Origin: Halorussus pelagicus | GTDB lineage: Archaea > Halobacteriota > Halobacteria > Halobacteriales > Haladaptataceae | Reading direction: 5' to 3' | Assembly (NCBI RefSeq): GCF_004087835.1 | Contig: NZ_CP035119.1 | Location: forward strand, 1,612,001 to 1,676,000 | DNA: 64,000 bases | Part shown: one piece after another, positions 1 through 64,000 of the stretch | How the letters are laid out: every line of letters starts with the position of its first letter | Numbering within the stretch: position 1 is the stretch's first letter | Notes under the pieces: model-generated | The model's input: only the letters and a program-made list of their open reading frames with translations | The model's database searches: none | What the model was told of the DNA's origin: nothing | Made by a program: the position numbers and the translations under genes

Positions 1-519
1 GGCTTCGAGGACGGCCGCAACGCGATACGACTTCCCGTCGAGTCTGACGCTGTCGCCGGGACCGACCTCGTAGGTGTCGGCGGTCTCCGACCCGACTAAG
101 ACCTGCTTGCGCCACGTAGCGGGTATCGACCCCCGCTCGGTCGAGATTCGGTTTCGAGCGCCCTCGATGCCGTAAACTGAGACTCCCCCGGACTGTCGGA
201 GATGGGTGAGTTGTCCCTGCCGCTGTTTCATCCCGTACACGTCCTTGTCGCCATCGACGTACGATTTCACCGCCGAGACCTGACTCTGGGAGAGTGCCCC
301 GTCGGCGTCCGCGCCGGGGACCACGATGACGGTGTTTCCGAACGTCGCGCCTTGGAGGAAAGACGATTGGAACGCGACGCCAAAGACGCCCAGCGAGGCG
401 ATAGCGACGACGCCGATGACGACGCCGAGCATCGCCAGCGCCGACCGAGTTTTCGCCCGAGAGAGGTTTCTTCGCGCCAGCATCGCCAGCGGGAACCGCT
501 CGAACAGCCTCTCTATCAT
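1..519 (-). CDS. ABC transporter permease, MacB/FtsX type (3' part beyond the window)
   Basis: The protein begins [19 protein letters not shown], followed by one membrane helix (about residues 26-50, ending in [15 protein letters not shown]), then an extracytoplasmic MacB_PCD-like region with the typical sequence [19 protein letters not shown]. This is the N-terminal half of a four-helix MacB-type permease; the FtsX core helices lie off the left edge. The ATG at 519 overlaps the stop of the ATPase gene as ATGA, so the two are translationally coupled. In this family the permease uses ATP hydrolysis by its partner for mechanotransmission or lipoprotein/peptide export rather than import. The substrate cannot be read from sequence. 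Confidence 0.85.
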
Positions 520-1289
520 TGTATTCTACCGTCCACGAGTTCGATAGTTCGGTCGGCGAACTCCGTCACCTGTTCGTCGTGCGTGACAGCGACGACCGCG
601 ACGCCCTCGTCGGTGATGCGGCCGAACTCCGCGAGGACCTGCGACCCCGTCTCTTGGTCCAGATTCCCGGTCGGTTCGTCGGCGAGGACGAGGTCGGGGT
701 CGTTGACGAGCGACCGGGCGACCGCGACGCGCTGTTTCTGCCCGCCGGAGAGTTCGTTCGGCAAGTGCTGTAACCGGTCGCCCAGTCCTACGCGTTTAAG
801 CAACTCCGTAGCTCGCTCGTGGGTCGCCGACCGGTCGCCGTCGAGCAGTCGCGGCACCTTCACGTTCTCGACCGCCGACAGCGTCGGGATGAGGTAGAAG
901 TTCTGGAAGACGAACCCAACCGTCCGCTTGCGGAGTTGCGTCCGCTCGGCGACCGAGAGGTCGTTTACCGTGGTGTCTCGGACGGAGACGGTTCCCTCCG
1001 TGGGCGTGTCGAGCAGTCCGAGTTGATTCAGGAGCGTGGACTTGCCGCTCCCGCTCGGCCCGACGACCGCGACGAACTCGCCGGGGCGAACCGCGATGTC
1101 GATGCCCTTCAACGCTCGCAGTACCTCCTCGCCGGACTCGTACTCCTTGACGACGTTCTGCGAGCGGATGACCGGCGACGCGGTCTCTTCGTCGGACGAC
1201 GGTTCGCCGTCGTCGTCCGTCTCCGCGGCCGATTCGACCGCCGGTCGCTCGCCGCCGTCCGCTGTCCTCGTTGACTCCTCAGTCGCCAC
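516..1289 (-). CDS. ABC transporter ATP-binding protein (MacB/LolD type)
   Basis: This is the ATPase subunit paired with the downstream permease. Numbering from the GTG at 1289 (257 aa): an acidic linker (1-40), Walker [10 protein letters not shown] (77-85), Q-loop Q129 ([20 protein letters not shown]), signature LSGGQ (180-184), Walker B VLADEP (201-206) and an H-loop in AVTHDEQV. The text after Walker B (TGNLDQ) is typical of the LolD/MacB subfamily. I chose the GTG because a strong GGAGGTG Shine-Dalgarno lies 5 nt ahead of it; the longer reading upstream is basic, Arg/Ser-rich and overlaps the preceding gene. The start overlaps the upstream gene by about 11 nt and the stop overlaps the permease start, so the three genes form an operon. 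Confidence 0.9.
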
Positions 1290-2502
1290 GGAACCACCTC
1301 CATCCGCCCGCGAGCGCGACCAGTCCGAGGAGGCTCCCGCCGCCGATGACCGACAGCGGTAGCGACGAGTCGGACTCCGAGACCGACGACTCGGCGGGCC
1401 GCTGCGGAACGTCGTACGTGACCGGGACGGTTCGGTTCCGGCGCACGTCGTCAACGATGTAGCTAACGCGAAGCGGAATCGTCACCGTCGAGGCGTTCGC
1501 GTCGAGCGTCGCCCGGACTTTGAACGAGTTGAAGTCGCTCGACGCGACTTCGCCGACGAAATACTCCCCGCTCGACTGTCCGGCAGAGACCTTCTGATTC
1601 GACTCCACGCCGACGGTTACGCCCAAAACGTCGGTCGTCCCGACGTTGCTCGCGCTTCCCGACACTTGGAGGGTCTGTCCGCGCCGCGAGACCGAGACGC
1701 CGGTGAGTTCCACGGTACCGGGGTTCGAGAGCCTCGTGAACGTCGGCGTGAGGGTTCGAGTGGTACGTCGGTGCGTTCCGTTTGCGGTCGTGTATTCGAG
1801 GTCGGCGGTCAGGTTCGCCGTCCCGGATGTCTTGCCGGTCACCTCGTACTCGAACGTCTCGGCGGATGTCGCCGACAGTCGCGCGACGCTCCGCCGGTTG
1901 TCTTTCACCGACACGTTCTCGCCGCGGAGTCGCAGTTGGACGTTCCGAATCAAGTCGTCGTCGCCGTTCGTCAGCGAGAGGTTCAGGGTCGTTCGACTGC
2001 CGGGGAGCGTTGACTCCGTCTCGACCGTCATCGCGGGATGTGGGTCGTACACCGTGACAGCGACCGGGTGACGGACGACGTAGTCGTCGCCGTCCGCGTG
2101 CCGGAGTTCGACGCGGACCGAGAGGTTGTACTCGCCCGCGTCGTCCAAGGAGAGCGACTGGCCGTTTTCGAGACGATTGCCCGACCAGAGTCGCTCGTTC
2201 GGTGTTTCCTCCGTGAGGATTTCGCCGTCTGCTCGGCGTATCTCGACGTTCTCGACGAGGATGTCACCGTTTCCGTCTTCGATGTTCTCGATGTGGGTCG
2301 TGAGCGTGAAGTTAGCGCCCGCTTCGGGTTGGGTCTCGTTTACCGTCGTTCCCATCGTCACGAGCGTCGGGGCGCTGGTTTGGGCCGCGAAACCGTCCAC
2401 AGCGGTGGTCTCGTCGGCGGCGGCGGGGTCGGCGGGGACGACTCCGGCCGCTCCGGCCGAGACGAGGAGGACCAGACACCCGAGCAGTCGCAACGCTGTC
2501 AT
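1279..2502 (-). CDS. Secreted, membrane-anchored CARDB/COG1361-like protein of the ABC operon
   Basis: The 407-residue protein has a Sec signal peptide (LGCLVLLVSAGAAGVVPA), several beta-rich repeats of the type found in COG1361/CARDB proteins (alternating hydrophobic strands, many N-x-S/T sites such as NFT, NLS, NVS) and a C-terminal anchor (LPLSVIGGGSLLGLVALAGG) ending in WRWFRGD. It is therefore expected on the outer face of the membrane, probably N-glycosylated. It overlaps the ATPase start, so it is the first gene of a three-gene transporter operon and probably acts as the extracellular partner of the MacB-like pump. The role is inferred from context; no enzymatic motif is visible. Confidence 0.75.
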   Translation of the reverse strand: MTALRLLGCLVLLVSAGAAGVVPADPAAADETTAVDGFAAQTSAPTLVTMGTTVNETQPEAGANFTLTTHIENIEDGNGDILVENVEIRRADGEILTEETPNERLWSGNRLENGQSLSLDDAGEYNLSVRVELRHADGDDYVVRHPVAVTVYDPHPAMTVETESTLPGSRTTLNLSLTNGDDDLIRNVQLRLRGENVSVKDNRRSVARLSATSAETFEYEVTGKTSGTANLTADLEYTTANGTHRRTTRTLTPTFTRLSNPGTVELTGVSVSRRGQTLQVSGSASNVGTTDVLGVTVGVESNQKVSAGQSSGEYFVGEVASSDFNSFKVRATLDANASTVTIPLRVSYIVDDVRRNRTVPVTYDVPQRPAESSVSESDSSLPLSVIGGGSLLGLVALAGGWRWFRGD

Positions 2503-2795
2503 CGAAACTCACTCCTCGGGTCCGTCGTTCGCTCGGCGTCTCGTGGCTCGGATGGACTGAAACTCTCGGAAACGGGGATGTCAGTGGCGGCGGAGCGGGC
2601 CGCCCGTGCCGGACTTCTCGGTCGGGGTTTTGGGCCGCTTTCGTTCGTTTCGGTCGAATACATATTGATGAGTCAACATAGCTACGATGTGAGTAAGAAT
2701 CTTAGGGTTTCTCTGGGTTCGAGTCCACCCGCCGTCCCCGACTTTCTTCGCTTCTGTCAACTACGAAACCAGTGTGGTGTCTCCTTCGGGAGACC

Positions 2796-4037
2796 CTACG
2801 CCGCCGTCCGAGCCAGATTTCCGGCGAGGACCGCCGCCGTCGCCGCGATGGCCGCGAGGACGAAAAAGAGGGCGCTCGGCGACGCGTAGGTGAGGACGAA
2901 CCCGGCAAGCGCCGCACCGAGTGCGCCGACGCCGAACACGCCGAGGTAGGTGTACCCGTACGAGAGTCCCCGGAGTCCCGCGGGAGTGTACTGGGCCACC
3001 GTCGCCTGATAGAACGGTTGGACGAAAAAGAGCAGGAACCCGAGGACGACGCTGATGGCGAGCAGGGCCGCCAGCCCCGCGTTCGAGGCCGGGACGAACA
3101 GCACCGCGACGACTGCGAGACCGCCGAACCCGAGCGCGATGCCTCGCTCGGTCTCCATCCGGTCGGTGAGCTTTCCGCCCGCGTACTGCCCGGCGATGCC
3201 GACCATGAGCAGGCCAGTGTACAGATACCGCGAGGGTTCGAGCGTCCGGCCGCCGAGTTCGACCGGGTCGAACATCGGCAGTCCGGCGAGCAGGTCCGGC
3301 AGGAACGTGAGCGCCCCGCGGTAGTAAAGCCCCGAACACATCACGATGGCGAACACCGCGAGGAACCCTGCGGTGAACAGGTTCCGCGACTCCGAGAACA
3401 GTTCCGACAGCGACGAGACGGTGTCTGCCTTCGAATCGGTGGCTTCGCCGTCTGTGGTGCCGCCGTCGGTCGCTTCGACCGACGCGTTCTCGTCGAACTC
3501 GATGGTGAGCGTCAGCAGGACCGCGACGCCCGCCGGGACCGCGAGCAGGGCCGTGACCTGCCGCCAGTCGAACACGAGCAGGAGGAGCGCGGTGGCGAGC
3601 GGTCCGAGGGCGATGCCGAGGTTCCCCGCCATCCCGTGGTAGGCGAACGCGGTGCCGCGCTGGGAGACGCCCTTGCTCAGCAGCGACAGCCCCGAGGGGT
3701 GATAGACGCTCGCGGCGGTCCCCCAGACGAGGAGCGCGAGCGCGATGAACGGGACGCTCGGGGCCACGCTCAAGAGTAGGAACGACGCGCCCATCCCGCC
3801 GAGACAGGCGAGTATCAGCGGTCGAGAGCCGTAGACGTCGGCCAGAATCCCGCCGGGGAGTGCGCCGAGACCGAACAGCGCGTACCCCATCGAGACGACG
3901 AAACCGATGGTCGCGGCCGTCACCGAGAACGTATCGAGCCAAACGGTCACGAGGATGGGAATCGAGAGTTCGTAGGTGTGGACCATCGCGTGGGCGAGCA
4001 TCGCAACGCCGACGATGGACCGGTCGTTTTCGTTCAT
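2796..4037 (-). CDS. Major facilitator superfamily (MFS) transporter
   Basis: The protein has 413 residues with about 12 hydrophobic helices. The short N-terminus runs directly into helix 1 (VGVAMLAHAMVHTYELSIPI), and the loop after helix 2 (GILADVYGSRPLIL) fits the MFS motif A (G-x3-D-x2-G-R/S-R). A charged loop rich in Asp, Glu and Thr (about 185-215) separates the two six-helix halves. C-terminal helices include YTYLGVFGVGALGAALAGF. The family moves small solutes by proton or cation coupling; the substrate is not predictable, although the arrangement resembles drug or sugar-phosphate exporters. It stands alone between the ABC operon and an amidohydrolase. Confidence 0.85.
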   Translation of the reverse strand: MNENDRSIVGVAMLAHAMVHTYELSIPILVTVWLDTFSVTAATIGFVVSMGYALFGLGALPGGILADVYGSRPLILACLGGMGASFLLLSVAPSVPFIALALLVWGTAASVYHPSGLSLLSKGVSQRGTAFAYHGMAGNLGIALGPLATALLLLVFDWRQVTALLAVPAGVAVLLTLTIEFDENASVEATDGGTTDGEATDSKADTVSSLSELFSESRNLFTAGFLAVFAIVMCSGLYYRGALTFLPDLLAGLPMFDPVELGGRTLEPSRYLYTGLLMVGIAGQYAGGKLTDRMETERGIALGFGGLAVVAVLFVPASNAGLAALLAISVVLGFLLFFVQPFYQATVAQYTPAGLRGLSYGYTYLGVFGVGALGAALAGFVLTYASPSALFFVLAAIAATAAVLAGNLARTAA

Positions 4038-4238
4038 GCTGTGGCTACGTTGACGTTCGTATCACGTCGGGACTGGGTTATAAATCTCGGCGTAGCGGTC
4101 AACGACCGGGGTGAGTTGGGGAGTGGCCGGTCGCTTCGCGGTAATCGTCGCCCACCCCTCGCGCTCCAAACCGTCTTCGACTAAATCGCTCTCCGTTCGG
4201 ACCGTCCGCCGCCCGAATCGCTCTCTGCCCGAACCTCG

Positions 4239-5540
4239 CTACTCCGGCCCGACCGGGAGGTCGTACTCGCGCGCTCGCCGCCGAATCGCGTCGGCGTCCC
4301 CTGTTTGCAACTCGCCGTCCTCATAGACGACGTTGCCGTTCACCATCGTGAACTCCACGTCGTCGCCGTGCGCCGAGAAGACGAGGTGCGAGAACGCGTC
4401 GTGGAGCGGCGTGGCGCGCGTGATGTCGGTCGTCAAGCCGACGATGTCGGCTTTCCACCCCGGTCGGAGTCGCCCGACGTTCTCGAAGCCCGCGGCCTTC
4501 GCGCCGTTCTCGGTCGCCATCTCGAAGACGAGTTTGGCGGGCGTCGTCGTCGGGTCGAGGTGTTCGACCTTCTGGAGCAGGCTGGCCTGTCGCATCTCGG
4601 TGAAGGGGTCGAGCGTGTTGTTGCACGGCGGGCCGTCGTTGCCGAGCGCGACGTTGATGCCTCGGTCCACGTAGTCCACGATGGGCGCGATGCCCGAGGC
4701 GAGTTTCATGTTCGACGAGGGGCAGTAGGTGACGTGCGTGCCGGTCTCTTCGAGGACTTCGCGTTCGTCCTCGTCGGTCCAGATGCAGTGGGCCAACACC
4801 ACGTCCTCGCCGGTCAGGCCAACCTCGTCGAGCCAGTGGATGTTCCGCTGGCCGGTCCGCTCCTCGACAGTCGAAACCTCGTCGCGGTTCTCGCTGGCGT
4901 GGGTGTGGATGCGCACGCCCTCGTACTTGTCCGCGAGTTCGCGCGACCCCCGCAGGCACTCCTCGGTGCAACTCACCGCAAAGCGCGGCGTGACCGCGTA
5001 CTGGATGCGCCCGCCGTGGGTGTCGTGATATTTTTGAATTAGGCGCTCGGTCTCGTCCAAGCCTTCTTGGGTATCTTCCAGCAGGCCGTCGGGCGATTCG
5101 GTGTCCATCAGCACTTTCCCCATCCGGGCGCGGATGCCCAACTCCCCGGCGGCCTCGAACGCCTCGTCGGCGTGGCGCACCGAGAGGTGGTCGATGGCGG
5201 TCGTGACGCCGGATTCGAGCAGTTCGAGGTAGCCCAGTTCCGCGGCGATGGCCATTCCCTCGGCGTCGAGTCCGGCCTCCATCGGCAACACGTAGTCGAA
5301 CAGCCAATCCAGCAGGGCCGTGTCGTCGGCGATACCTCGGCCGAGTGACTGCACCGAGTGGACGTGTCCCCCGACCACACCCGGCGCGAGCAGGTCGTAC
5401 TCCTTGCGCTCGCGCTCGGGGTAGATCTCGACCAGTTCCTCTCGGTCGCCGACGGCGACGATTTTGTCTCCCTCCACGACCACCGCGCCGTCTTCGACGA
5501 CCGTCTCGGCGTCGGCGACGACCGTTCCCTGTAGTAGCAT
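4239..5540 (-). CDS. Amidohydrolase, SAH/MTA/5'-deoxyadenosine deaminase family
   Basis: The 433-residue protein belongs to the metal-dependent cytosine deaminase/TrzA/MtaD branch of amidohydrolases. Metal ligands are visible: HVH (59-61), H214 in IHTHASEN, H251 in LAHCIW and D302 in GNDGPPCNN. An N-terminal beta sandwich (residues 1-55) and a C-terminal strand region (VEFTMVNGNVVYEDGEL) complete the fold. Members deaminate S-adenosylhomocysteine, methylthioadenosine, 5'-deoxyadenosine or guanine-like substrates, feeding nucleoside salvage. The exact substrate is not assigned. The start at MLLQGTVVADAE is supported by the usual family N-terminus. It is a single-gene unit. Confidence 0.85.
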   Translation of the reverse strand: MLLQGTVVADAETVVEDGAVVVEGDKIVAVGDREELVEIYPERERKEYDLLAPGVVGGHVHSVQSLGRGIADDTALLDWLFDYVLPMEAGLDAEGMAIAAELGYLELLESGVTTAIDHLSVRHADEAFEAAGELGIRARMGKVLMDTESPDGLLEDTQEGLDETERLIQKYHDTHGGRIQYAVTPRFAVSCTEECLRGSRELADKYEGVRIHTHASENRDEVSTVEERTGQRNIHWLDEVGLTGEDVVLAHCIWTDEDEREVLEETGTHVTYCPSSNMKLASGIAPIVDYVDRGINVALGNDGPPCNNTLDPFTEMRQASLLQKVEHLDPTTTPAKLVFEMATENGAKAAGFENVGRLRPGWKADIVGLTTDITRATPLHDAFSHLVFSAHGDDVEFTMVNGNVVYEDGELQTGDADAIRRRAREYDLPVGPE

Positions 5541-5643
5541 CCCGAAACCAGTAGGAGTCGAATTCGGGAAATAGCTGTTGATTTCGGGAGGCGCGGGGGA
5601 TGCTGGTAGACCTCGTCAGGACTGTTTCGTGTACCGACCGAGT

Positions 5644-6252
5644 TCAGATTTCCACAACGGAGTCGCTACCGAGCGAGTCCGGCAATTCGACGGTGTACAG
5701 GACCTTCGACCTTGTCGCGGTCGTAAAATCTAGCCCCACTCTTTCACCGCCGGAAAGAGGCTTTCCCCGGACAGCAGTTGCGTTTATCACGAGTTCGAAC
5801 CGGTCACTTTCGGCGTTTAACACGGGAAACGATTCGTCGGTATCGTGTCTCGGCGATACGTAGAATCGCTGGCTTTGCCCCGGTCTAACAGTTGTCCTAA
5901 CGTTCTCCGATTCGGTCGTTTCTGCGACGAGTGAGACGGCTTTGTGCGGACCGACCCACGTAATCGAGACTCCCGAGAGGTCTACCTGTGAGTCACCCTT
6001 CGTGATAGTAAGCTCGAGAGAGTCCACCGTTCCGTTCCCCGTCACGTTCGCACGTCCATCCTGTATTTTCAGTTCGTCTTCGTAGTGCGGTGTGGCTCCT
6101 TGCTTCGAATCGGGTTTCAAGATACTTCCGGAGGTCATAACGAACCCGATACCGACGCCGAGGACAATTACAGCCGTCATTACCCCGACTAGTATGGCCG
6201 GAGTAACGGATGCTATCCGCTTACTGACACCGGCTAGATATTCTCGCAACAT
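5644..6252 (-). CDS. Membrane-anchored hypothetical protein
   Basis: The 202-residue protein has a short basic N-terminus (MLREYLAGVSKRIASVTP), one transmembrane helix (about 19-42, AILVGVMTAVIVLGVGIGFV) and an extracellular domain of alternating beta strands with an N-x-S/T site. The layout recalls archaeal type IV pilin-like or CARDB-like surface proteins, but the pilin class III signal motif is not obvious, so I do not assign it. Its base composition is clearly lower in GC than its neighbours, with codons such as AAT, GTA and AGT, suggesting more recent acquisition. I do not recognise its function. Confidence 0.6.
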   Translation of the reverse strand: MLREYLAGVSKRIASVTPAILVGVMTAVIVLGVGIGFVMTSGSILKPDSKQGATPHYEDELKIQDGRANVTGNGTVDSLELTITKGDSQVDLSGVSITWVGPHKAVSLVAETTESENVRTTVRPGQSQRFYVSPRHDTDESFPVLNAESDRFELVINATAVRGKPLSGGERVGLDFTTATRSKVLYTVELPDSLGSDSVVEI

Positions 6253-6314
6253 AGAACCTGTTTAACACTTCTAATGCCTTTTAGGGTATTTACATTTCGA
6301 AAACCTGCAAGTAA

Positions 6315-7127
6315 TTACACGTTCTCGTCTTCGTCGTCGGCCAGCGATCGAATCTCGTCGTCCAGTCGCTCGAAGTGGCGTCGGCGTCGGTCGTCGTGCG
6401 ACTCGGAGATGCGAATCGTGGGGCGCTCCTCTACGTCGAACACGTCGTCTTCTTCGAGGTCGGTCTCCTCGATTGCGTCCTTGAGCTTCGACTTGTCGAA
6501 ACTTCGGACCGACTCTGGTTCTACTCCGGCGTCTTCGAGCGCGCGATGGACCGTCGCCTCGTCCTCGACGCGCCGGTAGTGGTAGGTCGTGCGACTGACG
6601 CTCCCGAGGTCCGCCGGGATGGTGCGGTCCTCGCTCACGTCTTCGAGGAGTTCGTCGCGGACCTCCTTCCGGGCGTCGTCGGCGGAGTTTTTCAAGTCCG
6701 CGAGCAGGGAGTAGAGGTCGGCCAACTGCAACGTCCCGAGATCGTCCAGCGACGAGAGGTCGTACTCGCGGGCGAGTTCTAGCAGGACCAGCGCGTCGCG
6801 CTCGAAGCCGAGTTCGAAGGGAGTTTCGTCCGCCTCGTCGGCGACTTCCTCCGTATCGACGGTCACGGGTTCGGTGGCGTCCGCGTCGGTCGCCGTGTCG
6901 CCAGCGGAACGCTGGTCCGTCGCACTCCCGTCGCCGCCACCGTTCTGGCGCTGGCGGCGCTTCTCGGTCTCCACGAAGTCGCGCGCCCCGGCGTAGCCGA
7001 GACGGTCCCAGTCGTGGGGTGAGTCGTCGGCCGCGCCGATGTGGGCCGCGACCGAGCGAACCGCGTCGCGGTACGCACAGTCGCTCACCGGACAATCGAC
7101 GGGGGCGTAGTCGGTCGCGTCGGTCAT
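6315..7127 (-). CDS. Haloarchaeal protein with N-terminal C2H2-like metal site
   Basis: The 270-residue protein begins MTDATDYAPVDCPVSDC. Residues 12-40 hold a C-x4-C-x11-H-x8-H pattern that could bind zinc (DCPVSDCAYRD then AHIG and PHDW). After a Gln/Asn and Thr/Asp linker, the C-terminal two thirds is predicted helical and highly charged (FELGFERDALVLLELAREYD, LKDAIEETDLEEDDVFDVEE), suitable for protein or nucleic-acid contacts. The ATG at 7127 is chosen because upstream reading overlaps the divergent kinase gene and loses the acidic composition. It shares a 108-bp promoter region with the kinase. The function is unknown; a regulatory or DNA-binding role is only a guess. Confidence 0.7.
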   Translation of the reverse strand: MTDATDYAPVDCPVSDCAYRDAVRSVAAHIGAADDSPHDWDRLGYAGARDFVETEKRRQRQNGGGDGSATDQRSAGDTATDADATEPVTVDTEEVADEADETPFELGFERDALVLLELAREYDLSSLDDLGTLQLADLYSLLADLKNSADDARKEVRDELLEDVSEDRTIPADLGSVSRTTYHYRRVEDEATVHRALEDAGVEPESVRSFDKSKLKDAIEETDLEEDDVFDVEERPTIRISESHDDRRRRHFERLDDEIRSLADDEDENV

Positions 7128-7235
7128 CTGGACGTAACTGACTCGCCATCGCGGATAAACCTTCGTCGGCGACTCGCTGGCGGAAACGTCTCCGGAACCG
7201 AGTAAATTATTGCTCGCCGCGGAGAGAACCGACGT

Positions 7236-8189
7236 ATGACCGACCTCGTGACCTTCGGCGAGACGATGTTGCGACTCTCGCCGCCGGACGGCGAGCGACT
7301 GGAGACCGCAGGCGACCTCGAATTTCGGGCGGCGGGCGCGGAAAGCAACGTCGCCGTCGCGGCCGCGCGACTCGGCGCGGACGCGGCGTGGACCTCGAAA
7401 CTCCCCGACTCGCCGCTCGGGCGGCGCGTGGTCGCTGGTCTCCGACGGCACGGCGTCGAGACCGACGTGGTGTGGGCAGACGAGGGGAGACAGGGAACCT
7501 ACTACCTCGAACACGGCGGCGAACCGCGCGGGACGAACGTCATCTACGACCGCGAGGGCGCGGCAGTAACGACCGCCGAGACCGACGAACTTCCAGTCGC
7601 TCGCGTCCGCGAGGCCGAGCGATTCCACACGACCGGCATCACGCCCGCGCTCTCGGAGACGCTGGAGGCGACGACCGCGGACCTGCTCGCGGCGGCCCAA
7701 GACGCCGGAACCACGACCTCTTTCGACGTGAACTACCGCTCGAAGCTCTGGAGTCCCGCGGCGGCCCGCGAGACGATGGAATCGCTGTTCCCCGACGTGA
7801 ACCTCCTGCTGGTCGCCGAGCGAGACGCCCGCGAGGTGCTGGCCCGCGAGGGCGACGCCGAGGAAATCGCGGCGGGACTCGCCGACGAGTTCGATTTCGA
7901 GACGGTCGTCGTCACGCGCGGCGAGGAGGGCGCACTCGCGCGCCACGACGGCGACGTGTACGAGCAACCCGCCATCGAGACCGACACCTTGGACCCCATC
8001 GGGACCGGCGACGCCTTCCTCGGGGCGTTCCTCTCGCGCCGCCTCGCGGGCGACAACGTGCCGACCGCGCTCGAATACGGGTCGGCGACCGCCGCGCTCA
8101 AGCGCACGATTCCGGGCGATGTGGCGGTCGTCACCCGCGAGGAGGTTGAGCGCGTGCTGGCCGCGGAGGGCGACGGGATTTCCCGATAG
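7236..8189 (+). CDS. kdgK: PfkB-family sugar kinase, probable 2-keto-3-deoxygluconate kinase
   Basis: The 317-residue ribokinase-fold enzyme has the N-terminal substrate motif [14 protein letters not shown] (residues 4-17), an acidic lid, the substrate-region motif [16 protein letters not shown] and the C-terminal PfkB signature [13 protein letters not shown] (253-265) with catalytic base D259. [11 protein letters not shown] is typical of KDG kinases, which phosphorylate 2-keto-3-deoxygluconate to KDPG in the semiphosphorylative Entner-Doudoroff pathway used by haloarchaea. Gene neighbours are not pathway partners, so specificity rests on sequence. A TATA-like TAAATTATT about 29 nt before the ATG implies a leaderless or near-leaderless transcript. 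Confidence 0.85.
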
Positions 8190-8257
8190 GGAGAGCACGA
8201 CGGCCGAACCGCTACCGTACTCTGACGAGAACCGCATTTCCTCGCACGGGGAAACAA

Positions 8258-8265
8258 TTAATATT
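8258..8265 (+). promoter_or_regulatory. TATA box of the small zinc-finger gene
   Basis: TTAATATT in a short AT-rich patch is centred about 28 nt before the ATG at 8290, which predicts a transcript with a leader of only a few bases. Confidence 0.5.
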
Positions 8266-8289
8266 TTCCACACGCTACAACCGTTTCCA

Positions 8290-8430
8290 ATGGGTCACGA
8301 CCCCGACCGAAGACGGCAGTGCAAGTGCGGTAGCGAAGATACGACCCTCTTGGAGCAGAAGAAAGTCCCCGGCGGACTGGACTGGTACCGGTACGAGTGC
8401 AACGACTGCGGCGAGACGTGGCGAACGTAG
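8290..8430 (+). CDS. Small zinc-finger protein (46 aa)
   Basis: The 46-residue protein MGHDPDRRRQCKCGSEDTTL and onward has two Cys pairs, CKC and CNDC, spaced as in zinc-ribbon mini-proteins, and ends ETWRT. Haloarchaea encode many one-domain zinc-finger proteins of under 60 residues, some needed for biofilm or stress responses, but individual functions are mostly unknown. The ATG at 8290 is chosen because a TATA element lies at the proper distance and because upstream in-frame sequence overlaps the end of kdgK in a non-coding style. Confidence 0.75.
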   Translation: MGHDPDRRRQCKCGSEDTTLLEQKKVPGGLDWYRYECNDCGETWRT

Positions 8431-8550
8431 TCCCTCCTTCGCCCTTCGCCGACGAACTGGCTAGAGCGCAATTTTTCGATGTACATTATTGACCGAGACT
8501 ACACGAGGCCAGAAGAGGTATATCCGACTGCTGGCTCACGGACGACCAGC

Positions 8551-9852
8551 ATGAAGCGATTGGCCGCCGCCCTACTGGTACTCGTCGTCGCCGCGAGTAT
8601 CGCCACTTCTGTCGTCGCGGGGAGTATCGCCTCTACTGCCACTACTGCGACCACCGACACCACTGTTGGACAGGCCTCCGGAGCGGCCTACGCCGGGACG
8701 CACGTCTCGTTCGACGCCGAGGGGAGCGCCGTGACCGACTACGCAGTCCGCGGCGAGACGATGCTCGACTCGGTGAAAGTCGAGTCTCGGGAGTCCGTCG
8801 AGAGCGGCGGTCTCCGCGACCTCGGGACCTCGCTGTCGGCCGTAACCGAAATCGAGGGCGCGGGCCTTAGCCTCGGCGCGACGACGACCACCGAGACCCG
8901 CGTGCGGGCCGAGAGTGGCGCGACCCTGACGGCCCACGACAACGACCGGGGCGTCCTCGTCGTCGCCAGGGGCAACCAGTCCGACCAATCGAACTACGTC
9001 GTCGCCGACCTCTCGGCGGGCGCGAACGTCTCGGCCGACGGCGACTCGCAGGTCGAAGTGACCACCGAGAACGGCACCGAGGGCACCGTCCTCGTCGCGG
9101 GCGAGGGCAACGCGACGGTCAACGACGACGGCGACGTGACCGCCCGACTCGGCGCGGACGGCCAACTCATCTTCCGTGCATACCCCGACGGCAAGGACGC
9201 TGGCGACGACGAACAGGAGCGACTCATCGCCGAGGAAACGGCCGCCGCGGAGACTTACGTGATGACCGAGGGGAACGAAACGGTCGTGGACACCGTGAGC
9301 TACGGCGAGAACACAACCGTCGAGAGCGTCGAGACGGCCGAGGGTGAGGTCTCGTTCGCCGTCAACCGGACGACCCACGAGGGGACCGTCCTCCTGACCA
9401 GCGTCTCCGAGCGCGCGCTCGACGCCACCGGCGACCTCGAAGTCGCGGTGGACGGCGAGACCGCCGCAGAGGCCCGGACCTACACCCAACTGGAGAGCGC
9501 CATCGGAAGCGAACAGTCCCGGTACGTGGTCGAAAGCGCGGCAAGCGGGTCGGCCGACGCCAGCGCGGACGTATCGGTCGCGGTCAACCACTTCTCCGAG
9601 CGGACCGTTTCGATGCGCTCGGCAGATTCGGTCTCCGAAACGACCAGTGAGGGTGAGCAGACGACCGACGAGACGACTGCCGACGACGGCGCGACGACCG
9701 AAGAGAGTCCGACTACCGGGGACTCCGAGGAAACGCCCACGACGATGGTCGTGGACGACGAGACCGACAACGGCGCGAGCATTCCCGGATTCACCGCCAG
9801 CGCGGCCGTCCTCGCGCTGGTCAGTGCGGTGCTGTTGGCGCGACTCCGGTAA
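8551..9852 (+). CDS. Secreted surface protein with PGF-CTERM anchoring tail
   Basis: The 433-residue protein begins MKRLAAALLVLVVAASIATS, a Sec signal peptide. The mature part is rich in Ala, Thr, Glu and Asp with many N-x-S/T glycosylation sites and a beta-rich pattern. A Thr/Glu-rich stalk (about 375-405) precedes IPGFTASAAVLALVSAVLLA and a final basic LR. The PGF motif (412-414), hydrophobic helix and Arg at the very end make up a PGF-CTERM signal, which archaeosortase A cuts and replaces with a lipid anchor. I chose ATG 8551 over an upstream ATG because it begins directly at the signal peptide. The extracellular function is unknown. Confidence 0.8.
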   Translation: MKRLAAALLVLVVAASIATSVVAGSIASTATTATTDTTVGQASGAAYAGTHVSFDAEGSAVTDYAVRGETMLDSVKVESRESVESGGLRDLGTSLSAVTEIEGAGLSLGATTTTETRVRAESGATLTAHDNDRGVLVVARGNQSDQSNYVVADLSAGANVSADGDSQVEVTTENGTEGTVLVAGEGNATVNDDGDVTARLGADGQLIFRAYPDGKDAGDDEQERLIAEETAAAETYVMTEGNETVVDTVSYGENTTVESVETAEGEVSFAVNRTTHEGTVLLTSVSERALDATGDLEVAVDGETAAEARTYTQLESAIGSEQSRYVVESAASGSADASADVSVAVNHFSERTVSMRSADSVSETTSEGEQTTDETTADDGATTEESPTTGDSEETPTTMVVDDETDNGASIPGFTASAAVLALVSAVLLARLR

Positions 9853-9951
9853 TCGTCGCTTCTCTTCTCTCCCTCTCTTTGTCGCGCGCGCCATCCGGCC
9901 GGGCGTGCCGCGGGCCGAACTTCTAATTCGTCGGGCGTCCTCAAGTACGAT

Positions 9952-11379
9952 ATGACAACGCACGTCGTCGTCGTCGGGGCGTACGGAAGCGCCGGGGTCG
10001 CGGTCGCACAGGAGCTAGCGGACGAGGAGGACGTTCGACTGACGCTCGTGGACGACGGCGAACCCGGCGGCGGTCTCTGCATCCTTCGTGGGTGTATGCC
10101 CTCGAAGGAAGTTCTCTCGGCCGGGAAACACCGGTTTCAGGCGCGCCACGACGACCGAATCGAGGGCGTCCCCCAGGTGGACCTCGAATCGGTCGTGGCG
10201 ACCAAGGACGACCACATCGAGAACTTCGCGCAACACCGACGCGCCGCGGTTCACGCTCTCGCGGAGCGCGAGAACGTCGAGTTCCTCCACCGGACCGCCC
10301 GGTTCGTGGACGACCGCACCGTCGCGGTCGGTGACCGCGAAATCGAGGCCGACTACGTGGTCGTTGCGACCGGTTCCTCGACCAACGTGCCGGACCTGAA
10401 CGGACTGGACGAGGTGGACTACGCGACCAGCGCGGACGTACTGGACGCGACCGAGTTCCCCGATTCCGGCGTCGTGATGGGGTTCGGCTACGTCGGACTG
10501 GAACTGGTTCCCTACCTCGTAGAGGCCGCCGAGATGGACATCACCGTCATCGAACACGACGACTATCCGCTTGACGAGGCCGACGAGGCGTTCCGGTCGG
10601 CGATACTGGACATCTACCGCGAGGAGTTCGACGTGGACGTGCTGACCAACACCTCCGAGCAGTCGGTCGAGGAGACTGCCGACGGCGGCGTCCGACTCCA
10701 CGTCAGACGCGGCGTGTCGGGCGAGCGCGGTGTATCCGACGGCCGACGCGAAGCTGTCGAGGCCGACGAACTGTTCCTGTTCACGGGCCGCCGCCCAGCC
10801 GTGGACGGTCTCGGACTGGAGACCACGCCGCTCGCCCCCGGCGCGGGGTGGGTCGCCGACACGATGCAGACCCGCGACGACGAGCGCGTCTTCGTGCCGG
10901 GCGACGCCAACGGCCACGAACCCATCCTTCACGTCGCCAAGGAGCAGGGGTTTCTGACCGCCGAGAACGTCCTCCGGCACCGCGACGGCGAGGAACTGAA
11001 CCCCTACCGGAACACCCACCATCACGTCGTCTTCTCGGGACTGGGCGTCTATCCCTTCGTGCGAGTCGGGACCTCCGAGGAGGCGCTGGCCGCCGAGGAC
11101 CGCGACTACGTGGCCGTCACGCGCGAGGCCAGCGACGACGGCGTGTTTGCGACGAAGGCGGTCCCGCGCGGACTGGCGAAACTCGTCGTGGACGCCGAAG
11201 ACGGCACAGTGTTGGGGTATCAGGGCCTGCACTACCACGCCGACGTGATGGCCAAGACGATGCAGGTCGTCGTGGAGACGGGGATGGACGTGCGCGAGAT
11301 TCCCGACCGAGCGTACCACCCCACGACGCCCGAGATTCTGGACGGACTGATTCGGGACGCCAGCGAGCGACTGGACTAA
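9952..11379 (+). CDS. Dihydrolipoamide dehydrogenase-like FAD disulfide oxidoreductase
   Basis: The 475-residue class I pyridine nucleotide-disulfide oxidoreductase has an N-terminal FAD site (VVVVGAYGSAGVAVA), redox-active cysteines C43 and C48 in GGLCILRGCMPSK, a second Rossmann motif (GFGYVGLELVPYLVEAAE), a second FAD motif (VFVPGDANGHEPILHVAKEQG) and the C-terminal catalytic HPTTPE (His456). This matches Lpd/mercuric reductase relatives. No pyruvate or 2-oxoacid dehydrogenase E1/E2 genes lie nearby and there is no extra mercury-binding domain, so it is probably a stand-alone thiol/disulfide or quinone-type reductase rather than complex E3. The stop overlaps the stop of the convergent YHS gene by 2 nt. 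Confidence 0.8.
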   Translation: MTTHVVVVGAYGSAGVAVAQELADEEDVRLTLVDDGEPGGGLCILRGCMPSKEVLSAGKHRFQARHDDRIEGVPQVDLESVVATKDDHIENFAQHRRAAVHALAERENVEFLHRTARFVDDRTVAVGDREIEADYVVVATGSSTNVPDLNGLDEVDYATSADVLDATEFPDSGVVMGFGYVGLELVPYLVEAAEMDITVIEHDDYPLDEADEAFRSAILDIYREEFDVDVLTNTSEQSVEETADGGVRLHVRRGVSGERGVSDGRREAVEADELFLFTGRRPAVDGLGLETTPLAPGAGWVADTMQTRDDERVFVPGDANGHEPILHVAKEQGFLTAENVLRHRDGEELNPYRNTHHHVVFSGLGVYPFVRVGTSEEALAAEDRDYVAVTREASDDGVFATKAVPRGLAKLVVDAEDGTVLGYQGLHYHADVMAKTMQVVVETGMDVREIPDRAYHPTTPEILDGLIRDASERLD

Positions 11380-11549
11380 GCGTACTCCGCGGGGTTCTCG
11401 GTGAAGGCGTCGCGGTGTTCCTCCGAGCAGAAGGCGTAGGTCTCGCCCTCGTACTCGACCTGTGCGACGGCGTACTCCTCCTCGCGGTAGTCGGTCTCCT
11501 CGGGATTGGTCTTCTCCACGTCGGCACCGCAGACGGCGCACCGGGCCAT
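11376..11549 (-). CDS. YHS/TRASH-like small metal-binding protein (57 aa)
   Basis: MARCAVCGADVEKTN opens with a C-x2-C knuckle, and later the sequence YAFCSEEHRDAFTENPAEY gives the YHS hallmark (FCSxxHxxxFxxxPxxY). Such one-domain proteins bind Cu, Fe or Zn and can act as metal chaperones or sensors. The ATG at 11549 starts directly at the domain. It converges on the flavoprotein gene, with stops overlapping, so the two are probably not co-regulated. Confidence 0.8.
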   Translation of the reverse strand: MARCAVCGADVEKTNPEETDYREEEYAVAQVEYEGETYAFCSEEHRDAFTENPAEYA

Positions 11550-11848
11550 GTCGGCCCTGCGACGGCCACCGCGGAAAGGGTTCGGGCCGAGCGAGGAGTT
11601 GGGGAGGCGTGAGGCTGATGCGGGCGGTGCTGTGCGGTTGCGGTCTGATTTGTTCAAGCCTGACGCTAGCTTCTCTCAGTTCCACTCCAAAAATAGCGCT
11701 CTCGTCACTCCCCCTGTTTCCACTCGACGCCGGAACGCCGCGTCAGTGTCCGGAAAGCCCCTCAACTCCCGACCCCCCGACGACCCGCCAACCAAACGGA
11801 CACCTCGTAGCCGCAACCTATTCGTATCCGACTATCCAATAGTTCCGC

Positions 11849-12265
11849 ATGGCAATCTTGGAGATAAATCTGGAGAAGCCCGCCCTCATCGAGGAGTACC
11901 AGTTCCCCACCGACTCGTCGGCGAGAACCACCCAGTCCGAGGTCCGCGAGCGGTCAGAGACCGGCCAGCAGTCCGACGACGATTCCGACGAGTCCGAATC
12001 GTCGGGCGGTCTGAAGGGCAAACTCCTCGGCCTGCTCGTGGTTGCGGCCGGGGTCGGACTGGCGGTCTGGAAGTTCAAGAACCGCGGCGGGAGCGAGCAG
12101 ACCGACTTCGACGAGTTCGAGACCGAAGCGGAGTTCGACGCCGACGAGGGGACCGAAGTCGAGTTCGAGACCGACGGCGGCGGCAAGAAGAAGACCGCTG
12201 GGGTCGTCGGTCTCGCGGTCGCGGTCGTCGGACTCGTGGCCGCGGTGCAGAAGCGCCGGAACTGA
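11849..12265 (+). CDS. Haloarchaeal acidic protein with two short membrane helices
   Basis: The 138-residue protein starts MAILEINLEKPALIEEYQFP. An acidic Ser/Asp/Glu stretch (about 30-52) is followed by a helix (KGKLLGLLVVAAGVGLAVW), a second acidic repeat region (DEFETEAEFDADEGTEVEFE), a Lys cluster (GKKKTAG) and a second helix (VVGLAVAVVGLVAAVQKRR). The topology predicts acidic segments on one face and a basic tail. I do not recognise the function. A TATA-like ACCTATTC lies close to the start. Confidence 0.65.
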   Translation: MAILEINLEKPALIEEYQFPTDSSARTTQSEVRERSETGQQSDDDSDESESSGGLKGKLLGLLVVAAGVGLAVWKFKNRGGSEQTDFDEFETEAEFDADEGTEVEFETDGGGKKKTAGVVGLAVAVVGLVAAVQKRRN

Positions 12266-12282
12266 ATCGGGCGGTTCGTTCC

Positions 12283-12287
12283 TTTTT
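12283..12287 (+). terminator. T-tract terminator
   Basis: A run of five T (CCTTTTTCGC) lies 18 nt after the stop of the preceding gene, the usual form of archaeal transcription termination. Confidence 0.45.
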
Positions 12288-12464
12288 CGCAGGGTGTTGC
12301 GGTCGTGGGCAGAGTATCGTGTTACCGCGAGATGATGGAGAACGTCAAGTAGAAGCTAGCTACTGCCGACGCCAATCAGACCGCACCGCCACCGCCCCGC
12401 ACGGGCCTCACACCTCCCCAACCTCCTCGCTCGCTTCGCTCGCTCGTCCCTCGCGCGGATGGGC

Positions 12465-12487
12465 GCGGCCTCACACTGCGAGGCCGC
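12465..12487. repeat. Perfect 8-bp inverted repeat
   Basis: GCGGCCTC and GAGGCCGC are separated by ACACTGC. It could form a hairpin in RNA from either strand; no adjacent T-tract is seen. Confidence 0.6.
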
Positions 12488-12730
12488 ACCGGAAGACAAA
12501 CCGCGTCTTCCGAGCAGTCGTTCGCATTCGCTCACGACGACGCCCGCACGCGCCGAGTCGAACGTGAAACTGTCTCGAAATCACCACGAAACATCCAGAG
12601 AGAACCCCAAGTTTCCCCGACGACGACGCCCCTTCAGCCGCCCACGTCGAGAAGTTGTCTTTGCGCCGTCAGTGAAATAGCAAGAAAGTTTAAATGGACT
12701 GTCCGAGATAGCCGAACGTACCCGAGTATC

Positions 12731-13210
12731 ATGCCGCCGACGCCCGGAGATTACGACCTGCGCGAACTGCGTCGCCTCGCGGACCCGAACCGGGAGACTC
12801 CCGAGGAGTTCGAGGACGGCGAGGAACTGCCAGCACCGCCCAACGAGGTGCTGCGCAACAGCGAGCGAAACGAACTCGTCCAGTTGCAGAGTCAGTTCTC
12901 TGCGGCGGGTGCGCTCCCCGAGAAGCCGTATCTCGACGCCCTGCCCGACCAGTACAGCACGGAAGTCGTCGTGTTCGAGTGGCTCGACTTCCTCATCAAC
13001 AAGGCCGGGTTCGAGAACACCGGCAACGCCTTAGAATACTACGAGAGCGTCGATTGGATAACCGAGCCGGTGCGCGAGAACCTGCGCGAGTACATGCGCG
13101 GGTTCTCCGAGGTCGAGAGCTTCGACCCGGACAAGCCCGGTCCAGCGGACCTCGACATCGACGACCACGTACTGAGTCTGGTCTACATCGCGCGACTAGC
13201 GTCGGTCTGA
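12731..13210 (+). CDS. Orphan FlaD/FlaE (archaellum accessory) domain protein
   Basis: The 159-residue protein has a disordered acidic N-terminus followed by a block matching the archaeal FlaD/E C-terminal domain (Pfam Arch_fla_DE): LDALPDQYSTEVVVFEWLDF, then NKAGFENTGNALEYYESVDW and ITEPVRENLREYMRGFSE. In archaella, FlaD/E (ArlD/E) join the cytosolic switch complex with FlaC that receives chemotaxis signals. Here the gene stands alone: no archaellin, FlaC, FlaG/F, FlaH, FlaI or FlaJ gene is in the window. Short stand-alone homologues could be auxiliary switch components or decoys. The domain assignment is from pattern recognition of conserved residues. Confidence 0.65.
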   Translation: MPPTPGDYDLRELRRLADPNRETPEEFEDGEELPAPPNEVLRNSERNELVQLQSQFSAAGALPEKPYLDALPDQYSTEVVVFEWLDFLINKAGFENTGNALEYYESVDWITEPVRENLREYMRGFSEVESFDPDKPGPADLDIDDHVLSLVYIARLASV

Positions 13211-13246
13211 CGCTCCGACCAACCGGGCGAGCGACCGCTCGGAGAG

Positions 13247-13984
13247 CTACGTCGGCGACCAGTCGAGGCGCTCGTTTCGCGTCCGGAGGTACTCCGGCGA
13301 CGGCTTGGCCGCCTCGCCGAATCGAATCTTCTCGCCGTCTTTATCGACCAGCGTCCTGCGAAGCAGGTCGCTGTCGGTCTCGAACGCGGGGTTGACCCGG
13401 AGTCGGTACGTCGAGTCGAGGGTGAACAGGCCGCGGTCGAACGCGGCGTGGTGGGTCTTGTCGAGCGCCAGCACGTTCCGGAACTCCGCGCGTCGGTCGG
13501 CGAACTCGCTCCACGGGAGGATGTGGGCCACATCGAGCAGTCCCGCGCAATCGACGCCCGAGACCGGACAGCGCCCGTCGTAGCGCTCGAGGACGGTCTC
13601 GCGGAACTCGGGGTGGACGCGCCGCCCTGTCGCCGTCGTCTCGTACTCGGCTGCGGTGTAAGTCGGCACGGCGTCGTCGCTCGGCGCGGCGTCGCCGGGC
13701 GTTGGCTCGCCCTCCGCGCCCAGTGGGTTCGCCGTCGGAACGAACGACGTGTCCAGCGAGAGGATTCGGTAGGTTCCGGGCGAGATTTGGGCCACCTCGT
13801 CGCGCTTTCGGAGCTGTCGAACCGTCTTGCTGAGCGATTGCCCGAGCGTGTTGTTGTCGGGAAACTCCGTTTCGAGTCGGGAGCGAGACTGGTCGAGCAG
13901 GTCTTGTCGCTCGACAACGGCCAGTTCCGTCTGCTCGCGGTAGCGTGCCAGTTCCTCGCGGACGACCTCGCGCCAGCGCGACAT
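13247..13984 (-). CDS. HNH endonuclease-domain protein
   Basis: The 245-residue protein has an N-terminal helical region that may be a winged helix (residues 1-70, MSRWREVVREELARYREQTE), then a C-terminal HNH nuclease: RRVHPEFRETVLERYDGRCP (Cys in place of a zinc-binding position), DVAHILPWSE (first His), RNVLALDKTHHAAFDRGLF (Asn and final His). This is the SphI/McrA-like ββα-metal fold seen in haloarchaeal HNH proteins. No methyltransferase or restriction partner is adjacent. ATG 13984 is used because upstream reading runs into the divergent kinase. A role in DNA cleavage or restriction of modified DNA is possible but unproven. Confidence 0.75.
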   Translation of the reverse strand: MSRWREVVREELARYREQTELAVVERQDLLDQSRSRLETEFPDNNTLGQSLSKTVRQLRKRDEVAQISPGTYRILSLDTSFVPTANPLGAEGEPTPGDAAPSDDAVPTYTAAEYETTATGRRVHPEFRETVLERYDGRCPVSGVDCAGLLDVAHILPWSEFADRRAEFRNVLALDKTHHAAFDRGLFTLDSTYRLRVNPAFETDSDLLRRTLVDKDGEKIRFGEAAKPSPEYLRTRNERLDWSPT

Positions 13985-14096
13985 CTCGCTTCGACGGAAG
14001 GATCGACTCGTGGTAGATCTTTCCCTCCGGAGTTCCCATTCGGGCGGTGGACTATTGACGACGCAGCGTCTAACAGCGGTACGAGATTTCCAGAGC

Positions 14097-17000
14097 ATGA
14101 GCGGTCACACCGAACAGGCGAAGGAGGGCGACCGCGAGCCGAACACCCCCGACTTCGGCGACGACTTCTTCGAGCGGATGGTCGCGTCGGCCAACGACGC
14201 CGTGGTCACGGCCCACGAGAGCGGGACGCTCGTCTACGCAAACGACGCGGTCGAGGACCTGCTTGGCTACGCGCCCGCGGAGATTCGCGGCCAGCAGTTC
14301 GCCGCGTTCGTCCCCGAGCGCCTCCGGGACCGATACGACGGCTGGTTCGACCGCTATACCGACGGCCACGGCGGCACCCCGCTGGACGACGAGACCTACG
14401 AGGTGACGTGGCTGACCGCCGACGGCGAGGAGATTCGGCTCTCGGTCTCGGGATTCGTCCACGAGAGTGGCGGCGAGCAGTTGTTCACCGGCTTCGTCCG
14501 CGAAGCCAGCGACGCGGGGGAGTCGGCCGAACGCCTCCGCGAGGAGGAGGCGCTCACCGAGGAAATCTTCGAGACGAGTCCGATAGCGTTCGCGGTACGA
14601 GACGCCGACGGACAACTCCTGCGAGCGAACGAGCGGGCCGCCGAACTGGTCGGGGTCGGCGAAGACGAACTCTCCGGAGGCGACGGCGAACGGACGTGGA
14701 CCGTCTACGACGCCGACGGCGAACCGCTGGCGGAGGCGGAGTATCCCATCGAGCGAGTCCTCGAAACCGGCGACCCCGTCTACAACGAGGAGGTCGTCGT
14801 CGAACGGCCGAGCGGGCGGTGTGTCCACCTCTCGGTCAGCGCGGCCCCGGTTCGGGAGGGCGAGGAGATTCGGCGAGTCGTCAGCGCGGCCGAGGACGTG
14901 ACCGAACTCAAAGAGAGTCAGTTCGAACTCGAACGCCGCCACGAGGAACTGGAGACCGAACTCTCGGAGGTGTTCAGCCGAATCGCGGACGCCTTCTTGG
15001 CGCTGGACGACGAGTGGCGCTTCACCTACGTCAACGAGGAGGCCGAGACCCTGCTCCGACAGTCCGAGACCGAACTCGTCGGCGAGAGCGTCTGGGACGT
15101 GTTCTCCGAGGCGGTCGATACGACGTTCCAACAGGAGTACGAGCGAGCGATGGAGACCCAGCAAGCCGCCTCGTTCGTCGAGTATTATCCGCCGCTCGAA
15201 ACGTGGTTCGAGGTGCAGGCGTACCCCTCCGAGACCGGTCTCTCGGTGTACTTTCAGGACGTGTCCGAGCGCATCCAGCGCGAGCGAGAGTTGCAGGACC
15301 ACGTCGAGCAACAGCGCGCCGTCGCGGAGTTTTCGCAGGCCGCGCTCGAAGACCGGTCGCTCGACGCGCTGTTTGACGAGGCGGTCGAACTCGTCTGCGA
15401 GACGCTCGGTCACGACTACTGCAAGGTGCTGGAACTCCATCCCGACGAGGACGAACTCCTGCTCAGGAATGGCATCGGGTGGCGGGACGGAATCGTCGGC
15501 GACGCGACGGTCGCCGACGACCGCGGGTCGCAGGCTGGCTACACCCTCGTCTCCGAGGAGCCGGTCGTCGTCGAGGACATGGCGGCCGAGGACCGGTTTT
15601 CGGGTCCCGACCTGCTCACCGCCCACAACGTGACCAGCGGCATCAGCACCGTCATCGGGTCGCCCGACGACCCGTGGGGAGTTCTGGGGACCCACCACAC
15701 CGAAGAGTGCGACTACGCCGACCACGACGTGCAGTTCGTCCAGAGCATCGCTCACATCCTCACGACCGCCATTCACCGCCGGGACCGCGAGCAACAACTC
15801 GAACGCTACGAGACCATCGTGGAGACCGTCGAGGACGGCATCTACATCGTCGGCCCGGACGGGACCTTTTCGATGGTGAACTCCTCGTTCGCCGAACTGG
15901 TCGGCTACGACCGCGAGCAACTCATCGGAACTGACCCCGCGATACTCTACGACGACGAGACCGCGGCCGAGGCCGCGTCCCTCCAACGAGAGATACGCGA
16001 CGGCGAGCGGCGGTCCGCCACCATCGAGCATCCGCTGTTCACCGCCGACGGTGGGAGCTTTCCGGCCGAGACGACGTTCGTCCTCCGGCGGACCGAGACG
16101 GGCGGCCACGAGCGAGTCGGCGTGACCCGCGACATCACCGAGCGCAAGCGCTTCGAGGAGACCCTGACCGCGCTCCACGGGTCGAGCCGCGAACTCCTGC
16201 CGTTGGAGACCGCCGACGCCGTCGCCGAGTCGGTCCTCCGGACGACGACCGACGTGCTGGGGATTCGGGGGGCCGGAATCTACCTTTACGACGAGGAACA
16301 CAACGAACTCGGTCCCGCGGCGGTCTCGGAGTACGTCACCGACATCTTCGGCGACCTGCCGACCTTCCGGCCCGGCGACGACGCGATTACGTGGCGGGCG
16401 TTCGCCGACGGCGAGACCATCGCCATCGACGACCTCGACAGCGAACTGGCTTCCCGAGACGACGCACCCATTCGGAGCGGTCTCTGGATTCCGCTCGGCG
16501 ACCACGGCGTCCTCGCCGTCGTCTCCGGAGCGGTCGGCGCGTTCGACGCCGACGACCGGACGCTCGCGGACCTGCTGGCCGCGACCGCGGAGGCCGCGCT
16601 CGACCGCGTGGAGCGCGAGCGCGAGCGCCGCCAGCACAAGCGCGAACTCGAAGAGCGGAACGAACGTCTCGACGCCTTCGCCAGCATGCTCGCCCACGAA
16701 CTTCGTAACCCGCTCGAAATCGCCCAGATATACCTCGACATGGGCGTCGAGTCTGCTGGCGTCGAGTCTCCCGGCGGCGACGGGGACGCCGCCTCGTCGT
16801 TCCGTGAGGTCGAGAGCGCGCTGGACCGCATCGAGGAGATGATAGAGACCCTGCTGGTCGTCACCCGGCGCGGCGGTTCCGTGGACACGACGGAGGTCGT
16901 GGCCCTCGGCGAGGTGGCCCGCGAGTGGTGGGACGAGACGGACCCGGACGGCGCGCTCGCCGTCGAGACCGACCGCGAGATTCTGGCCGACCCCTCCCGA

Positions 17001-17303
17001 CTCCGGCAACTGCTGGAGAACCTGTATCGCAACGCCGCCGAACACGCCGGGCCGAACGTCTCGGTTCGAGTCGGCGACCTCGAAGACGGCTTCTACGTCG
17101 CGGACGACGGGCCGGGCATCCCCGCCGAGGAGCGCGAGGAGGTGTTCGCTCCCGGCTACTCGACCAGCAACGTCGGCATCGGCTTCGGTCTCGCGGTCGT
17201 CGAGCAGTTGGTGAGCGCCCACGAGTGGCACTGCGAACTCACCGAGAGCGAGTCGGGCGGCGCGCGCTTCGAGTTCACGAACGTTGAGACGCCCGAGGAG
17301 TGA
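14097..17303 (+). CDS. Multi-PAS/GAF sensor histidine kinase
   Basis: This 1068-residue soluble kinase has no membrane helix. Order of domains: PAS (about 20-135), PAS (150-270), PAS (290-400), GAF (420-565), PAS (575-690), GAF (700-845), HisKA with phosphoacceptor H867 in MLAHELRNPLEIAQIYLDMG, then HATPase_c with N-box LLENLYRNAAEHAG, G1 DDGPGIP and G2 GIGFGLAVV. PAS/GAF arrays sense redox, light, small ligands or oxygen. No response regulator is adjacent, as is common in haloarchaea. ATG 14097 (MSGHTEQ) starts the first PAS linker; an earlier in-frame start lies inside the HNH promoter region. Confidence 0.9.
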   Translation: MSGHTEQAKEGDREPNTPDFGDDFFERMVASANDAVVTAHESGTLVYANDAVEDLLGYAPAEIRGQQFAAFVPERLRDRYDGWFDRYTDGHGGTPLDDETYEVTWLTADGEEIRLSVSGFVHESGGEQLFTGFVREASDAGESAERLREEEALTEEIFETSPIAFAVRDADGQLLRANERAAELVGVGEDELSGGDGERTWTVYDADGEPLAEAEYPIERVLETGDPVYNEEVVVERPSGRCVHLSVSAAPVREGEEIRRVVSAAEDVTELKESQFELERRHEELETELSEVFSRIADAFLALDDEWRFTYVNEEAETLLRQSETELVGESVWDVFSEAVDTTFQQEYERAMETQQAASFVEYYPPLETWFEVQAYPSETGLSVYFQDVSERIQRERELQDHVEQQRAVAEFSQAALEDRSLDALFDEAVELVCETLGHDYCKVLELHPDEDELLLRNGIGWRDGIVGDATVADDRGSQAGYTLVSEEPVVVEDMAAEDRFSGPDLLTAHNVTSGISTVIGSPDDPWGVLGTHHTEECDYADHDVQFVQSIAHILTTAIHRRDREQQLERYETIVETVEDGIYIVGPDGTFSMVNSSFAELVGYDREQLIGTDPAILYDDETAAEAASLQREIRDGERRSATIEHPLFTADGGSFPAETTFVLRRTETGGHERVGVTRDITERKRFEETLTALHGSSRELLPLETADAVAESVLRTTTDVLGIRGAGIYLYDEEHNELGPAAVSEYVTDIFGDLPTFRPGDDAITWRAFADGETIAIDDLDSELASRDDAPIRSGLWIPLGDHGVLAVVSGAVGAFDADDRTLADLLAATAEAALDRVERERERRQHKRELEERNERLDAFASMLAHELRNPLEIAQIYLDMGVESAGVESPGGDGDAASSFREVESALDRIEEMIETLLVVTRRGGSVDTTEVVALGEVAREWWDETDPDGALAVETDREILADPSRLRQLLENLYRNAAEHAGPNVSVRVGDLEDGFYVADDGPGIPAEEREEVFAPGYSTSNVGIGFGLAVVEQLVSAHEWHCELTESESGGARFEFTNVETPEE

Positions 17304-17365
17304 CCGAAGACGGCTCTCGGAACGCTACGAATTGCTAAAGCAATTACATCGAGACGGTAAAGCAA

Positions 17366-19945
17366 TCAATTTCTGTCTTTCGCTCGGGACGCCGTGCCGA
17401 GCGACCGCGCGGAGTTCGCCACGACGACGAGACTGCTCGTTCCCATCGCCAGCGCGGCGAACAGCGGGTTCAGCAGGCCGAGCAGTGCGAGCGGCACCGC
17501 GACAATGTTGTAGAGGAACGCCCAACCGAGATTGTGACGGATGCGGCGGTTGGTGCCGCGCGCCACGTCGAACACCGCGGCCACGGCGTCGAGACCGCCG
17601 TCCACGACCACCGCGTCGGCGGCGTCGCCCGCGAGGTCGGTCCCACTCCCGAGCGCCACGCCGAGGTCGGCGGTCGCCAGCGCGGGCGCGTCGTTGCTTC
17701 CGTCGCCGACCATCGCCACGGTCCCCCGCGATTTCAGGCGCTCGACGGTCTCGGCTTTGGCCTCGGGCGGCACCCCGGCGAACACCTCCGAGACGGTCGG
17801 TTCGGCCCGGAACTGCTCGGCCGCCCGCTCGTCGTCGCCCGTGAGGACGACGACTTCGCGGCCCGCCGCGAGGTCGGCGACCGCCTCGCGCCACCCTTCT
17901 CGGGGACTGTCGCCGACGACCACCACGCCGCGCGCCCGGCCGTCCCATCCGACTGCGACCGGGACGTGACCCTCGGCGCGGGCGTCGTCGGCCGCACGCC
18001 GGAGCGCCGACGAGACCGCGAAGCCCTCGTCGGCCAACATGTCGGGATGGCCGACCGCGACCGACTCACCCGCCACCTCGCCGGTTACGCCTCGGTCGCG
18101 GGTTTCGATGTTCTCGGCGTTGATTTCTGTCGCAGTGCTATCCGCGGTCGTGGTCGCAGTGCTGTTTGCGGTCGCGGTCGCAGTGCTGTCCGCTGTTGCG
18201 GTACGCTCGGCGCTCGCAGTTTCACTGCTGTCGGTCTTCTCGCCGTCGGCGGTCCCGGATTCGGAACCCTCGACCGCATCCACGATTGCCTCCGCAATCG
18301 GGTGCGCCGAGTAGCGTTCGAGCGTCGCCGCCCGCGCGAGAAGGTCCTCGGACTCGACGCCCGACTCGTCGCTGACCACCTCGCGGACCGCCATTCGCCC
18401 GTCGGTTAGCGTGCCGGTCTTGTCGAGGACGACCACGTCGGCCTCCGGTGCGGACTCGAACACGGTGTCGGAGGCGACGACGACGCCGCTGTCGGCCGCC
18501 TCGCGGATGCCCGACGCGACCGCCAGCGGCGTCGCCAGTCCGAGCGCGCAGGGACACGAGACGATGAGGACCGTCAGCCCCGCGAGCAGGGCGTCGGCGA
18601 CCGGTGCGCCGCCGACGAGTCGCCACCCGGTCGCGGCCACCGCGAGGACGAGGACCGTCGGCACGAACAGCGTCGCCAGTTTGTCGGCGAGTCGCTGGAC
18701 GCCCGAGCGAGAGCTCTGAATCTCCCAGAGGAGGTCCACGAGCCTGTCGAGCGTACTCTCGGCCTCGTCGCCGACCTCGACCACGAGCGGTTCGTCGGTG
18801 ACGACGGTGCCCCCGAGGAGCGAATCGCCCGGTCGTCGGGTCTCCGGGAGGGATTCGCCGGTGACGAGCGACTCGTCAACCGCCGCGGTGCCTTCGATAA
18901 CTTCACCGTCCACGGGCACGCGCTCGCCCGGACGGACGAGGACGCGCTCGCCGGGCGCGAGGTCCGCGACGGGGACCGATTCGGTCGCGTCCTCGCGCAG
19001 GCGCGTCGCCTCGCTGACGCGCGCGCTGGTCAGTTCCGAAAGCCCGCTGGCGGCTTTGCGCTTGATGCGGTCCTCGTAGTAGTTGCCCACCGTCACGACC
19101 AGTACGATGGCGACGGTCACGTCGAAGTAGACGTGGGTCCGGCCGACGACGACCGCCACCGAACTGTAGGCGTAGGAACTGAGCGCCGCGAGCGAGACGA
19201 GCAAGTCCATGTTCGGCTGTCCGGCCCGGAGACTGACGACCGCGCCCCGCAGGATGGGATAGCCCGTGTAGAACAGGACAATCGAGGACATCAGCCAGAC
19301 GTTGCCGAAGAGATAGAGTCCCGCGAGGTCGCCGAGGTCCACCAGCGGTTCGAACCCGAGATACGTCGGGTACAGGAAGAGGACGTACCACAGCATCACC
19401 ATCATGCCGAAGACGCCGCCGCCGATGAGAAACCGAACGAGTTGGGTGTCGGCCCGGTCGTCGGCGTCGGTCCCTCGCTCGGGGTCGCCGACGGCGTAGC
19501 CGTACCGGTCGAGCGTTCGCCCGAGCGCGTCGAGGTCGGCGTCCTCGTCGTGGGCGACCCGGAGCATGTCGGTGGCGTAACTCGCGTCCGCGGCGTGGAC
19601 GCCCTCGGCGTCGGCCGCGGCCGACTCGATGAACGTCTCGCAGGTCGCACAGTGCATCCCCTCGACGCCGAGGTAGGTGTGGTCGGCGTCGTCGGGCGCG
19701 TCGTCACTACCGCCGCGCTCCTCGCGGACCTGCTCGGCGTCCGCCGCCTCCACGTCGTCTACGGTCCGCGCGATTTCCAGACAGCCCCGACAGCAGTACG
19801 CGCCGGGGACCGACTCGTCGGCGTCGGCGAGCGCGTCGTCCGTAATCGGCGCGTCGCCGGTCGGCAGGCCACAGAGCGTACACTCCTCGGGGAGCGTCCC
19901 GGTACGAGCGTCGGCGTCTCGGTCGTTCGCTGTCGTTTCGGTCAT
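17366..19945 (-). CDS. Copper-type P1B ATPase, CcoI/CopA-like
   Basis: The 859-residue heavy-metal pump has an N-terminal cysteine domain (CTLCGLP at 22-28, AYCCRGCLEI with C51, C52, C55) like that of CcoI/FixI, an HMA domain GMHCATC (96-102), eight helices including the metal-binding SCPCALGLATP (CPC near 465), the phosphorylation site DKTGTLTDG (near 506), an HP motif (SAHPIAEAIV) and MVGDGSNDAPAL (near 746). CcoI-type pumps supply copper for the oxidase CuB/CuA sites. Its placement next to a SafE-type gene and facing the cba oxidase genes supports that job here. A Thr/Ala-rich insert (about 580-610) between HP and the ATP-binding lobe is encoded by tandem repeats. It begins 4 nt after the upstream gene's stop. 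Confidence 0.85.
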   Translation of the reverse strand: MTETTANDRDADARTGTLPEECTLCGLPTGDAPITDDALADADESVPGAYCCRGCLEIARTVDDVEAADAEQVREERGGSDDAPDDADHTYLGVEGMHCATCETFIESAAADAEGVHAADASYATDMLRVAHDEDADLDALGRTLDRYGYAVGDPERGTDADDRADTQLVRFLIGGGVFGMMVMLWYVLFLYPTYLGFEPLVDLGDLAGLYLFGNVWLMSSIVLFYTGYPILRGAVVSLRAGQPNMDLLVSLAALSSYAYSSVAVVVGRTHVYFDVTVAIVLVVTVGNYYEDRIKRKAASGLSELTSARVSEATRLREDATESVPVADLAPGERVLVRPGERVPVDGEVIEGTAAVDESLVTGESLPETRRPGDSLLGGTVVTDEPLVVEVGDEAESTLDRLVDLLWEIQSSRSGVQRLADKLATLFVPTVLVLAVAATGWRLVGGAPVADALLAGLTVLIVSCPCALGLATPLAVASGIREAADSGVVVASDTVFESAPEADVVVLDKTGTLTDGRMAVREVVSDESGVESEDLLARAATLERYSAHPIAEAIVDAVEGSESGTADGEKTDSSETASAERTATADSTATATANSTATTTADSTATEINAENIETRDRGVTGEVAGESVAVGHPDMLADEGFAVSSALRRAADDARAEGHVPVAVGWDGRARGVVVVGDSPREGWREAVADLAAGREVVVLTGDDERAAEQFRAEPTVSEVFAGVPPEAKAETVERLKSRGTVAMVGDGSNDAPALATADLGVALGSGTDLAGDAADAVVVDGGLDAVAAVFDVARGTNRRIRHNLGWAFLYNIVAVPLALLGLLNPLFAALAMGTSSLVVVANSARSLGTASRAKDRN
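18129..18200. repeat. Three 24-bp tandem units inside the P-type ATPase gene
   Basis: Units starting at 18129, 18153 and 18177 share GTCGCAGTGCTRTYYGC and together encode the 8-residue Thr/Ala repeat (ATADSTAT/ATANSTAT-like). The repeat lies in a loop of the nucleotide-binding region, a place where copy-number change would be tolerated and stays in frame. Confidence 0.75.
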
Positions 19946-19949
19946 GTAA

Positions 19950-20777
19950 TCATCCGAGAGGCTGGTACTCCGGTGCGGGGAGCGGCAACATCACTCGCGG
20001 CACGTCGATGCCGAACAGGGCCAGTCCGTGCGCGACCATCAGATAGCCGAGGACGACGAACGCGACGCCGAGAACTTGATGCAGGCGCTTGCTGGCCGAC
20101 AGCGATCCGAAGACCGTGCCGTACACCAGCAGGGTCGGGAACGTCCCGACGCCGACGAGCGCGAGCAGGAAGGCCCCGCGAACTGGGTCGCCGAGCGCGA
20201 AGGCGTAGACGTACGCCGGATACGTGATTGGACACGGGAGAAGCGCGTGGACCACTCCGAGTCCCGCGATTCGCGCGTCGCCGACGAAATCATCGACTCG
20301 GCGAGTCAGGACGCCGCTCACTCGACCGAACAGGTCGTCTACCGGCCCGAGAGACGGATGCGACGCCGACCCGCCGACGTAGGAGACGCCCGTGATTCCG
20401 ATGAACGCCCCGGCGAGGACCGCGGTCGTCGCCTGTACGCTCGTCCCGGCCGCGAGGACCTGGTCCATCGCGCCGACCGTGACCGCGCCGAGGAACGCCA
20501 ACAGCGCCCCGACCGCGGCGTAGCCGACGGTCCGACCGAGATTGAACAGGGCGTGTTGGCGGACCTGTCGAAGCGTGAGCGTGCCGCCGTCGGTCTCCTC
20601 TTGGGCGCGGAGGCGGTCGGCGTAGACGCTCACGAGCGGGCCACACATGCCGAGACAGTGGGCACCGCCGAGGAAGCCGACGACGAGAAACACCGCGGCG
20701 TCCAGATTTCCGGTCGGGAGCGGGCCGCCCTGCCCGTGAAGCGGGACCAGCGCGGCGCGGCCGAGAGGCGCAATCAT
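19950..20777 (-). CDS. SafE/TauE-like membrane protein (COG2836), oxidase-associated
   Basis: The 275-residue protein has six or more membrane helices. The first carries FLGGAHCLGMCGPLVSVYAD, the signature of the COG2836 branch, which in bacteria is the ccoH/ccoI/ccoS neighbour near cytochrome oxidases. A later helix contains ALLPCPITYPAYVYAFALGD, resembling DsbD-type PCP motifs that can bind copper or exchange thiols. It precedes the P-type ATPase by 4 nt in the same operon. Likely role: copper handling or thiol redox during oxidase assembly. The ATG used lies soon after the stop of the next upstream gene; later Met codons are possible. Confidence 0.75.
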   Translation of the reverse strand: MIAPLGRAALVPLHGQGGPLPTGNLDAAVFLVVGFLGGAHCLGMCGPLVSVYADRLRAQEETDGGTLTLRQVRQHALFNLGRTVGYAAVGALLAFLGAVTVGAMDQVLAAGTSVQATTAVLAGAFIGITGVSYVGGSASHPSLGPVDDLFGRVSGVLTRRVDDFVGDARIAGLGVVHALLPCPITYPAYVYAFALGDPVRGAFLLALVGVGTFPTLLVYGTVFGSLSASKRLHQVLGVAFVVLGYLMVAHGLALFGIDVPRVMLPLPAPEYQPLG

Positions 20778-20782
20778 GGGGA

Positions 20783-21073
20783 TTAGACCGTCGCGTCGTC
20801 GGTTTCGACGGTCTCTTCGCGGTCATCGACGCCGGTCGTCTCGTCGTCGCCGTGGTCGCCGTCGTGGTGGCCGCCCTCGGTCGGCGACGTGAGCAGGTAG
20901 AGACTGCCGGTGATGAGACCGACGTTGACGACGGCGACGACCGCGAGCATACTCCGTCCGAGCGCGAATAGAGCGACCGGAGCGACCGCGAGTAACGAGA
21001 CGACAGTTAAACTCCGAGCCGAACGGTCTGCCACTACCTTTTTAATACTTAACTGGTGTTGAGACTGCTCCAT
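20783..21073 (-). CDS. Small two-helix membrane protein of the oxidase/copper operon
   Basis: The 96-residue protein starts MEQSQHQLSIKKVVADRSAR, has two helices (LTVVSLLAVAPVALFALG and MLAVVAVVNVGLITGSLYLL) and an acidic, His-rich tail (GGHHDGDHGDDE) that could bind metal ions. It is transcribed away from cbaD and leads straight into the SafE-like gene (5-nt gap). I chose ATG 21073 because upstream reading crosses the intergenic promoter region. The function is unknown; the His/Asp tail and location hint at copper handling. Confidence 0.6.
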   Translation of the reverse strand: MEQSQHQLSIKKVVADRSARSLTVVSLLAVAPVALFALGRSMLAVVAVVNVGLITGSLYLLTSPTEGGHHDGDHGDDETTGVDDREETVETDDATV

Positions 21074-21144
21074 ACGAAGCGATAGTAGTAGCCATAGTAA
21101 TCCGATTTCGCCCGTTTTCAGGGTCTGGGAATCGGATGTCTTCA

Positions 21145-21153
21145 TTAAATATT
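21145..21153 (+). promoter_or_regulatory. TATA box of the cba oxidase operon
   Basis: TTAAATATT is centred 25 nt before the ATG of cbaD, so the mRNA is expected to start at the initiation codon itself. Confidence 0.65.
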
Positions 21154-21173
21154 CCCTGTTCGTACGCTCGCTT

Positions 21174-21407
21174 ATGTCGATAGAACCGAAAACAGAGAGT
21201 GCGGTCCGCGAGGACGTGCCCGACCGTCCGCGCGGATACGTCGTCGGCTCTGCGCCCGACAGCATCGAGCGCGAGATCGGCCACGACGAGTTCGACCCGG
21301 TGGGAACGCTGGTACTGATACTCGGCTACTTCGTCATTCTGGCGGTGATGTGGGTGTTCATGTACTTCGTGGAGTTCCTCGGCAGGGGACTAACGGTGGT
21401 CGGATAA
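21174..21407 (+). CDS. cbaD: ba3-type oxidase small subunit, CbaD-like
   Basis: The 77-residue protein has a hydrophilic acidic N-terminus and one membrane helix (VGTLVLILGYFVILAVMWVF). It is the first gene of the oxidase operon, directly ahead of the CuA subunit, matching the cbaDBA order described for Natronomonas and the subunit IIa position of Thermus ba3 oxidase. It probably stabilises the subunit I/II interface. Symbol by position and topology; the sequence itself is short. Confidence 0.7.
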   Translation: MSIEPKTESAVREDVPDRPRGYVVGSAPDSIEREIGHDEFDPVGTLVLILGYFVILAVMWVFMYFVEFLGRGLTVVG

Positions 21408-21425
21408 CTGGGAGGTGACTCACGC

Positions 21426-21941
21426 ATGGAAATACACGCATACGAGAAGTTCTGGCTCGCCGCGGCGCTCCTGCTCATCGTCGGCTTCATCGCCACCGTC
21501 TCGTACGGTGCGGTCGGCGCGGGCGTCGAGATGATCGACGACGACGGCGGGACGGTAGACCCCCAAGCGCTCGACGAGCATCCGAAGTTCAGCGACCCCG
21601 GCGTCTACCAGTCCGGGCCGAACGAGTACGACGTGTACGTGGTCGCCCAGCAGTTCGCGTTCCGGCCGGGCACTGCCGAACCTATCGAGGTGCCCGCCGA
21701 CAGCACCGTGACGTTTCACGTCACTTCCGCGGACGTGATTCACGGCTTCGAGGTCGTGGGCACCAACGGGAACACGATGGCGATTCCCGGTCAGGTCGCC
21801 ACGTTCACCGTCGAAGTCGGCGGACCGAAAGAGTACGGCATCCTCTGTAACGAATACTGCGGGTCGGCCCACCACGCGATGGAGGGCACGATGAACGTGG
21901 TCCCGCAAGACGAGTTCAACGGCACGAAGGGAGGTGCCTGA
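21426..21941 (+). CDS. cbaB: Cytochrome ba3 oxidase subunit II (CuA)
   Basis: The 171-residue protein has a single N-terminal helix (FWLAAALLLIVGFIATV) and an outward-facing cupredoxin domain. The CuA ligands are H106 (in SADVIHGFEV), C141, C145, H149 and M152 in CNEYCGSAHHAM. The domain accepts electrons from halocyanin or cytochrome donors and passes them to subunit I. A GGAGGTGA Shine-Dalgarno lies before the ATG. It follows cbaD by 18 nt and precedes cbaA by 1 nt. Confidence 0.92.
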   Translation: MEIHAYEKFWLAAALLLIVGFIATVSYGAVGAGVEMIDDDGGTVDPQALDEHPKFSDPGVYQSGPNEYDVYVVAQQFAFRPGTAEPIEVPADSTVTFHVTSADVIHGFEVVGTNGNTMAIPGQVATFTVEVGGPKEYGILCNEYCGSAHHAMEGTMNVVPQDEFNGTKGGA

Positions 21942-21942
21942 G

Positions 21943-23670
21943 ATGGCGACGTTCGTTGACCGGTATCCCGAGGAGGCGTCGGTTGTCAAGGCAACGCTCG
22001 TCGTCTCGTTTCTCTCGCTGGGCATCGGGGCGCTGTTCGGTCTCGTACAGGCGCTCCACCGGACGGGTTATCTCCGGATTCTCGACTCGGTGGACTACTA
22101 CACCGTCCTGACGGGCCACGGAGTCTTGTTGGCGCTCGTGTTCACCATCTTCTTCCTGATGGGGCTGTTTACGTGGGCGGTCGTCCAGAGCTTGGAGCGA
22201 CCGCTCCCCGATATCAGGCTCTCGTGGGCGTGGGTCGGTCTGACGACGACCGGCGCGGTGTTCGCGGCGGTCGCCATCCTCGCCGGTCTGGTTCCGAGTA
22301 TCGACATGAGCGCGGACGTGCTGTACACCTTCTACGCGCCGTTGATGGGCCACCCGCTGTTTTACATCGGGCTGGCGATGTTCATCGTCGGGACGTGGCT
22401 GGCGGGGGCCGACTGGTTCCTCGCGTACCGCGACTGGCGCGGCGACAATCCCGACGAGCGCATCCCGCTGCAGACGTTCATGGTGCTGACGACGATGCTG
22501 ATGTGGTATCTCGCCACGCTCGGCGTCGCCGTCTCGACGGTGTTTTTCCTCATCCCGTGGTCGTTCGGGTGGGTCGAGACCGTCAACCCCCTGCTCACGC
22601 GGACGCTGTTCTGGTTCTTCGGCCACCCCGTCGTGTACTTCTGGCTGATGCCAGCGTACATGCTGTGGTACACCGTCCTACCGAAACTGGCTGGCGGACG
22701 ACTGTTCAGTGACCCACTCGCGCGGGTCGTGTTCGTGCTGTTCCTTCTGCTCTCGACGCCGGTCGGCATCCACCACCAGTATCTCGACCCCGGCATCGCG
22801 GAGGGGTTCAAGTTCATCGCCATGACGAACACGATGTTCCTCCTGTTGCCGAGTCTGCTGACCGCGTTCACTGTCGTCGCCAGCATCGAGCACGGAGCGC
22901 GCCAGCGCGGCGGTGAGGGCTACATCAAGTGGCTCGGCGCGCTTCCGTGGCGCGACCCCGCGTTCACCGGCATGGCGCTGGCTGGCGCGATGTTCGCGGC
23001 TGGCGGCTTCTCCGGCATGATAAACGCCGGGATGAACATCAACTACCTCATCCACAACACGCTGTGGGTGCCGGGTCATTTCCACCTGACCGTCGGTACC
23101 GCAGTCGCACTGACGATGATGGCTGGGTCCTACTGGCTGGTCCCGCAACTGACCGGCAAGCGCCTCTACAGCCGACCTATCGGTCTCCTACAGGTCGTCC
23201 TGTGGTTCGTCGGCATGGTCCTCATGTCGAACGCGATGCACCGGGGCGGACTGGCCGGTATTCCGCGCCGGACCGCCGAACCGCAGTACCAGAACTTCGA
23301 GTTCTCGACCATGCTCGGGAGCGTCGAGGAGATTCAGGCGGGCATCGCGCTCGGCGGGACGCTCCTGTTCGTCTCGGCGGTGCTGTTCCTGTTTAACATC
23401 CTGCTGTCGTCCATCGAGGACCCCATCGAGAACCCGGTTGACGACAGTCTCCCTGCGCCCCTCTCGGGTGCCAGCGGTAGCCCCGTCGTCCTCGATAACC
23501 TCCGACTCTGGACCGCAATCGCGGTCGTGCTGGTGATTCTGGCCTACACGCTCCCGCTGGCAGGCATCGTGGGCGACGCCGGAGTGTGGGGTGACGTGCC
23601 GGGCGTGCCCGTTTGGGTGTCCGGGAATCTCGACGCCGCCCTCGCGGCGCTCCCGGAGGTGATAGCATGA
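21943..23670 (+). CDS. cbaA: Cytochrome ba3 oxidase subunit I
   Basis: The 575-residue haem-copper oxidase subunit has 12-13 helices. Visible ligands: H59 (low-spin haem, TGHGVLLALVFT), H228 and Y232 in FFGHPVVYF (CuB His-Tyr cross-link pair), H277/H278 in GIHHQYLDPG (CuB), H379 and H381 in VPGHFHLTVG (haem a3 and low-spin haem). The family B pattern lacks the D-channel motif, as in ba3 enzymes, which work at low oxygen and pump protons by a single K-type channel. ATG 21943, with GGGAGGTG 6 nt upstream, is preferred over a GTG at 21934 that overlaps cbaB more deeply. Confidence 0.92.
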   Translation: MATFVDRYPEEASVVKATLVVSFLSLGIGALFGLVQALHRTGYLRILDSVDYYTVLTGHGVLLALVFTIFFLMGLFTWAVVQSLERPLPDIRLSWAWVGLTTTGAVFAAVAILAGLVPSIDMSADVLYTFYAPLMGHPLFYIGLAMFIVGTWLAGADWFLAYRDWRGDNPDERIPLQTFMVLTTMLMWYLATLGVAVSTVFFLIPWSFGWVETVNPLLTRTLFWFFGHPVVYFWLMPAYMLWYTVLPKLAGGRLFSDPLARVVFVLFLLLSTPVGIHHQYLDPGIAEGFKFIAMTNTMFLLLPSLLTAFTVVASIEHGARQRGGEGYIKWLGALPWRDPAFTGMALAGAMFAAGGFSGMINAGMNINYLIHNTLWVPGHFHLTVGTAVALTMMAGSYWLVPQLTGKRLYSRPIGLLQVVLWFVGMVLMSNAMHRGGLAGIPRRTAEPQYQNFEFSTMLGSVEEIQAGIALGGTLLFVSAVLFLFNILLSSIEDPIENPVDDSLPAPLSGASGSPVVLDNLRLWTAIAVVLVILAYTLPLAGIVGDAGVWGDVPGVPVWVSGNLDAALAALPEVIA

Positions 23671-23864
23671 GGATGACCCGCGCGGGACTGCTCGTGTTGG
23701 TGGCGTTCAGCATCCCGGTCGCCATCGAACTCCGCGTGCTGTTCGGCTTCTTCGGCGTGAAGCTCCCGCTGACCGCCTCCATCGTGTTCGAGGCGGTGTT
23801 CCTGCTGCTCATCGCAGTCTTCTACAACGTCAGCGCGGAACCGAAGTCGGCGACCAAGAACTGA
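23667..23864 (+). CDS. Small membrane protein of the ba3 oxidase operon
   Basis: The 65-residue protein MRMTRAGLLVLVAFSIPVAI and onward has two helices (second: SIVFEAVFLLLIAVFYNV) and a basic tail. Its ATG overlaps the cbaA stop as ATGA, so it is translationally coupled, which supports a role as an accessory oxidase subunit. A second Met two codons later is equally possible as the start. Confidence 0.7.
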   Translation: MRMTRAGLLVLVAFSIPVAIELRVLFGFFGVKLPLTASIVFEAVFLLLIAVFYNVSAEPKSATKN

Positions 23865-23865
23865 G

Positions 23866-24528
23866 ATGTCCACGGACACCGCCTCGAACACCGACCGGTC
23901 GCTCGGGCGTCCGGCCCGAGTCGCGCGGACGTTCGTCGCGCTCACGGTCGCCGAGGCGGTGGTCGTCCTCGCGTTTCTCGCGCTCACGGGGACCGAAGTG
24001 GTCTCGGTCCGGTATCTGGCGTACCCCTTCGTCTGGACGAACGCCGCGGTTCTCGCGGTGCTGTACGCCGAGATTCCCCGTCCGACGAACCGGTGGCAGT
24101 TCGGTGCGCTCGCGGTCGGCGTCGCGTACTTTCTCGCGCTCTGTGTCGCGGGCGGACTCGTCTCGACGGGCGAGGGCGCGGGTCTCGGGTCGCTGACGGT
24201 CACCGCGGCGATTCCCGGTTGGGGACCGCTCGTCGTCGTCTCCGGCGGTGCGGTCCACCTCTCGCTCGTGCCGTTCAAACTCGTCGGCTACGCGGGATTG
24301 GCGACCCTCGCGTACGCCGCGGTGGCACGCGCGGGTCGTGGCCTACTCGGTGGCGCGCTCGGTCTCGTGACCTGCGTGAGTTGCACCGGGTCGGTCCTCG
24401 GCGCGCTTCTCGCGGGCGTCGGCGGGTCGTCGGTTGCAGTCTCGGCGGTGCTGTCCCGGTCTTACGACCTCTCGACTGCGGTGTTCGTACTTGCGATCGG
24501 CGGACTCTGGGTCGGTCTACGACGATGA
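23866..24528 (+). CDS. Six-helix membrane protein ending the oxidase operon
   Basis: The 220-residue protein has a short hydrophilic start and six hydrophobic helices. The fifth region contains LVTCVSCTGSVLGALLAGVG, with a C-x2-C placed in or at the membrane, a possible copper or redox site. It starts 1 nt after the preceding stop, so it belongs to the operon. Haloarchaeal genomes keep such a protein beside cba genes; a role in oxidase maturation is plausible but I do not recognise a characterised family. Confidence 0.65.
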   Translation: MSTDTASNTDRSLGRPARVARTFVALTVAEAVVVLAFLALTGTEVVSVRYLAYPFVWTNAAVLAVLYAEIPRPTNRWQFGALAVGVAYFLALCVAGGLVSTGEGAGLGSLTVTAAIPGWGPLVVVSGGAVHLSLVPFKLVGYAGLATLAYAAVARAGRGLLGGALGLVTCVSCTGSVLGALLAGVGGSSVAVSAVLSRSYDLSTAVFVLAIGGLWVGLRR

Positions 24529-24560
24529 CCGTCGATAGCGGTACGGCGGAGAAAAACAGC

Positions 24561-24803
24561 TCAGGCGCTTCCGCGGCGTTTTCGGCGGCCCGTCGAACGG
24601 TTGAGCCACGCGGTCAGTACGGCCGCGAACGCGACGAGCGAGACGCCCGACAGCACCGAGACCGCCACGTCGGCCGAGACGCTTAGGTTCGATGGTGCGA
24701 ACAGGGCGTATCCCGCGACGCCGGTTAGGACGACGCCGAGCGTGACGAACAGTCCGATTGCCGCTCGAAGCACGTCGAATCGCTGGGTTAGTGGAGTGGA
24801 CAT
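24561..24803 (-). CDS. Small two-helix membrane protein
   Basis: The 80-residue protein starts MSTPLTQRFDVLRAAIGLFV, with a first helix (AIGLFVTLGVVLTGVAGYAL), a short extracellular loop with an NLS glycosylation site, a second helix (VLSGVSLVAFAAVLTAW) and a strongly basic cytoplasmic tail (NRSTGRRKRRGSA). It converges on the oxidase operon. Function unknown. Confidence 0.6.
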   Translation of the reverse strand: MSTPLTQRFDVLRAAIGLFVTLGVVLTGVAGYALFAPSNLSVSADVAVSVLSGVSLVAFAAVLTAWLNRSTGRRKRRGSA

Positions 24804-24881
24804 GACGTACGCTACACTACGCTGGATACCCACATCAAGGCGAGACGCGATTCTCAGGTTCTGAAAACGAGAGGTGAGGAA

Positions 24882-24986
24882 TGGGCCCGCTCGGATTCGA
24901 ACCAAGGAATCGCCCGGTGTCCCATGACGCTGGTGTCCCAGTCGCCAATATGAGCCGGGTGCTTTACCAGACTTAGCTACAGGCCC
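24882..24986 (-). tRNA. tRNA with CAT anticodon, probably elongator tRNA-Met, containing a 30-nt intron
   Basis: Read on the minus strand, the acceptor GGGCCTG pairs with CGGGCCC and the discriminator is A. The D stem is GCT/AGC, the T arm CTTGG-TTCGAAT-CCGAG. The anticodon stem CCCGG/CCGGG is interrupted: after CTCATA come 30 nt (including a CTGG-GACA-CCAG hairpin) before A and CCGGG. Removing them gives loop CTCATAA with anticodon CAT and a 75-nt tRNA. The intron sits at the canonical 37/38 position cut by the archaeal splicing endonuclease. Haloarchaeal elongator tRNA-Met genes are known to carry introns; tRNA-Ile2 (CAT, later lysidine-like modified) is the alternative. Confidence 0.85.
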
Positions 24987-25111
24987 TTCGGGTACAGCTA
25001 AAACCTCGATTCTTTAAATCACTTCGGTTCGTCGTGGTGGAGTCTCGCCGACGATGCTCCGTGCGTCGTTGCGTAGAGACACCGCTAGTCGTTAAATATC
25101 CGAGAGAGAAG

Positions 25112-25184
<73 letters not shown>

Positions 25185-25308
25185 TTCTGTCTGCATTCGT
25201 TTGTAGACGCGAGTGATTTGATAGGGCTTTCGTTTTCGGCCGAGCCGAGACAACCGTTAACGTGGCGAGACGACACGTTTTCGGCCGGGCGTCGAGAATC
25301 TCCCGGCA

Positions 25309-26676
25309 ATGACCGGCGAGGACGACGACTTCGAAGCGGTAGCCGAGGCGGTCGGCCAGCGAATCGACCCCGACGAGGGCGAACGCGAGCGAATGCGGGC
25401 GGCCGTGACCGCGCTCACCGAGCGCGCCCGCGACGCCATCGACGACCTGCCCGCGGAGGGCGACGTGATTCAGGTCGGGAGCACCGCCCGCGGGACGTGG
25501 ATAAGCGGCGACCGAGACATCGACCTGTTCGTGCGATTTCCCGCCGACGTGGACCGCGAGGACTTGGAGTCCTACGGGCTTGAGGTCGGCCACGCTGTCC
25601 TCCCGGAGGGCCGCGAGGAGTACGCCGAACACCCCTACGTCACCGGCGAGTACGACGGCTTCGACGTGGACCTCGTGCCCTGTTACCGCCTCGACGCCGC
25701 GACCGAGATTCAGTCGGCGGTGGACCGGACGCCGTTCCACAACGAGTACCTGAACGCGCGCATCGACGCCGACCTCGCCGGGGAGGTGCGCCTGTTCAAG
25801 CAGTTTCTCAAGGGCATCGGCGCGTACGGGAGCGACCTCCGGACGCGGGGATTCTCGGGCTACCTGACCGAACTGCTCGTGGTCGAGTACGGGAGTTTCC
25901 GGGCCGCGGTCGAGGCCGCGGCCGACGAGTGGCACCCGCCGGTTCGGTTCGACCCCGAGGACCACGCCACCGCCACGTTCGACGACCCGCTGGTCGTCGT
26001 GGACCCGACCGACCCCGAGCGCAACGTGGCGGCGGTCTGCGCCGCCGAGAACGTCGCGCGCCTCCAGCACTACGCCCGTGACCTGCTGGCCGACCCTCGT
26101 GAGGAACTCTTTTTCCCCGACCCGACTGACCCCCTCTCGGCCGAGGGAGTCCGCGAGCAGGTCGAGAGTCGAGCGACGACCCCGGTCGCGGTGCGCTTCG
26201 ACGCGCCCGACGTGGTCGAGGACCAACTCTATCCGCAACTCCGGAAGTCGCTGTCCGGCGTCTGCGACGAACTGGACCGCCGCGGGTTCGATGCGCTCCG
26301 GGCCGCGACGTTCGCCGACGAGTCGGCGGTCCTGCTCGCGGAGTTGGAAGTCGCCGAGCGCCCCGCCGTCGAGCGCCACGAGGGTCCGCCGGTTCACGTC
26401 CGCCAGCACGCCGAGGGCTTTTTCGAGAAATACGACAACGACCCGGAGACCTACGGGCCGTTCATCGACGGCGACCGCTACGTCGTCGAGCGCGAGCGCG
26501 AGTTTTCGACCGCCGCCGACTTTCTGGAGAGCGACGCGCTGTTCGACGTGGCGCTCGGCGTCCACGTCGAGTCGGCGCTGGCGGACGACTACGACGTGCT
26601 GGTCGGCGAAGCGGTCGCCGAACTCGCCGACGAGTTCGGCGCGGAGGTAGCCGACTACTTCGACCCCACGCCGTGA
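25309..26676 (+). CDS. cca: CCA-adding tRNA nucleotidyltransferase (archaeal class I)
   Basis: The 455-residue enzyme adds CCA to tRNA 3' ends without a nucleic-acid template. The nucleotidyltransferase head shows VGSTARGTWISGDRDIDLFV with G57-S58 and metal-binding D70/D72, and a third acidic position in DGFDVDLVPCYR. The central domain (DLAGEVRLFKQFLKGIGAYG) and the C-terminal tail domain match archaeal CCA enzymes in length. The tRNA genes in this window do not encode CCA, so the enzyme is essential for them. It starts 125 bp from tRNA-Asn on the opposite strand. Confidence 0.92.
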   Translation: MTGEDDDFEAVAEAVGQRIDPDEGERERMRAAVTALTERARDAIDDLPAEGDVIQVGSTARGTWISGDRDIDLFVRFPADVDREDLESYGLEVGHAVLPEGREEYAEHPYVTGEYDGFDVDLVPCYRLDAATEIQSAVDRTPFHNEYLNARIDADLAGEVRLFKQFLKGIGAYGSDLRTRGFSGYLTELLVVEYGSFRAAVEAAADEWHPPVRFDPEDHATATFDDPLVVVDPTDPERNVAAVCAAENVARLQHYARDLLADPREELFFPDPTDPLSAEGVREQVESRATTPVAVRFDAPDVVEDQLYPQLRKSLSGVCDELDRRGFDALRAATFADESAVLLAELEVAERPAVERHEGPPVHVRQHAEGFFEKYDNDPETYGPFIDGDRYVVEREREFSTAADFLESDALFDVALGVHVESALADDYDVLVGEAVAELADEFGAEVADYFDPTP

Positions 26677-26826
26677 ATCGGAGCGCATCGCCCGGTTAAG
26701 CCGGTCGTTCGACGGTGACTACCTGTCCCTATATCGTTATCCGAATCCTGCGCTCTCGGAGTCGCGGTCGCTCCCGAGGAAACCGACGCCAACCTTGATA
26801 CGTGACAACGTAGTCTCCCGAAGACG

Positions 26827-27846
26827 ATGTGGCGGACACTCTTCGTCGCTTCCCTCCTCGTGCTGGCCGGATGCGCCACCGAACCCCCCGGCACCGAGGC
26901 GGGTGCAGACGGGTCGGCGGACTCGCGGGCGCTGACTCCCGACGAGACGCCGGACCGGACGAACCCGTGGGCCGAGAGGACGCTGACGGTCGCTATCAAC
27001 AACACTGCGAACGAATCGCGGGACTTCCGGCCGCTCGTCGCTGACGCGCTCGAGTTCTGGTCGAGCAACGATACGCGCTTCGCCGGATTCCCCATCAACT
27101 ACGAACTCGACCCGAACGCCTCGGACCCCGTCATCGTTATCGAGTTCGTCGATTCCATCGAGTCGTGCGCCAATGTCACGGACCCCGCGGGGTGTGCGCC
27201 CTACGTTACCGCCAACGTGCAGGCCTCCCCGCCTGTCTCCATCGAGGTTGTCGGCTCCTACTCGAACCAATCGACCGCGCTCATCCTGAAACACGAACTC
27301 GGCCACACGCTCGGACTGGACCACAGCGCCCGCCCGCAGTCGGTCATGGCTCCGACCTCGCAACTACGGACGCTCCCGCGGGCCAACGCCACCGAGCGCC
27401 GGATGCCGTGGGCCGACCCCAACTTCACGGTCTACCTCAATGCGGAGAGGGCCGACGACTCCGGGGCGGCCCGCGAGCAAGTCCGGCGCGCGCTCGACTA
27501 CTACGCCGAGGGCGCGAACGGGACCGTCCCCGAGAACGTCTCGTTCGCGCTCACGGAGAACCGCTCTGCGGCCGATGTCGTCGTGGCGTTCAGCGGGGAC
27601 CTCCCCTGTCGAACCGGCGATAGCGGCTCCTGCGGCCGGGTGCAGGGCACCGACCCCGACGGCGACGGCGCGCTCGAACGCTACGACCACCTGCGGGTGA
27701 CGCTCAGCGACATCGACACCGCGGCGGTCGGGTGGCACGTCGGCTACTGGCTCGGGTACGGGTTCGGCTTCGAGGCGGACGCCGACTGGCCCGCGCCCTT
27801 CCGTGACGCGAGTTACGACGAGCGCAGAAGCGAGTGGTGGCGCTGA
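26827..27846 (+). CDS. Matrixin-like metzincin lipoprotein with a second, degenerate domain
   Basis: The 339-residue lipoprotein has a signal peptide ending LVLAGC (lipid-modified C16). Domain 1 (about 42-185) is a metzincin protease: the zinc site H156-E157, H160 and H166 in KHELGHTLGLDHS, followed by a Met-turn SVMAPTS. Domain 2 (about 197-330) repeats the same layout, starting PWADPNFTVYLN against PWAERTLTVAIN in domain 1, but the zinc motif is replaced by YWLGYGFGFEAD (from Y307), which has lost all three His and the Glu. The protein is predicted to act outside the cell, with domain 2 perhaps binding substrate or regulating domain 1. Confidence 0.8.
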   Translation: MWRTLFVASLLVLAGCATEPPGTEAGADGSADSRALTPDETPDRTNPWAERTLTVAINNTANESRDFRPLVADALEFWSSNDTRFAGFPINYELDPNASDPVIVIEFVDSIESCANVTDPAGCAPYVTANVQASPPVSIEVVGSYSNQSTALILKHELGHTLGLDHSARPQSVMAPTSQLRTLPRANATERRMPWADPNFTVYLNAERADDSGAAREQVRRALDYYAEGANGTVPENVSFALTENRSAADVVVAFSGDLPCRTGDSGSCGRVQGTDPDGDGALERYDHLRVTLSDIDTAAVGWHVGYWLGYGFGFEADADWPAPFRDASYDERRSEWWR

Positions 27847-27907
27847 ATAGCCACACCAGTTTGGTGAAATCGAAATAGTTAATCAGATTTAATTAGTTGA
27901 CAGCGGT

Positions 27908-28264
27908 GTGACGAAAAGCGACCCAAGAGACGAAGAGACCCGCGTCGTCATGGAAGCAGAAACTGTTGGTGGAGTACAAAAATTGTTAGAAGATACGTCA
28001 ATACAGAGTCCAAATTTAGTCGAAGTAGAAGGTCCGGTTCCTGCGGAAATAGTACAGCAAATCGTTCGTGACTTAGAAGCAACGTACGACGGATTAGAAG
28101 CCGTTACCGAACAGAACTCAAATGGAAAGTTGCGGAACAAAGTCATCGAGAACTCGGATCTCAGTGTAACGAAGGATTGGTACATTTCGGCACTCTTGAC
28201 GGTTCTCGAAAGACATGACCTCGCAGACAAAAAGGGGAAACGGTGGTCGGTTCAAGAAGAGTAA
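27908..28264 (+). CDS. Hypothetical protein in a low-GC patch
   Basis: The 118-residue protein reads from GTG 27908; an ATG at 27950 (MEAETVGGVQKLLEDTS) is a good alternative. It is mostly helical, with charged segments (EIVQQIVRDLEATYDGLEAV) and a C-terminal part (NKVIENSDLSVTKDWYISAL) that might be a winged helix. Codons ending in A or T (ACA, AAA, GAA, TTA) are far commoner than in neighbours, which points to recent transfer. No function is recognised. Confidence 0.6.
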   Translation: MTKSDPRDEETRVVMEAETVGGVQKLLEDTSIQSPNLVEVEGPVPAEIVQQIVRDLEATYDGLEAVTEQNSNGKLRNKVIENSDLSVTKDWYISALLTVLERHDLADKKGKRWSVQEE

Positions 28265-28289
28265 ATACGTCTGATATGTTTTCTCCACC

Positions 28290-28600
28290 ACCCGGCGCGG
28301 TCCCGGCCGCGACCGCGTAAGCGGTTCTGTACACGAGCGCGGTCCCGACGCCCAAAAGCGTATCGTAGCGCTCGGCCGCGCCCGGCGGGAGCCATCGCGC
28401 GCCGGTCGCTAGCAGGTAGTTGATCGGCCAGAGCGCGCCTCTCGGCGTGCCCGGTTTGGGCGACCACCTCCCCGAACCCGGCGAGGTAGCCGCCGACGAG
28501 ACCGCCAGCGAGACTCCGGCGAACGCTGGCCAGCGCGCGCTTTCCGGGAGCGCGACGGTACCTCCGACCCACGCGACGGCGGCATCGACAGTTGCGACGC
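28290..28600 (-). pseudogene. Probable frameshifted membrane-protein remnant
   Basis: On the minus strand two frames in turn give membrane-protein-like sequence. One frame gives VAWVGGTVALPESARWPAFA, the neighbouring frame gives SLAGGLVGGYLAGFGEVVAQ, and the first frame resumes with PINYLLATGARWLPPGAAER and TLLGVGTALVYRTAYAVAAG. Joined by two frameshifts they would form a continuous multi-helix protein. No start codon or clean open frame covers the whole, so I read it as decayed. It adjoins the low-GC gene. Sequencing error is an alternative explanation. Confidence 0.35.
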
Positions 28601-28691
28601 GGAAGACGGGTTTCCGGCTCACGTCCGGGCTTGGTTTCGATGCGGGTAAACCGTGAACACTTTTTTCAAAAACCAAACCGAACACTTTCTC

Positions 28692-28871
28692 ATGAATCCG
28701 AGAAGTCAGTCAAAAACCGCCCAGTTGGTCGGTCTCGTCGTCGCCGCCGTCGCGGTCGTCGGCTACGTCGGTTTCGGGTGGCGGTTCGGCGGCGAGTCGA
28801 GTCCGGTCGCGGTGGGTCTCGCGCTGGCCGCGGTCGCCGCCGCGGCGTACTTTACGGTTCGCGGGGAGTGA
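28692..28871 (+). CDS. Small two-helix membrane protein (59 aa)
   Basis: MNPRSQSKTAQLVGLVVAAV begins the first helix (VGLVVAAVAVVGYVGFGW); a short loop with GGESSPVAV leads to the second (VGLALAAVAAAAYFTVRG). Upstream in-frame GTG at 28653 would add 13 residues; the ATG is preferred because it begins the typical basic lead-in. Function unknown. Confidence 0.6.
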   Translation: MNPRSQSKTAQLVGLVVAAVAVVGYVGFGWRFGGESSPVAVGLALAAVAAAAYFTVRGE

Positions 28872-28877
28872 CAGAAC

Positions 28878-29975
28878 TCAACCCTCGAAGCCGTCTTCCC
28901 ACCGGAACCGCCCGTTTCGCTGAATCACTTCGCCGTCGATTTCCATCCGGGAGTCCTCGCTCACGTCGGTAATCATGTCGGTGTGGACCGCGCTCTGGTT
29001 GCCTTGCTGGCCCTCGGGGAGACACGACGAGTACGCGCGCCCGACCGCGAGGTGGACCGTGTCGCCCATCTTCTCGTCGAACAGAATGGAGTCGGTGAAG
29101 CGGTCGATACCGCGGTTCATCCCGATGCCGAGTTCGCCGAGGCGCTTCGCGCCCTCGTCGGTCGTCAGGATGTCTTCGAGCGCTCGCTCGCCGACTTCCG
29201 CCGACCAGTCCACGACCTCGCCGTCCTCGAAGGTGAGGCGTACGTCGCGGATGCGCGCGCCGTCGTGGGTCATCGGCACGTCGAAGTAGACTTCGCCCTC
29301 GGTGGCTTCGGGTGCAGTGAACACCTCGCCGCTCGGGAGGTTGTGCGAGTCGTAGGCGACCGACGCGGCGCTGTTGACCGTGGTCCGACCCTCGATTGAC
29401 ATCGTGAGGTCGGTGTCCTCCTTGACGAGTCGGACCTCGCTCCCCGCGTCGAGCAGGTCTTTCAGGTTCGCCATCTCGTCGGCAAGACTCTCCCAGTCCC
29501 GCAGGATGGCGTCGTAGACGAAGTCCTTGTACTCGCCGTAGCCCATCCCGGCGTTCTGGGCGTGGGCGCGGGTCGGATGCATGGTCGAGACCCAGTCGGT
29601 GTCCATCCGCTGGGCCTTGATGGCGGTCCGAGACTTCTTGTACGCCGCGCGCTTGTCGCCGGGGGCGGCCCCTTTCGCGGCGGTGTTGCGCTTGGCCCTG
29701 AGCGAGAGGACCGCATCGGCCTTCTCCAACATCGATAGCTCGAAGTCGGGGTCGTGGTCGAAGTCGCCCTCGTGCGCGCCGACGAACGCCGACTCCACTT
29801 CGTCGGAGATGTAGGTGGCGAGGTAGTTCGCGCCGCGCTCGCCCAACTTCTCGGCGACCGCGACTGCCAAATCGTGTGCGCCCTCGTCCACGCGGACGAC
29901 GACATCGTCGCCGTCCTCGATGCGGGCGCTCCAGTCTACGAGCACTTCGGCGTGGTCGTGAACTCGCGGGTCCAT
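28878..29975 (-). CDS. Aminopeptidase, M29 (thermophilic aminopeptidase T/AmpS) family
   Basis: The 365-residue cytosolic metallopeptidase has the family features: N-terminal alpha/beta domain (ARIEDGDDVVVRVDEGAHDL), the conserved MHPTRAHAQNAGM, then the metal-site elements NLPSGEVFTAPEATEG (first Glu), LGELGIGMNRGI (second Glu), DEKMGDTVHLAVGRAY (His) and QSAVHTDMI (His and Asp). Length fits the 360-410 aa family. M29 enzymes release N-terminal residues from peptides using two divalent cations. It is divergent from nothing obvious and stands alone, ending a few bases from the small membrane gene. Confidence 0.88.
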   Translation of the reverse strand: MDPRVHDHAEVLVDWSARIEDGDDVVVRVDEGAHDLAVAVAEKLGERGANYLATYISDEVESAFVGAHEGDFDHDPDFELSMLEKADAVLSLRAKRNTAAKGAAPGDKRAAYKKSRTAIKAQRMDTDWVSTMHPTRAHAQNAGMGYGEYKDFVYDAILRDWESLADEMANLKDLLDAGSEVRLVKEDTDLTMSIEGRTTVNSAASVAYDSHNLPSGEVFTAPEATEGEVYFDVPMTHDGARIRDVRLTFEDGEVVDWSAEVGERALEDILTTDEGAKRLGELGIGMNRGIDRFTDSILFDEKMGDTVHLAVGRAYSSCLPEGQQGNQSAVHTDMITDVSEDSRMEIDGEVIQRNGRFRWEDGFEG

Positions 29976-30081
29976 GCCTCCGTGGAGGGGTGTCGGGGTG
30001 AAAACGACGACGGTTCCGGCCGTCGAGAGGTGGCGTGCGCACCGAGCGCCCGCGACGGAAAAACAGACGCGAAACCGCCGG

Positions 30082-31170
30082 TCAGCTCGACACCGCGCCG
30101 GGACGGGAACTCCGGGCGTCGAGCGGGTCCTCGATTTCGCCCATTACGGCTTCGAGCGCGTCGGTCGCCGTCAGGAGACCGACGACTTCGCCCTCCGAGA
30201 GGACGAGCGCGAGTTCCTGACTCTCCGCTTGGAACTGGTCGATGGCGTCGCTGACGCTCGTCGCGGCCGAGAGAGTCATCGGCGGTGCCGCAACGTCCTC
30301 CAGTCCGAGATTCCCGTCACGCAACGCGTCGATTCGGTCGAGAACCGCGGGCACGTAGACGATACCTCGGAAGTCGTCGGCATCGCTCCCGAAGAGCGGA
30401 TACCGGGTGTGGGGCGACGAGGACATTCGGTCGAGGTTCTTCTCCATCGGGTCCTCGGTCGAGAGAGCGACGATATCGTCGGAATCGACCATCTCGGACC
30501 CGACGGTCTGGTCCCCGGCCGCCAGCGCGTTCAGGACCTCATCGTGGCGCTCCTCGGAGAGTTCGCCGCGGTCCAGCACCGAGTCGAGTCGGCTGTGGAG
30601 TTGCGCGCGCGTCTCGATGGCCTCCTCCTCGGTTTCGAGCCACGCGCCCGTCATCTTGATGCCGAAGAGCGCGAGCGTCCACTTGGCCACCGTGTCGCCG
30701 ATTTCCATGATGGGCCGGATGACTCGCGCGAACCAGTAGAGCGGGGTCGCGCCGTACCGACAGACCATCTTGGTCCGCTCGACGCCGAGGTAGGTCGGCG
30801 TCTGCTCGCCGTGCGTGAGGTGGACGAGATTGATGATGATGAACGCGAGGGCGGCCCCGGTCCCGATGCCCGCGAGCGCGGTGTTGGCGAACACCGGTTC
30901 GAAGATGGCCGCCAGCGCGGGTTCGGCGACGATACCGACCGCGATGCTCGACGCCGTAATCCCGACCTGACAGCTCGTGAGATATATCTCCAGTTCGTCG
31001 GTCATCTCCCACGCCCGGCGGAGTCGAGGCGTGTCGAACTCCGCTTCGGGGTACTGTCTGACCCGCGTGAGCGCGAACTCGATAGCGACGAAAAAGCCGT
31101 TTGCGAGGATGAGTAACAGTCCCGCGACCAGTCGAAGGCCGACCTGAGCGAGGCTCATCGAGGTTGCCAT
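30082..31170 (-). CDS. CNNM (DUF21) and CBS-pair membrane protein
   Basis: The 362-residue protein has an N-terminal CNNM domain with four helices (about 8-175; first helix LRLVAGLLLILANGFFVAIE and the characteristic FALTRVR), then a pair of CBS domains (about 205-345; segments RYPLFGSDADDFRGIVYVPA and LALVLSEGEVVGLLTATDAL). The CorC/HlyC C-terminal domain is absent. The family is linked to Mg2+ or Co2+ export, gated by nucleotide binding to the CBS pair. An alternative is a Na+/Mg2+ exchange role. It is a single gene upstream of M29 in the same direction, with a 106-bp gap. Confidence 0.85.
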   Translation of the reverse strand: MATSMSLAQVGLRLVAGLLLILANGFFVAIEFALTRVRQYPEAEFDTPRLRRAWEMTDELEIYLTSCQVGITASSIAVGIVAEPALAAIFEPVFANTALAGIGTGAALAFIIINLVHLTHGEQTPTYLGVERTKMVCRYGATPLYWFARVIRPIMEIGDTVAKWTLALFGIKMTGAWLETEEEAIETRAQLHSRLDSVLDRGELSEERHDEVLNALAAGDQTVGSEMVDSDDIVALSTEDPMEKNLDRMSSSPHTRYPLFGSDADDFRGIVYVPAVLDRIDALRDGNLGLEDVAAPPMTLSAATSVSDAIDQFQAESQELALVLSEGEVVGLLTATDALEAVMGEIEDPLDARSSRPGAVSS

Positions 31171-31275
31171 CGTGCGACGGTTTGCGACGCCACCGTGTAG
31201 AAAGTTGGGGCTTCAGGCGTACGCTCTCGCGCTACGAGCGCGAGCGCAACTGCGACGAACTGCCGGAGACCTCGC

Positions 31276-33906
31276 TCAGGGGAAGACCAGCGCCGTCGCG
31301 TGGTCGGTCTCCAGCACTTCGACTTCCTCGCCGCTCTCGGCGCGGTACTCCTCTTCGATGCCGACGGCGTCGCCCTCGATGGTGACTTCCTCGCCGTCAA
31401 CGGTGAGGGTAATCTCGCCCTCGATTTCCTTCTGATTCTTGAGTTGGGTCAGGTCGGCCGATTCGAGTGCGCCGACGACCTGTCCGGCCTTGTCGCGGAA
31501 CTGCGGGCCGATGGTGCTGTGGTCGGGGTCAACGCCGACCGGGACGAGTTCCACACTGGGTTCGCCCGCTTCGGGGTAGACCGGCGCGTTGACCGCCTCG
31601 CTGAGGTCGTAGGTGTCCCATCCGCGGCCGAGGTCGGAGTAGACCTCGATGCGGTCGAGTTCGGCGTTGAGCGCCATCCCGGCGTCGGACTTCCACGCGC
31701 GAATCTCGCTGGCGACTTCGGCGATGAGGTCGCCCTTCTCCTCGGCCTCGGGGTCCTCGAACTCGATGTCGGGCCACGAGGCGGCGTGGACGCTCCCTTC
31801 GGTGCCGGGGAGGTGGTCGTACAGTTCCTCGGCGAAGTGCGGCGAGAACGGCGACAGCATGCGGACCGACGCCGAGACCGCGGTGTACAGCGCCTTGCGC
31901 GCGGCGTCGCGCTCGCCGGGCCGACCCTCGTAGAGGCGACCTTTCACGAGTTCGAGGTAGTCGTCGGCGAGGTCGTTCCAGACGAACTCCCGGAGTTTGC
32001 GGAGCGCGGCGTCGAAGCGGTAGGCCTCCATGTCCGCCTCTACTTCCTCGGCGGTCCGCGAGAGTTTCGACAGAATCCACTCGTCGGCGTCCCGGTACGC
32101 TGGCGCGTTGATGTCGGGCGTCTCCTCGTCGAAGTGGCCCGCGGAGAACTGGAAGATGTTCCAGAACTTCGTGAGGAATCGGGAGGCAGACTTGACCTCC
32201 TTCCACTGGAACTGGATGTCGCTACCGGGTTGGCCGCCCAGCGCGAGGGCTTGGCGGACCGAGTCGGCGCTGTACTCCTCGATGGCTTCCTCGGGACCGA
32301 CTGCGTTCCCGCGGGACTTGCTCATCTTGTGACCGTCGTCGCCAAAGACCATCCCGTTGACCAGCGACTCCTCCCAGGGAATCTCGTCTTCGAGCGCGGT
32401 GACCCGCAGGAGCGTGTAGAACGCCCACGTCCGGATGATGTCGTGGCCCTGCTCGCGGAGCGTGGTCGGCGTGAACTCCGCGTCCGGCCAGCCCTGAACG
32501 TGCATCGGCGAGATAGAGGAGTCCATCCACGTATCCATCACGTCGGTCTCGCCCTCCCAGTCGCTCGCGCCACACTCCGGACACTCGCCGACTGCGGGGT
32601 CGGTCTCAGTGGGGTCGAGGGGTAGTTCCTCAATGTCGGCGACGTGGATGTGGTCGCAGTCGTCGTTCCCGCAGAACCACGCGGGAATCGGCGTGGCGAA
32701 CACGCGCTGGCGGGAGATAACCCAGTCCCACTCCATCCCCTCGGTCCAGTCTTCGAGACGGTCGTACATGTGGTCGGGAATCCACTCGACCTGCTCGGCC
32801 TTCTCCAGAATCTCGTCTTGGCGGACCTCGACGAACCACTGTTCCTTCGAGAGGATTTCGATGGGCGTGTCACAGCGCCAGCACGCGCCGACCGACTGGT
32901 CGGTGGGTTCGGTGTCTTCGAGGTATCCGGCCTCGTCCAAGTCGTCGGCGACCGCACCTTTCGCGTCCTCGATGGTCATGTCGCCGTACTCTCCGGCGAG
33001 TTCGTTGAGGCGGCCGTCCTCCGTGAAGACCGGCCGCAGGTCGAGGTCGTGTTCGGCCCACCAGTCTACGTCCTGTTTGTCGCCGAACGTACAAATCATG
33101 ACCGCGCCGGTCCCGAAGTCGCCGTCAACGTCGTCGTCGGCCAGCAGTTCGACCTCGTGACCGAACAGCGGGACCTCGAAGGTGTCGCCGATGCGGTCTT
33201 CGTACCGCTCGTCGTCGGGACTGACCGCCATGCCGACGCAGGCCGCCAGCAGTTCGGGTCGCGTGGTCGCAATCTCGATGTCGTCGTTGTCTACGCCGGG
33301 GAAGGTGACGTAGTGGAGCGTCCCCTCGCGGTCAACGTTCTCGACCTCGGCGTCGGCGATGGCGGTCTCACACCGCGGACACCAGTTGACGGGGTGTTCG
33401 TCCCGATAGATGTAGTCGTCTTCGTCGTTCTCGCCGGACATCTCTACGAACGACCGCTGGGTCTTCTCCCAGTAGTCGGCGTCCATGGTGCGGTACTCCG
33501 CCGACCAGTCTTGGGAGAAGCCGAGCGACTGCATCGTCTCCTTCATCCCGTCGATGCGGCGCTCGGTGTACTCAACACAGAGGTCCCGGAACTCCTCGCG
33601 GGGCACGTCGGTCCGGTGGATGTCCTCTTCCTCCTCGACCTTGACCTCGGTCGGCAGGCCGTGGCAGTCCCAGCCCTGCGGGAACAACACCTCGTCGCCC
33701 AGCAGTCGGTGGAATCGCGCGGCGAAGTCCATGTAACTCCACCCCAGCGCGTGGCCGAGGTGGAGTTGACCTGTCGGGTACGGCGGCGGCGTGTCGATGA
33801 CGTAGTCCGGTTCGCCCTCGGGGTTGTAGACCTCGGAACCGCGCCACTCCTCTTGCCATTTCGGTTCGACTCGCTCGGGGTCGTAGCTGTCGGGAACGTC
33901 AGTCAT
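31276..33906 (-). CDS. valS: Valyl-tRNA synthetase
   Basis: The 876-residue class I synthetase attaches valine to tRNA-Val. The signature HLGH lies at 49-52 ([17 protein letters not shown]) and KMSKS near 527 ([20 protein letters not shown]). The editing CP1 domain lies between ([20 protein letters not shown]), and Cys pairs CPRC and CWRC, CGNDDCD and CPECGASD indicate zinc-binding modules. A helical anticodon-binding domain and a short C-terminal coiled region follow. Length is usual for archaeal ValRS. It is transcribed alone; the start at 33906 is the only ATG consistent with the family N-terminus. Confidence 0.96.
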
Positions 33907-34162
33907 GGTGTGGGTATAGCTGACTCTGTCGGGGGTGTCGTCCTCGGAGAAAGACGCGCCGCTGCGCTGGACAGTTCAACGTACTACCGACGCAGTCAGC
34001 CTCATACGAAAGTGAAATGGACGGGTACTGATAAAGGTTCTCGTCTCTGCTCCGAGGTTATTAATGCATGAATGAACGCACTTATAATAGACAGTATTAT
34101 AAAAACCAGAACATAAGTATATAGTAAATAAGTACGAAGGTTAGTGCGGTGGTCGAAGAGGA

Positions 34163-34170
34163 TATATTTA
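34163..34170 (+). promoter_or_regulatory. TATA box of the Tat lipoprotein gene
   Basis: TATATTTA lies in an AT-rich 34.0-34.2 kb stretch, centred 25 nt before ATG 34191, predicting a leaderless mRNA. Confidence 0.55.
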
Positions 34171-34190
34171 CTTATCTATCTTCTGTGAAC

Positions 34191-34610
34191 ATGCCCCTCA
34201 ACCGCCGTCAAGTCCTCGTATCCGGAACCGCAATCGGATTTAGTGCGATGGCTGGCTGTAGCACTGACTGTGGTCTCTTTGGACAAGGAATGCCGCACGA
34301 TGCAACAATTGCCGTTGACCGCATGGAATCTATTCCGGAAGATGCAATTATGGTGCAATTTTCCCAACTTCCCGAACCGGAGCAGAAACTTCTCCGGACA
34401 GCTATCGAGGAAGACGCCGTACAAGTTTGTATGGACGACGAAGGAGAACGAACTGAGGCTGTTTACTCGTTCGAAAATCGAGTTGCTGGCAACCAGTCGT
34501 ATCTTTCCTACGAGAACGAGTATTATGGACTCTTCGTGGGGATTACGGACGAGAGTTCGGTGATGACCGCGGATGAGATAGACTTCCCCGATGGGAATCC
34601 CTGTTGTTGA
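34191..34610 (+). CDS. Tat-exported lipoprotein of unknown function
   Basis: The 139-residue protein starts MPLNRRQVLVSGTAIGFSAM and continues AGC, a twin-arginine signal (RRQVLV) with a lipobox, so it is folded before export and anchored by a lipid on Cys. The mature part contains CSTDCGLFG, CMDDEGE and a terminal CC, so disulfides are likely. Its codons (TTT, GAA, TAT, ATA) are unlike its neighbours and it sits in an AT-rich island, suggesting acquisition. ATG 34191 is preferred because it gives a standard Tat signal and has a TATA element at the correct distance. Function unknown. Confidence 0.7.
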   Translation: MPLNRRQVLVSGTAIGFSAMAGCSTDCGLFGQGMPHDATIAVDRMESIPEDAIMVQFSQLPEPEQKLLRTAIEEDAVQVCMDDEGERTEAVYSFENRVAGNQSYLSYENEYYGLFVGITDESSVMTADEIDFPDGNPCC

Positions 34611-34740
34611 ACGCCCACCTGTTGTGACGCCACCGAACTGCAGTAGTAGTCGTAACCGTTAGAGTGGCACTAAGAAACGACGCCGGACCCCGCCGAGTAG
34701 AACCGCAACCCCTACCTCCTACCCCCGACCATTCTCCCGC

Positions 34741-35646
34741 ATGCAACTGGGCGTCATCGGACTGGGCCGGATGGGTCGCATCGTCGTGGACCGAGTAATC
34801 GACGCGGGACACGACGTGGTGGCCTTCGACTTGGACGAAGAGGCCGTCGCGGCGGCGGCCGAGGCGGGCGCGACCCCCGCCGACTCCGTGGTAGACCTCG
34901 CCGAGCGACTGGGCGAGGACAAGCGCATCTGGCTGATGGTCCCCGCCGGGGAAGCCGTGGACGCCGCGCTGGACGACCTCGAACCGCATCTCGACGGCGA
35001 CGACGTGGTCGTGGACGGCGGTAACTCCTACTTCGAGGACTCGACGCGCCGGGCCGAGGAGACTCCGGCGGCGTACCTCGACTGCGGGACCTCCGGCGGT
35101 CCCGCGGGCGCGGAACTGGGTTTCTCGCTGATGGTCGGCGGGCCGGAGTGGGCCTACGAGGAGCTGGTCCCCGTCTTCGACGCCGTGGCGACCGGCCCGG
35201 CGGGCCACGACCGGATGGGTCCCGCGGGGTCGGGCCACTACGTCAAGATGGTCCACAACGGCGTCGAGTACGCGCTGATGCAGGCCTACGGCGAGGGCTT
35301 CGAGTTGCTCGCGGAGGGTCGCTACGACCTCGACCTCGAAGCGGTCGCCCGGACGTGGAACAACGGGGCCGTGATTCGGTCGTGGCTACTGGAACTCTGC
35401 GAAGAGGCGTTCGCCGAGGAGGGGACCGACCTCGGCGACGTGGACGACTTCATCGCCGGTGGCTCGACGGGTACGTGGACCGTCCAAGAAGCCCTTGAAC
35501 AGGAGGTTCCGGTGCCGCTCATCTATCAGGCGCTCGGCGAGCGATTCGGCTCTCGCGCCGCCGAGGAGGGGCGGTTCTCCCGGCGACTGGCGAATCGGCT
35601 TCGGTACGGCTTCGGTCGCCACGAGGTCGCGCGCCGCGAGGAGTAG
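34741..35646 (+). CDS. gnd: 6-phosphogluconate dehydrogenase, short GndA/YqeC type
   Basis: The 301-residue enzyme oxidatively decarboxylates 6-phosphogluconate to ribulose 5-phosphate. It has the Rossmann motif GLGRMG (7-12), the substrate motif VDGGNSYFEDSTRR, the SGGPAGAELG segment (118-127) and the catalytic K169 and N173 in YVKMVHNGVEYALM. At about 300 residues it is of the short form, lacking the C-terminal tail of the 470-residue type. Haloarchaea use this enzyme in the oxidative pentose phosphate route that supplies pentoses. It is a single gene with no pathway neighbour. Confidence 0.88.
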   Translation: MQLGVIGLGRMGRIVVDRVIDAGHDVVAFDLDEEAVAAAAEAGATPADSVVDLAERLGEDKRIWLMVPAGEAVDAALDDLEPHLDGDDVVVDGGNSYFEDSTRRAEETPAAYLDCGTSGGPAGAELGFSLMVGGPEWAYEELVPVFDAVATGPAGHDRMGPAGSGHYVKMVHNGVEYALMQAYGEGFELLAEGRYDLDLEAVARTWNNGAVIRSWLLELCEEAFAEEGTDLGDVDDFIAGGSTGTWTVQEALEQEVPVPLIYQALGERFGSRAAEEGRFSRRLANRLRYGFGRHEVARREE

Positions 35647-35670
35647 CGCCGCGACCGAAATCGACTCTAT

Positions 35671-36276
35671 TCAGGTCTCGTACACCTCGCCGCGCGGCTC
35701 GTACTCGATGGTCGTCGCCACCTGCTCGGCGACTTCCTCGCCGCAGAGCCGTGCGATGAGGTGCAGCGCCAAGTCCAATCCCGAGGTCACGCCGCCCGCG
35801 GTCAGCACGTCGCCGTCGTCCACCACGCGGGCGTCCACGACCTCGGCGTCGGTCGCTTCGAGGTCGTCGAGCGCGCTCGCGTGTGTGACCGCGGGCCGAC
35901 TGTCGAGTATCCCCGCTTCCGCGAGGAGCATCCCGCCGGTACAGACCGCGGCGAGTTCGACGCCGCGCTCGTGGAGGTCCGCGAGCGCGCGGGGCAGGTC
36001 GCCCTTCTCGGCTTCGGCCCACGCGCTCGCGTCCGCGCGGTCGTTCCATCCACCGCCGGGGACCACGACGAGGTCCGGGTCCGCGTCGGCGAGGCGGCCG
36101 TCGGTCTCGATTCGGAGGCCGTGGCTGGCCGTAATCCCGTCTCGGGGTTCGAGCGTCCGCAGACTGACTTCGAGGTCACACCCGCGGGCCGCGGCGTTCG
36201 AGAACGCTTCGTAGGGCGCGACCGCGTCCAGTTCGTCGAAGCCGTCGTAGACGACGACGGCGATTTCGGTGGTCAC
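35671..36276 (-). CDS. DJ-1/PfpI family protein
   Basis: The 201-residue protein (GTG start, VTTEIAVVVYDGFDELDA) has the DJ-1 fold: FDELDAVAPYEAF early, PDLVVVPGGGW in the middle and the nucleophile elbow AAVCTGGMLLAEAGIL with C112, then GGVTSGLDLALHL near the end. The layout is that of the isonitrile hydratase/transcription-factor-like AraC-N branch rather than the PfpI protease branch. Substrate unknown. I chose the GTG because the family start aligns there; the upstream ATG would add 39 residues lying in the intergenic region. Confidence 0.8.
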   Translation of the reverse strand: MTTEIAVVVYDGFDELDAVAPYEAFSNAAARGCDLEVSLRTLEPRDGITASHGLRIETDGRLADADPDLVVVPGGGWNDRADASAWAEAEKGDLPRALADLHERGVELAAVCTGGMLLAEAGILDSRPAVTHASALDDLEATDAEVVDARVVDDGDVLTAGGVTSGLDLALHLIARLCGEEVAEQVATTIEYEPRGEVYET

Positions 36277-36431
36277 GTTTGGAACTCCGGGGGGAGCAGT
36301 AAAAGAGTGTACGACGATGGCACGACCTCCCACGATGAGGCCGCGCCAGCGCGGGCCGAAGCCCAACACTATCGGGCTAATTCCGGCTGGCAATCACAAT
36401 GCTGTTAAACCACCCTTCCGTAGTCCCGCGC

Positions 36432-37010
36432 ATGGTAGACGCACTGGGTCTGGGACTCGGGCTTACGCTCGTCCTCATCGTGGTGGCCCTTCACTATTCG
36501 AAGGGTACCGAGTGGCCAACCCCCGACGATATCTCTCAAGAGGTGCTCGAACGTCGGGCCGAGACCGTGCCGGAAACCGATTTCCCCGAGCCGATGAATC
36601 GCTCTATCGGCGGCGGTGGCGGCGCGGTCGCGGTCGGCGGCGGCGGTGCCGAAGGTGAACTCGCAGGTGACGATGAGGAAGAGGAGGGCTTCGACCCCGC
36701 CTCCATCCCCGACGACGAAGTCGAATACTTTGACATCGAGTACGTCAACGAGGGCGAAACTATCGAGGTCGCCAGCAACGAGTCGCTACTGGACGCTGGC
36801 GAGGACGAAGACTGGGACCTGCCCTACGCCTGTCGGCAGGGTCAGTGTCTCTCGTGCGGTGGCAAGGTGCAGGACGGCGACGCTCACGACTTCGTCCGCC
36901 ACACCAACAACGAGACGCTCGGCGAGGACGAGGTCGAGAAGGGGTACATCCTGACGTGTACCGCCCATCCGACCGACGACTTCGCGCTCGAAACGAACGA
37001 GACGCCCTGA
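36432..37010 (+). CDS. Membrane-anchored plant-type [2Fe-2S] ferredoxin
   Basis: The 192-residue protein has one N-terminal helix (ALGLGLGLTLVLIVVALHY, residues 4-22), a Gly-rich, then acidic linker (about 58-95) and a haloarchaeal-type ferredoxin domain. Cluster ligands are C134, C139 and C142 in LPYACRQGQCLSCGG and C176 in YILTCTAHP. Soluble haloarchaeal ferredoxins are about 129 residues without a membrane helix, so this one is probably tethered to the inner face of the membrane, passing electrons to a membrane partner. ATG 36432 is used because it begins just before the helix. Confidence 0.85.
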   Translation: MVDALGLGLGLTLVLIVVALHYSKGTEWPTPDDISQEVLERRAETVPETDFPEPMNRSIGGGGGAVAVGGGGAEGELAGDDEEEEGFDPASIPDDEVEYFDIEYVNEGETIEVASNESLLDAGEDEDWDLPYACRQGQCLSCGGKVQDGDAHDFVRHTNNETLGEDEVEKGYILTCTAHPTDDFALETNETP

Positions 37011-37045
37011 CGACCCCGAACGATTCTACGGGACCTCTCGGTCCG

Positions 37046-37050
37046 TTTTT
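37046..37050 (+). terminator. T-tract terminator after the ferredoxin gene
   Basis: A five-T run (CCGTTTTTCG) lies 36 nt past the stop, before the MATE gene. Confidence 0.4.
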
Positions 37051-37125
37051 CGCGCTCTTTTCCGCCCGACTGAGTGAAATTTCAACTCGAAGCATTAAAA
37101 CCCTAAGCAGTATTGGCCTTGCACA

Positions 37126-38583
37126 GTGACAGCGACGCAGTCTGACGACATCACGGAGGGCGGATTAGCGCGTCCCCTCTTTCATTTGGCGTGGCCCATC
37201 GTCGTCACGCAGTTGTTGCAGGTCGCCTACAACGTGGGCGACGCCTTCTGGTTGGGGCGCTACTCCGCCAACGCGGTCGGTGCGATTAGCCTCGCGTTCC
37301 CCCTCATCTTCTTCTTCATCGCGTTCGGCGGCGGGTTCAACGTCGCCGGGAGCACCCTCGTCGCCCAGTACATGGGCGCGGACAGCGACGGGTCGGCCGG
37401 GGAAGTCGCCGGGCAGACGCTCGGGTTCGTCGTCCTCATCGGCACGATTCTGAGCGTCGTGGGCCACTTCGGTTCCGGACCCCTGCTGGCGCTGTTTCCG
37501 AGCGACGCCGCCACCGGCACGCAAGTCGTCCCGCTGGCCGTCCAGTACATGGAGATATTCTTCCTCGGATTACCGTTCATGTTCGGCTTTCTGGCGTTCT
37601 CCGCGCTTCTCCGCGGCTACGGCGACACCCGGACGCCGATGCGCGTGATGGCGGTCACGGTCGTGCTGAACGTCGTCCTCGACCCTCTGCTCATCTTCGG
37701 CGTCGGGTCCATTCCGGCGCTCGGCATCGAAACCGCCCTCGTTCCGGAGTTGGGTATCCGCGGGGCGGCCATCGCTACGCTCGTCGCCCGCGCGGTCGGC
37801 GGACTCATCGGCGTCTACGTGCTGTTCTTCACGGACACCGGGCCGGACGTTCGCCTCGGCCATCTTGCGCCGGACATCGACTACATCGAGGACATCGTCC
37901 GCATCGGAATCCCGTCGGCGCTCGAACAGTCCGCGGGCGCGCTGGCGATGGTCATGCTGACGGTCATGATCGTCACCTTCGAGCCGTCGGTCATCGCGGC
38001 GTACGGTCTCGGCAATCGGCTCATCTCGCTGGTCTTCCTGCCCGCGGTCGGTCTCGGTAAGGCGACGAACACGGTGGTCGGCCAGAACCTCGGCGCTGGC
38101 AAGGCCGAGCGAGCGGAGCGAGCGGTCAGGCTTGCGGCGAACGTCGGCGCAGTCGTCATGTTCGCGCTGGCGATACTTGCGGCAGCGTTCCCCGAACCTA
38201 TCGTCAAAGTGTTCATGGCCACCGGCACCGCGGAGGCGGCCAAGACGGTCGAGTACGCTGCCGAATACCTCCGTATTCGGACGGTCGAGTTCGCCTTTAT
38301 CGGCGTCTTTCAGGTGCTGGTCGGTGCCTACCGCGGCGCGGGCAACACCAAGACCGCGATGGCCTTCTCGCTGGTTACGCTGTGGCTCATCCGCGTTCCC
38401 GCGGTGTACTTCCTCGCGTTCGAGACGAGTCTCGGCGCGACCGGTATCTGGATCGGCGTCGCGCTCGGCCACATCGTCGGCGCTATCGGCGCGGCAGTGT
38501 GGTTCACCCGCGGGACGTGGAAAGACGCCGTTATCGACCGCGACGCCGCGACTTCGACCGAGACCACCGTCGCCGAGGACTAA
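37126..38583 (+). CDS. MATE family multidrug/solute efflux protein
   Basis: The 485-residue protein has 12 helices in two six-helix bundles. The N-terminal half begins LARPLFHLAWPIVVTQLLQV with YNVGDAFWLGRYSANAVGAI, a MATE hallmark, and the second half starts YIEDIVRIGIPSALEQSAGA. The length (450-490) matches the family. MATE transporters export cationic or metabolite substrates in exchange for Na+ or H+. The start is a GTG (37126); TTAAAACC upstream is a plausible TATA for a leaderless mRNA. Confidence 0.9.
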   Translation: MTATQSDDITEGGLARPLFHLAWPIVVTQLLQVAYNVGDAFWLGRYSANAVGAISLAFPLIFFFIAFGGGFNVAGSTLVAQYMGADSDGSAGEVAGQTLGFVVLIGTILSVVGHFGSGPLLALFPSDAATGTQVVPLAVQYMEIFFLGLPFMFGFLAFSALLRGYGDTRTPMRVMAVTVVLNVVLDPLLIFGVGSIPALGIETALVPELGIRGAAIATLVARAVGGLIGVYVLFFTDTGPDVRLGHLAPDIDYIEDIVRIGIPSALEQSAGALAMVMLTVMIVTFEPSVIAAYGLGNRLISLVFLPAVGLGKATNTVVGQNLGAGKAERAERAVRLAANVGAVVMFALAILAAAFPEPIVKVFMATGTAEAAKTVEYAAEYLRIRTVEFAFIGVFQVLVGAYRGAGNTKTAMAFSLVTLWLIRVPAVYFLAFETSLGATGIWIGVALGHIVGAIGAAVWFTRGTWKDAVIDRDAATSTETTVAED

Positions 38584-38632
38584 TTGCGGCTATCACAACC
38601 GTTAAAGCCGCGAGCGGAGTACAACCGTGTGA

Positions 38633-38705
38633 GGGCGGCTAGTTCAGCGGACAGAACGCTTGGTTCCGGACCAAGAGGTCATGGGTTCAAATCCCATGCC
38701 GCCCG
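38633..38705 (+). tRNA. tRNA-Arg (CCG)
   Basis: Cloverleaf with acceptor GGGCGGC/GCCGCCC, anticodon stem CTTGG/CCAAG, loop TTCCGGA (anticodon CCG), T arm CATGG-GTTCAAAT-CCATG region and discriminator G. No intron. Confidence 0.93.
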
Positions 38706-38720
38706 TTCGATTCTCGAACG
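38704..38720. repeat. Inverted repeat immediately after tRNA-Arg
   Basis: CGTTCGA and TCGAACG around TTC make a perfect 7-bp palindrome starting at the tRNA 3' end. It may be a processing or termination structure. Confidence 0.5.
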
Positions 38721-39066
38721 ATTCGAATCCAAGGAAAAGCGTAGAGTTACTGCCTCCGGGAGCGAAATGCGCGTCCCGAAACGAGCAAACTATTAACTCC
38801 GTGGCAGGAACAACGGCCGTCAGCTTTAGGTCTGACGCGAGCGTGTGCCATCCGTCAGACACCGGAAATACCCCGACGCAGTACGGCGGTTTCACTTTCA
38901 GTCTGTCCACCGTGGGTTTAAGTGTCTGCCACCCTACCTACCAGATGCGCGTCACACGCTTCGCGCCTTTCCCCCTTTCCCCCTGTTCCAGTTCGTCAGT
39001 CGCAACTATCGACGTCAAGCCAGACTGAGAAAAAGTGTTAAAGAGACACCCCGAGTAGAAAGCGAC
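38706..39066. other. Intergenic region between tRNA-Arg and ilvA
   Basis: No convincing gene is seen in this 361-base stretch. It contains the palindrome at 38704-38720 and a second short stem at 38818-38837 (CGTCAG and CTGACG around 8 nt). A weak TATA (GTTAAAGA, about 39037-39044) lies about 27 nt before the ilvA ATG. Confidence 0.5.
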
Positions 39067-40278
39067 ATGATAGACCTCTCGGACGTTCTCGACGCGCGGG
39101 TCCGGGTCGAGGAGACCGCCCGGCGGACGCCGCTGGACTACAGTCACACCTTCTCGGACATGACCGGCGCGGAGGTCCACCTGAAACTGGAGACGTTCCA
39201 GCGCACGGGGTCGTTCAAGATTCGCGGCGCGACCAACCGTATCAAGACGCTCTCGGAGGCCGAGAAGTCCGCGGGTGTCGTCACGGCGAGCGCGGGCAAC
39301 CACGCCCAAGGCGTCGCGTTGGCCGCGACTAAGAGCGGCGTAGACTCGACCATCGTGATGCCCGAGAACGCACCCATCTCGAAAATCGAGGCGACGCGCG
39401 ACTACGGCGCGACGGTCGTCCTCCACGGCGACGACTACAACGAGGCCCAGGCGAAGGCCCACGAAATCGAGGAGGCAGAGGGCCGGACCTACGTCCACGC
39501 ATTCGACGACGAGATGGTGATGGCCGGACAGGGCACCATCGGTCTCGAAATCATGGAGGACCTGCCGGACCTCGACACCGTGGTCGTCCCCATCGGCGGC
39601 GGCGGTCTCATCGCCGGGATTGCGACCGCGGTCAAAGAGCAGAATCCCGACGCACGAGTCGTCGGCGTGCAGGCCGAGGGCGCGTCGAGCGCCGCCCAAT
39701 CGCTCCAGAAGGGCGAGATTCACACCCTCGACTCCGTGGACACCATCGCGGACGGCATCGCCACGCGGAACGTCGGCGAGAAGCCCTTCGAGGTGATTCA
39801 GGAGCGCGTGGACGAGATAGTCACGGTCTCGGACTCGGAAATCGCGGTCGCCGTGACCCTCCTGCTCGAACGCGCCAAGACGCTGGTAGAGGGCGCTGGC
39901 GCGGTGGCGCTGGCGGCCCTGCTCTCGGGCGCGTTCGACTACGAGGAGGACGAACTCATCGTTCCGGCGCTCTGTGGCGGCAACATCGACATGAACACGC
40001 TCACGACGGTTATCATGCGCGGACTGGTCGAGACCGGCCGGTACGTCAAAATTCGGACCGTCCTCAAGGACCGGCCCGGCGCGCTGGACGACCTCATCGA
40101 CATCATCTCCGCGGAGCGCGCGAACATCTACGGCATCCAGCACGACCGGACCTCGCGGGACATCGGCATGAACGCCGCGGAGGTGGAGCTGGACCTCGAA
40201 ACCCGCGGTCCCGACCACGTCGAGCAGTTGCTCGACGCCCTCCGCGACGACGGGTTCGACGTGGAAGTGCTGGCGTAG
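39067..40278 (+). CDS. ilvA: Threonine ammonia-lyase (threonine dehydratase) with ACT domain
   Basis: The 403-residue PLP enzyme converts threonine to 2-oxobutanoate for isoleucine synthesis (or degrades Thr/Ser). The PLP lysine is K51 in GSFKIRGATNRI, the phosphate loop is IGGGGLIAG (near 179-187), and a C-terminal ACT domain (from about 328: RYVKIRTVLKDRPGALDDLI) gives feedback control by amino acids. The ATG at 39067 follows in-frame upstream sequence that lacks coding character. It is followed by ridA, 43 nt after the stop. Confidence 0.92.
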   Translation: MIDLSDVLDARVRVEETARRTPLDYSHTFSDMTGAEVHLKLETFQRTGSFKIRGATNRIKTLSEAEKSAGVVTASAGNHAQGVALAATKSGVDSTIVMPENAPISKIEATRDYGATVVLHGDDYNEAQAKAHEIEEAEGRTYVHAFDDEMVMAGQGTIGLEIMEDLPDLDTVVVPIGGGGLIAGIATAVKEQNPDARVVGVQAEGASSAAQSLQKGEIHTLDSVDTIADGIATRNVGEKPFEVIQERVDEIVTVSDSEIAVAVTLLLERAKTLVEGAGAVALAALLSGAFDYEEDELIVPALCGGNIDMNTLTTVIMRGLVETGRYVKIRTVLKDRPGALDDLIDIISAERANIYGIQHDRTSRDIGMNAAEVELDLETRGPDHVEQLLDALRDDGFDVEVLA

Positions 40279-40321
40279 CGTTCCCGCGTATATTTAAGTG
40301 CCAGCGCACGAAGAGGTCGGT

Positions 40322-40702
40322 ATGAAGCGCATCATTAGCACACAGGACGCGCCCGAAGCAGTCGGTGCGTATAGTCAGGCGACGACTAACGGCGATATGG
40401 TCTTCACCGCGGGCCAGATTCCGATGACGCCCGACGGCGATCTCCTCGACGACGAGGCAGTCGCCGTACAGACCCGCCAGAGTCTAGAGAACGTCAAGGC
40501 CATCCTCGAAGAGGAGGGCCTGACGATGCAGAACGTCCTGAAGGTTACCGTCTTCCTCGACGACATCGACGACTTCGACGAGATGAACGACGCTTACAAG
40601 GAATACTTCCAAGACAATCCGCCAGCGCGGAGCGCGGTCGAGGCGGGCAACCTCCCGAAGGGCGTCGGCGTCGAAATCGAGGCCATCGCCAGCAGCGACT
40701 GA
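40322..40702 (+). CDS. ridA: RidA/YjgF enamine-imine deaminase
   Basis: The 126-residue trimeric enzyme hydrolyses reactive enamine/imine intermediates such as 2-aminoacrylate and 2-aminocrotonate that leak from PLP dehydratases. Hallmarks: GAYSQATTNGDMVFTAGQIP, VTVFLDDIDDFDEMN, the catalytic R103 in PPARSAVEAGNLPKG and E120 in VEIEAIAS. The Met at 40322 aligns with the family start. Its position just after ilvA fits detoxification of the IlvA by-products. Confidence 0.93.
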   Translation: MKRIISTQDAPEAVGAYSQATTNGDMVFTAGQIPMTPDGDLLDDEAVAVQTRQSLENVKAILEEEGLTMQNVLKVTVFLDDIDDFDEMNDAYKEYFQDNPPARSAVEAGNLPKGVGVEIEAIASSD

Positions 40703-40703
40703 C

Positions 40704-40916
40704 GTGGCGGTGGAGTTGGGACCGATTCGGCCCCGCGTGAAGGCCAGTCTCCTCTGGGGCGTCATCGGCCTACTGGCCTTTCTCGTCGCCGTACAGGGGT
40801 ACGAACTCCTCACGGGGTATCGCTACTCGCTTTCGGTCAAGGCGGGCGTGGCGCTGGCCGTCGGCGTCGGCGCGACCGGCTTGTCGTACGTCGCCGAAGA
40901 GCGACTGTTCGGGTAG
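40704..40916 (+). CDS. Small two-helix membrane protein
   Basis: The 70-residue protein (GTG start, 1 nt after the ridA stop) has two helices: LLWGVIGLLAFLVAVQGYEL and VKAGVALAVGVGATGLSYVA. It is probably co-transcribed with ilvA and ridA. No family recognised. Confidence 0.6.
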   Translation: MAVELGPIRPRVKASLLWGVIGLLAFLVAVQGYELLTGYRYSLSVKAGVALAVGVGATGLSYVAEERLFG

Positions 40917-40983
40917 GACCCCGACGCGCCCAACCGACGGAAAGGGAAGGGTTTAAACGCCAGACGAAACTACCACCGAACGG

Positions 40984-41065
40984 GCCGGGATGGCCGAATG
41001 GCAAAGCGCACGCCTGGAAAGCGTGTCCCCGTTAGGGGTTCTGGGTTCAAATCCCAGTCCCGGCG
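40984..41065 (+). tRNA. tRNA-Ser (GGA)
   Basis: Class II tRNA with acceptor GCCGGGA/TCCCGGC and discriminator G, anticodon stem ACGCC-type with loop CTGGAAA (anticodon GGA), long variable arm GTCCCC-GTTA-GGGGTT and T arm CTGGG-TTCAAAT-CCCAG. No intron. Confidence 0.93.
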
Positions 41066-41070
41066 TTTTT
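41066..41070 (+). terminator. T-tract terminator of tRNA-Ser
   Basis: Five T immediately follow the tRNA discriminator base. Confidence 0.55.
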
Positions 41071-41140
41071 GGAGCGAGTTACCGACGCACAGTCTCAGTT
41101 GTGCGTCGATACGACGAGAGATAAAATCTAACGGACCCGA

Positions 41141-42163
41141 CTACTCCGCCCGAAGTCTCATCTTCAGCGCACGCTCGGCGACGTTACCGCCGTGGTCGGC
41201 CGTCCGGTCGAGCGCGTCCAGCAGGAGCGCGACGTAGTAGGAATCTATCTCGTCGGACTCGCCCGAAGGCGGATTCAACAGGTCGAGGTCCGCGGTGAGA
41301 GCTTCGCACTGTTCGAGTGCCTCGTAGGCGGTTTCGAGCGAGCGCCCGTTGATGGTCGCCTCGACCGCTCGCTCGACGACGCGCCGGGAGCGCCGGGCGT
41401 AGTCGGTCAGGTCCGCCTCCAGCGACCCGGTGGGCGTCGCGTCCAGTTCGCTGGCGACGGTGGCGATGCGCTCGGCGCAGGAGGCGATGCCGTCGAGTTC
41501 GCGGGCGATGGCGAAGTAGTCCAACGCGGTCCGGCGGTCAACGTCCGGACGAGACGGCCCGCGCGGGAGGCTGATTCGGCGCTCGACGCACCTGCTGACG
41601 AGCGCGAACTGTCGGTCCACGTCGGCCGACTGGTCGAGGACTTCGCTGGCGCGGTCGGCGTCGGCGTCGAGGAGCGCGCTCGTGGCGCTCCGGTGCATCG
41701 AGAGCGCGACGTATCGGAGGTTCAGCACGGTCTGCCCCAGCGAGAGTCGCTGGGAGCGGGGCATGCTGCGGAAAGTGACGCTATCGGTCGATTCGTCGGC
41801 GACCTCCAACCCGACGAGGTCGTTCCCGGCGGCGGTCATCGCCCGGCGCTCGGCCGACGTGAACCGCCCGTCGGTGCGGAGCGCGAATCGGGTCTCGCCA
41901 GCGACGTAGAGCGCACCGACGACCCACGGGAGCGTATCGCTCGACAGGTCGCCGACTGAGACTGAGGGTGCGTCGTCGCCCCCGCCGCGCTCGCAGGTTC
42001 GGAGTATCAGGGTGCCGTCCTCGTGGGGGTAGAGGAACACCTCGTTTCCGGCTTCGAGACCGTGGTCGGTCGCCCAGTCTTTGGGGAGCGAGACGGTGAA
42101 CGACGACCCGCCGACCGACTGGACCTTCCGAGAGATTTCGGTGTCGGTTGTCGAACTGCTCAT
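41141..42163 (-). CDS. phoU: PhoU-family regulator with N-terminal AbrB/SpoVT domain
   Basis: The 340-residue protein combines an N-terminal swapped-hairpin DNA-binding fold (residues 9-55, RKVQSVGGSSFTVSLPKDWA and LEAGNEVFLYPHEDGTLILR) with two three-helix PhoU bundles (RYVALSMHRSATSALLDADA and YYVALLLDALDRTADHGGNV). PhoU restrains the Pst transporter and phosphate signalling, and the AbrB part, typical of haloarchaeal PhoU proteins, may bind DNA directly. Its ATG lies 2 nt after the pstB stop, so it is the last gene of the pst operon. Confidence 0.88.
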   Translation of the reverse strand: MSSSTTDTEISRKVQSVGGSSFTVSLPKDWATDHGLEAGNEVFLYPHEDGTLILRTCERGGGDDAPSVSVGDLSSDTLPWVVGALYVAGETRFALRTDGRFTSAERRAMTAAGNDLVGLEVADESTDSVTFRSMPRSQRLSLGQTVLNLRYVALSMHRSATSALLDADADRASEVLDQSADVDRQFALVSRCVERRISLPRGPSRPDVDRRTALDYFAIARELDGIASCAERIATVASELDATPTGSLEADLTDYARRSRRVVERAVEATINGRSLETAYEALEQCEALTADLDLLNPPSGESDEIDSYYVALLLDALDRTADHGGNVAERALKMRLRAE

Positions 42164-42165
42164 CG

Positions 42166-43206
42166 TTATCCGAACTTCCCGGTGATGTAGTCTTCGACGC
42201 GCTGACTGTTGGGGTTCTCGAAGATTTGGTCGGTCTCGCCGTACTCGACGAGTTCTCCACCCGTCAGAAACACCGCGGTCTGGTCGGAGATGCGGGCGGC
42301 CTGTTGCATGTTGTGGGTGACGACGACGACGGTGTAGTCCTCAGAGAGTTCCTCGATGAGGTCTTCGATTTTGGCGGTGGCGATGGGGTCGAGCGCGGAG
42401 GCCGGTTCGTCCATCAGAATGACCTCGGGGTCAACCGCGAGACACCGACCGATGCAGAGGCGCTGTTGCTGGCCTCCCGACAGCCCGAGCGCGTTGTCGT
42501 CCAGTCGGTCGCTCACCTCTTCCCAGAGCGCGGCCTGCTTGAGCGACCGTTCCACGAGTTCGTCTTCCTTCTGGTCGTCGGCGCGGCCGAGCAGTTTGTC
42601 GAGCAGGCCGTCGTTGATTTCACCGTGCTTGCGCGGGCCGTACGCGACGTTGTCCCGAATCGACTTCGGGAACGGGTTCGGTGCCTGAAACACCATGCCG
42701 ACACGCTTGCGCAACTCCACGAGATTCGCGCCGTCCTGATACACTTCGTGGCCGTCGAGTTCGACCGAGCCATCGATGCGCGCAGAGTTGATGCGGTCGT
42801 TCATCCGGTTGAGACACCGGAGGAACGTCGATTTTCCACAGCCCGAGGGTCCGATAAGTGCGGTGACGCTCTTCTCGGGGATGTCCATTGAGACGCCCTT
42901 GAGCGCGTGGTCGTCGCCGTAATGGACATCGAGGTCGGTGACCGAAAACTTCGGAGCGCTGTCGAACTGGTAGTCGGACCACTCCTCGCGGACGGTCTCT
43001 TCGGATTCGCCCGCGGTGGTCGTCGCGGACGACCCGGACTTTTCGGGCACGGTGGTCGTCGCGGACGATTCGGACCTTTCCGGCGCGGTGGTCGCCGAGG
43101 TGGTCTCGGCCCGGTCGGTCACGGGCGACTCCTCGGTCTCCGACGAGGGCGAGGTGTCGGTGCTACTGTCTGTCCGTGTCGTGGAATCGAGCGTAGTCTC
43201 TGTCAT
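42166..43206 (-). CDS. pstB: Phosphate ABC transporter ATP-binding protein
   Basis: The 346-residue protein has an unusual Ser/Thr/Glu-rich N-terminal extension (1-75), then a standard PstB core: Walker [10 protein letters not shown] (119-127), Q-loop [14 protein letters not shown], signature [14 protein letters not shown], Walker [15 protein letters not shown] and an H-loop [10 protein letters not shown]. The extension contains two 12-residue repeats. It energises phosphate import by PstCA. The ATG overlaps the pstA stop (ATGA). Start is firm because of that overlap. Confidence 0.93.
43016..43087. repeat. Two 36-bp tandem units in the pstB 5' end
   Basis: Units starting 43016 and 43052 begin GTGGTCGTCGCGGACGA and encode the SATTT plus P-E-K/R-S repeats of the disordered N-terminus. 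A partial third unit starts at 43088. Confidence 0.75.
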
Positions 43207-44837
43207 TGGTGGAGTTGCTTCCGGAAGTAGTACCTCGTTGCGATGCCGACCGCGTAGAACGACAGCACGACCGCCAGCAGGACCAACACGAGTCCCCACG
43301 CGAAGTTGTCGGGGTTGTCGAGCGGGCCGCCGACGCCCGCCGTGACGAGCGCGTACACCTGATAGGGAAGCGCGCTGGTCGCTTGCAGGAGTTCGGGATT
43401 CGTCACGAACGGCGGCGCGGCGGTGAACTGGAAACCGCCGATAACGTCGGCGGTCTGGGCCTTCGGGAGGAACGTGCCGCCCGCCATCGTCAGAAGGATT
43501 GGCGCGGTTTCGCCAGCGACCCGGCCGACGCCGAGGATGACGCCGGTGACGACGCCGGGCATCGCGGCCGGGAGGACGACGCTCCGGACGGTCTGCCATT
43601 TCGAGACGCCGAGTGCGGCGCTGGCGTCGCGGTACTCGTCGGGCACCGAGAGCATCGCCTCGCGGCCGGTGATAACCACCAGCGGGAGGAGCATGAACCC
43701 GAGCGTGAGCATCCCCGAGAGCAGCGACTTCTCGCCGCCGAACCGGGGAAGGAGGAAGGCGTAGCCGAACAGGCCGTAGACGATGCTCGGCGTACTCCAC
43801 AGGCCGTTGGTCGCAATCTCGACGACCTCGGTGAACCGGCCTCGGTCGGCGTACTCGCTCAGGAAGACGGCCGCGCCGACCCCGAGCGGCACCGCGAACA
43901 GCACCGCGCCGACGACCAGCCAGACCGTGCCGACGATGGCTGGCAGGACACCGTCAACCTCTGCCAACAGCGAGACGCCGTTCATCAGGAACGGCCACGA
44001 GACCGGCCAGACGATGGTGTGGCTGAAGCCGAAGAGCGAAATCGTCGTCTCCGGACCGACACCGGCACCGAACGCGAATCCCTGAAAGAGACCGGGGAAC
44101 CCCCGGACGGTCACGTACGCGACGAGACCGAACAGGACCGCGATGATGGCCAGCGCGTTGAGGTAGATGAGGACGTGCGCGCCGACGTGGCGGCCGCGCG
44201 CCCCGAAACCGCCGTAGGCTTTCGCCGCCGACCATCCGGTGACCAGCGCGCAGAACTGGACGACGCTGGGAACGACGAACCGGGGGAAGAACGTCGCGCG
44301 GAGTCCGCCGGGTGCCCACGACCAGTTCGGGCCGATGGTTCCCGTGACGAAGACGAGACCCGCGAGGAGCGCCAGTCCGCCCGCCGGGAGCGTCGAACCG
44401 ATGTCCTCGCGGGGGACGACCGTCGCGGCGAACGCGAGTCCGGCCGCGGCGAACGCGACGAAGAACCACCCGACGAAGCCGAACCCGAACGTCTGGGAGC
44501 CGACGAGTCCGCCGACGACGAACCAGATGCCCGCGAACGCCGAGGCCGCGACCAGTCCGGCGTCGGCCTGCGGTTCGGTCGAGAGGACGCCGACGCGCGA
44601 ACCGACGCCGAAACCGACGACGGTCAGACCGAGGAGCGCCAGAAGCGCGCCGAGCGCGCTCACCATCGGGACGCCAGCGACCGAGTCGGTTATCGTCAGT
44701 ATCTCGAAGTTGGCCGCGAGCGCGAGCGCGAACAGCAGGGCCGAGAGACCGACCGCCGCGGCCGCGACGAGTTCCGGAACCGTCGTTCCCTCGCGGACGA
44801 GGGCGTTCCGGTCGTCATTGGCGATGCGACTCATCAC
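43203..44837 (-). CDS. pstA: Phosphate ABC transporter permease
   Basis: The 544-residue permease is much longer than the usual 280-300 residues: the first 240 residues hold about six extra helices (from [20 protein letters not shown] to [20 protein letters not shown]), and the canonical BPD transporter domain occupies the C-terminal 280 residues with the EAA loop [20 protein letters not shown]. It pairs with PstC to form the membrane channel. The stop overlaps pstB and the start overlaps the pstC stop, so translation is coupled. Long PstA forms occur in haloarchaea; the function of the added helices is unknown. Confidence 0.9.
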
Positions 44838-45964
44838 TCGTCACCCCCGAGTTTCCGTTGCATGCGTTTCTCGATTAGCTGTGACCCGACGCTGAGGAAC
44901 AGAACGGTCACGAAGAGGACGACCCCGGCCGCGAACAGCGCGTTGAACTGGAGACCGTGCGAGCTACCGTAGCGCGCCGCGATGAGCGAGGTGAGCGTCT
45001 CGTAGCCGTAGAACACGTTGTAAATCGGTTCGGGGAGCGCGGGGCTGTTCCGGAGCATCACGGTCGCGGCCATCGTCTCGCCGATGGCGCGGCCGACGCC
45101 GAGCAGGACCGCCGCCGAGACCCCAGAGAACGCCGCCGGGAGCGTGATGGCGGACATCGTTTGCCAGTCGGTCGTCCCGAGCGCGAGCGACCCGCTCTTC
45201 ATCGACTCGGGCACGCTGTTGAGAGCGTCCTCGGCGACCGAGACGACTGTCGGCAGCGACATCAGTCCGACGACGATGCCGACGAAGAGGTAGGTCCCCT
45301 GTCCGGTGAGCGCGAACTGGTCGCTGGCCCACGGGCTGAGGATGGTGAACCCGATGAACCCGTAGACGATGGAGGGAATCCCCGCCAGAATCTCGATGGC
45401 GGGCTTGACCAGTTCTCGAACCGTCGGCGGTGCGACCTCGCTGATAAACAGCGCGGCCGCGACGCCGAGCGGACCGGCGACGAGCGTGGCGATTACCGTC
45501 ACCACGACCGTCCCGTGAATCATCGGCACGAGCGAGAACCGCTCTTCGGTCACTGGGTCCCACAGGGTCTCGGTGAACAGCCGAAGACCGGGGATTTCGA
45601 TGCCGTACAGTTCGGCGCTCGCGTACTCGAACGCGGGCCACGCTTCGAGGAAGATGAACACGGTGATGAGTCCCAGAATCAGGAGCGTCGAGACGGTCAT
45701 CACCAGTGCCAGCGCGTGTGCGGTCACTGCTTGGTGGCGAAGCCAGCCGTACGCCACGGTCGCCAGAAACGCCGCGAGCGCGACGACCGTCAGCGGTGAC
45801 ATCACCAGAAAGCCGACGAACGTCCCCAACAGCGCGAGTAAGCCCACCGAACCGGCCGCGAGCGCAGTATTCTCTGCGTCCTCGACGGACTCGCGGGCGT
45901 CGAGCAGTTTGCGCTCGAACGCTTCGCGGAGTCCGGTCGAGTCAGCGTCAGTCACAGATGCCAT
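44834..45964 (-). CDS. pstC: Phosphate ABC transporter permease
   Basis: The 376-residue permease has an acidic cytosolic start (MASVTDADSTGLREAFERKL), two added helices and the BPD domain with MIHGTVVVTVIATLVAGPLG and the EAA loop EDALNSVPESMKSGSLALGT. It forms the PstCA channel. The ATG at 45964 is preferred to one at 46012 because the upstream 16 residues are hydrophobic and lie in the pstS-pstC gap. It ends overlapping the pstA start (ATGA). Confidence 0.9.
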   Translation of the reverse strand: MASVTDADSTGLREAFERKLLDARESVEDAENTALAAGSVGLLALLGTFVGFLVMSPLTVVALAAFLATVAYGWLRHQAVTAHALALVMTVSTLLILGLITVFIFLEAWPAFEYASAELYGIEIPGLRLFTETLWDPVTEERFSLVPMIHGTVVVTVIATLVAGPLGVAAALFISEVAPPTVRELVKPAIEILAGIPSIVYGFIGFTILSPWASDQFALTGQGTYLFVGIVVGLMSLPTVVSVAEDALNSVPESMKSGSLALGTTDWQTMSAITLPAAFSGVSAAVLLGVGRAIGETMAATVMLRNSPALPEPIYNVFYGYETLTSLIAARYGSSHGLQFNALFAAGVVLFVTVLFLSVGSQLIEKRMQRKLGGDE

Positions 45965-46029
45965 GTTGTGTAGTAGTATCGGAACATTCGAAAACGAAAC
46001 GACGAAAGCCACACCGGCGGGGCGCTACC

Positions 46030-47223
46030 CTACGCTTGGTCGGGGAGTTTGGCCTTCTCCTTCTTGATGTCCTTCTCGGGGAGCGGGATGTAGTTGTTCG
46101 CCTCCACGAACACTTTCTGCCCGAACTCAGTCAGGAACATGTTGAGGAACGCGGCCTCGCGCATGTCCGTCCCGTCCGACGTGTCGTCGGTCTTCTTGGT
46201 GTACATGTGCAGGTCCCGGTTGAGCGGGTAGGAGCTGTCGAAGATGGTGTTGTCCGCGCTCTTGTCGGGTTTGTACGTGGTGCCCTCGAACTCGATGGCG
46301 ACGGGCTTGACCTGTTCGCCGGTGAACGCCAGCGCCATGTACGCGATGGCCCCATCGTTCTGCTGGACGACCGTCTTGACCTGCTGGTTCTGGCCCTTCC
46401 GAGTATCGACGCCCGGCATCGGGGCCTCGGCGTCGCCGAGCATGTTGAGTCGGAAGGCGGTGTCTGTCCCCGACCCCTCGGCGCGGCCGACGCAGTAGAT
46501 TTCCTGATCCGGACCGCCAACCTCGCTCCAGTTGGTAATCTCGTTCTGGTAGATTTTCTTGACCTGCTCGCCGGTAAGTTTCTGGACGCCCGCGTCCCAG
46601 ATGTCCTTGCTCACGACGACCGGCTGGCCGTCGCGGCCGACGACGTGATCGACGTAGTTCGCGTCGCGTTTCTCCTCGCTAATGCCGAGTTCGGCGGTGA
46701 TGGGTCCCGAGGAGTTGCCGATGTCCACGAGTCCGTCTCGAACCGACTTACACCCAGTTCCGGAGTGGCTCAGGGCGACGCTCGTCGCGTACGGCGGGGT
46801 CGCCTGCTGGTCCGTGCCTTCGAAGCCGTAGAGACCGGCGAAGTAGTCCGCGAGACGCTTGTCCGTCTCTATCTGGTCCCAGCCGGGAACTGACCCTTCG
46901 TCGTTCGACCCCCAGTATTCGCCGTCGCTGGACGGCGCGTTGGAGTTCCAGTAAGAGCTTCCCTTGTTGGAGATGGGGTAGACCGTCGAGGACCCCTCCG
47001 CGGTGAGCATCGACGTGTCCATGCCGCCGGACTCCGATTCGGTCTCGGTCGCCTCGGTCGTGGACTCCCCGCTTTCGGAGTCGTCGCTCGACTCGGTCGT
47101 ACTCTGGTCGTCGGTGCCGCCGGTACAACCGGCGAGCGCGGTCGTGACCCCGGCACCGGACGCGAGCAGGAACATCCGGCGCGATACGTCGTTGGACTGT
47201 CGCCCTTTGTCGGTCGTCATCAC
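46030..47223 (-). CDS. pstS: Phosphate-binding lipoprotein
   Basis: The 397-residue binding protein has a Tat signal (SRRMFLLASGAGVTTALAGC, lipidated C33) and an acidic Ser/Thr/Glu stalk (about 34-70). Phosphate-binding motifs follow: LTAEGSSTVYPISN near the start of the fold and GRAEGSGTDTAFRLNM later, as in PstS/SphX. It captures phosphate outside the cell for PstCAB. First gene of pstSCAB-phoU; expression is expected to rise on phosphate starvation. Confidence 0.92.
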   Translation of the reverse strand: MMTTDKGRQSNDVSRRMFLLASGAGVTTALAGCTGGTDDQSTTESSDDSESGESTTEATETESESGGMDTSMLTAEGSSTVYPISNKGSSYWNSNAPSSDGEYWGSNDEGSVPGWDQIETDKRLADYFAGLYGFEGTDQQATPPYATSVALSHSGTGCKSVRDGLVDIGNSSGPITAELGISEEKRDANYVDHVVGRDGQPVVVSKDIWDAGVQKLTGEQVKKIYQNEITNWSEVGGPDQEIYCVGRAEGSGTDTAFRLNMLGDAEAPMPGVDTRKGQNQQVKTVVQQNDGAIAYMALAFTGEQVKPVAIEFEGTTYKPDKSADNTIFDSSYPLNRDLHMYTKKTDDTSDGTDMREAAFLNMFLTEFGQKVFVEANNYIPLPEKDIKKEKAKLPDQA

Positions 47224-47253
47224 CTAATGGGACCGCGACCTATACTAAGTAGG

Positions 47254-47260
47254 CTTATAA
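47254..47260 (-). promoter_or_regulatory. Candidate TATA box for pstS
   Basis: TTATAAG on the minus strand is centred about 34 nt before the pstS ATG, giving a leader near 8 nt. A second AT-rich block (47265-47273) follows just upstream and may be part of a phosphate-control element. Confidence 0.45.
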
Positions 47261-47367
47261 TTTCTAGATATATACGTTCGAGACCGTAATACCGGTCCGG
47301 GTTCGTATGATGTGAATTATTCTCATTGGTAGGCGGCGAATTCGGCCGGGCGAGCCGAGAAGTAGCA

Positions 47368-47373
47368 TATAAA
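47368..47373 (+). promoter_or_regulatory. Distal TATA-like element
   Basis: TATAAA lies 185 nt before the thermosome ATG, pointing toward it. It may drive a long-leader transcript or a small RNA. Confidence 0.3.
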
Positions 47374-47379
47374 TCCCCG

Positions 47380-47393
47380 CCTCGCGGGCGAGG
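47380..47393. repeat. GC-rich inverted repeat
   Basis: CCTCGC and GCGAGG flank GG, close after the distal TATA-like element. In RNA it would be part of a 5' leader. Confidence 0.45.
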
Positions 47394-47517
47394 GCGTCGG
47401 CGATGTTTCTGTGTGAACTCTTCCCAGATTATCACGCGGTACCGATGTTCTGCTCGGCGATTTACCCCGTGATAGTGCGACAGTCCATCACGTTACCGAG
47501 TGCCAAGGAAGCGAACA

Positions 47518-47526
47518 TTTATATAG
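47518..47526 (+). promoter_or_regulatory. Core promoter of the thermosome gene
   Basis: TTTATATAG, preceded by GCGAACA (BRE-like purines), is centred 31 nt before ATG 47553. Strong TATA boxes of this kind occur at haloarchaeal heat-shock cct genes. Confidence 0.65.
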
Positions 47527-47552
47527 AATCACAATCAATCAATGGGTGTACT

Positions 47553-49208
47553 ATGAGTCAGCGAGGACAGCGAATGCAAGGCCAGCCGATGATCGTAATG
47601 AGCGACGAGTCCCAGCGCGTAAAGGACAAAGACGCGCAGGAACACAACATCAGCGCCGCCCGCGCGGTCGCTGACGCGGTTCGCTCGACACTCGGCCCGA
47701 AAGGGATGGACAAGATGCTCGTCGATTCGATGGGCGACGTGACCATCACGAACGACGGCGTGACCATCCTCAAGGAGATGGACATCGACAACCCGACGGC
47801 CGAGATGATCATCGAGGTCGCCGAAACCCAAGAGGACGAAGCGGGCGACGGCACCACGACCGCCGTCGCGGTGACCGGCGAACTCCTCAAGAACGCCGAG
47901 GAACTCCTCGAACAGGACATTCATCCGACGGCCATCATCAAGGGCTTCCACCTCGCCAGCGAGAAGGCCCGCGAAGAGGTCAACAACGTCGCCGAGGACG
48001 TTGAACCCGACGACGAAGACCTCCTCCGGAAGGTCGCCGAGACCTCCATGACCGGCAAGGGCGCGGAACTCAACAAAGAGCGCCTGAGCGAGATTATCGT
48101 CGATGCGGTCCAGCAGGTCACCGTCGATGGCACGGTGGACCTCGAATACGTCAAGACCGAGACCCAGACCGGCCGTTCGTCGGGCGAGTCCGAACTCCTC
48201 AAGGGCGCGGTCATCAGCAAGGACCCCGTCCACGACAACATGCCTACGAGCGCCGAGGACGCCGACATCCTCCTGCTCAACGAGGCAGTCGAAATCGAGG
48301 AGACCGACGTGGACACCAGCGTCAACATCGAGGACCCCGACCAGCTTCAGAGCTTCCTCGATCAGGAAGAAGAACAGCTCAAGGCCAAGGTCGATAAGAT
48401 CGTCGAGACCGGCGCTGACGTTGTCTTCTGCCAGAAGGGCATCGACGACATGGCCCAGCACTACCTCGCCAAGGAAGGCATCCTCGCGGTCCGCCGCGTC
48501 AAGAAAAGCGACGTTGGCTTCCTCAAGGAAGTCCTCGGCGCGAGCGTCGTCTCGGACCTCGACAGCGCCTCGGCCGACGACCTCGGCAAGGGCGACGTGA
48601 GCCGCGACGAGGGCGACGAGCTGTTCTACGTCGAAGGCGAGAACAGTCACGGCGTTACCCTCCTGCTCCGCGGTTCGACCGACCACGTCGTGGACGAACT
48701 CGAACGCGGCGTCACCGACGCCCTCGACGTAGTGGCCCAGACCGTCTCGGACGGCCGCGTCGTCGCTGGCGGCGGTGCCATCGAGGTCGAAGTCGCCAGT
48801 CGCCTCCGCGACTTCGCCGACTCCGTCTCCGGGCGCGAACAGCTCGCAGTCGAGGCGTTCGCTGACTCCCTCGAACTCGTCCCGCGCGTCCTCGCCGAAA
48901 ACGCGGGTCTCGACTCCATCGACACGCTCGTGGACCTGCGCTCGGCCCACGAGAACGGCGACGAGCGCGCTGGCCTGAACGTCCACAGCGGCGACATCGT
49001 GGACACTCTCGACGCTGGCGTCGTCGAACCTGCTCACGCCAAGGAACAAGGCGTGTCCAGTGCCACCGAGGCCGCGAACCTCGTGCTCAAGATAGACGAC
49101 ATCATCTCCGCTGGCGACCTGTCCACCGACAAGGGCGACGACGAAGGTGGCGCTGGCGGTATGGGCGGCGGCATGGGCGGCATGGGCGGTATGGGCGGCG
49201 CGATGTAA
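47553..49208 (+). CDS. Thermosome (group II chaperonin) subunit
   Basis: The 551-residue subunit assembles into a double-ring ATP-driven folding chamber. Family features: [20 protein letters not shown] (from 46), [15 protein letters not shown] (98 onward), [20 protein letters not shown], and a Gly-Met tail ([17 protein letters not shown]) typical of haloarchaeal thermosomes. The ATG at 47553 matches the family start [18 protein letters not shown]; an upstream in-frame ATG at 47403 would add 50 non-conserved residues. Paralogue identity (alpha or beta) is not assigned. Likely heat- and salt-induced. Confidence 0.95.
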
Positions 49209-49716
49209 GCTCGGCCCAACTGCCTTCCGCCGTTTCCCGGCCGCCGGTTGCACCGACCGGCCTTCACGTCGAATGGAACGCAATTGACGACACGCCGCGT
49301 TTTCTTTCGAGTTCCTGCTTCCGTCGAACCGAAACACTGTGAGTGCGTCGAACGACACGTAGCGGGAAAATCTCTAAGTGCTTTTCAAGGACAGTGGATG
49401 CAGACGAGAGGCTAAGCGTGTATTTCGTTCGCAAAAAATGTAGAGTCGGCTATCTACGCGCAAACGACGTAGTCTTCGAGACACTTGTCACAGGCTGGGC
49501 CAAAGCAGAATGGGGTTACATCTATCATGGTTACCTCCACTTTCTTATTTTCTTTAGAAAATATAAATTTTACCATTTACCTCTCCATATATTTCCAATG
49601 GGGGCAAAATAGTAGTTTGTTGATAATCTCGTCCCAGAACGACTTTACGACAGACATCGCGCGTCGCCACGAGTAGTTCATACACTTTATAACGACACGC
49701 CGACGACCAACTACGT
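49209..49716. other. Intergenic region with an AT-rich core
   Basis: I see no supported gene in these 508 bases. The 49500-49700 part is strongly AT-rich with TATA-like runs (for example GAAAATATAAATT near 49556-49568), so an unannotated small RNA or a remnant of foreign DNA is possible. The promoter of the next gene lies at its right end. Confidence 0.5.
49686..49692 (+). promoter_or_regulatory. TATA box of the ornithine cyclodeaminase-family gene
   Basis: TTTATAA is centred 28 nt before ATG 49717. Confidence 0.55.
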
Positions 49717-50712
49717 ATGGACACGCTCCTGCTGAATCAGGACGCCGTAGACGAGAACACCCAAATGCCGGACGTAATCCGGGCAATCGAGGACGCGTTC
49801 GCTGCGTACGCCCGCGGCGACGCCCAGATGCCCGCGAAGTCGTACATCGACCTGCCCCAGTACAACGGGGACTTCCGGTCGATGCCCGCCTACCTCGAAG
49901 CCGACGACTGGGACGCCGCCGGTATCAAGTGGGTTAACGTCCACCCGGACAACCCCGAGAACTTCGACCTGCCGACCGTGATGGGCACGATGGTCTACTC
50001 GAACCCCGAGACCGCTTTCCCGCTGGCCATCATGGACGGCACCGAACTCACGATGAAGCGCACCGGCGCGGCCGCCGCGGTCGCCACCGACTACCTCGCC
50101 GTCGAGGACGCGACGACGATGGGCGTCATCGGCGCTGGCGTCCAGTCGTACACCCAACTCGAAGCCATCTCGGAGGTCCGACCCATCGAGGAAGTCGTCG
50201 TCAGCGACTTGGACGAGGAGCGCGTCGCCGACTTCATCGAGTATTTCGAGGACGACTTCGACGTGCGCGCTGGCTCCATCGAGGAGGCCGCCCAGTGCGA
50301 CGTGCTTTCGACGGTCACGCCAGTTGAGGACCCCATCGTGACGCGCGAGGACATCGGCGAACACACCCACGTCAACGCGATGGGTGCCGACGCCGAGGGC
50401 AAGCACGAACTCGCCGACGAGATTCTGCTCGACTCGAAACTGGTCATCGACGACCACGCCCAGACGACCCACTCGGGCGAAATCAACGTCCCCTACCACG
50501 AGGGCGTCTTATCCGACGACGACATTTACGGCGAAGTCGGCGACATCGTGGTCGGTGACATCGACGGTCGGACCGACGACGACGGCATCACCGTCTTCGA
50601 CAGCACCGGTCTCGCCATCCAAGACGTTGCGGCGGCCCACGTCGTCTACGAACACGCCGACGAGAACGACAACGGCTACCCCTTCGACCTCATCGGCACC
50701 GGAACGCAGTGA
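49717..50712 (+). CDS. Ornithine cyclodeaminase / alanine dehydrogenase (mu-crystallin) family
   Basis: The 331-residue NAD(P)-dependent enzyme has the substrate domain (ARGDAQMPAKSYIDLPQYNG, IKWVNVHPDNPENFDLPTVM, MDGTELTMKRTGAAAAVATD with the catalytic Lys region) and a Rossmann fold VIGAGVQSYTQLEAISEV. Later HVNAMGADAEGKHELADEIL is a family hallmark. Members act as ornithine cyclodeaminase (to proline), alanine dehydrogenase or ketimine reductase. The archaeal group around A. fulgidus AlaDH is most similar in pattern, so alanine dehydrogenase is the favoured but unproven activity. Confidence 0.85.
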   Translation: MDTLLLNQDAVDENTQMPDVIRAIEDAFAAYARGDAQMPAKSYIDLPQYNGDFRSMPAYLEADDWDAAGIKWVNVHPDNPENFDLPTVMGTMVYSNPETAFPLAIMDGTELTMKRTGAAAAVATDYLAVEDATTMGVIGAGVQSYTQLEAISEVRPIEEVVVSDLDEERVADFIEYFEDDFDVRAGSIEEAAQCDVLSTVTPVEDPIVTREDIGEHTHVNAMGADAEGKHELADEILLDSKLVIDDHAQTTHSGEINVPYHEGVLSDDDIYGEVGDIVVGDIDGRTDDDGITVFDSTGLAIQDVAAAHVVYEHADENDNGYPFDLIGTGTQ

Positions 50713-50788
50713 GCGCGTAGCGCGACGAGTCGAGAAAACTGGCGCACCGACCCGCGTAGTCTTTTCGGCCTGACCGTCCCGTCGGCGG

Positions 50789-51040
50789 TCAGGGAACGCG
50801 GTTGGTCGGCGCTTTGCGGGCGAGAAAGCCCGTGATTTTCGAGACGACCCAGACGACCACGATGAACGGCAGGAGCGGAATCAGCAGGACGACCAGCCCC
50901 AGTCCGTACGCGATTCCGATGGTGGTCATCTCGGCGTCCGGTCGCCCCCGGAAAGACGGCGTAACCGTCCGCAAGGCCTTCTCGACCGGTGCTGGCGTCA
51001 CTCTCCCGTCGTCGGTTTCGTCGGCACCCCTGCTGCTCAT
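50789..51040 (-). CDS. Small membrane protein
   Basis: The 83-residue protein has a soluble, acidic start (MSSRGADETDDGRVTPAPVE), one long or two short helices (IGIAYGLGLVVLLIPLLPFIVVVWVVSKI) and a basic end. It converges with the preceding gene and is divergent from alaS. No known family recognised. Confidence 0.6.
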   Translation of the reverse strand: MSSRGADETDDGRVTPAPVEKALRTVTPSFRGRPDAEMTTIGIAYGLGLVVLLIPLLPFIVVVWVVSKITGFLARKAPTNRVP

Positions 51041-51255
51041 AAAACGGGATATCGACGAGCGGAGTCATAAGCGTTTGTGGCGGAAACTCGTGCTCGGAGC
51101 GGCTGGTTCGTTTCGACGCGGTACCGTTCGCCGTTTGCCGTCACGGGGAGCCGAAACGCCCGACGAGGCGGGGGCTTTCCCGACGACTCGAAACGCCGGA
51201 GTATAGTAGATTTGCGGAACTGTTTTACCCGTTCGTTAGCGAATTAGGGATAATA

Positions 51256-54048
51256 ATGAGCGAACTCGAAGCGGAGTACCGCCTCGATTATTTCGAGGAG
51301 GAGGGATTCGTCAGGAAGGAGTGTACCGAGTGCGGTGACTTCTTCTGGACGCGCGACCCCGACCGAACGACGTGCGGCGAACCGCCCTGCGAGACCTACC
51401 AGTTCATCGACGACCCCGGATTCGCCGAGGAGTACACCCTCGAAGAGATGCGCGAGGCGTTCCTCTCGTTCTTCGAGGAGAACGACCACGAGCGCATCGA
51501 CCCCTATCCCGTGGCCGCGAACCGTTGGCGCGACGACGTGCTACTCACGCAGGCGTCAATCTACGACTTCCAGCCGCTCGTCACCTCCGGCGAGACGCCG
51601 CCGCCCGCGAATCCGCTGACGATTAGCCAGCCCTGCATCCGGATGCAGGACATCGACAACGTGGGCAAGACGGGCCGACACACGATGGCCTTCGAGATGA
51701 TGGCCCACCACGCGTTTAACGCCCGCGAGGACCTCGAAGACCCCGACCAGTACGCCTATCAGGGCGAGGTCTACTGGAAGGACGAGACGGTCCAGTATTG
51801 CGACGAGTTCTTCGAGTCGATGGGCGCGGACTTGGACGAAATCACGTACATCGAGGACCCGTGGGTCGGCGGCGGCAACGCCGGACCCGCCATCGAGGTC
51901 ATCTACAAGGGCGCGGAACTTGCCACGCTGGTCTTCATGTCGATGGAGCAGGACCCCGACGGCGACTACGAGATGAAGGACGGCAACCGGTACTCCAAGA
52001 TGGACACCTACATCGTGGACACCGGTTACGGTCTCGAACGCTGGACGTGGATGTCGCAGGGCACGCCGACCGTCTACGAGGCGATATACCCCGAGATGAT
52101 TTCGTTCCTCAAGGAGAACGCGGGCATCGACCACTCCGAGGAGGAAGAGACGCTCGTCCACCGCGCGTCGAAACTGGCGGGCCACATGGACATCGACGAG
52201 GCCGAGGATATGGAGGCCGCCCGCGACAACATCGCTCGCGAGTTGGACGTTTCGACCGCGGAGTTAGAGACCCTGCTCGAACCCCTCGAAGACATCTACG
52301 CCATCGCGGACCACTGCCGGACGCTGGCGTACATGCTCGGCGACGGCATCGTCCCGAGCAACGTCGGCACGGGCTATCTCGCCCGGATGGTTCTCCGGCG
52401 GACCAAGCGCCTCTGTGACAGCGTCGGCGTGGACGCGCCGCTCGACGAACTCGTAGACATGCAGGCCGAGCGACTGGAGTACGAGAACCGCGACACGGTT
52501 CGGGACATCGTTCGTACCGAGGTCGAGAAGTACCGCGAGACGCTCGAACAGGGCGGTCGCCGGGTCGAACGGCTCGCCGAGGAGTACGCCGAAAAGGGCG
52601 ACCCGATTCCGACCGACGAACTGGTCGAACTCTACGACTCCCACGGCATCCAACCGGACATGGTCGAGGAGATCGCCGCGGAGTTCGGGACCGGCGTCGA
52701 GGTACCCGACGACTTCTACAGCGTCGTCGCCTCCCGCCACGACTCCGGGCAGGCCGTCGAGGAAGAGGAGGAGACCGACGACAGACTCGCCGACCTGCCG
52801 GAGACCGAGCGCCAGTTCTACGAGGACCAGTACGGCACCGACTTCGAGGCCGTCGTCCTCGACGTGTTCGAGCGCGAGGACGAGGACGGTGAGACGATGT
52901 ACGATATCGTTCTCGACCAGACGATGTTCTACCCCGAAGGCGGCGGCCAACCCGCCGACCACGGGACCCTGACCACCGACGAGGCGAGCGTGAAGGTCAG
53001 CGACGTGCAGACTGAAAACGGCGTCATCCTCCACCGGACCGACGAACCGGTCGGTAAGGGCGACATCGTCCGCGGGAAGATAGACCGCGCGCGTCGCCGT
53101 CGGTTGATGCGCCACCACACCGCGACCCACCTCGTCGTCCACGCGGCCCGCGAGGTGTTGGGCGACCACATCCGGCAGGCGGGTGCCCAGAAGGGCATCG
53201 ATAGCTCGCGCATCGACGTGCGCCACTACGACCGCATCGACCGCGAGACCCGCGAGGAGATAGAGATGGTCGCCAACGAACTCGTGATGGAAAACACGTC
53301 GGTCCAACAGGAGTGGCCCAACCGCCACGAGGCCGAAGAGGAGTACGGCTTCGATCTCTATCAGGGCGGCATCCCCGCGGGCCAGAACATCCGACTCATT
53401 CACGTCTCCGAGGACGTGCAGGCCTGCGGCGGCACCCACGTCCGGCGCACGGGCGACGTGGGCACCATCAAGATTCTGAACACCGAGCGCGTGCAGGACG
53501 GCGTCGAACGCCTCACCTTCGCGGCGGGCGAGGCCGCCATCGAGGCGACCCAGCGCACCGAGCGAGCGCTGTCCGACGCCGCGGACGTGCTGGACGTGGT
53601 TCCCGAGGAGGTCCCCGAGACCGCCGAACGGTTCTTCGAGGAGTGGAAGGGCCGCGGCAAGCAGATAGAGGACCTCAAAGAGCAACTCGCCGAGGCCCGC
53701 GCCTCCGGCGGCGGAGGCGGCGAGGAGGTCGAAGTCGGCGACGCGACCGCGGTGGTCCAGCGCCTCGACGGCGACATGGACGAACTCCGAGCGACCGCCA
53801 ACGCGCTCGTCGAGGAGGGCAAAATCGCGGTCATCGGAAGCGGCGCGGACGGCGCGACCTTCGTCGTCGCGGTGCCTGACGGCATCGGCGTCAACGCTGG
53901 CGAAGTGGTCGGCGAACTCGCGCGAAAGGTCGGCGGCGGGGGCGGCGGCCCGCCGGACTTCGCGCAGGGCGGCGGCCCGGACGCCGAGAAACTGGACGAC
54001 GCGCTGGAGGAGGCCCCGGACGTGCTGAAGCAGGTCGCCAACGTCTGA
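51256..54048 (+). CDS. alaS: Alanyl-tRNA synthetase
   Basis: The 930-residue class II synthetase charges tRNA-Ala. The N-terminus has an archaeal zinc module with C23, C26, C40 and C45. The catalytic core contains [20 protein letters not shown] (motif 2 region) and [11 protein letters not shown] (motif 3). The editing domain shows [10 protein letters not shown] (H621 and H625) and [13 protein letters not shown] (C724, H728), which clear Ser- and Gly-tRNA-Ala. A coiled-coil and C-Ala dimer domain ends the protein, with a Gly-rich stretch ([16 protein letters not shown]). Length is normal for archaeal AlaRS. Confidence 0.96.
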
Positions 54049-54191
54049 GAGGCCGGAAGCCTGACTTTCGGTGATGTCGCAGAATCGGCTCGGTCGGTGG
54101 GTCCGTCACGGATTGTTACGCATCACCGCATCACTAATTACGCGATACTCTGAAGTGAGACGAGCCGGAACCGTTCCAACGGAGTCAAACC

Positions 54192-54356
54192 GTGACGAGC
54201 GACCAGTCCTCGCTACGCGAATCCGGAGACTCACCGCTTGATACCGACGAACGCCGGTCGTCCGACGACGCCGACGCGATGGAACCGATTCCGACGCCCG
54301 ACGCCGCGGAGGAGATTGACCTCGAAGACGTTTTGAGCGCGTTCTACGCCGACTGA
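54192..54356 (+). CDS. Small acidic protein (54 aa), GTG start
   Basis: This short frame encodes a 54-residue acidic protein starting VTSDQSSLRESGDSPLDTDE and ending LEDVLSAFYAD. Third positions are GC-rich and composition is haloarchaeal. A GGAG motif stands 9 nt upstream of the GTG. The C-terminal EEIDLEDVLSAFYAD is a predicted amphipathic helix. It is followed, 7 nt after the stop, by a perfect 14-bp hairpin. I do not recognise a family. Confidence is moderate because short frames can arise by chance. Confidence 0.5.
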   Translation: MTSDQSSLRESGDSPLDTDERRSSDDADAMEPIPTPDAAEEIDLEDVLSAFYAD

Positions 54357-54362
54357 GCGCCC

Positions 54363-54393
54363 GGAGCGCGTCGGTCGGCGACCGACGCGCTCC
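54363..54393. terminator. Perfect 14-bp stem-loop after the small acidic ORF
   Basis: GGAGCGCGTCGGTC and its exact reverse complement flank GGC. It lies just after the small gene. As no T-run follows directly, it may be an RNA stability or processing structure instead of a terminator. Confidence 0.7.
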
Positions 54394-54415
54394 CGCGAGT
54401 TACCTGTCGGACAGC

Positions 54416-54436
54416 CACCGCGTCGGTGACGCGGTG
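54416..54436. repeat. Second perfect stem-loop (9 bp)
   Basis: CACCGCGTC and GACGCGGTG flank GGT, followed by TTTC. With the hairpin 22 nt upstream it makes a tandem structured region of about 75 nt. Confidence 0.65.
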
Positions 54437-54616
54437 TTTCTCGCTGATGGTCCACCGTGGCTACGGGTCGCACTCTTCGAGGCAGACCTCCGATTTCAGT
54501 CGATTACGCACGAAATCTGAGTCGGTGTCGAGCGTGTCTTCACAGGGGTAAAACGCCCGTTCCAGTCAATAAACCAGCTAATCTGAACAATCCCTGACCT
54601 GAATGCAAAATCTTTT

Positions 54617-54634
54617 GTTTAGGGCTACCTAAAC
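54617..54634. promoter_or_regulatory. Iron-box palindrome upstream of the siderophore ABC ATPase
   Basis: GTTTAGG-GCTA-CCTAAAC is a perfect palindrome with 7-bp arms. It shares the TTTAGG-N4-CCTAAA core with four other sites in this locus. It lies beside an AT-rich TATA candidate (TCTTTTGTTTA) and 13 nt before the leader ORF. The likely binder is a DtxR/Idr/SirR-type metal-dependent repressor. Confidence 0.75.
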
Positions 54635-54646
54635 TCTCGCTTATTC

Positions 54647-54685
54647 ATGACCGACGGGACGACAAAACACGGTGGTGCCCGATGA
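54647..54685 (+). CDS. Possible 12-aa leader ORF coupled to the ABC ATPase
   Basis: ATG 54647 reads MTDGTTKHGGAR and stops in an ATGA overlap with the ATPase start at 54682. The start is where a leaderless transcript from the iron-box promoter would begin. A product is not proven; its value may be translational coupling. Confidence 0.35.
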   Translation: MTDGTTKHGGAR

Positions 54686-55557
54686 CCCCGGAAATCGACT
54701 CGGAAGACCGCGAGACCGGACAACGGGCCGAAAGACAGGTCTTCGACGGCGGGGACTCCGACCGGAAGTCAACCTCGGCGAGCGTGCTCCACGCCGAAGA
54801 CCTCGCACTCGGATATCCGGGTACCGACGAACCCGTCGTAGAGTGCGACCGCATCGACGTGCCCGAGGGAGAGATTACGGCGCTCGTCGGCCCGAACGGG
54901 TCGGGCAAGAGTACGATGCTGAAAGCGCTCTCGAATCACCTCGACCCCGACCGCGGAACGGTCGTCCTCGACGGCCGCGAGATTCACCAGTACGGCGACA
55001 AGGAACTGGCCCGCGAACTCGGCCTGCTCTCTCAGGAGAACGACGCGCCGGGGAGCATCACGGTCGAAGACCTCGTGTATCACGGTCGGTACCCCCATCG
55101 AGAGTTCTTCGACGCGGTAAGCGAGGCAGACCACGAAGCCGTCGAGCGCGCCATCGAACTCGCGGGCGTCGAGGACCTCCGCGACGAGGAGGTCGGTAGC
55201 CTGAGCGGCGGCCAGAAGCAACTCGCGTGGATTGCGATGGTCCTCGCGCAGGACACCGACGTGCTCCTGTTGGACGAACCGACGACGTTCCTCGACCTCC
55301 ACCACCAACTTCGCGTGATGGAGGTCGTCCGGACGCTCAACGAGGAGGAGAACGTCACGGTCGCGGTTGTCCTCCACGACATCGCGCAGGCCGCGCGCTT
55401 CGCCGACAACCTCGTCGCGCTCCACGACGGCGAACCCTACGACTGGGGACCGCCCCGCGAAGTCGTCACCGAGCAACTGCTCGCGGACGTGTTCGAGGTG
55501 GACGCCGCGGTGACGTACACGCCCGACCCCGAAATCGTCCCCAAGCGGTCGCTGTAG
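54682..55557 (+). CDS. Siderophore-type ABC transporter ATP-binding protein (FecE/FhuC-like)
   Basis: The 291-residue protein has an acidic N-terminal extension (1-35) and an ATPase of the siderophore/B12 importer class: Walker A GPNGSGKST (70-78), Q-loop in GLLSQENDAP, signature LSGGQ (174-178), Walker B VLLLDEP (194-200) and VVLHDIAQAARFADNLVALH. It would power import of ferric siderophore with a FecCD-type permease, which is not in the window. Iron control is shown by the palindrome at 54617. It is convergent with the exporter gene. Confidence 0.88.
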   Translation: MTPEIDSEDRETGQRAERQVFDGGDSDRKSTSASVLHAEDLALGYPGTDEPVVECDRIDVPEGEITALVGPNGSGKSTMLKALSNHLDPDRGTVVLDGREIHQYGDKELARELGLLSQENDAPGSITVEDLVYHGRYPHREFFDAVSEADHEAVERAIELAGVEDLRDEEVGSLSGGQKQLAWIAMVLAQDTDVLLLDEPTTFLDLHHQLRVMEVVRTLNEEENVTVAVVLHDIAQAARFADNLVALHDGEPYDWGPPREVVTEQLLADVFEVDAAVTYTPDPEIVPKRSL

Positions 55558-55667
55558 CGCGGTCGCTCGATTCTCCGACGTAAGGATTCTCGGTCTCGGT
55601 CGTCCCAAAAACTGTCTTCTGGACGTTTCCTCCCGAAGGGTGTTCCGTCGAAGTCGCCTCGACTCCG

Positions 55668-57551
55668 CTACGGTCCCGCGAGGTCCGGCGGCGACTCGAC
55701 GTTTCGACCCGCCTGCACCGACCACAGCGTCGCGTACAGTCCGTCCCGTTCGAGGAGCGCGTCGTGGTCGCCTCGCTCGACGATCTCTCCGTCGTCCAAG
55801 ACGAGAATTTCGTCGGCGTCCCTGACCGTCGAGAGGCGGTGTGCGATGACGACGGCCGTCCGGTCGGCGGTGATCTCGTCCAGCGAGCGCTGAATCGAGA
55901 GTTCGGTCTCGGTGTCAACGCTCGCGGTCGCCTCGTCCAGAACCAGAATTTCGGGGTCCTGTAGGATGACTCGGGCGAGCGCGATTCGCTGGCGCTGGCC
56001 GCCTGAGAGTTTGACGCCGCGCTCGCCGACCTGCGTCTCGTACCCGTCCGGGAGACTCTCGATGAACTCGTGGGCTTCGGCGGCGCGGGCAGCGTCCCGG
56101 ACCGCTTGGTCGCTCGCGTCGAACTGCCCGTATCTGATGTTGTCCGCGATGGTGCCGTCGAAGAGGAACGTCTCTTGGCTGACGTAGCCGACGGCGTCTC
56201 TGAGACTGTCGAGGGTCACGTCGCCGACCTCGGACCCGTCAACGCGGACCGCGCCGCCGTCGGCTTCGTAGAGTCGCACGAGGAGTTTCGCGGCGGTCGA
56301 TTTTCCGGACCCGCTCGGACCGACGATGGCGACCTTCTGGCCCGGTTCGACGCCGAACGTCACGTCTCGAAGCACTTGCTCGTCGTCGTACGCGAACGAA
56401 ACGCCGTCGTACTCGATTCGACCGTCCACCGATTCGAGGGCGGTCGCTGACGGCGACTCTCGAACGCCGACCGGAGCGTCCAGTAGGCCGCCGATTCGCG
56501 CGGCCGACGCCTTCGCGTTCTCGTACCAATCGACGATGTTCGAGAGTTGCGCGAGCGGCGTGACGAGTCGCTGGGTGAGCAGGATGAACACCACGAAGTC
56601 GCCCACGGTGAGTTCGCCGCCGAACGGGAACGGCGGACCGGAGAACACCCAGAGACCGCCGACGACGAACGTCACGAACAGGAGCAGTCCGGTCAGGAGT
56701 CGCATCCCCGGCCGGTAGAAGACGCTCAGTCTGATGGCGTCCATCGCGGCGTCGAACAGGTCCTGCGAGACGCGCTCGACTTGCTCGCGCTCGTACTCCT
56801 CGGTCGTGGCCGTCTTGACCAACTGGCTTCCGCTGAGTGCGTTCTCCAGTCTCGTGTTCAGGTTCCCGACTTCGGTCCGCCACGTCGCGTAGCGCGGTTC
56901 GACCGCGCGGACGAACCACCACGTAAACCCGGCCAACAGCGGGACGACGGCGAGGGTGATCGCCGCGAGCTGTCGGTTGAGATACACCAACAGCCCCGTG
57001 ATGCCGAGGACCATCACGCCGATTCTGACGCTCTCCCGGAGCGCGTTGTCGAGGAACAGCTCCAGATTCGTCGTGTCGTTGTTGAGTATCGACATGAGTT
57101 CGCCCGTCTCGGCGTCGTCGAAGAACGACATATCGAGGTCAGTGAGCTTCTCGTAGGCGTCGGTCCGGATGTCGAGCATGACATCGTGGGCGAAGTAGTT
57201 CATGGCGAAGCCCCGCACCCACGCCGACAGCGCCGAGAGGACGAGCGCGCCGCCGACGAGCGTCGCCGAAAGTCGGAACTGGCCGTGGGCGCTCGTCGGG
57301 AGCCACGACTGAGGGACGAGCGGGAGCGCATAGGCCGCCTGCTGGTTGAACACGGCGTCGATGGTCGTCCCGAGGACGAACGGAACGACCAGTGCCGCGC
57401 CGTGCGAGACGACGCTGGCGAGCAACCCGACCGCGAGCCAGCGGGCCTTCGGTCGGCCGTAGCGTACGCAGAGGCGACTCAGCGGCCGCGAGACGTTTGC
57501 CTGCTCGAAATCGAGGGGCGAGCCGTCCTCGTCGCCGTAGTCAGAACTCAT
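55668..57551 (-). CDS. Exporter-type ABC protein (fused membrane and ATPase domains)
   Basis: The 627-residue half-transporter has six helices (about 40-340) and a C-terminal ATPase: Walker [10 protein letters not shown] (near 409-417), Q-loop YVSQETFLFDGTIADNIRYG, signature KLSGGQRQRIALARVIL, Walker B ILVLDEATASVD and an AHRLSTV H-loop. It works as a homodimer of the MsbA/LmrA kind. Its place downstream of the substrate-binding gene in a siderophore locus makes secretion of the made siderophore the most likely role; a drug or lipid substrate cannot be excluded. No separate promoter is evident in the 105-bp gap. Confidence 0.88.
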   Translation of the reverse strand: MSSDYGDEDGSPLDFEQANVSRPLSRLCVRYGRPKARWLAVGLLASVVSHGAALVVPFVLGTTIDAVFNQQAAYALPLVPQSWLPTSAHGQFRLSATLVGGALVLSALSAWVRGFAMNYFAHDVMLDIRTDAYEKLTDLDMSFFDDAETGELMSILNNDTTNLELFLDNALRESVRIGVMVLGITGLLVYLNRQLAAITLAVVPLLAGFTWWFVRAVEPRYATWRTEVGNLNTRLENALSGSQLVKTATTEEYEREQVERVSQDLFDAAMDAIRLSVFYRPGMRLLTGLLLFVTFVVGGLWVFSGPPFPFGGELTVGDFVVFILLTQRLVTPLAQLSNIVDWYENAKASAARIGGLLDAPVGVRESPSATALESVDGRIEYDGVSFAYDDEQVLRDVTFGVEPGQKVAIVGPSGSGKSTAAKLLVRLYEADGGAVRVDGSEVGDVTLDSLRDAVGYVSQETFLFDGTIADNIRYGQFDASDQAVRDAARAAEAHEFIESLPDGYETQVGERGVKLSGGQRQRIALARVILQDPEILVLDEATASVDTETELSIQRSLDEITADRTAVVIAHRLSTVRDADEILVLDDGEIVERGDHDALLERDGLYATLWSVQAGRNVESPPDLAGP

Positions 57552-57656
57552 GTGGCGATTTCCATCGGCATCGGTTCGAGCGCGAGTCTCGCGGCGAAAA
57601 CGACGACTCGCCGGGAGGGGTCGCGTCCGAGCGTGAGAACTGCATCGTCCTCTCCG

Positions 57657-58871
57657 TTAGATGTCGCCGTTGACGATGTCGGCGACGCGCTGGCGGTCGA
57701 ACAACTCGTTGTCTCCCGTCACCGCGCCGAACTCGTCGGGGTAGAGTTGCTTGGCCGCGCGCTCGGTCAGGAAGAGGTTGTGAATCGGTCCCTGACGGAG
57801 GTAGCCGCCGCGGTAGACCCGGCCGTTCTGGACGGCCGTTAGCTCCTTGCCGACGGGGTGGTCCTCCATGTAGCCGAGGACGGTATCGCGGAATTCCGAG
57901 GCGGATTTGCCCTCGTGGCCCCGAATCAACAGCACGTCCGGGTCGATTTCGAGCAGGTTCTCGTAGTCGAGTTCGCTCCGGTTTTCCGTGCTAAGATTCT
58001 CGATGCCGGTACCCGACAGCGCGTCAGCGACGCCGAGGTCCCGCCACTGTTTCTTGCTCGTGCCCTTGTCGGTGAGCCGATACGGCGAGAACGATTCGGG
58101 TTCGTCGGTGCCCTCGTAGGTGAGGAACACGCTCGGGCGCTCGTCCGCTGGCGGCATCCGGGACTGAATCTTCCCGACGAACTCCTCGTGAAGCCGCTCG
58201 AACGCCTCGTAGCGCTCTCGCTCCTGAAACAGTTCGGCCATCTTCTCGAACGCCTGATAGAGCGTGTAGAACCGGTAGTCGTGCCAACTGTCGGACCGCC
58301 GGAAAATCATGTTTCCGAGGAACGGCCCGACCTTGCCGCTGATTTCCTCGATGTCGGACTGGCTCCAGTCGAACCAGTTTCTCAGCATCCCGGTGTCGAT
58401 GACGTGAACGTCGCTGTCCATCTCGTAGAACAGCTCTTTCGACATGTCCGACTCGACCAAATCGTTCGACGCGATGCGCTCGTCGTCAACGCTCACGCCG
58501 GGCAACTCGTCGTACACGTCGGTGTAGTATTCGCCGGACTGTCCGATGCCGGTCATCCCGTCGGCCTGCCCCAGCGCGACGCCCATGTCGGCGTAGTCTC
58601 CGCCGTAGGGAACCCACGTCTCCGGAACCGACTCGAACGTCACGGCTCCGGTCGGTGCCATCGACACGGAGTAACTGGTGTCCTCGGTCGTCGTCTCCGG
58701 TTCGGTCGTCGTCTGCGTCGCGGTCGTCTCGCTCGCACCGGTCGTGGTGGACTCGTCCTCAGAGTCTGTCGTGCCGCTACAGCCCGCGAGCAGCCCGCTC
58801 CCGACGAGAGCGCCGTACGTCAGGTACTGTCGTCGCGTCGATACGTGTTTTCCGTCTCTTTCTCGGGACAT
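57657..58871 (-). CDS. Siderophore/iron ABC substrate-binding lipoprotein (BtuF/FepB-like)
   Basis: The 404-residue protein has a Tat signal (TRRQYLTYGALVGSGLLAGC, lipidated C31), a Thr/Glu-rich stalk (about 32-65) and a two-lobed periplasmic-binding fold of class III with TWVPYGGDYADMGVALGQAD, a long connecting helix and DPDVLLIRGHEGKSASEFRD. It captures ferric siderophore outside the membrane. The iron-box at 58875-58892 sits right against its start codon, so transcription is probably iron-repressed and leaderless. It is followed by the exporter gene after 105 bp. Confidence 0.87.
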   Translation of the reverse strand: MSRERDGKHVSTRRQYLTYGALVGSGLLAGCSGTTDSEDESTTTGASETTATQTTTEPETTTEDTSYSVSMAPTGAVTFESVPETWVPYGGDYADMGVALGQADGMTGIGQSGEYYTDVYDELPGVSVDDERIASNDLVESDMSKELFYEMDSDVHVIDTGMLRNWFDWSQSDIEEISGKVGPFLGNMIFRRSDSWHDYRFYTLYQAFEKMAELFQERERYEAFERLHEEFVGKIQSRMPPADERPSVFLTYEGTDEPESFSPYRLTDKGTSKKQWRDLGVADALSGTGIENLSTENRSELDYENLLEIDPDVLLIRGHEGKSASEFRDTVLGYMEDHPVGKELTAVQNGRVYRGGYLRQGPIHNLFLTERAAKQLYPDEFGAVTGDNELFDRQRVADIVNGDI

Positions 58872-58874
58872 ATC

Positions 58875-58892
58875 TTTTAGGCCGACCTAAAA
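58875..58892. promoter_or_regulatory. Iron-box palindrome at the substrate-binding gene promoter
   Basis: TTTTAGG-CCGA-CCTAAAA is a perfect palindrome with 7-bp arms, 3 nt upstream of the start codon and downstream of an AT-rich TATA candidate (TTTTCAATT on the minus strand). Confidence 0.75.
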
Positions 58893-58960
58893 ATTGAAAA
58901 GCGTTCCGATTGAGGGCGAACGCTTCCGAAACAGACGCTCGCAGGTCGGTGCGGTCGAAC

Positions 58961-60811
58961 TCACTCCTCGCCGACTTCGTGGAGCGGGTTGGCAATCGAG
59001 CCGTGGCTCCGGACTTTCGGTCGCGTGCTGGTGTCGTCGTAGCCGTAATCGACCATCCGGTTGCGGTTGAGACAGTAGTTGGTGAACCGCGGCTTGAACA
59101 GGTCGAACAGCTCGAAGCGCTCGGACAGTTCCGGGAACCGGTCGTGGTACGACTCGACGGCCGACCGGACCTGCCGCCAGAACCGCGTCTCGTCGTAGCC
59201 GTGGTGGCGCGCCAGCAGGTCGGCGACGTACCGGAAGACGCCGACGAACAGCGTGCCGACGATGCGGACCGCGAGGGCGGGCGGCGGACTCCGGTGGAGG
59301 ATGTGGTGTTTGTACCGGTCGTCGTCGCGCAGGTCCGTCGGGAGGTGTTCGAGCAGTTCGGGGAAGTCCCGGTCCACGATGCCCACCTCGTCCACGAAGT
59401 CCTTGATGGCGACCCGCACCGGCAGTCCGTCCTCGTGGACGAGGACGACGTTCGTGCCGTGGGGCATGAACACCACGCCGTACTTGTAGAGGTAGTGGAG
59501 AATCGGTTCGAGCAGGACCGACAGCAGTTCGTCGAGCCACGCCTCCAGCGACAGGCCCGAGCGCTCCACGAGTTTCGAGACGACCGGCGTCCCGTCGAAG
59601 TCCTCGTGGTAGAGCGCCGCGAGCGTCAGCGGTTCGCCCGACGGGAGGAGCGACGTGACGCTCTCGCGCCAGACGCAGGCCAGCAGTTCGTGGTACTGAT
59701 ACGGCGCGTTCTCTAACTGGCTGAGTTTCGGATGCTCGTAGTTGACGCTGGCGACCTCGCCGGGGAGCAACACCCCGAGGTCGTCGCGCAGGAACGCGTC
59801 GTCGTCTCGAACCGATTTGACGAACTCGGTCACGCCCGGCGCGGCCTCGGCCTGCTCGCCCAAGATGCCCCGGTAGACGTTCGTGTTCAACACCCGTATC
59901 GGCAGTTTTACGTGGTGTTTGTCCGAGTTCGTGACGTTCGAGAAGGTCCGTATCGACTGCTGTGGGAGGTAGTCGTCCGATGCGGTTCCGAGCGGAACGA
60001 GCGCGTCCGTGGCGATGTCCTCGGCGAACAGTTGGACGATGCTGTCGTTCCACTGCCAGTCGTGAACCGGCAGGAGGTGGTAGTTCGCCGGGTCGAGTCC
60101 GTCGTCGGCGAGTCGGTCCTGGAACCGGTCGTAGTCGTCGCCGAGTTCCGCCCGGAGGAACCGCTCGCGGTCGAGTCCGCCGACCGACGAGAACACCGCC
60201 CTGTCCTTGCGCGCCGCGACCCACGACAACTGTTGGGATTGCTTGGACTCGGGAGCGTACTGGCGGTAGTCCTCGTAGTCGAACCCGACCCGGCCCTTGT
60301 TGTAGGTGTACCACGGGTGGCCCTCCATCTCCCCCTCGATGCTCGCGTAGGGGAGCGAGAGAAGCGATTCGTCGGTTCGCTCGGTCTTTCGGGCGCGGAT
60401 GTGGGCGTTCGCGACGAGCGTGTTGTCGAACTCTCGGACGAGGTGGGCGGCGGTCGATTCGGCGACCCCGATGTACTCGCGGGCGTCGAGCAGGAACTGA
60501 ACCGGGTCGGTGGCGCGACGCCAGTCCCCGCGGTTCTCGCGGCGATGTATCGACTCGCGCCGAACTCGATAACTGTCGAGGGGCCGCGATTGGGCGTCGA
60601 ACCGATACTCCACCTCGTCGCTCAATCGGAGGTGATAGCGGTTCCACCTGTCGTCGGGTTCGTCGTCGTCGGCCGGGACGGTATCGATCTTTGCGGGGAC
60701 GAGTACGTCCTCGAACATGAACTCCGCGAACACTTTCTGGAGGAGGTCTTTCTGCACGTCCGTCCAGATTTCCTCGCGGAGCGCGTCCGTAACTCCATCA
60801 ACGCGGTCCAT
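58961..60811 (-). CDS. NIS siderophore synthetase, IucA/IucC family (first)
   Basis: The 616-residue enzyme couples carboxylic acids with amines or alcohols using ATP to build non-peptide (NIS) siderophores. Family signs: GHPWYTYNKGRVGFDYEDYR and YAPESKQSQQ, VHDWQWNDS, SIRTFSNVTNSDKHHVKLPI and LNTNVYRGI, HELLACVWRESVTSLLPSGE, FMPHGTNVVLVHEDGLPVRV and IKDFVDEVG, and a C-terminal ANPL. I chose ATG 60811 because a GGAGG lies 6 nt ahead and because the 60844 start would prepend a run of seven Arg. A 25-residue leader ORF ends 1 nt before it. The gene runs towards the binding-protein gene, which has its own promoter. Confidence 0.88.
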   Translation of the reverse strand: MDRVDGVTDALREEIWTDVQKDLLQKVFAEFMFEDVLVPAKIDTVPADDDEPDDRWNRYHLRLSDEVEYRFDAQSRPLDSYRVRRESIHRRENRGDWRRATDPVQFLLDAREYIGVAESTAAHLVREFDNTLVANAHIRARKTERTDESLLSLPYASIEGEMEGHPWYTYNKGRVGFDYEDYRQYAPESKQSQQLSWVAARKDRAVFSSVGGLDRERFLRAELGDDYDRFQDRLADDGLDPANYHLLPVHDWQWNDSIVQLFAEDIATDALVPLGTASDDYLPQQSIRTFSNVTNSDKHHVKLPIRVLNTNVYRGILGEQAEAAPGVTEFVKSVRDDDAFLRDDLGVLLPGEVASVNYEHPKLSQLENAPYQYHELLACVWRESVTSLLPSGEPLTLAALYHEDFDGTPVVSKLVERSGLSLEAWLDELLSVLLEPILHYLYKYGVVFMPHGTNVVLVHEDGLPVRVAIKDFVDEVGIVDRDFPELLEHLPTDLRDDDRYKHHILHRSPPPALAVRIVGTLFVGVFRYVADLLARHHGYDETRFWRQVRSAVESYHDRFPELSERFELFDLFKPRFTNYCLNRNRMVDYGYDDTSTRPKVRSHGSIANPLHEVGEE

Positions 60812-60812
60812 G

Positions 60813-60890
60813 CTACGCCTCCGGCGACGCCGACGATTGTCCATGCGGTCCGATTCGGCACCACTCGCGGTGTTGCGATTGCCCTGCCAT
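60813..60890 (-). CDS. Possible 25-aa leader ORF before the first NIS synthetase
   Basis: ATG 60890 lies 27 nt after a TATATA element and just after an iron-box palindrome, i.e. where a leaderless mRNA would begin. It encodes MAGQSQHREWCRIGPHG and eight more residues, and its TAG ends 1 nt before the synthetase ATG, with the synthetase Shine-Dalgarno inside the last codons. Function unproven; a coupling role is inferred. Confidence 0.35.
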   Translation of the reverse strand: MAGQSQHREWCRIGPHGQSSASPEA

Positions 60891-60894
60891 TGGT

Positions 60895-60912
60895 TTTTTG
60901 GCTAGCCTAAAA
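60895..60912. promoter_or_regulatory. Iron-box palindrome for the first NIS synthetase
   Basis: TTTTTGG-CTAG-CCTAAAA matches the locus consensus with one arm mismatch. It sits between a TATATA core and the leader ATG on the minus strand. Confidence 0.7.
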
Positions 60913-60913
60913 G

Positions 60914-60919
60914 TATATA
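60914..60919 (-). promoter_or_regulatory. TATA box of the first NIS synthetase unit
   Basis: TATATA (TTATATAC on the minus strand) is centred 26-27 nt before ATG 60890. Confidence 0.65.
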
Positions 60920-61068
60920 ATTCTTCGGTTCGAGACTCGATACACGGCGCGACCGTTTTCCAAGCGACGGGCTAAATCGGGGCGAGAGCTTGTAAATCTG
61001 GACTCTGGCGACAGTACGGGTGGGATAAACCCGCTCCCGTCGGGAACGGGAACCCCGTCCGAATCTCT

Positions 61069-61086
61069 ATTTAGGCTGTCCTAAAT
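61069..61086. promoter_or_regulatory. Iron-box palindrome upstream of the second NIS operon's TATA
   Basis: ATTTAGG-CTGT-CCTAAAT has perfect 7-bp arms and lies 8 bp before the TATA element, where repressor could overlap TFB contacts. Confidence 0.72.
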
Positions 61087-61094
61087 CACGCTAC

Positions 61095-61101
61095 TTATTA
61101 A
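61095..61101 (+). promoter_or_regulatory. TATA box of the second NIS operon
   Basis: TTATTAA lies between two iron boxes and is centred 32 nt before the ATG at 61130. Confidence 0.5.
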
Positions 61102-61102
61102 G

Positions 61103-61120
61103 TTTTAGGCTAGCCTAAAG
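61103..61120. promoter_or_regulatory. Iron-box palindrome downstream of the second NIS operon's TATA
   Basis: TTTTAGG-CTAG-CCTAAAG keeps a perfect 16-bp TTTAGGCTAGCCTAAA core. With the site at 61069 it brackets the TATA element. Confidence 0.75.
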
Positions 61121-61129
61121 AAATGTACC

Positions 61130-61225
61130 ATGCGTGCCACTGTAGACGACCGGCGGGGTTCGCCCGCGCTCGGAGGACCGACCGCGAGAGACAACCGCTC
61201 GACGGCGGAGGTGACCGCCGAATGA
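61130..61225 (+). CDS. Possible 31-aa leader ORF overlapping the second NIS synthetase
   Basis: ATG 61130 starts MRATVDDRRGSPALGGPTAR and ends in TGA within an ATGA overlap at the synthetase start. It begins 9 nt after the last iron box, near the expected transcript start. Third-position GC is about 74%. A functional peptide is not established. Confidence 0.35.
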   Translation: MRATVDDRRGSPALGGPTARDNRSTAEVTAE

Positions 61226-63039
61226 CGACCGTGGGCGAATACTGCGAGACGCCCGCCGAACACGCCGAGTCGGCGACGCTCCACGCTGTTTTGAACTGTT
61301 ACCTGCGCGAGACCGACGCCGGAACGTACGAAGCGACCGCACCGTCCGGTATCGACGCGCCGGACGGTGTCGTCCGACTCGAACTTCCCGAACAGGACGC
61401 GACGGTGGTCGCCCCGCTCCGGTACCGGTCGGCGACCGGACGCCACCTCTTCGAACTTCCCGCGTACACCCTCGACGGGGAGTCGCCGACCTCGCTCGAC
61501 GCCGGGACGCTCGCGGCGCTCGTGCGCCGCGAACTCGCGCTTGGAACGCCGGGCGCGGACCTGACGGAGGGGACCGACCTGCTCCGGCGGGTCTTCGCGT
61601 CCCGTCGGGCCACCGAGCGGTTCGTCCGGGACCGCGAGTGGGACATTCCCGCCGACCTCGCACCCGAGTTCATCGAGACCGAGCAGTCGCTGGTCTACGG
61701 CCACCAGATGCACCCGACGCCCAAGAGCCGCGAGGGAGTCGCCGACCACGAGGTGCCGACCTACGCTCCCGAACTCGGCGGCGAGTTCCGCCTGCGGTAC
61801 TTCGCCGCGGACCCGGCCGTCGTCACCGACCTGTCGGCGCGTCCGGAGAGCGCCGCCGAGTGGGTCGCGTCCGCGCTCCGCGAGAGTGACGCCGACCTGC
61901 CGCCGGAGGCCGCCGACGCGCTCAACGCGGGTCGGGTCCTCGTCCCGACCCACCCGTGGCAGGCCGACTACCTCGCCGCCGAACCGCACGTCGAGGCGGC
62001 GCTGAAGTCCGGTCGCCTCGACGACCTCGGGCAGTTCGGGCCGACGTTCTACCCGACTTCCTCGGTTCGGACGCTCTGGAGTCCGGACGCGCCCTTCATG
62101 GTCAAGGGGTCGCTCGCGGTCCAGATTACCAACTCCGAGCGCACGACCAAGCGGGCGGAACTCCGTCAGGGCGTCCTCGCCTCCCGCCTCGTGGACGCCG
62201 AGTTCGGCGACCTGCTGGCCGAGCGGTTCCCGCGGTTCACCATCGTGGAGGACCCGGCGGCGCTCGCGCTCGACATCGGGGAGGATTCCGAGTCCGGGTT
62301 CGAGACGGTCCTGCGCGAGAACCCCTTCCGCGGCGCGGACGCCGAGCGAGTCGCGCCCGTCGCGGCGCTCTGTCAGGACCGACCGGACGGTCCCTCCCTG
62401 CTCGCGCGCGTCGTCCGGCGACTCGCCGCCGACGAGGGCCGACCGGAAGAAGAGGCGGCCCGCGAGTGGTTCCGGAAGTATCTCGCGGTGACACTCCGCC
62501 CGACGCTCTGGTCGTACTTCGAACTCGGCGTCGGGTTCGAGGCCCACCAGCAGAACACGCTGGTCGAACTCGACAGCGACGGCTGGCCGACTGCGGGCTA
62601 CTACCGGGACAACGAGGGGTTCTACTTCCCCGAGTCGAGATACGACCGAGTCGAGGAGTGGGTCCCCGGACTCCGCGAGCAGGTCGATATGGTCTGTGCC
62701 GACGACGTGGCCGACGAGTGTATTCGGTACTACACCGTCGTCAACAACGCCTTCGGCGTTGTGAACGCCCTCGGCGTCGCGGGACTCACCGACGAGACGG
62801 CGCTCCTCGAAGACCTCCGGGCGGAACTGTCGTCGCTCGCGGAGTACGAACCGCCCGAGTCGTCGCTCGTCTCGGCGCTCCTCGAACGCCGTCGGATTCC
62901 CTGCAAGGCGAACCTCCTCACCCGGTTCGAGGGCCGCGACGAGTTGGCCTTCGACCTCGAAAACGAGTCGGTCTACGTCGATATCGACAACCCGCTCGTG
63001 ACGCGACTCGACGCGGCCAGCGGGAGGGAGGACCGATGA
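61222..63039 (+). CDS. NIS siderophore synthetase, IucA/IucC family (second)
   Basis: The 605-residue enzyme has the family blocks YGHQMHPTPKSREGV and TYAPELGGEFRLRYF, LVPTHPWQADYL, SSVRTLWSPDAPFMVKGSLA with VQITNSERTTKRAELRQG, FELGVGFEAHQQNTLVELDS and the C-terminal ANLLTRF and VDIDNPL. ATG 61222 is preferred over 61123 because a GGAGGTGA Shine-Dalgarno lies 7 nt ahead and because the extra 33 residues are Arg/Cys/His-rich and non-conserved. It is divergent from the first synthetase across an iron-controlled region and overlaps the RraA-like gene by ATGA. The product and acyl/amine substrates are not predictable. Confidence 0.9.
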   Translation: MTTVGEYCETPAEHAESATLHAVLNCYLRETDAGTYEATAPSGIDAPDGVVRLELPEQDATVVAPLRYRSATGRHLFELPAYTLDGESPTSLDAGTLAALVRRELALGTPGADLTEGTDLLRRVFASRRATERFVRDREWDIPADLAPEFIETEQSLVYGHQMHPTPKSREGVADHEVPTYAPELGGEFRLRYFAADPAVVTDLSARPESAAEWVASALRESDADLPPEAADALNAGRVLVPTHPWQADYLAAEPHVEAALKSGRLDDLGQFGPTFYPTSSVRTLWSPDAPFMVKGSLAVQITNSERTTKRAELRQGVLASRLVDAEFGDLLAERFPRFTIVEDPAALALDIGEDSESGFETVLRENPFRGADAERVAPVAALCQDRPDGPSLLARVVRRLAADEGRPEEEAAREWFRKYLAVTLRPTLWSYFELGVGFEAHQQNTLVELDSDGWPTAGYYRDNEGFYFPESRYDRVEEWVPGLREQVDMVCADDVADECIRYYTVVNNAFGVVNALGVAGLTDETALLEDLRAELSSLAEYEPPESSLVSALLERRRIPCKANLLTRFEGRDELAFDLENESVYVDIDNPLVTRLDAASGREDR

Positions 63040-63707
63040 TTGGCGACATCGACCGCCCCGACGACGAGCAGTTGCGCGCCCTAGAGCGAGTTGACCCGAA
63101 CGAACTCGGCCATCACAAACACTTCGGCCACTCCTCGCCGGAGATTCAGTTCATGGGCACCGCTCCGTCGGGTGAACTGGTCGGAACGGCGGTGACCGTC
63201 AGGATTCCGCCGGTCGATGGGACGATGGTACACAAAGCAATCGAACTGGCCGGGCCGACCGATGTTCTCGTCATCGAGATGGGCGGCCACGAGACGAACG
63301 CACCGTGGGGTGCGGTCACGACCCACGCGGCCGTCGCTAACGGCGCGAGAGGCGTCGTCATCGACGGTGCCGTGACCGACACCGCCGAGATAACCGAGGT
63401 CGGGTTCCCCGTCTTCGCGCGGGCGCGGACCAACAGAACGGTCCAGCGCCTGAGCGAGAGTTTGGGCGGCGACGTTAACGTCCCGGTGCAGGTCGGCGGC
63501 GCGGTGGTCCGGCCGGGAGATGTCGCCATCGGCAACGACGACGGAGTGGTGTTCGTCCCGCGCGAAGAAATCGACGAGACCGTCGGGCGCTACGCGCGGG
63601 GCGACGGTGCGGAAGCCGAACTCATCGAGCGCCTGTACGACGGCGAGTCGCTGGCGGACATCTCAGGCGCGAACGACCGAATCGCCGAACTGGAAGACGG
63701 ACGCTGA
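63036..63707 (+). CDS. RraA/HMG-aldolase family protein in the siderophore operon
   Basis: The 223-residue protein belongs to the RraA/demethylmenaquinone methyltransferase-like fold used by class II 4-hydroxy-4-methyl-2-oxoglutarate aldolases and oxaloacetate decarboxylases: FGHSSPEIQFMGTAPSGELV, VDGTMVHKAIELAGPTDVLV, VIEMGGHETNAPWGAVTTHA, then GARGVVIDGAVTDTAEITEV. In the canonical motif the two residues after DGAV are Arg-Asp; here they are Thr-Asp, so the catalytic Arg is replaced. The gene overlaps the synthetase as ATGA and is probably co-translated, so a role in supplying or modifying a siderophore building block is plausible. Regulation of RNase E cannot apply, as archaea lack the standard target. 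Confidence 0.8.
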   Translation: MIGDIDRPDDEQLRALERVDPNELGHHKHFGHSSPEIQFMGTAPSGELVGTAVTVRIPPVDGTMVHKAIELAGPTDVLVIEMGGHETNAPWGAVTTHAAVANGARGVVIDGAVTDTAEITEVGFPVFARARTNRTVQRLSESLGGDVNVPVQVGGAVVRPGDVAIGNDDGVVFVPREEIDETVGRYARGDGAEAELIERLYDGESLADISGANDRIAELEDGR

Positions 63708-63737
63708 GAGACGCCTCGCGGTAAGTTTCCCCCTCTA

Positions 63738-63743
63738 TTTTTT
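63738..63743 (+). terminator. T-tract terminator of the second NIS operon
   Basis: CTATTTTTTAC, six T in a row, lies 31 nt past the RraA-like stop and between convergent genes. Confidence 0.55.
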
Positions 63744-63775
63744 ACAGTCGCGGGTCGGGCAGACGGCGAGACTGC

Positions 63776-64000
63776 TCACCGAGCGCCGTCGGTCGCCAGC
63801 GGATTCTGCACCGTCGTCCGTCGGTAGTTGTCTTCGTCGCGGAACCACGTCTCGGTCATCGACATGTGTCCGATTCGGTCGGCGAACAGCGACTCGCGGT
63901 CCGACCGAACGCGCGACTCGGGCACGCTGTCGTCCGCGGCGAGTCGCTCGAAGACGCGCTCGCACCGCTCGCGGACCAGCGACCAGCAGTCCCCTGCGGC
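63776..64000 (-). CDS. Probable third NIS siderophore synthetase, C-terminal end only
   Basis: The last 74 residues of a protein enter from the right edge on the minus strand and end with a TGA at 63776-63778. They include CWSLVRERCERVFERLAADD and, at the end, ETWFRDEDNYRRTTVQNPLA. IucA/IucC proteins close with a methionine/arginine-bearing strand followed by an NPL motif, as in both full synthetases nearby, so I infer a third family member. The evidence is one short end, and an unrelated protein cannot be excluded. It converges on the RraA-like gene. Confidence 0.45.
   Translation of the reverse strand, partial: AAGDCWSLVRERCERVFERLAADDSVPESRVRSDRESLFADRIGHMSMTETWFRDEDNYRRTTVQNPLATDGAR

Follow-up and report, generated by a model that had tools for sequence, protein, structure and literature searches.

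In the haloarchaeon Haloferax volcanii, 503 transcript ends are reported to have a hairpin upstream, and a stem that was tested ended 59% of transcripts (PMC7237163). Archaeal IS6-type insertion sequences are represented by ISH29 of Halobacterium salinarum NRC-34001 and ISH15 of Haloarcula marismortui, and the review of the family argues for taking its archaeal members out of IS6/IS26 (PMC6807381). We compared with these systems, and with the short acidic haloarchaeal proteins that have no known domain, a locus in a 64,000-nt stretch of the Halorussus pelagicus genome (hereafter, the window), in which a small open reading frame (ORF) is followed by 2 stem-loops. The initial annotation had treated the ORF and both stem-loops as one unit, either a small gene with a strong 3' structure or a structured RNA. 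Our analysis instead points to 3 unrelated things side by side, namely, a small gene, a hairpin in the spacer behind it, and a transposon-remnant hairpin at a deletion joint. We hold the anatomy of the locus with high confidence and consider the explanation as a whole probable.

The ORF spans 54 codons on the plus strand (54192–54356) and has, as annotated, a GTG start and a Shine-Dalgarno-like GGAG (54181–54184, plus strand). Orthologues occupy the same place in 4 other Halorussus genomes (G002, G006, G007, and G015), between alaS and a convergent gene for a YihY/BrkB-type membrane protein. Among named organisms, the nearest relatives of alaS itself also belong to Halorussus species. The GTG start is retained in all 5 members and GGAG in 4 of them, and the upstream region is partly common. 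Downstream of alaS, the members begin with MT.D (often LRES) and end with FYAD, and although their lengths range from 43 to 97 aa (54, 81, 65, 97, and 43), every length change keeps the frame. Because of the synteny, the conserved ends, and the in-frame length changes, we count the ORF as a gene, and on these comparative grounds the small-gene half of the earlier proposal appears to be right. The single-protein search with the 54-aa sequence gave matches in 29 of 59 genomes at E values up to 1, most of them due to chance; synteny, and then a profile of the 5 members, sorted these out, the profile finding exactly these 5 of the 28 genomes of the family, which are the same 5 members from which it was built. 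The scans for LRESG and FYAD used motifs of our own definition, so that diverged copies of the gene would be missed.

The gene is predicted to encode a very acidic protein of 54 residues (17 D/E and 3 K/R; pI 4.05), translated from the Shine-Dalgarno sequence and GTG, which, from its composition, is probably disordered. No Pfam family matched the window protein, no NCBIfam family matched any of the 5 members, and a literature search on the gene returned nothing relevant among the texts it covered. In its acidity and lack of a family match, the protein resembles other short, acidic proteins of haloarchaea in which no domain is known; it differs from them in the motifs at its two ends, MT.D and FYAD, and in the fixed place of its gene between alaS and YihY.

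In all 4 relatives, the small gene faces the YihY/BrkB gene (the G006 protein matches PF03631) across gaps of 7, 48, 64, and 77 nt, and YihY lies convergently downstream of alaS in 13 of the 17 regions examined. The window carries at this place, on the minus strand, the last six codons of the gene (RWLSDR) and the stop codon (54400–54420), with 22 of the 26 bases over 54400–54425 identical to G009. The sole other YihY match above noise in the same genome is a 40% paralogue approximately 158 kb away. The window locus has thus lost its YihY orthologue, with only this stump left.

The region from 54416 to 54594 (plus strand) matches intact copies of an IS6-type insertion sequence similar to ISH29 and ISH15. 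From 54416 onward, a 140-bp alignment with a copy in the window's own genome shows 78% identity, and a 142-bp alignment with 4 copies in G005, a genome of the same genus, shows 80%. The intact G005 element, the ends of which are related to those of ISH29 and ISH15, encodes a transposase of 211 aa that is 64% to 68% identical to the ISH29/ISH15 transposases over the full length, and annotations of relatives on plasmids read IS6, ISH29, or ISH15. Two intact copies in the own genome match DDE_Tnp_IS240 (PF13610; E values of 7e-7 and 3.5e-10), and the broken piece of the window aligns to them. Unlike intact ISH29 and ISH15, the window copy has lost its left half, its transposase frame is broken, and it is internally deleted by roughly 80 nt, as estimated by eye. 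Intact elements end in GGCACTGTTCAGATAAG and CAGCTAATCTGAACAATGCC; the right end is preserved in the window at 54575–54594 in 19 of 20 bases, and the left end is absent. A candidate target-site duplication, a direct repeat some 9 bp long, is seen in one intact G005 copy, again as judged by eye.

The second stem-loop of the initial annotation, a perfect 9-bp hairpin 22 nt past the first, is present at 54416–54436 (plus strand), with arms at 54416–54424 and 54428–54436 and a 3-nt loop. Its letters are transposase codons (HRVGDAV), and for 28 nt starting at 54416 the window does not differ from the G005 elements, in which GAGAAACACCGCGTC-GGT-GACGCGGTGTTTCTC forms a perfect palindrome of 15 bp. 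Hairpin 2 is accordingly the surviving inner part of a coding palindrome, cut from 15 to 9 bp by the deletion joint with YihY, and represents transposase coding sequence at the edge of a decayed insertion sequence. Together with its flanks, it folds no better than shuffled sequences (z -1.3; 21 of 200 shuffles fold as well or better).

In the order of events that we infer, the small gene originally faced a convergent YihY/BrkB gene, and an insertion sequence of the ISH29/ISH15 type landed within this neighbor or close to it. A deletion would then have taken all of YihY but its last six codons, together with the left half of the element, joining the two at a CCACCG stretch. Since both YihY and the element carry CCACCG at the joint, a deletion through short homology is a natural reading.

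Directly behind the insertion-sequence scar, where relatives have YihY, starts an iron uptake locus (54682–60811) encoding an ABC ATPase, an ABC exporter, a binding protein, and a siderophore synthetase of the IucA/IucC-FhuF type. Because it starts at the scar, in the place of YihY, the locus may have been acquired or moved here. The palindrome TTTAGGnnnnCCTAAA occurs 5 times, always in the iron locus (54618–54633, 58876–58891, 60896–60911, 61070–61085, and 61104–61119); 4 copies are exact and 1 has a single mismatch, whereas the mean in shuffled sequences was 0.31 and none of 100 shuffles contained 5. The palindrome appears to resemble operators of the DtxR/IdeR type, and from this likeness, an iron-dependent repressor probably controls the locus.

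The first stem-loop is a perfect 14-bp hairpin with a 3-nt loop at 54363–54393 (arms 54363–54376 and 54380–54393; 15 pairs with a 1-nt loop), as originally described, except that the gap behind the ORF measures 6 nt after the stop codon rather than 7. It is centered in the 43-nt spacer between the stop codons of the small gene and of the YihY stump, six nt from each, and is assigned to neither strand. Its predicted folding energy is -33.7 kcal/mol, far better than that of shuffles on both the plus (z -4.8) and the minus strand (z -4.1), and every other perfect stem in the window is shorter. The 25-bp core has a single site in the 3.49-Mb genome, allowing up to 3 mismatches; a repeat family is thereby rejected, the other matches being short hits to GC-rich words. 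The 4 orthologous spacers hold no comparable stem, and hence no compensatory stem changes were found in the relatives. An imperfect inverted repeat can be seen in the G007 spacer, but its sequence is a different one, and the fold is no better than that of shuffles (z -0.6).

The initial annotation had called stems of this length rare by chance. For hairpin 1, this is borne out by 6 dinucleotide shuffles of the window, which contained no stem of 12 bp or more; a genomic sample of 864 kb (40 stretches of 20 kb plus the window) nevertheless contained 9 perfect stems of at least 14 bp (approximately one per 96 kb), alongside 38 of at least 12 bp and 162 of at least 9 bp. In this genome, stems of 14 bp are thus rare but neither unique nor exceptional, and the statement does not extend to hairpin 2, because 9-bp stems are common and ordinary. 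The abundance of long stems, about 36 of at least 14 bp to be expected per genome, bears on the reading that hairpin 1 has no function and is a surplus inverted repeat of a GC-rich genome, left in a freely drifting spacer. That several of the 9 sampled stems fall inside predicted genes, and that hairpin 1 is not conserved, agrees with such an origin; the absence of stems of 12 bp or more from the shuffles, the exactly central position between two stop codons, and the enrichment of stems in convergent spacers do not. We give this reading nearly an even chance.

The enrichment was measured with gene calls from a simple codon-usage caller rather than the annotation, a caller that missed the small ORF, so that hairpin 1 itself was tallied as same-strand. 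Between convergent genes, 33.4 kb of spacer contained 15 stems of 9 bp or longer (mean of 1.25 in shuffles), a higher density than in spacers between divergent genes (7 in 52.2 kb; P 0.005) or in genes (115 in 701 kb; P 0.0009), whereas the difference from same-strand spacers (23 in 84.9 kb) was not significant (P 0.09). There was no peak of stems directly behind gene ends in the genome sample.

If hairpin 1 has any role, a hairpin-type 3' end is plausibly the most likely one, serving the mRNA of the small gene and formerly perhaps those of both convergent genes. Nothing resembling a terminator site was detected at hairpin 1: the first T4 behind the ORF is at 54613, and for the other strand, there is no A4 at 54000–54500. 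An intrinsic terminator with a U-tract is thus ruled out. The 3'-end role is suggested by where the hairpin lies, by the absence of any T-run ahead of 54613, and by the general enrichment of stems between convergent genes. A stem without a T-run behind a haloarchaeal gene is also reminiscent of the hairpin-type transcript ends of Haloferax volcanii (PMC7237163), with the differences that the tested stem (S12) sits in a coding region and that the ends there were mapped on transcripts, whereas hairpin 1 is known from its sequence. A literature search on bidirectional hairpin terminators returned nothing relevant in the material it reached. Against a 3'-end role count the lack of conservation and of a U-tract, a stem density between convergent genes not significantly above that of same-strand spacers, and the missing peak at gene ends. 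We regard the role as possible, at somewhat less than an even chance. Of the proposed small gene with a strong 3' structure, the structure is present, as hairpin 1 adjoins the 3' end of the gene, but it has no counterpart in the spacers of the 4 orthologues.

As a perfect palindrome, hairpin 1 could alternatively be an operator or another DNA site. We consider this very improbable, given that the core is found once in the genome, that the hairpin lies behind stop codons, and that the iron locus has a repeated palindrome of its own. An even more doubtful alternative, which we judge scarcely probable at all, is that the ORF and the two stems together make up a structured RNA, or act as a riboregulator on the neighboring iron locus. 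The start of that locus at 54682 would suit a riboregulator, and the joint fold of 54357–54445 is indeed better than that of shuffles (z -3.5). However, a permissive Rfam search yielded 4 matches, all below their gathering scores and none close to them; hairpin 2 is transposase coding sequence; the orthologous spacers lack the stem; and the convergent neighbor of the gene in the 4 relatives is YihY rather than an iron gene. The structured-RNA reading is by these results already largely refuted, and the unit of an ORF and two stem-loops dissolves with hairpin 2 belonging to the decayed element.

The palindrome of which hairpin 2 is a remnant, GAGAAACA...TGTTTCTC, recurs in haloarchaeal IS6-type transposase genes; in the window, it corresponds to 54416–54443. 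We analyzed its pairing first in 30 and later in 85 haloarchaeal genes for transposases of this group, all dereplicated. It was the best-paired site of the gene in both sets and by far so across the 85 genes, with 76% of cells paired, compared with 51% at the next separate site and 53% under a codon-usage null that ignores the relatedness of the genes. When synonymous codons were shuffled within columns, the excess shrank to 76.1% versus 74.5% (rank 48 of 1,794 by z), and in the 30-gene scan, 2 other sites had higher z values. The codons are indeed kept at the palindrome (AAA in 83 of 84 and TTT in 78 of 81 genes), yet the stretch as a whole ranks only 58 of 187 windows in codon conservation, which is not unusual, and F18, E171, and K178 keep their codons as strictly. 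The pairing excess thus comes mostly from kept codons, and covariation is weak. Because the excess shrinks under the within-column shuffle, other sites score higher, and conservation is ordinary, we do not claim a functional palindrome; that it limits or directs transposition, be it as a hairpin of the transposase mRNA or as a palindromic site in the DNA, is unlikely, and with sequences that are related to one another, the palindrome is a testable lead rather than a demonstration. The main text of the family review (PMC6807381) contains no words beginning with palindrom or hairpin.

Most of what appeared as a single unit reflects the usual erosion of genomes. Where a deletion meets the scar of an insertion sequence, the stem left behind can resemble a designed 3' structure, and hairpin 2 should not be annotated as an RNA structure. 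To the gene repertoire, the locus adds one unnamed small protein gene, confined to part of the genus Halorussus.

Follow-up and report, generated by a model that had tools for sequence, protein, structure and literature searches.

In the staphyloferrin B cluster, citrate is made by SbnG, a synthase of the HpcH/HpaI family. For the Pseudomonas aldolase, which belongs to the same fold as the protein described here, it was reported that R123A abolishes activity and that kcat drops 181-fold with R123K and 1114-fold with N71A (PMC5065237). In Acinetobacter baumannii, the NIS cluster for baumannoferrin lists the gene bfnG as 'RraA family protein' (PMC10483418), so that NIS clusters with an RraA-like gene have already been annotated. 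This annotation was the sole find of literature searches on RraA in siderophore or nitrilase operons, and the acinetoferrin cluster on an Acinetobacter plasmid contains no RraA-like gene. Among haloarchaea, schizokinen was proposed as the product for Haloferax volcanii (PMC7407949), and glutamate-putrescine ligase activity was demonstrated for GlnA-2 of Haloferax mediterranei (PMC8394153).

The locus described here is located on a haloarchaeal chromosome (C1:1612001-1676000). This whole stretch of 64,000 nucleotides was analyzed and is referred to as the window. Near its end, an RraA-like gene is found between NIS synthetase genes (Table 1).

The RraA-like gene and its siderophore cluster

PF03737 (RraA-like) is the sole Pfam family in the encoded protein (E 8.5e-36; 123.9 bits versus a cut-off of 24.5). 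The ATG start codon at 63036 is supported because relatives begin with M(V)IGDxDRP, and the haloarchaeal orthologs start at the same place. The TGA stop codon of NIS synthetase 2 (63037-63039) leads to an overlap of four nucleotides, so that the RraA-fold gene overlapping a synthetase by ATGA, as given in the preliminary description, could be verified for the window. The coupling to the synthetase that was assumed from it is not conserved, since the overlap is present in the window alone; conserved translational coupling was ruled out because the Haloarcula orthologs are convergent with synthetase 2. Between NIS-linked orthologs, dN/dS ranges from 0.05 to 0.25, and the gene is therefore under purifying selection. 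A sequencing or decay artefact was ruled out as well, as the Thr-Asp motif described below is invariant in its branch and dN/dS is well below 1. The gene is a real, conserved member of the RraA/aldolase family.

Table 1. Features of the RraA-like gene, its cluster and related loci; positions refer to the window unless a locus is named.
Feature	Position	Strand	Remarks
RraA-like protein, Thr-Asp subfamily	63036..63707	+	Feature under study; 223 aa; TGA stop ends at 63707
ATGA overlap, RraA-like start / NIS synthetase 2 stop	63036..63039	+	Not kept in relatives
His26 codon	63111..63113	+	Aligned to E36 of 3NOJ; invariant in Thr-Asp subfamily; most Arg-Asp paralogs have Asp/Glu
Gly62 codon	63219..63221	+	N71 of 3NOJ; Gly or Ser across Thr-Asp subfamily; Asn in most Arg-Asp paralogs
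Ala93 codon	63312..63314	+	D102 of 3NOJ; Ala in window protein and G106; Glu in most haloarchaeal relatives
Thr114-Asp115 codons	63375..63380	+	R123-D124 of 3NOJ
Glu193 codon	63612..63614	+	E199 of 3NOJ, metal ligand
FecE/FepC-like ABC ATPase	54682..55557	+	Profile matches
MsbA-like ABC exporter, possible siderophore exporter	55668..57551	-	Profile matches
FecB-type ferric-siderophore binding protein (Peripla_BP_2)	57657..58871	-	Pfam
NIS synthetase 1, SbnF-like, divergent	58961..60844	-	Domain/profile matches
NIS synthetase 2, IucA/IucC and FhuF-like domains	61222..63039	+	PF04183 and PF06276; start picked at MTTVGEYC by inspection
NIS synthetase 3, C-terminal end	63776..64000	-	Convergent with RraA-like gene; runs past window (L034:777-2945)
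Gamma-glutamylputrescine-synthetase-type ligase (glutamine-synthetase family)	L034:5906-7342, past window end		NF045547, 728 bits versus cut-off 650
CE4/PuuE-allantoinase-like hydrolase copies	L038:10609-11448, L039:8695-9537, L040:10385-11245		

The gene that overlaps the RraA-like gene encodes an NIS synthetase, since both of its Pfam domains are present (Table 1). Beyond the window end follow an RhbB-like diaminobutyrate decarboxylase, a diaminobutyrate transaminase, the gamma-glutamylputrescine-synthetase-type ligase (GS-type gene) and a MATE exporter. A genome-wide search of the window genome resulted in no match to the Lys/Orn N-monooxygenase PF13434 and none to the IucB-type acetyltransferase PF13523, for which reason a hydroxamate product such as schizokinen is unlikely. 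The product of the cluster is probably a hydroxamate-free archaeal siderophore, for which we infer a carboxylate type with 1,3-diaminopropane as its backbone unit and perhaps a gamma-glutamyl group.

The same gene set, likewise without PF13434, could be found in the genomes G106, G184 and G169. In another genome of the window genus, which lacks an RraA-like gene, there is a single weak NIS match and part of a GS-like gene (G373:C1:1765472-1766350; residues 163-447, 89% identity); the fragment is perhaps the remnant of a lost copy of the window cluster. A few kb downstream of the window cluster, genes of the ornithine cyclodeaminase/mu-crystallin family (L034:9097-10071) and of the creatininase family (L034:10635-11372) are located. 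Both types also adjoin bacterial Thr-Asp RraA genes, which is possibly a coincidence.

Active site and extent of the Thr-Asp subfamily

The closest solved structure is 3NOJ (E 4.8e-27), and no Thr-Asp protein is present among the aligned solved structures of relatives. Codon 114 (63375-63377) is ACC and encodes Thr, which is followed by Asp115; both residues align to R123-D124 of 3NOJ with no gap between the two. The motif thus reads DGAV-Thr-Asp versus Arg-Asp in the aldolases, in agreement with the replacement of Arg by Thr that had been noted before.

The metal-site acids D124 and E199 of 3NOJ are retained as Asp115 and Glu193. Across the Thr-Asp subfamily, D124 is retained throughout, and the E199 equivalent is kept in the haloarchaeal members and missing in several bacterial ones. 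Judging from the residues at the D102 position (Table 1), the second acidic residue is variable within the NIS-linked clade. According to the alignment, R123 and N71 are replaced across the whole branch, where the E36 and N71 positions switch together with R123. Due to the loss of R123 and N71, a pyruvate-enolate, oxaloacetate or citrate-making chemistry is unlikely. The subfamily has invariant residues of its own, namely G25-H26, T114 and T135. At K147 of 3NOJ, the corresponding loop of the window protein contains a two-residue insertion, with Arg or Lys close by. An AlphaFold2 model with three sequences as input reached a mean pLDDT of 46, a quality that does not allow the position of His26 or Thr114 relative to the metal to be judged. 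The window protein is below the cut-offs of the HMG/CHA aldolase equivalogs TIGR02798 (106.6 versus 304.5 bits) and NF006731 (115.3 versus 179 bits), as well as below that of the RNase E regulator RraA equivalog TIGR02998 (28.8 versus 241 bits).

Thr-Asp was found in every haloarchaeal homolog with at least 48% identity and in 10 of 10 proteobacterial relatives, a small plasmid-derived sample selected for its similarity to a Thr-Asp query, and Arg-Asp in all 57 more distant haloarchaeal RraA-like paralogs checked, where some of the scored loci come from the same genome. In a maximum-likelihood tree of 60 proteins, a single branch (support 100/97) separates every Thr-Asp row from the rest, corresponding to one change. 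The NIS-linked copies, apart from that of G100, form their own clade of seven rows therein (support 100/100). The window protein lies on the Thr-Asp side and has T114-D115, G25-H26 and Gly at position 62, where the subfamily has Gly or Ser. By sequence, the Thr-Asp proteins are an unnamed subfamily of the RraA/class II aldolase fold that occurs in bacteria and archaea. No function is assigned to this branch and no activity is described for it in the sources found, and the usual annotation of its genes is '4-hydroxy-4-methyl-2-oxoglutarate aldolase' or 'dimethylmenaquinone methyltransferase' although they lack the aldolase-critical residues.

Linkage to NIS synthetases and neighbours elsewhere

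Among 391 genomes of the class, NIS synthetases were found in 112 and a match to the window protein in 92, of which 13 contain one with at least about 49% identity. Eight of these 13 are NIS genomes with the RraA-like gene in a siderophore locus, and in seven the distance to NIS genes is at most 10 kb. These counts take no account of kinship between the genomes. The G076 copy is accompanied by a FecB-type gene, two GS-like genes and a MATE exporter, with the NIS genes on another contig. The arrangement varies: the gene overlaps synthetase 2 downstream in the window, is convergent with synthetase 2 in three Haloarcula-type genomes, adjoins synthetase 1 in G144 and G207, and is located directly behind a gamma-glutamylputrescine synthetase in Haloprofundus halobius. 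This repeated co-location in differing arrangements argues for a functional tie. The survey that the preliminary description had proposed supports its link between the RraA-like gene and NIS genes.

By coordinate comparison, a GS-type gene is located within 10 kb of NIS genes in 20 of the 112 NIS genomes (including G298, G053, G087, G057, G084, G115, G083, G360, G337, G202, G113, G210 and G341). All seven NIS-adjacent RraA copies fall in these 20 genomes (nesting p 2e-6, assuming independent genomes, which they are not). With about 20 haloarchaeal genomes, the GS-type gene near NIS synthetases is much commoner than the RraA-like gene, and a role of it in siderophore synthesis seems to be undescribed. 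A Halocatena marina plasmid (L115) carries a lone SbnF-like NIS synthetase, a gamma-glutamylputrescine synthetase and an MFS gene, with no second synthetase or diamine genes nearby.

Most NIS genomes do not contain a Thr-Asp RraA-like gene. Six genomes (G083, G084, G115, G341, G053 and G087) have a cluster of NIS and GS-like genes, yet zero PF03737 genes genome-wide; G083 and G087 even carry a third synthetase. The complete schizokinen-type cluster of Halostagnicola larsenii contains glnA2 and no RraA-like gene. In the other 17 genomes of the window genus the gene is absent except for one non-NIS copy with 56% identity. As comparable clusters exist without PF03737, the RraA-like gene is an optional addition, and, given the six genomes, the expectation that the siderophore depends on it is not supported.

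The other 5 of the 13 genomes and three Haladaptatus plasmids carry the gene in non-NIS loci. The haloarchaeal loci of this kind combine it with an ABC ATPase, a carbon-nitrogen hydrolase in divergent orientation, a regulator of the TrmB type and a sugar-type ABC transporter; the locus of Natrialba magadii also contains an agmatinase-family gene. The next gene downstream in Halorientalis marina encodes a gamma-glutamylputrescine synthetase, and the 10 kb around this copy contain no NIS gene. A CE4/PuuE-allantoinase-like hydrolase adjoins the Thr-Asp RraA gene near a MATE exporter in G076, G144 and G207. Bacterial neighbours are a carbon-nitrogen hydrolase (Paraburkholderia, Shinella, Comamonas, Aminobacter and Variovorax), a creatininase with an N-formylglutamate amidohydrolase (Qingshengfaniella and Agrobacterium), or a Zn-dependent hydrolase with an ornithine cyclodeaminase (Sulfitobacter and Agrobacterium); Bosea is the exception among the bacterial loci read. 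An Arg-to-Thr change specific for siderophore loci was ruled out, because both haloarchaea and proteobacteria have members of the same branch, with the same Thr, next to carbon-nitrogen hydrolases in loci without NIS genes.

Putative role and comparison with described systems

The best reading is that the RraA-like protein would be an accessory, dispensable enzyme of amide or diamine handling and not a carboxylate supplier. Concerning catalysis, substrate class and pathway role, we infer the following. With the metal-binding Asp kept (in haloarchaea also the Glu of the neighbouring site) and the pyruvate-holding and -polarising R123 and N71 replaced, the Thr-Asp protein is most likely metal-dependent and may cleave or rearrange an amide- or amine-bearing small molecule, working alongside an enzyme for the formation or breakage of amide C-N bonds. 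Its place in the window genome would result from recruitment into a hydroxamate-free NIS cluster in which a transaminase and a decarboxylase make 1,3-diaminopropane and which contains a gamma-glutamylputrescine-type ligase. There, it could plausibly process or clear a gamma-glutamyl- or citryl-diamine intermediate or by-product. The C-N bond enzymes next to Thr-Asp members in haloarchaea and bacteria suggest such a role. Since the neighbours depend on the lineage and sugar-type ABC transporters are among them, the substrate class can only be guessed, and a point against this explanation is that a comparable cluster presumably works without the gene in G083, G084, G115 and others. As a whole, the explanation of a Thr-Asp metal-dependent enzyme acting on amide or amine small molecules and recruited to a diaminopropane NIS cluster is put forward tentatively, with somewhat less than even confidence.

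Defining the branch by its sequence and its C-N hydrolase and ligase neighbours leads to a concrete substrate set. Furthermore, the cluster points to a hydroxamate-free archaeal siderophore using a gamma-glutamyl-diamine ligase, which is not described in the literature found. That the branch is an enzyme family with a chemistry new to the RraA/aldolase fold (e.g., C-N cleavage in a gamma-glutamyl or carbinol-amide substrate), tailoring or recycling a hydroxamate-free archaeal siderophore of diaminopropane and gamma-glutamyl-diamine, would be a much bolder claim and is decidedly unlikely.

Two rival explanations of equal standing are also unlikely. Together with an amide hydrolase, the protein could degrade imported or spent siderophore or amide fragments, free the iron and recover the diamine. 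The G076 locus, where a FecB-type binding protein, two GS-like ligases, an exporter and the CE4/PuuE-like hydrolase surround the gene away from the NIS genes, is consistent with such a turnover, as are the uptake and hydrolase operons in which the subfamily occurs elsewhere, but a hydrolase is not adjacent in the window or the Haloarcula clusters. The gene could also be a passenger, carried by horizontal transfer into NIS islands or their vicinity, with a function in an unrelated nitrogen metabolism. Its several gene orders in few genomes, its near absence from the window genus and the common unlinked copies point in this direction, whereas the separate clade of seven NIS-linked rows (G100 apart), the purifying selection and the nesting in GS-positive NIS clusters argue against it.

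A supply of the synthetase with a carboxylate building block (citrate, a 2-oxo or a hydroxy acid) in the manner of SbnG, as considered in the preliminary description, is very unlikely. The NIS linkage in seven genomes, the fold of class II pyruvate aldolases and the retained metal-site residues D115 and E193 would fit, but the whole subfamily has lost both R123 and N71, without which pyruvate chemistry does not proceed, the scores are far below the aldolase equivalog cut-offs, the same subfamily with its Thr occurs in operons without NIS genes, and equivalent NIS clusters do without the gene. Moreover, SbnG is an analogy only, an aldolase-type gene in an NIS cluster, while the window protein has PF03737 as its sole family, has no HpcH/HpaI domain and lacks the catalytic residues for such a chemistry. 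A role without catalysis, in binding or regulation as for E. coli RraA, which has the same fold and binds and modulates the RNA degradosome (PMC5065237), would agree with the lost catalytic residues but is highly improbable given the invariant metal-ligand Asp, the invariant His26 and Thr114 at active-site-aligned positions and the low RraA equivalog score.

Compared with 3NOJ (Pseudomonas putida F1 HMG/CHA aldolase/oxaloacetate decarboxylase; LigK/PcmE), the window protein shares the fold, the family, a similar length and the equivalents of D124 and E199, whereas R123 is changed to Thr, N71 to Gly (Gly or Ser in the subfamily), D102 to Ala and E36 to His. The proteobacterial 'RraA family proteins' (from Aminobacter, Shinella, Variovorax, Comamonas and Paraburkholderia plasmids) have the same Thr-Asp, the N-terminal G-H and the same tree branch, but only 32-40% identity, and they are encoded in uptake and hydrolase operons with no NIS genes nearby. 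BfnG is a parallel at the annotation level, as an RraA-family gene inside an NIS cluster (PMC10483418), and the papers found assign no function to it. The schizokinen cluster of H. volcanii (HVO_B0041-B0046) also contains NIS synthetases and the diaminobutyrate transaminase and decarboxylase, but its six genes include neither an RraA-like nor a GS-like gene (PMC7407949), whereas the window genome lacks the N-monooxygenase and the IucB acetyltransferase. Finally, the GS-like gene of the window cluster passes the cut-off of the equivalog of H. mediterranei GlnA-2 (NF045547); GlnA-2 belongs to putrescine catabolism (PMC8394153), whereas the gene of the window cluster is part of an iron-siderophore locus.
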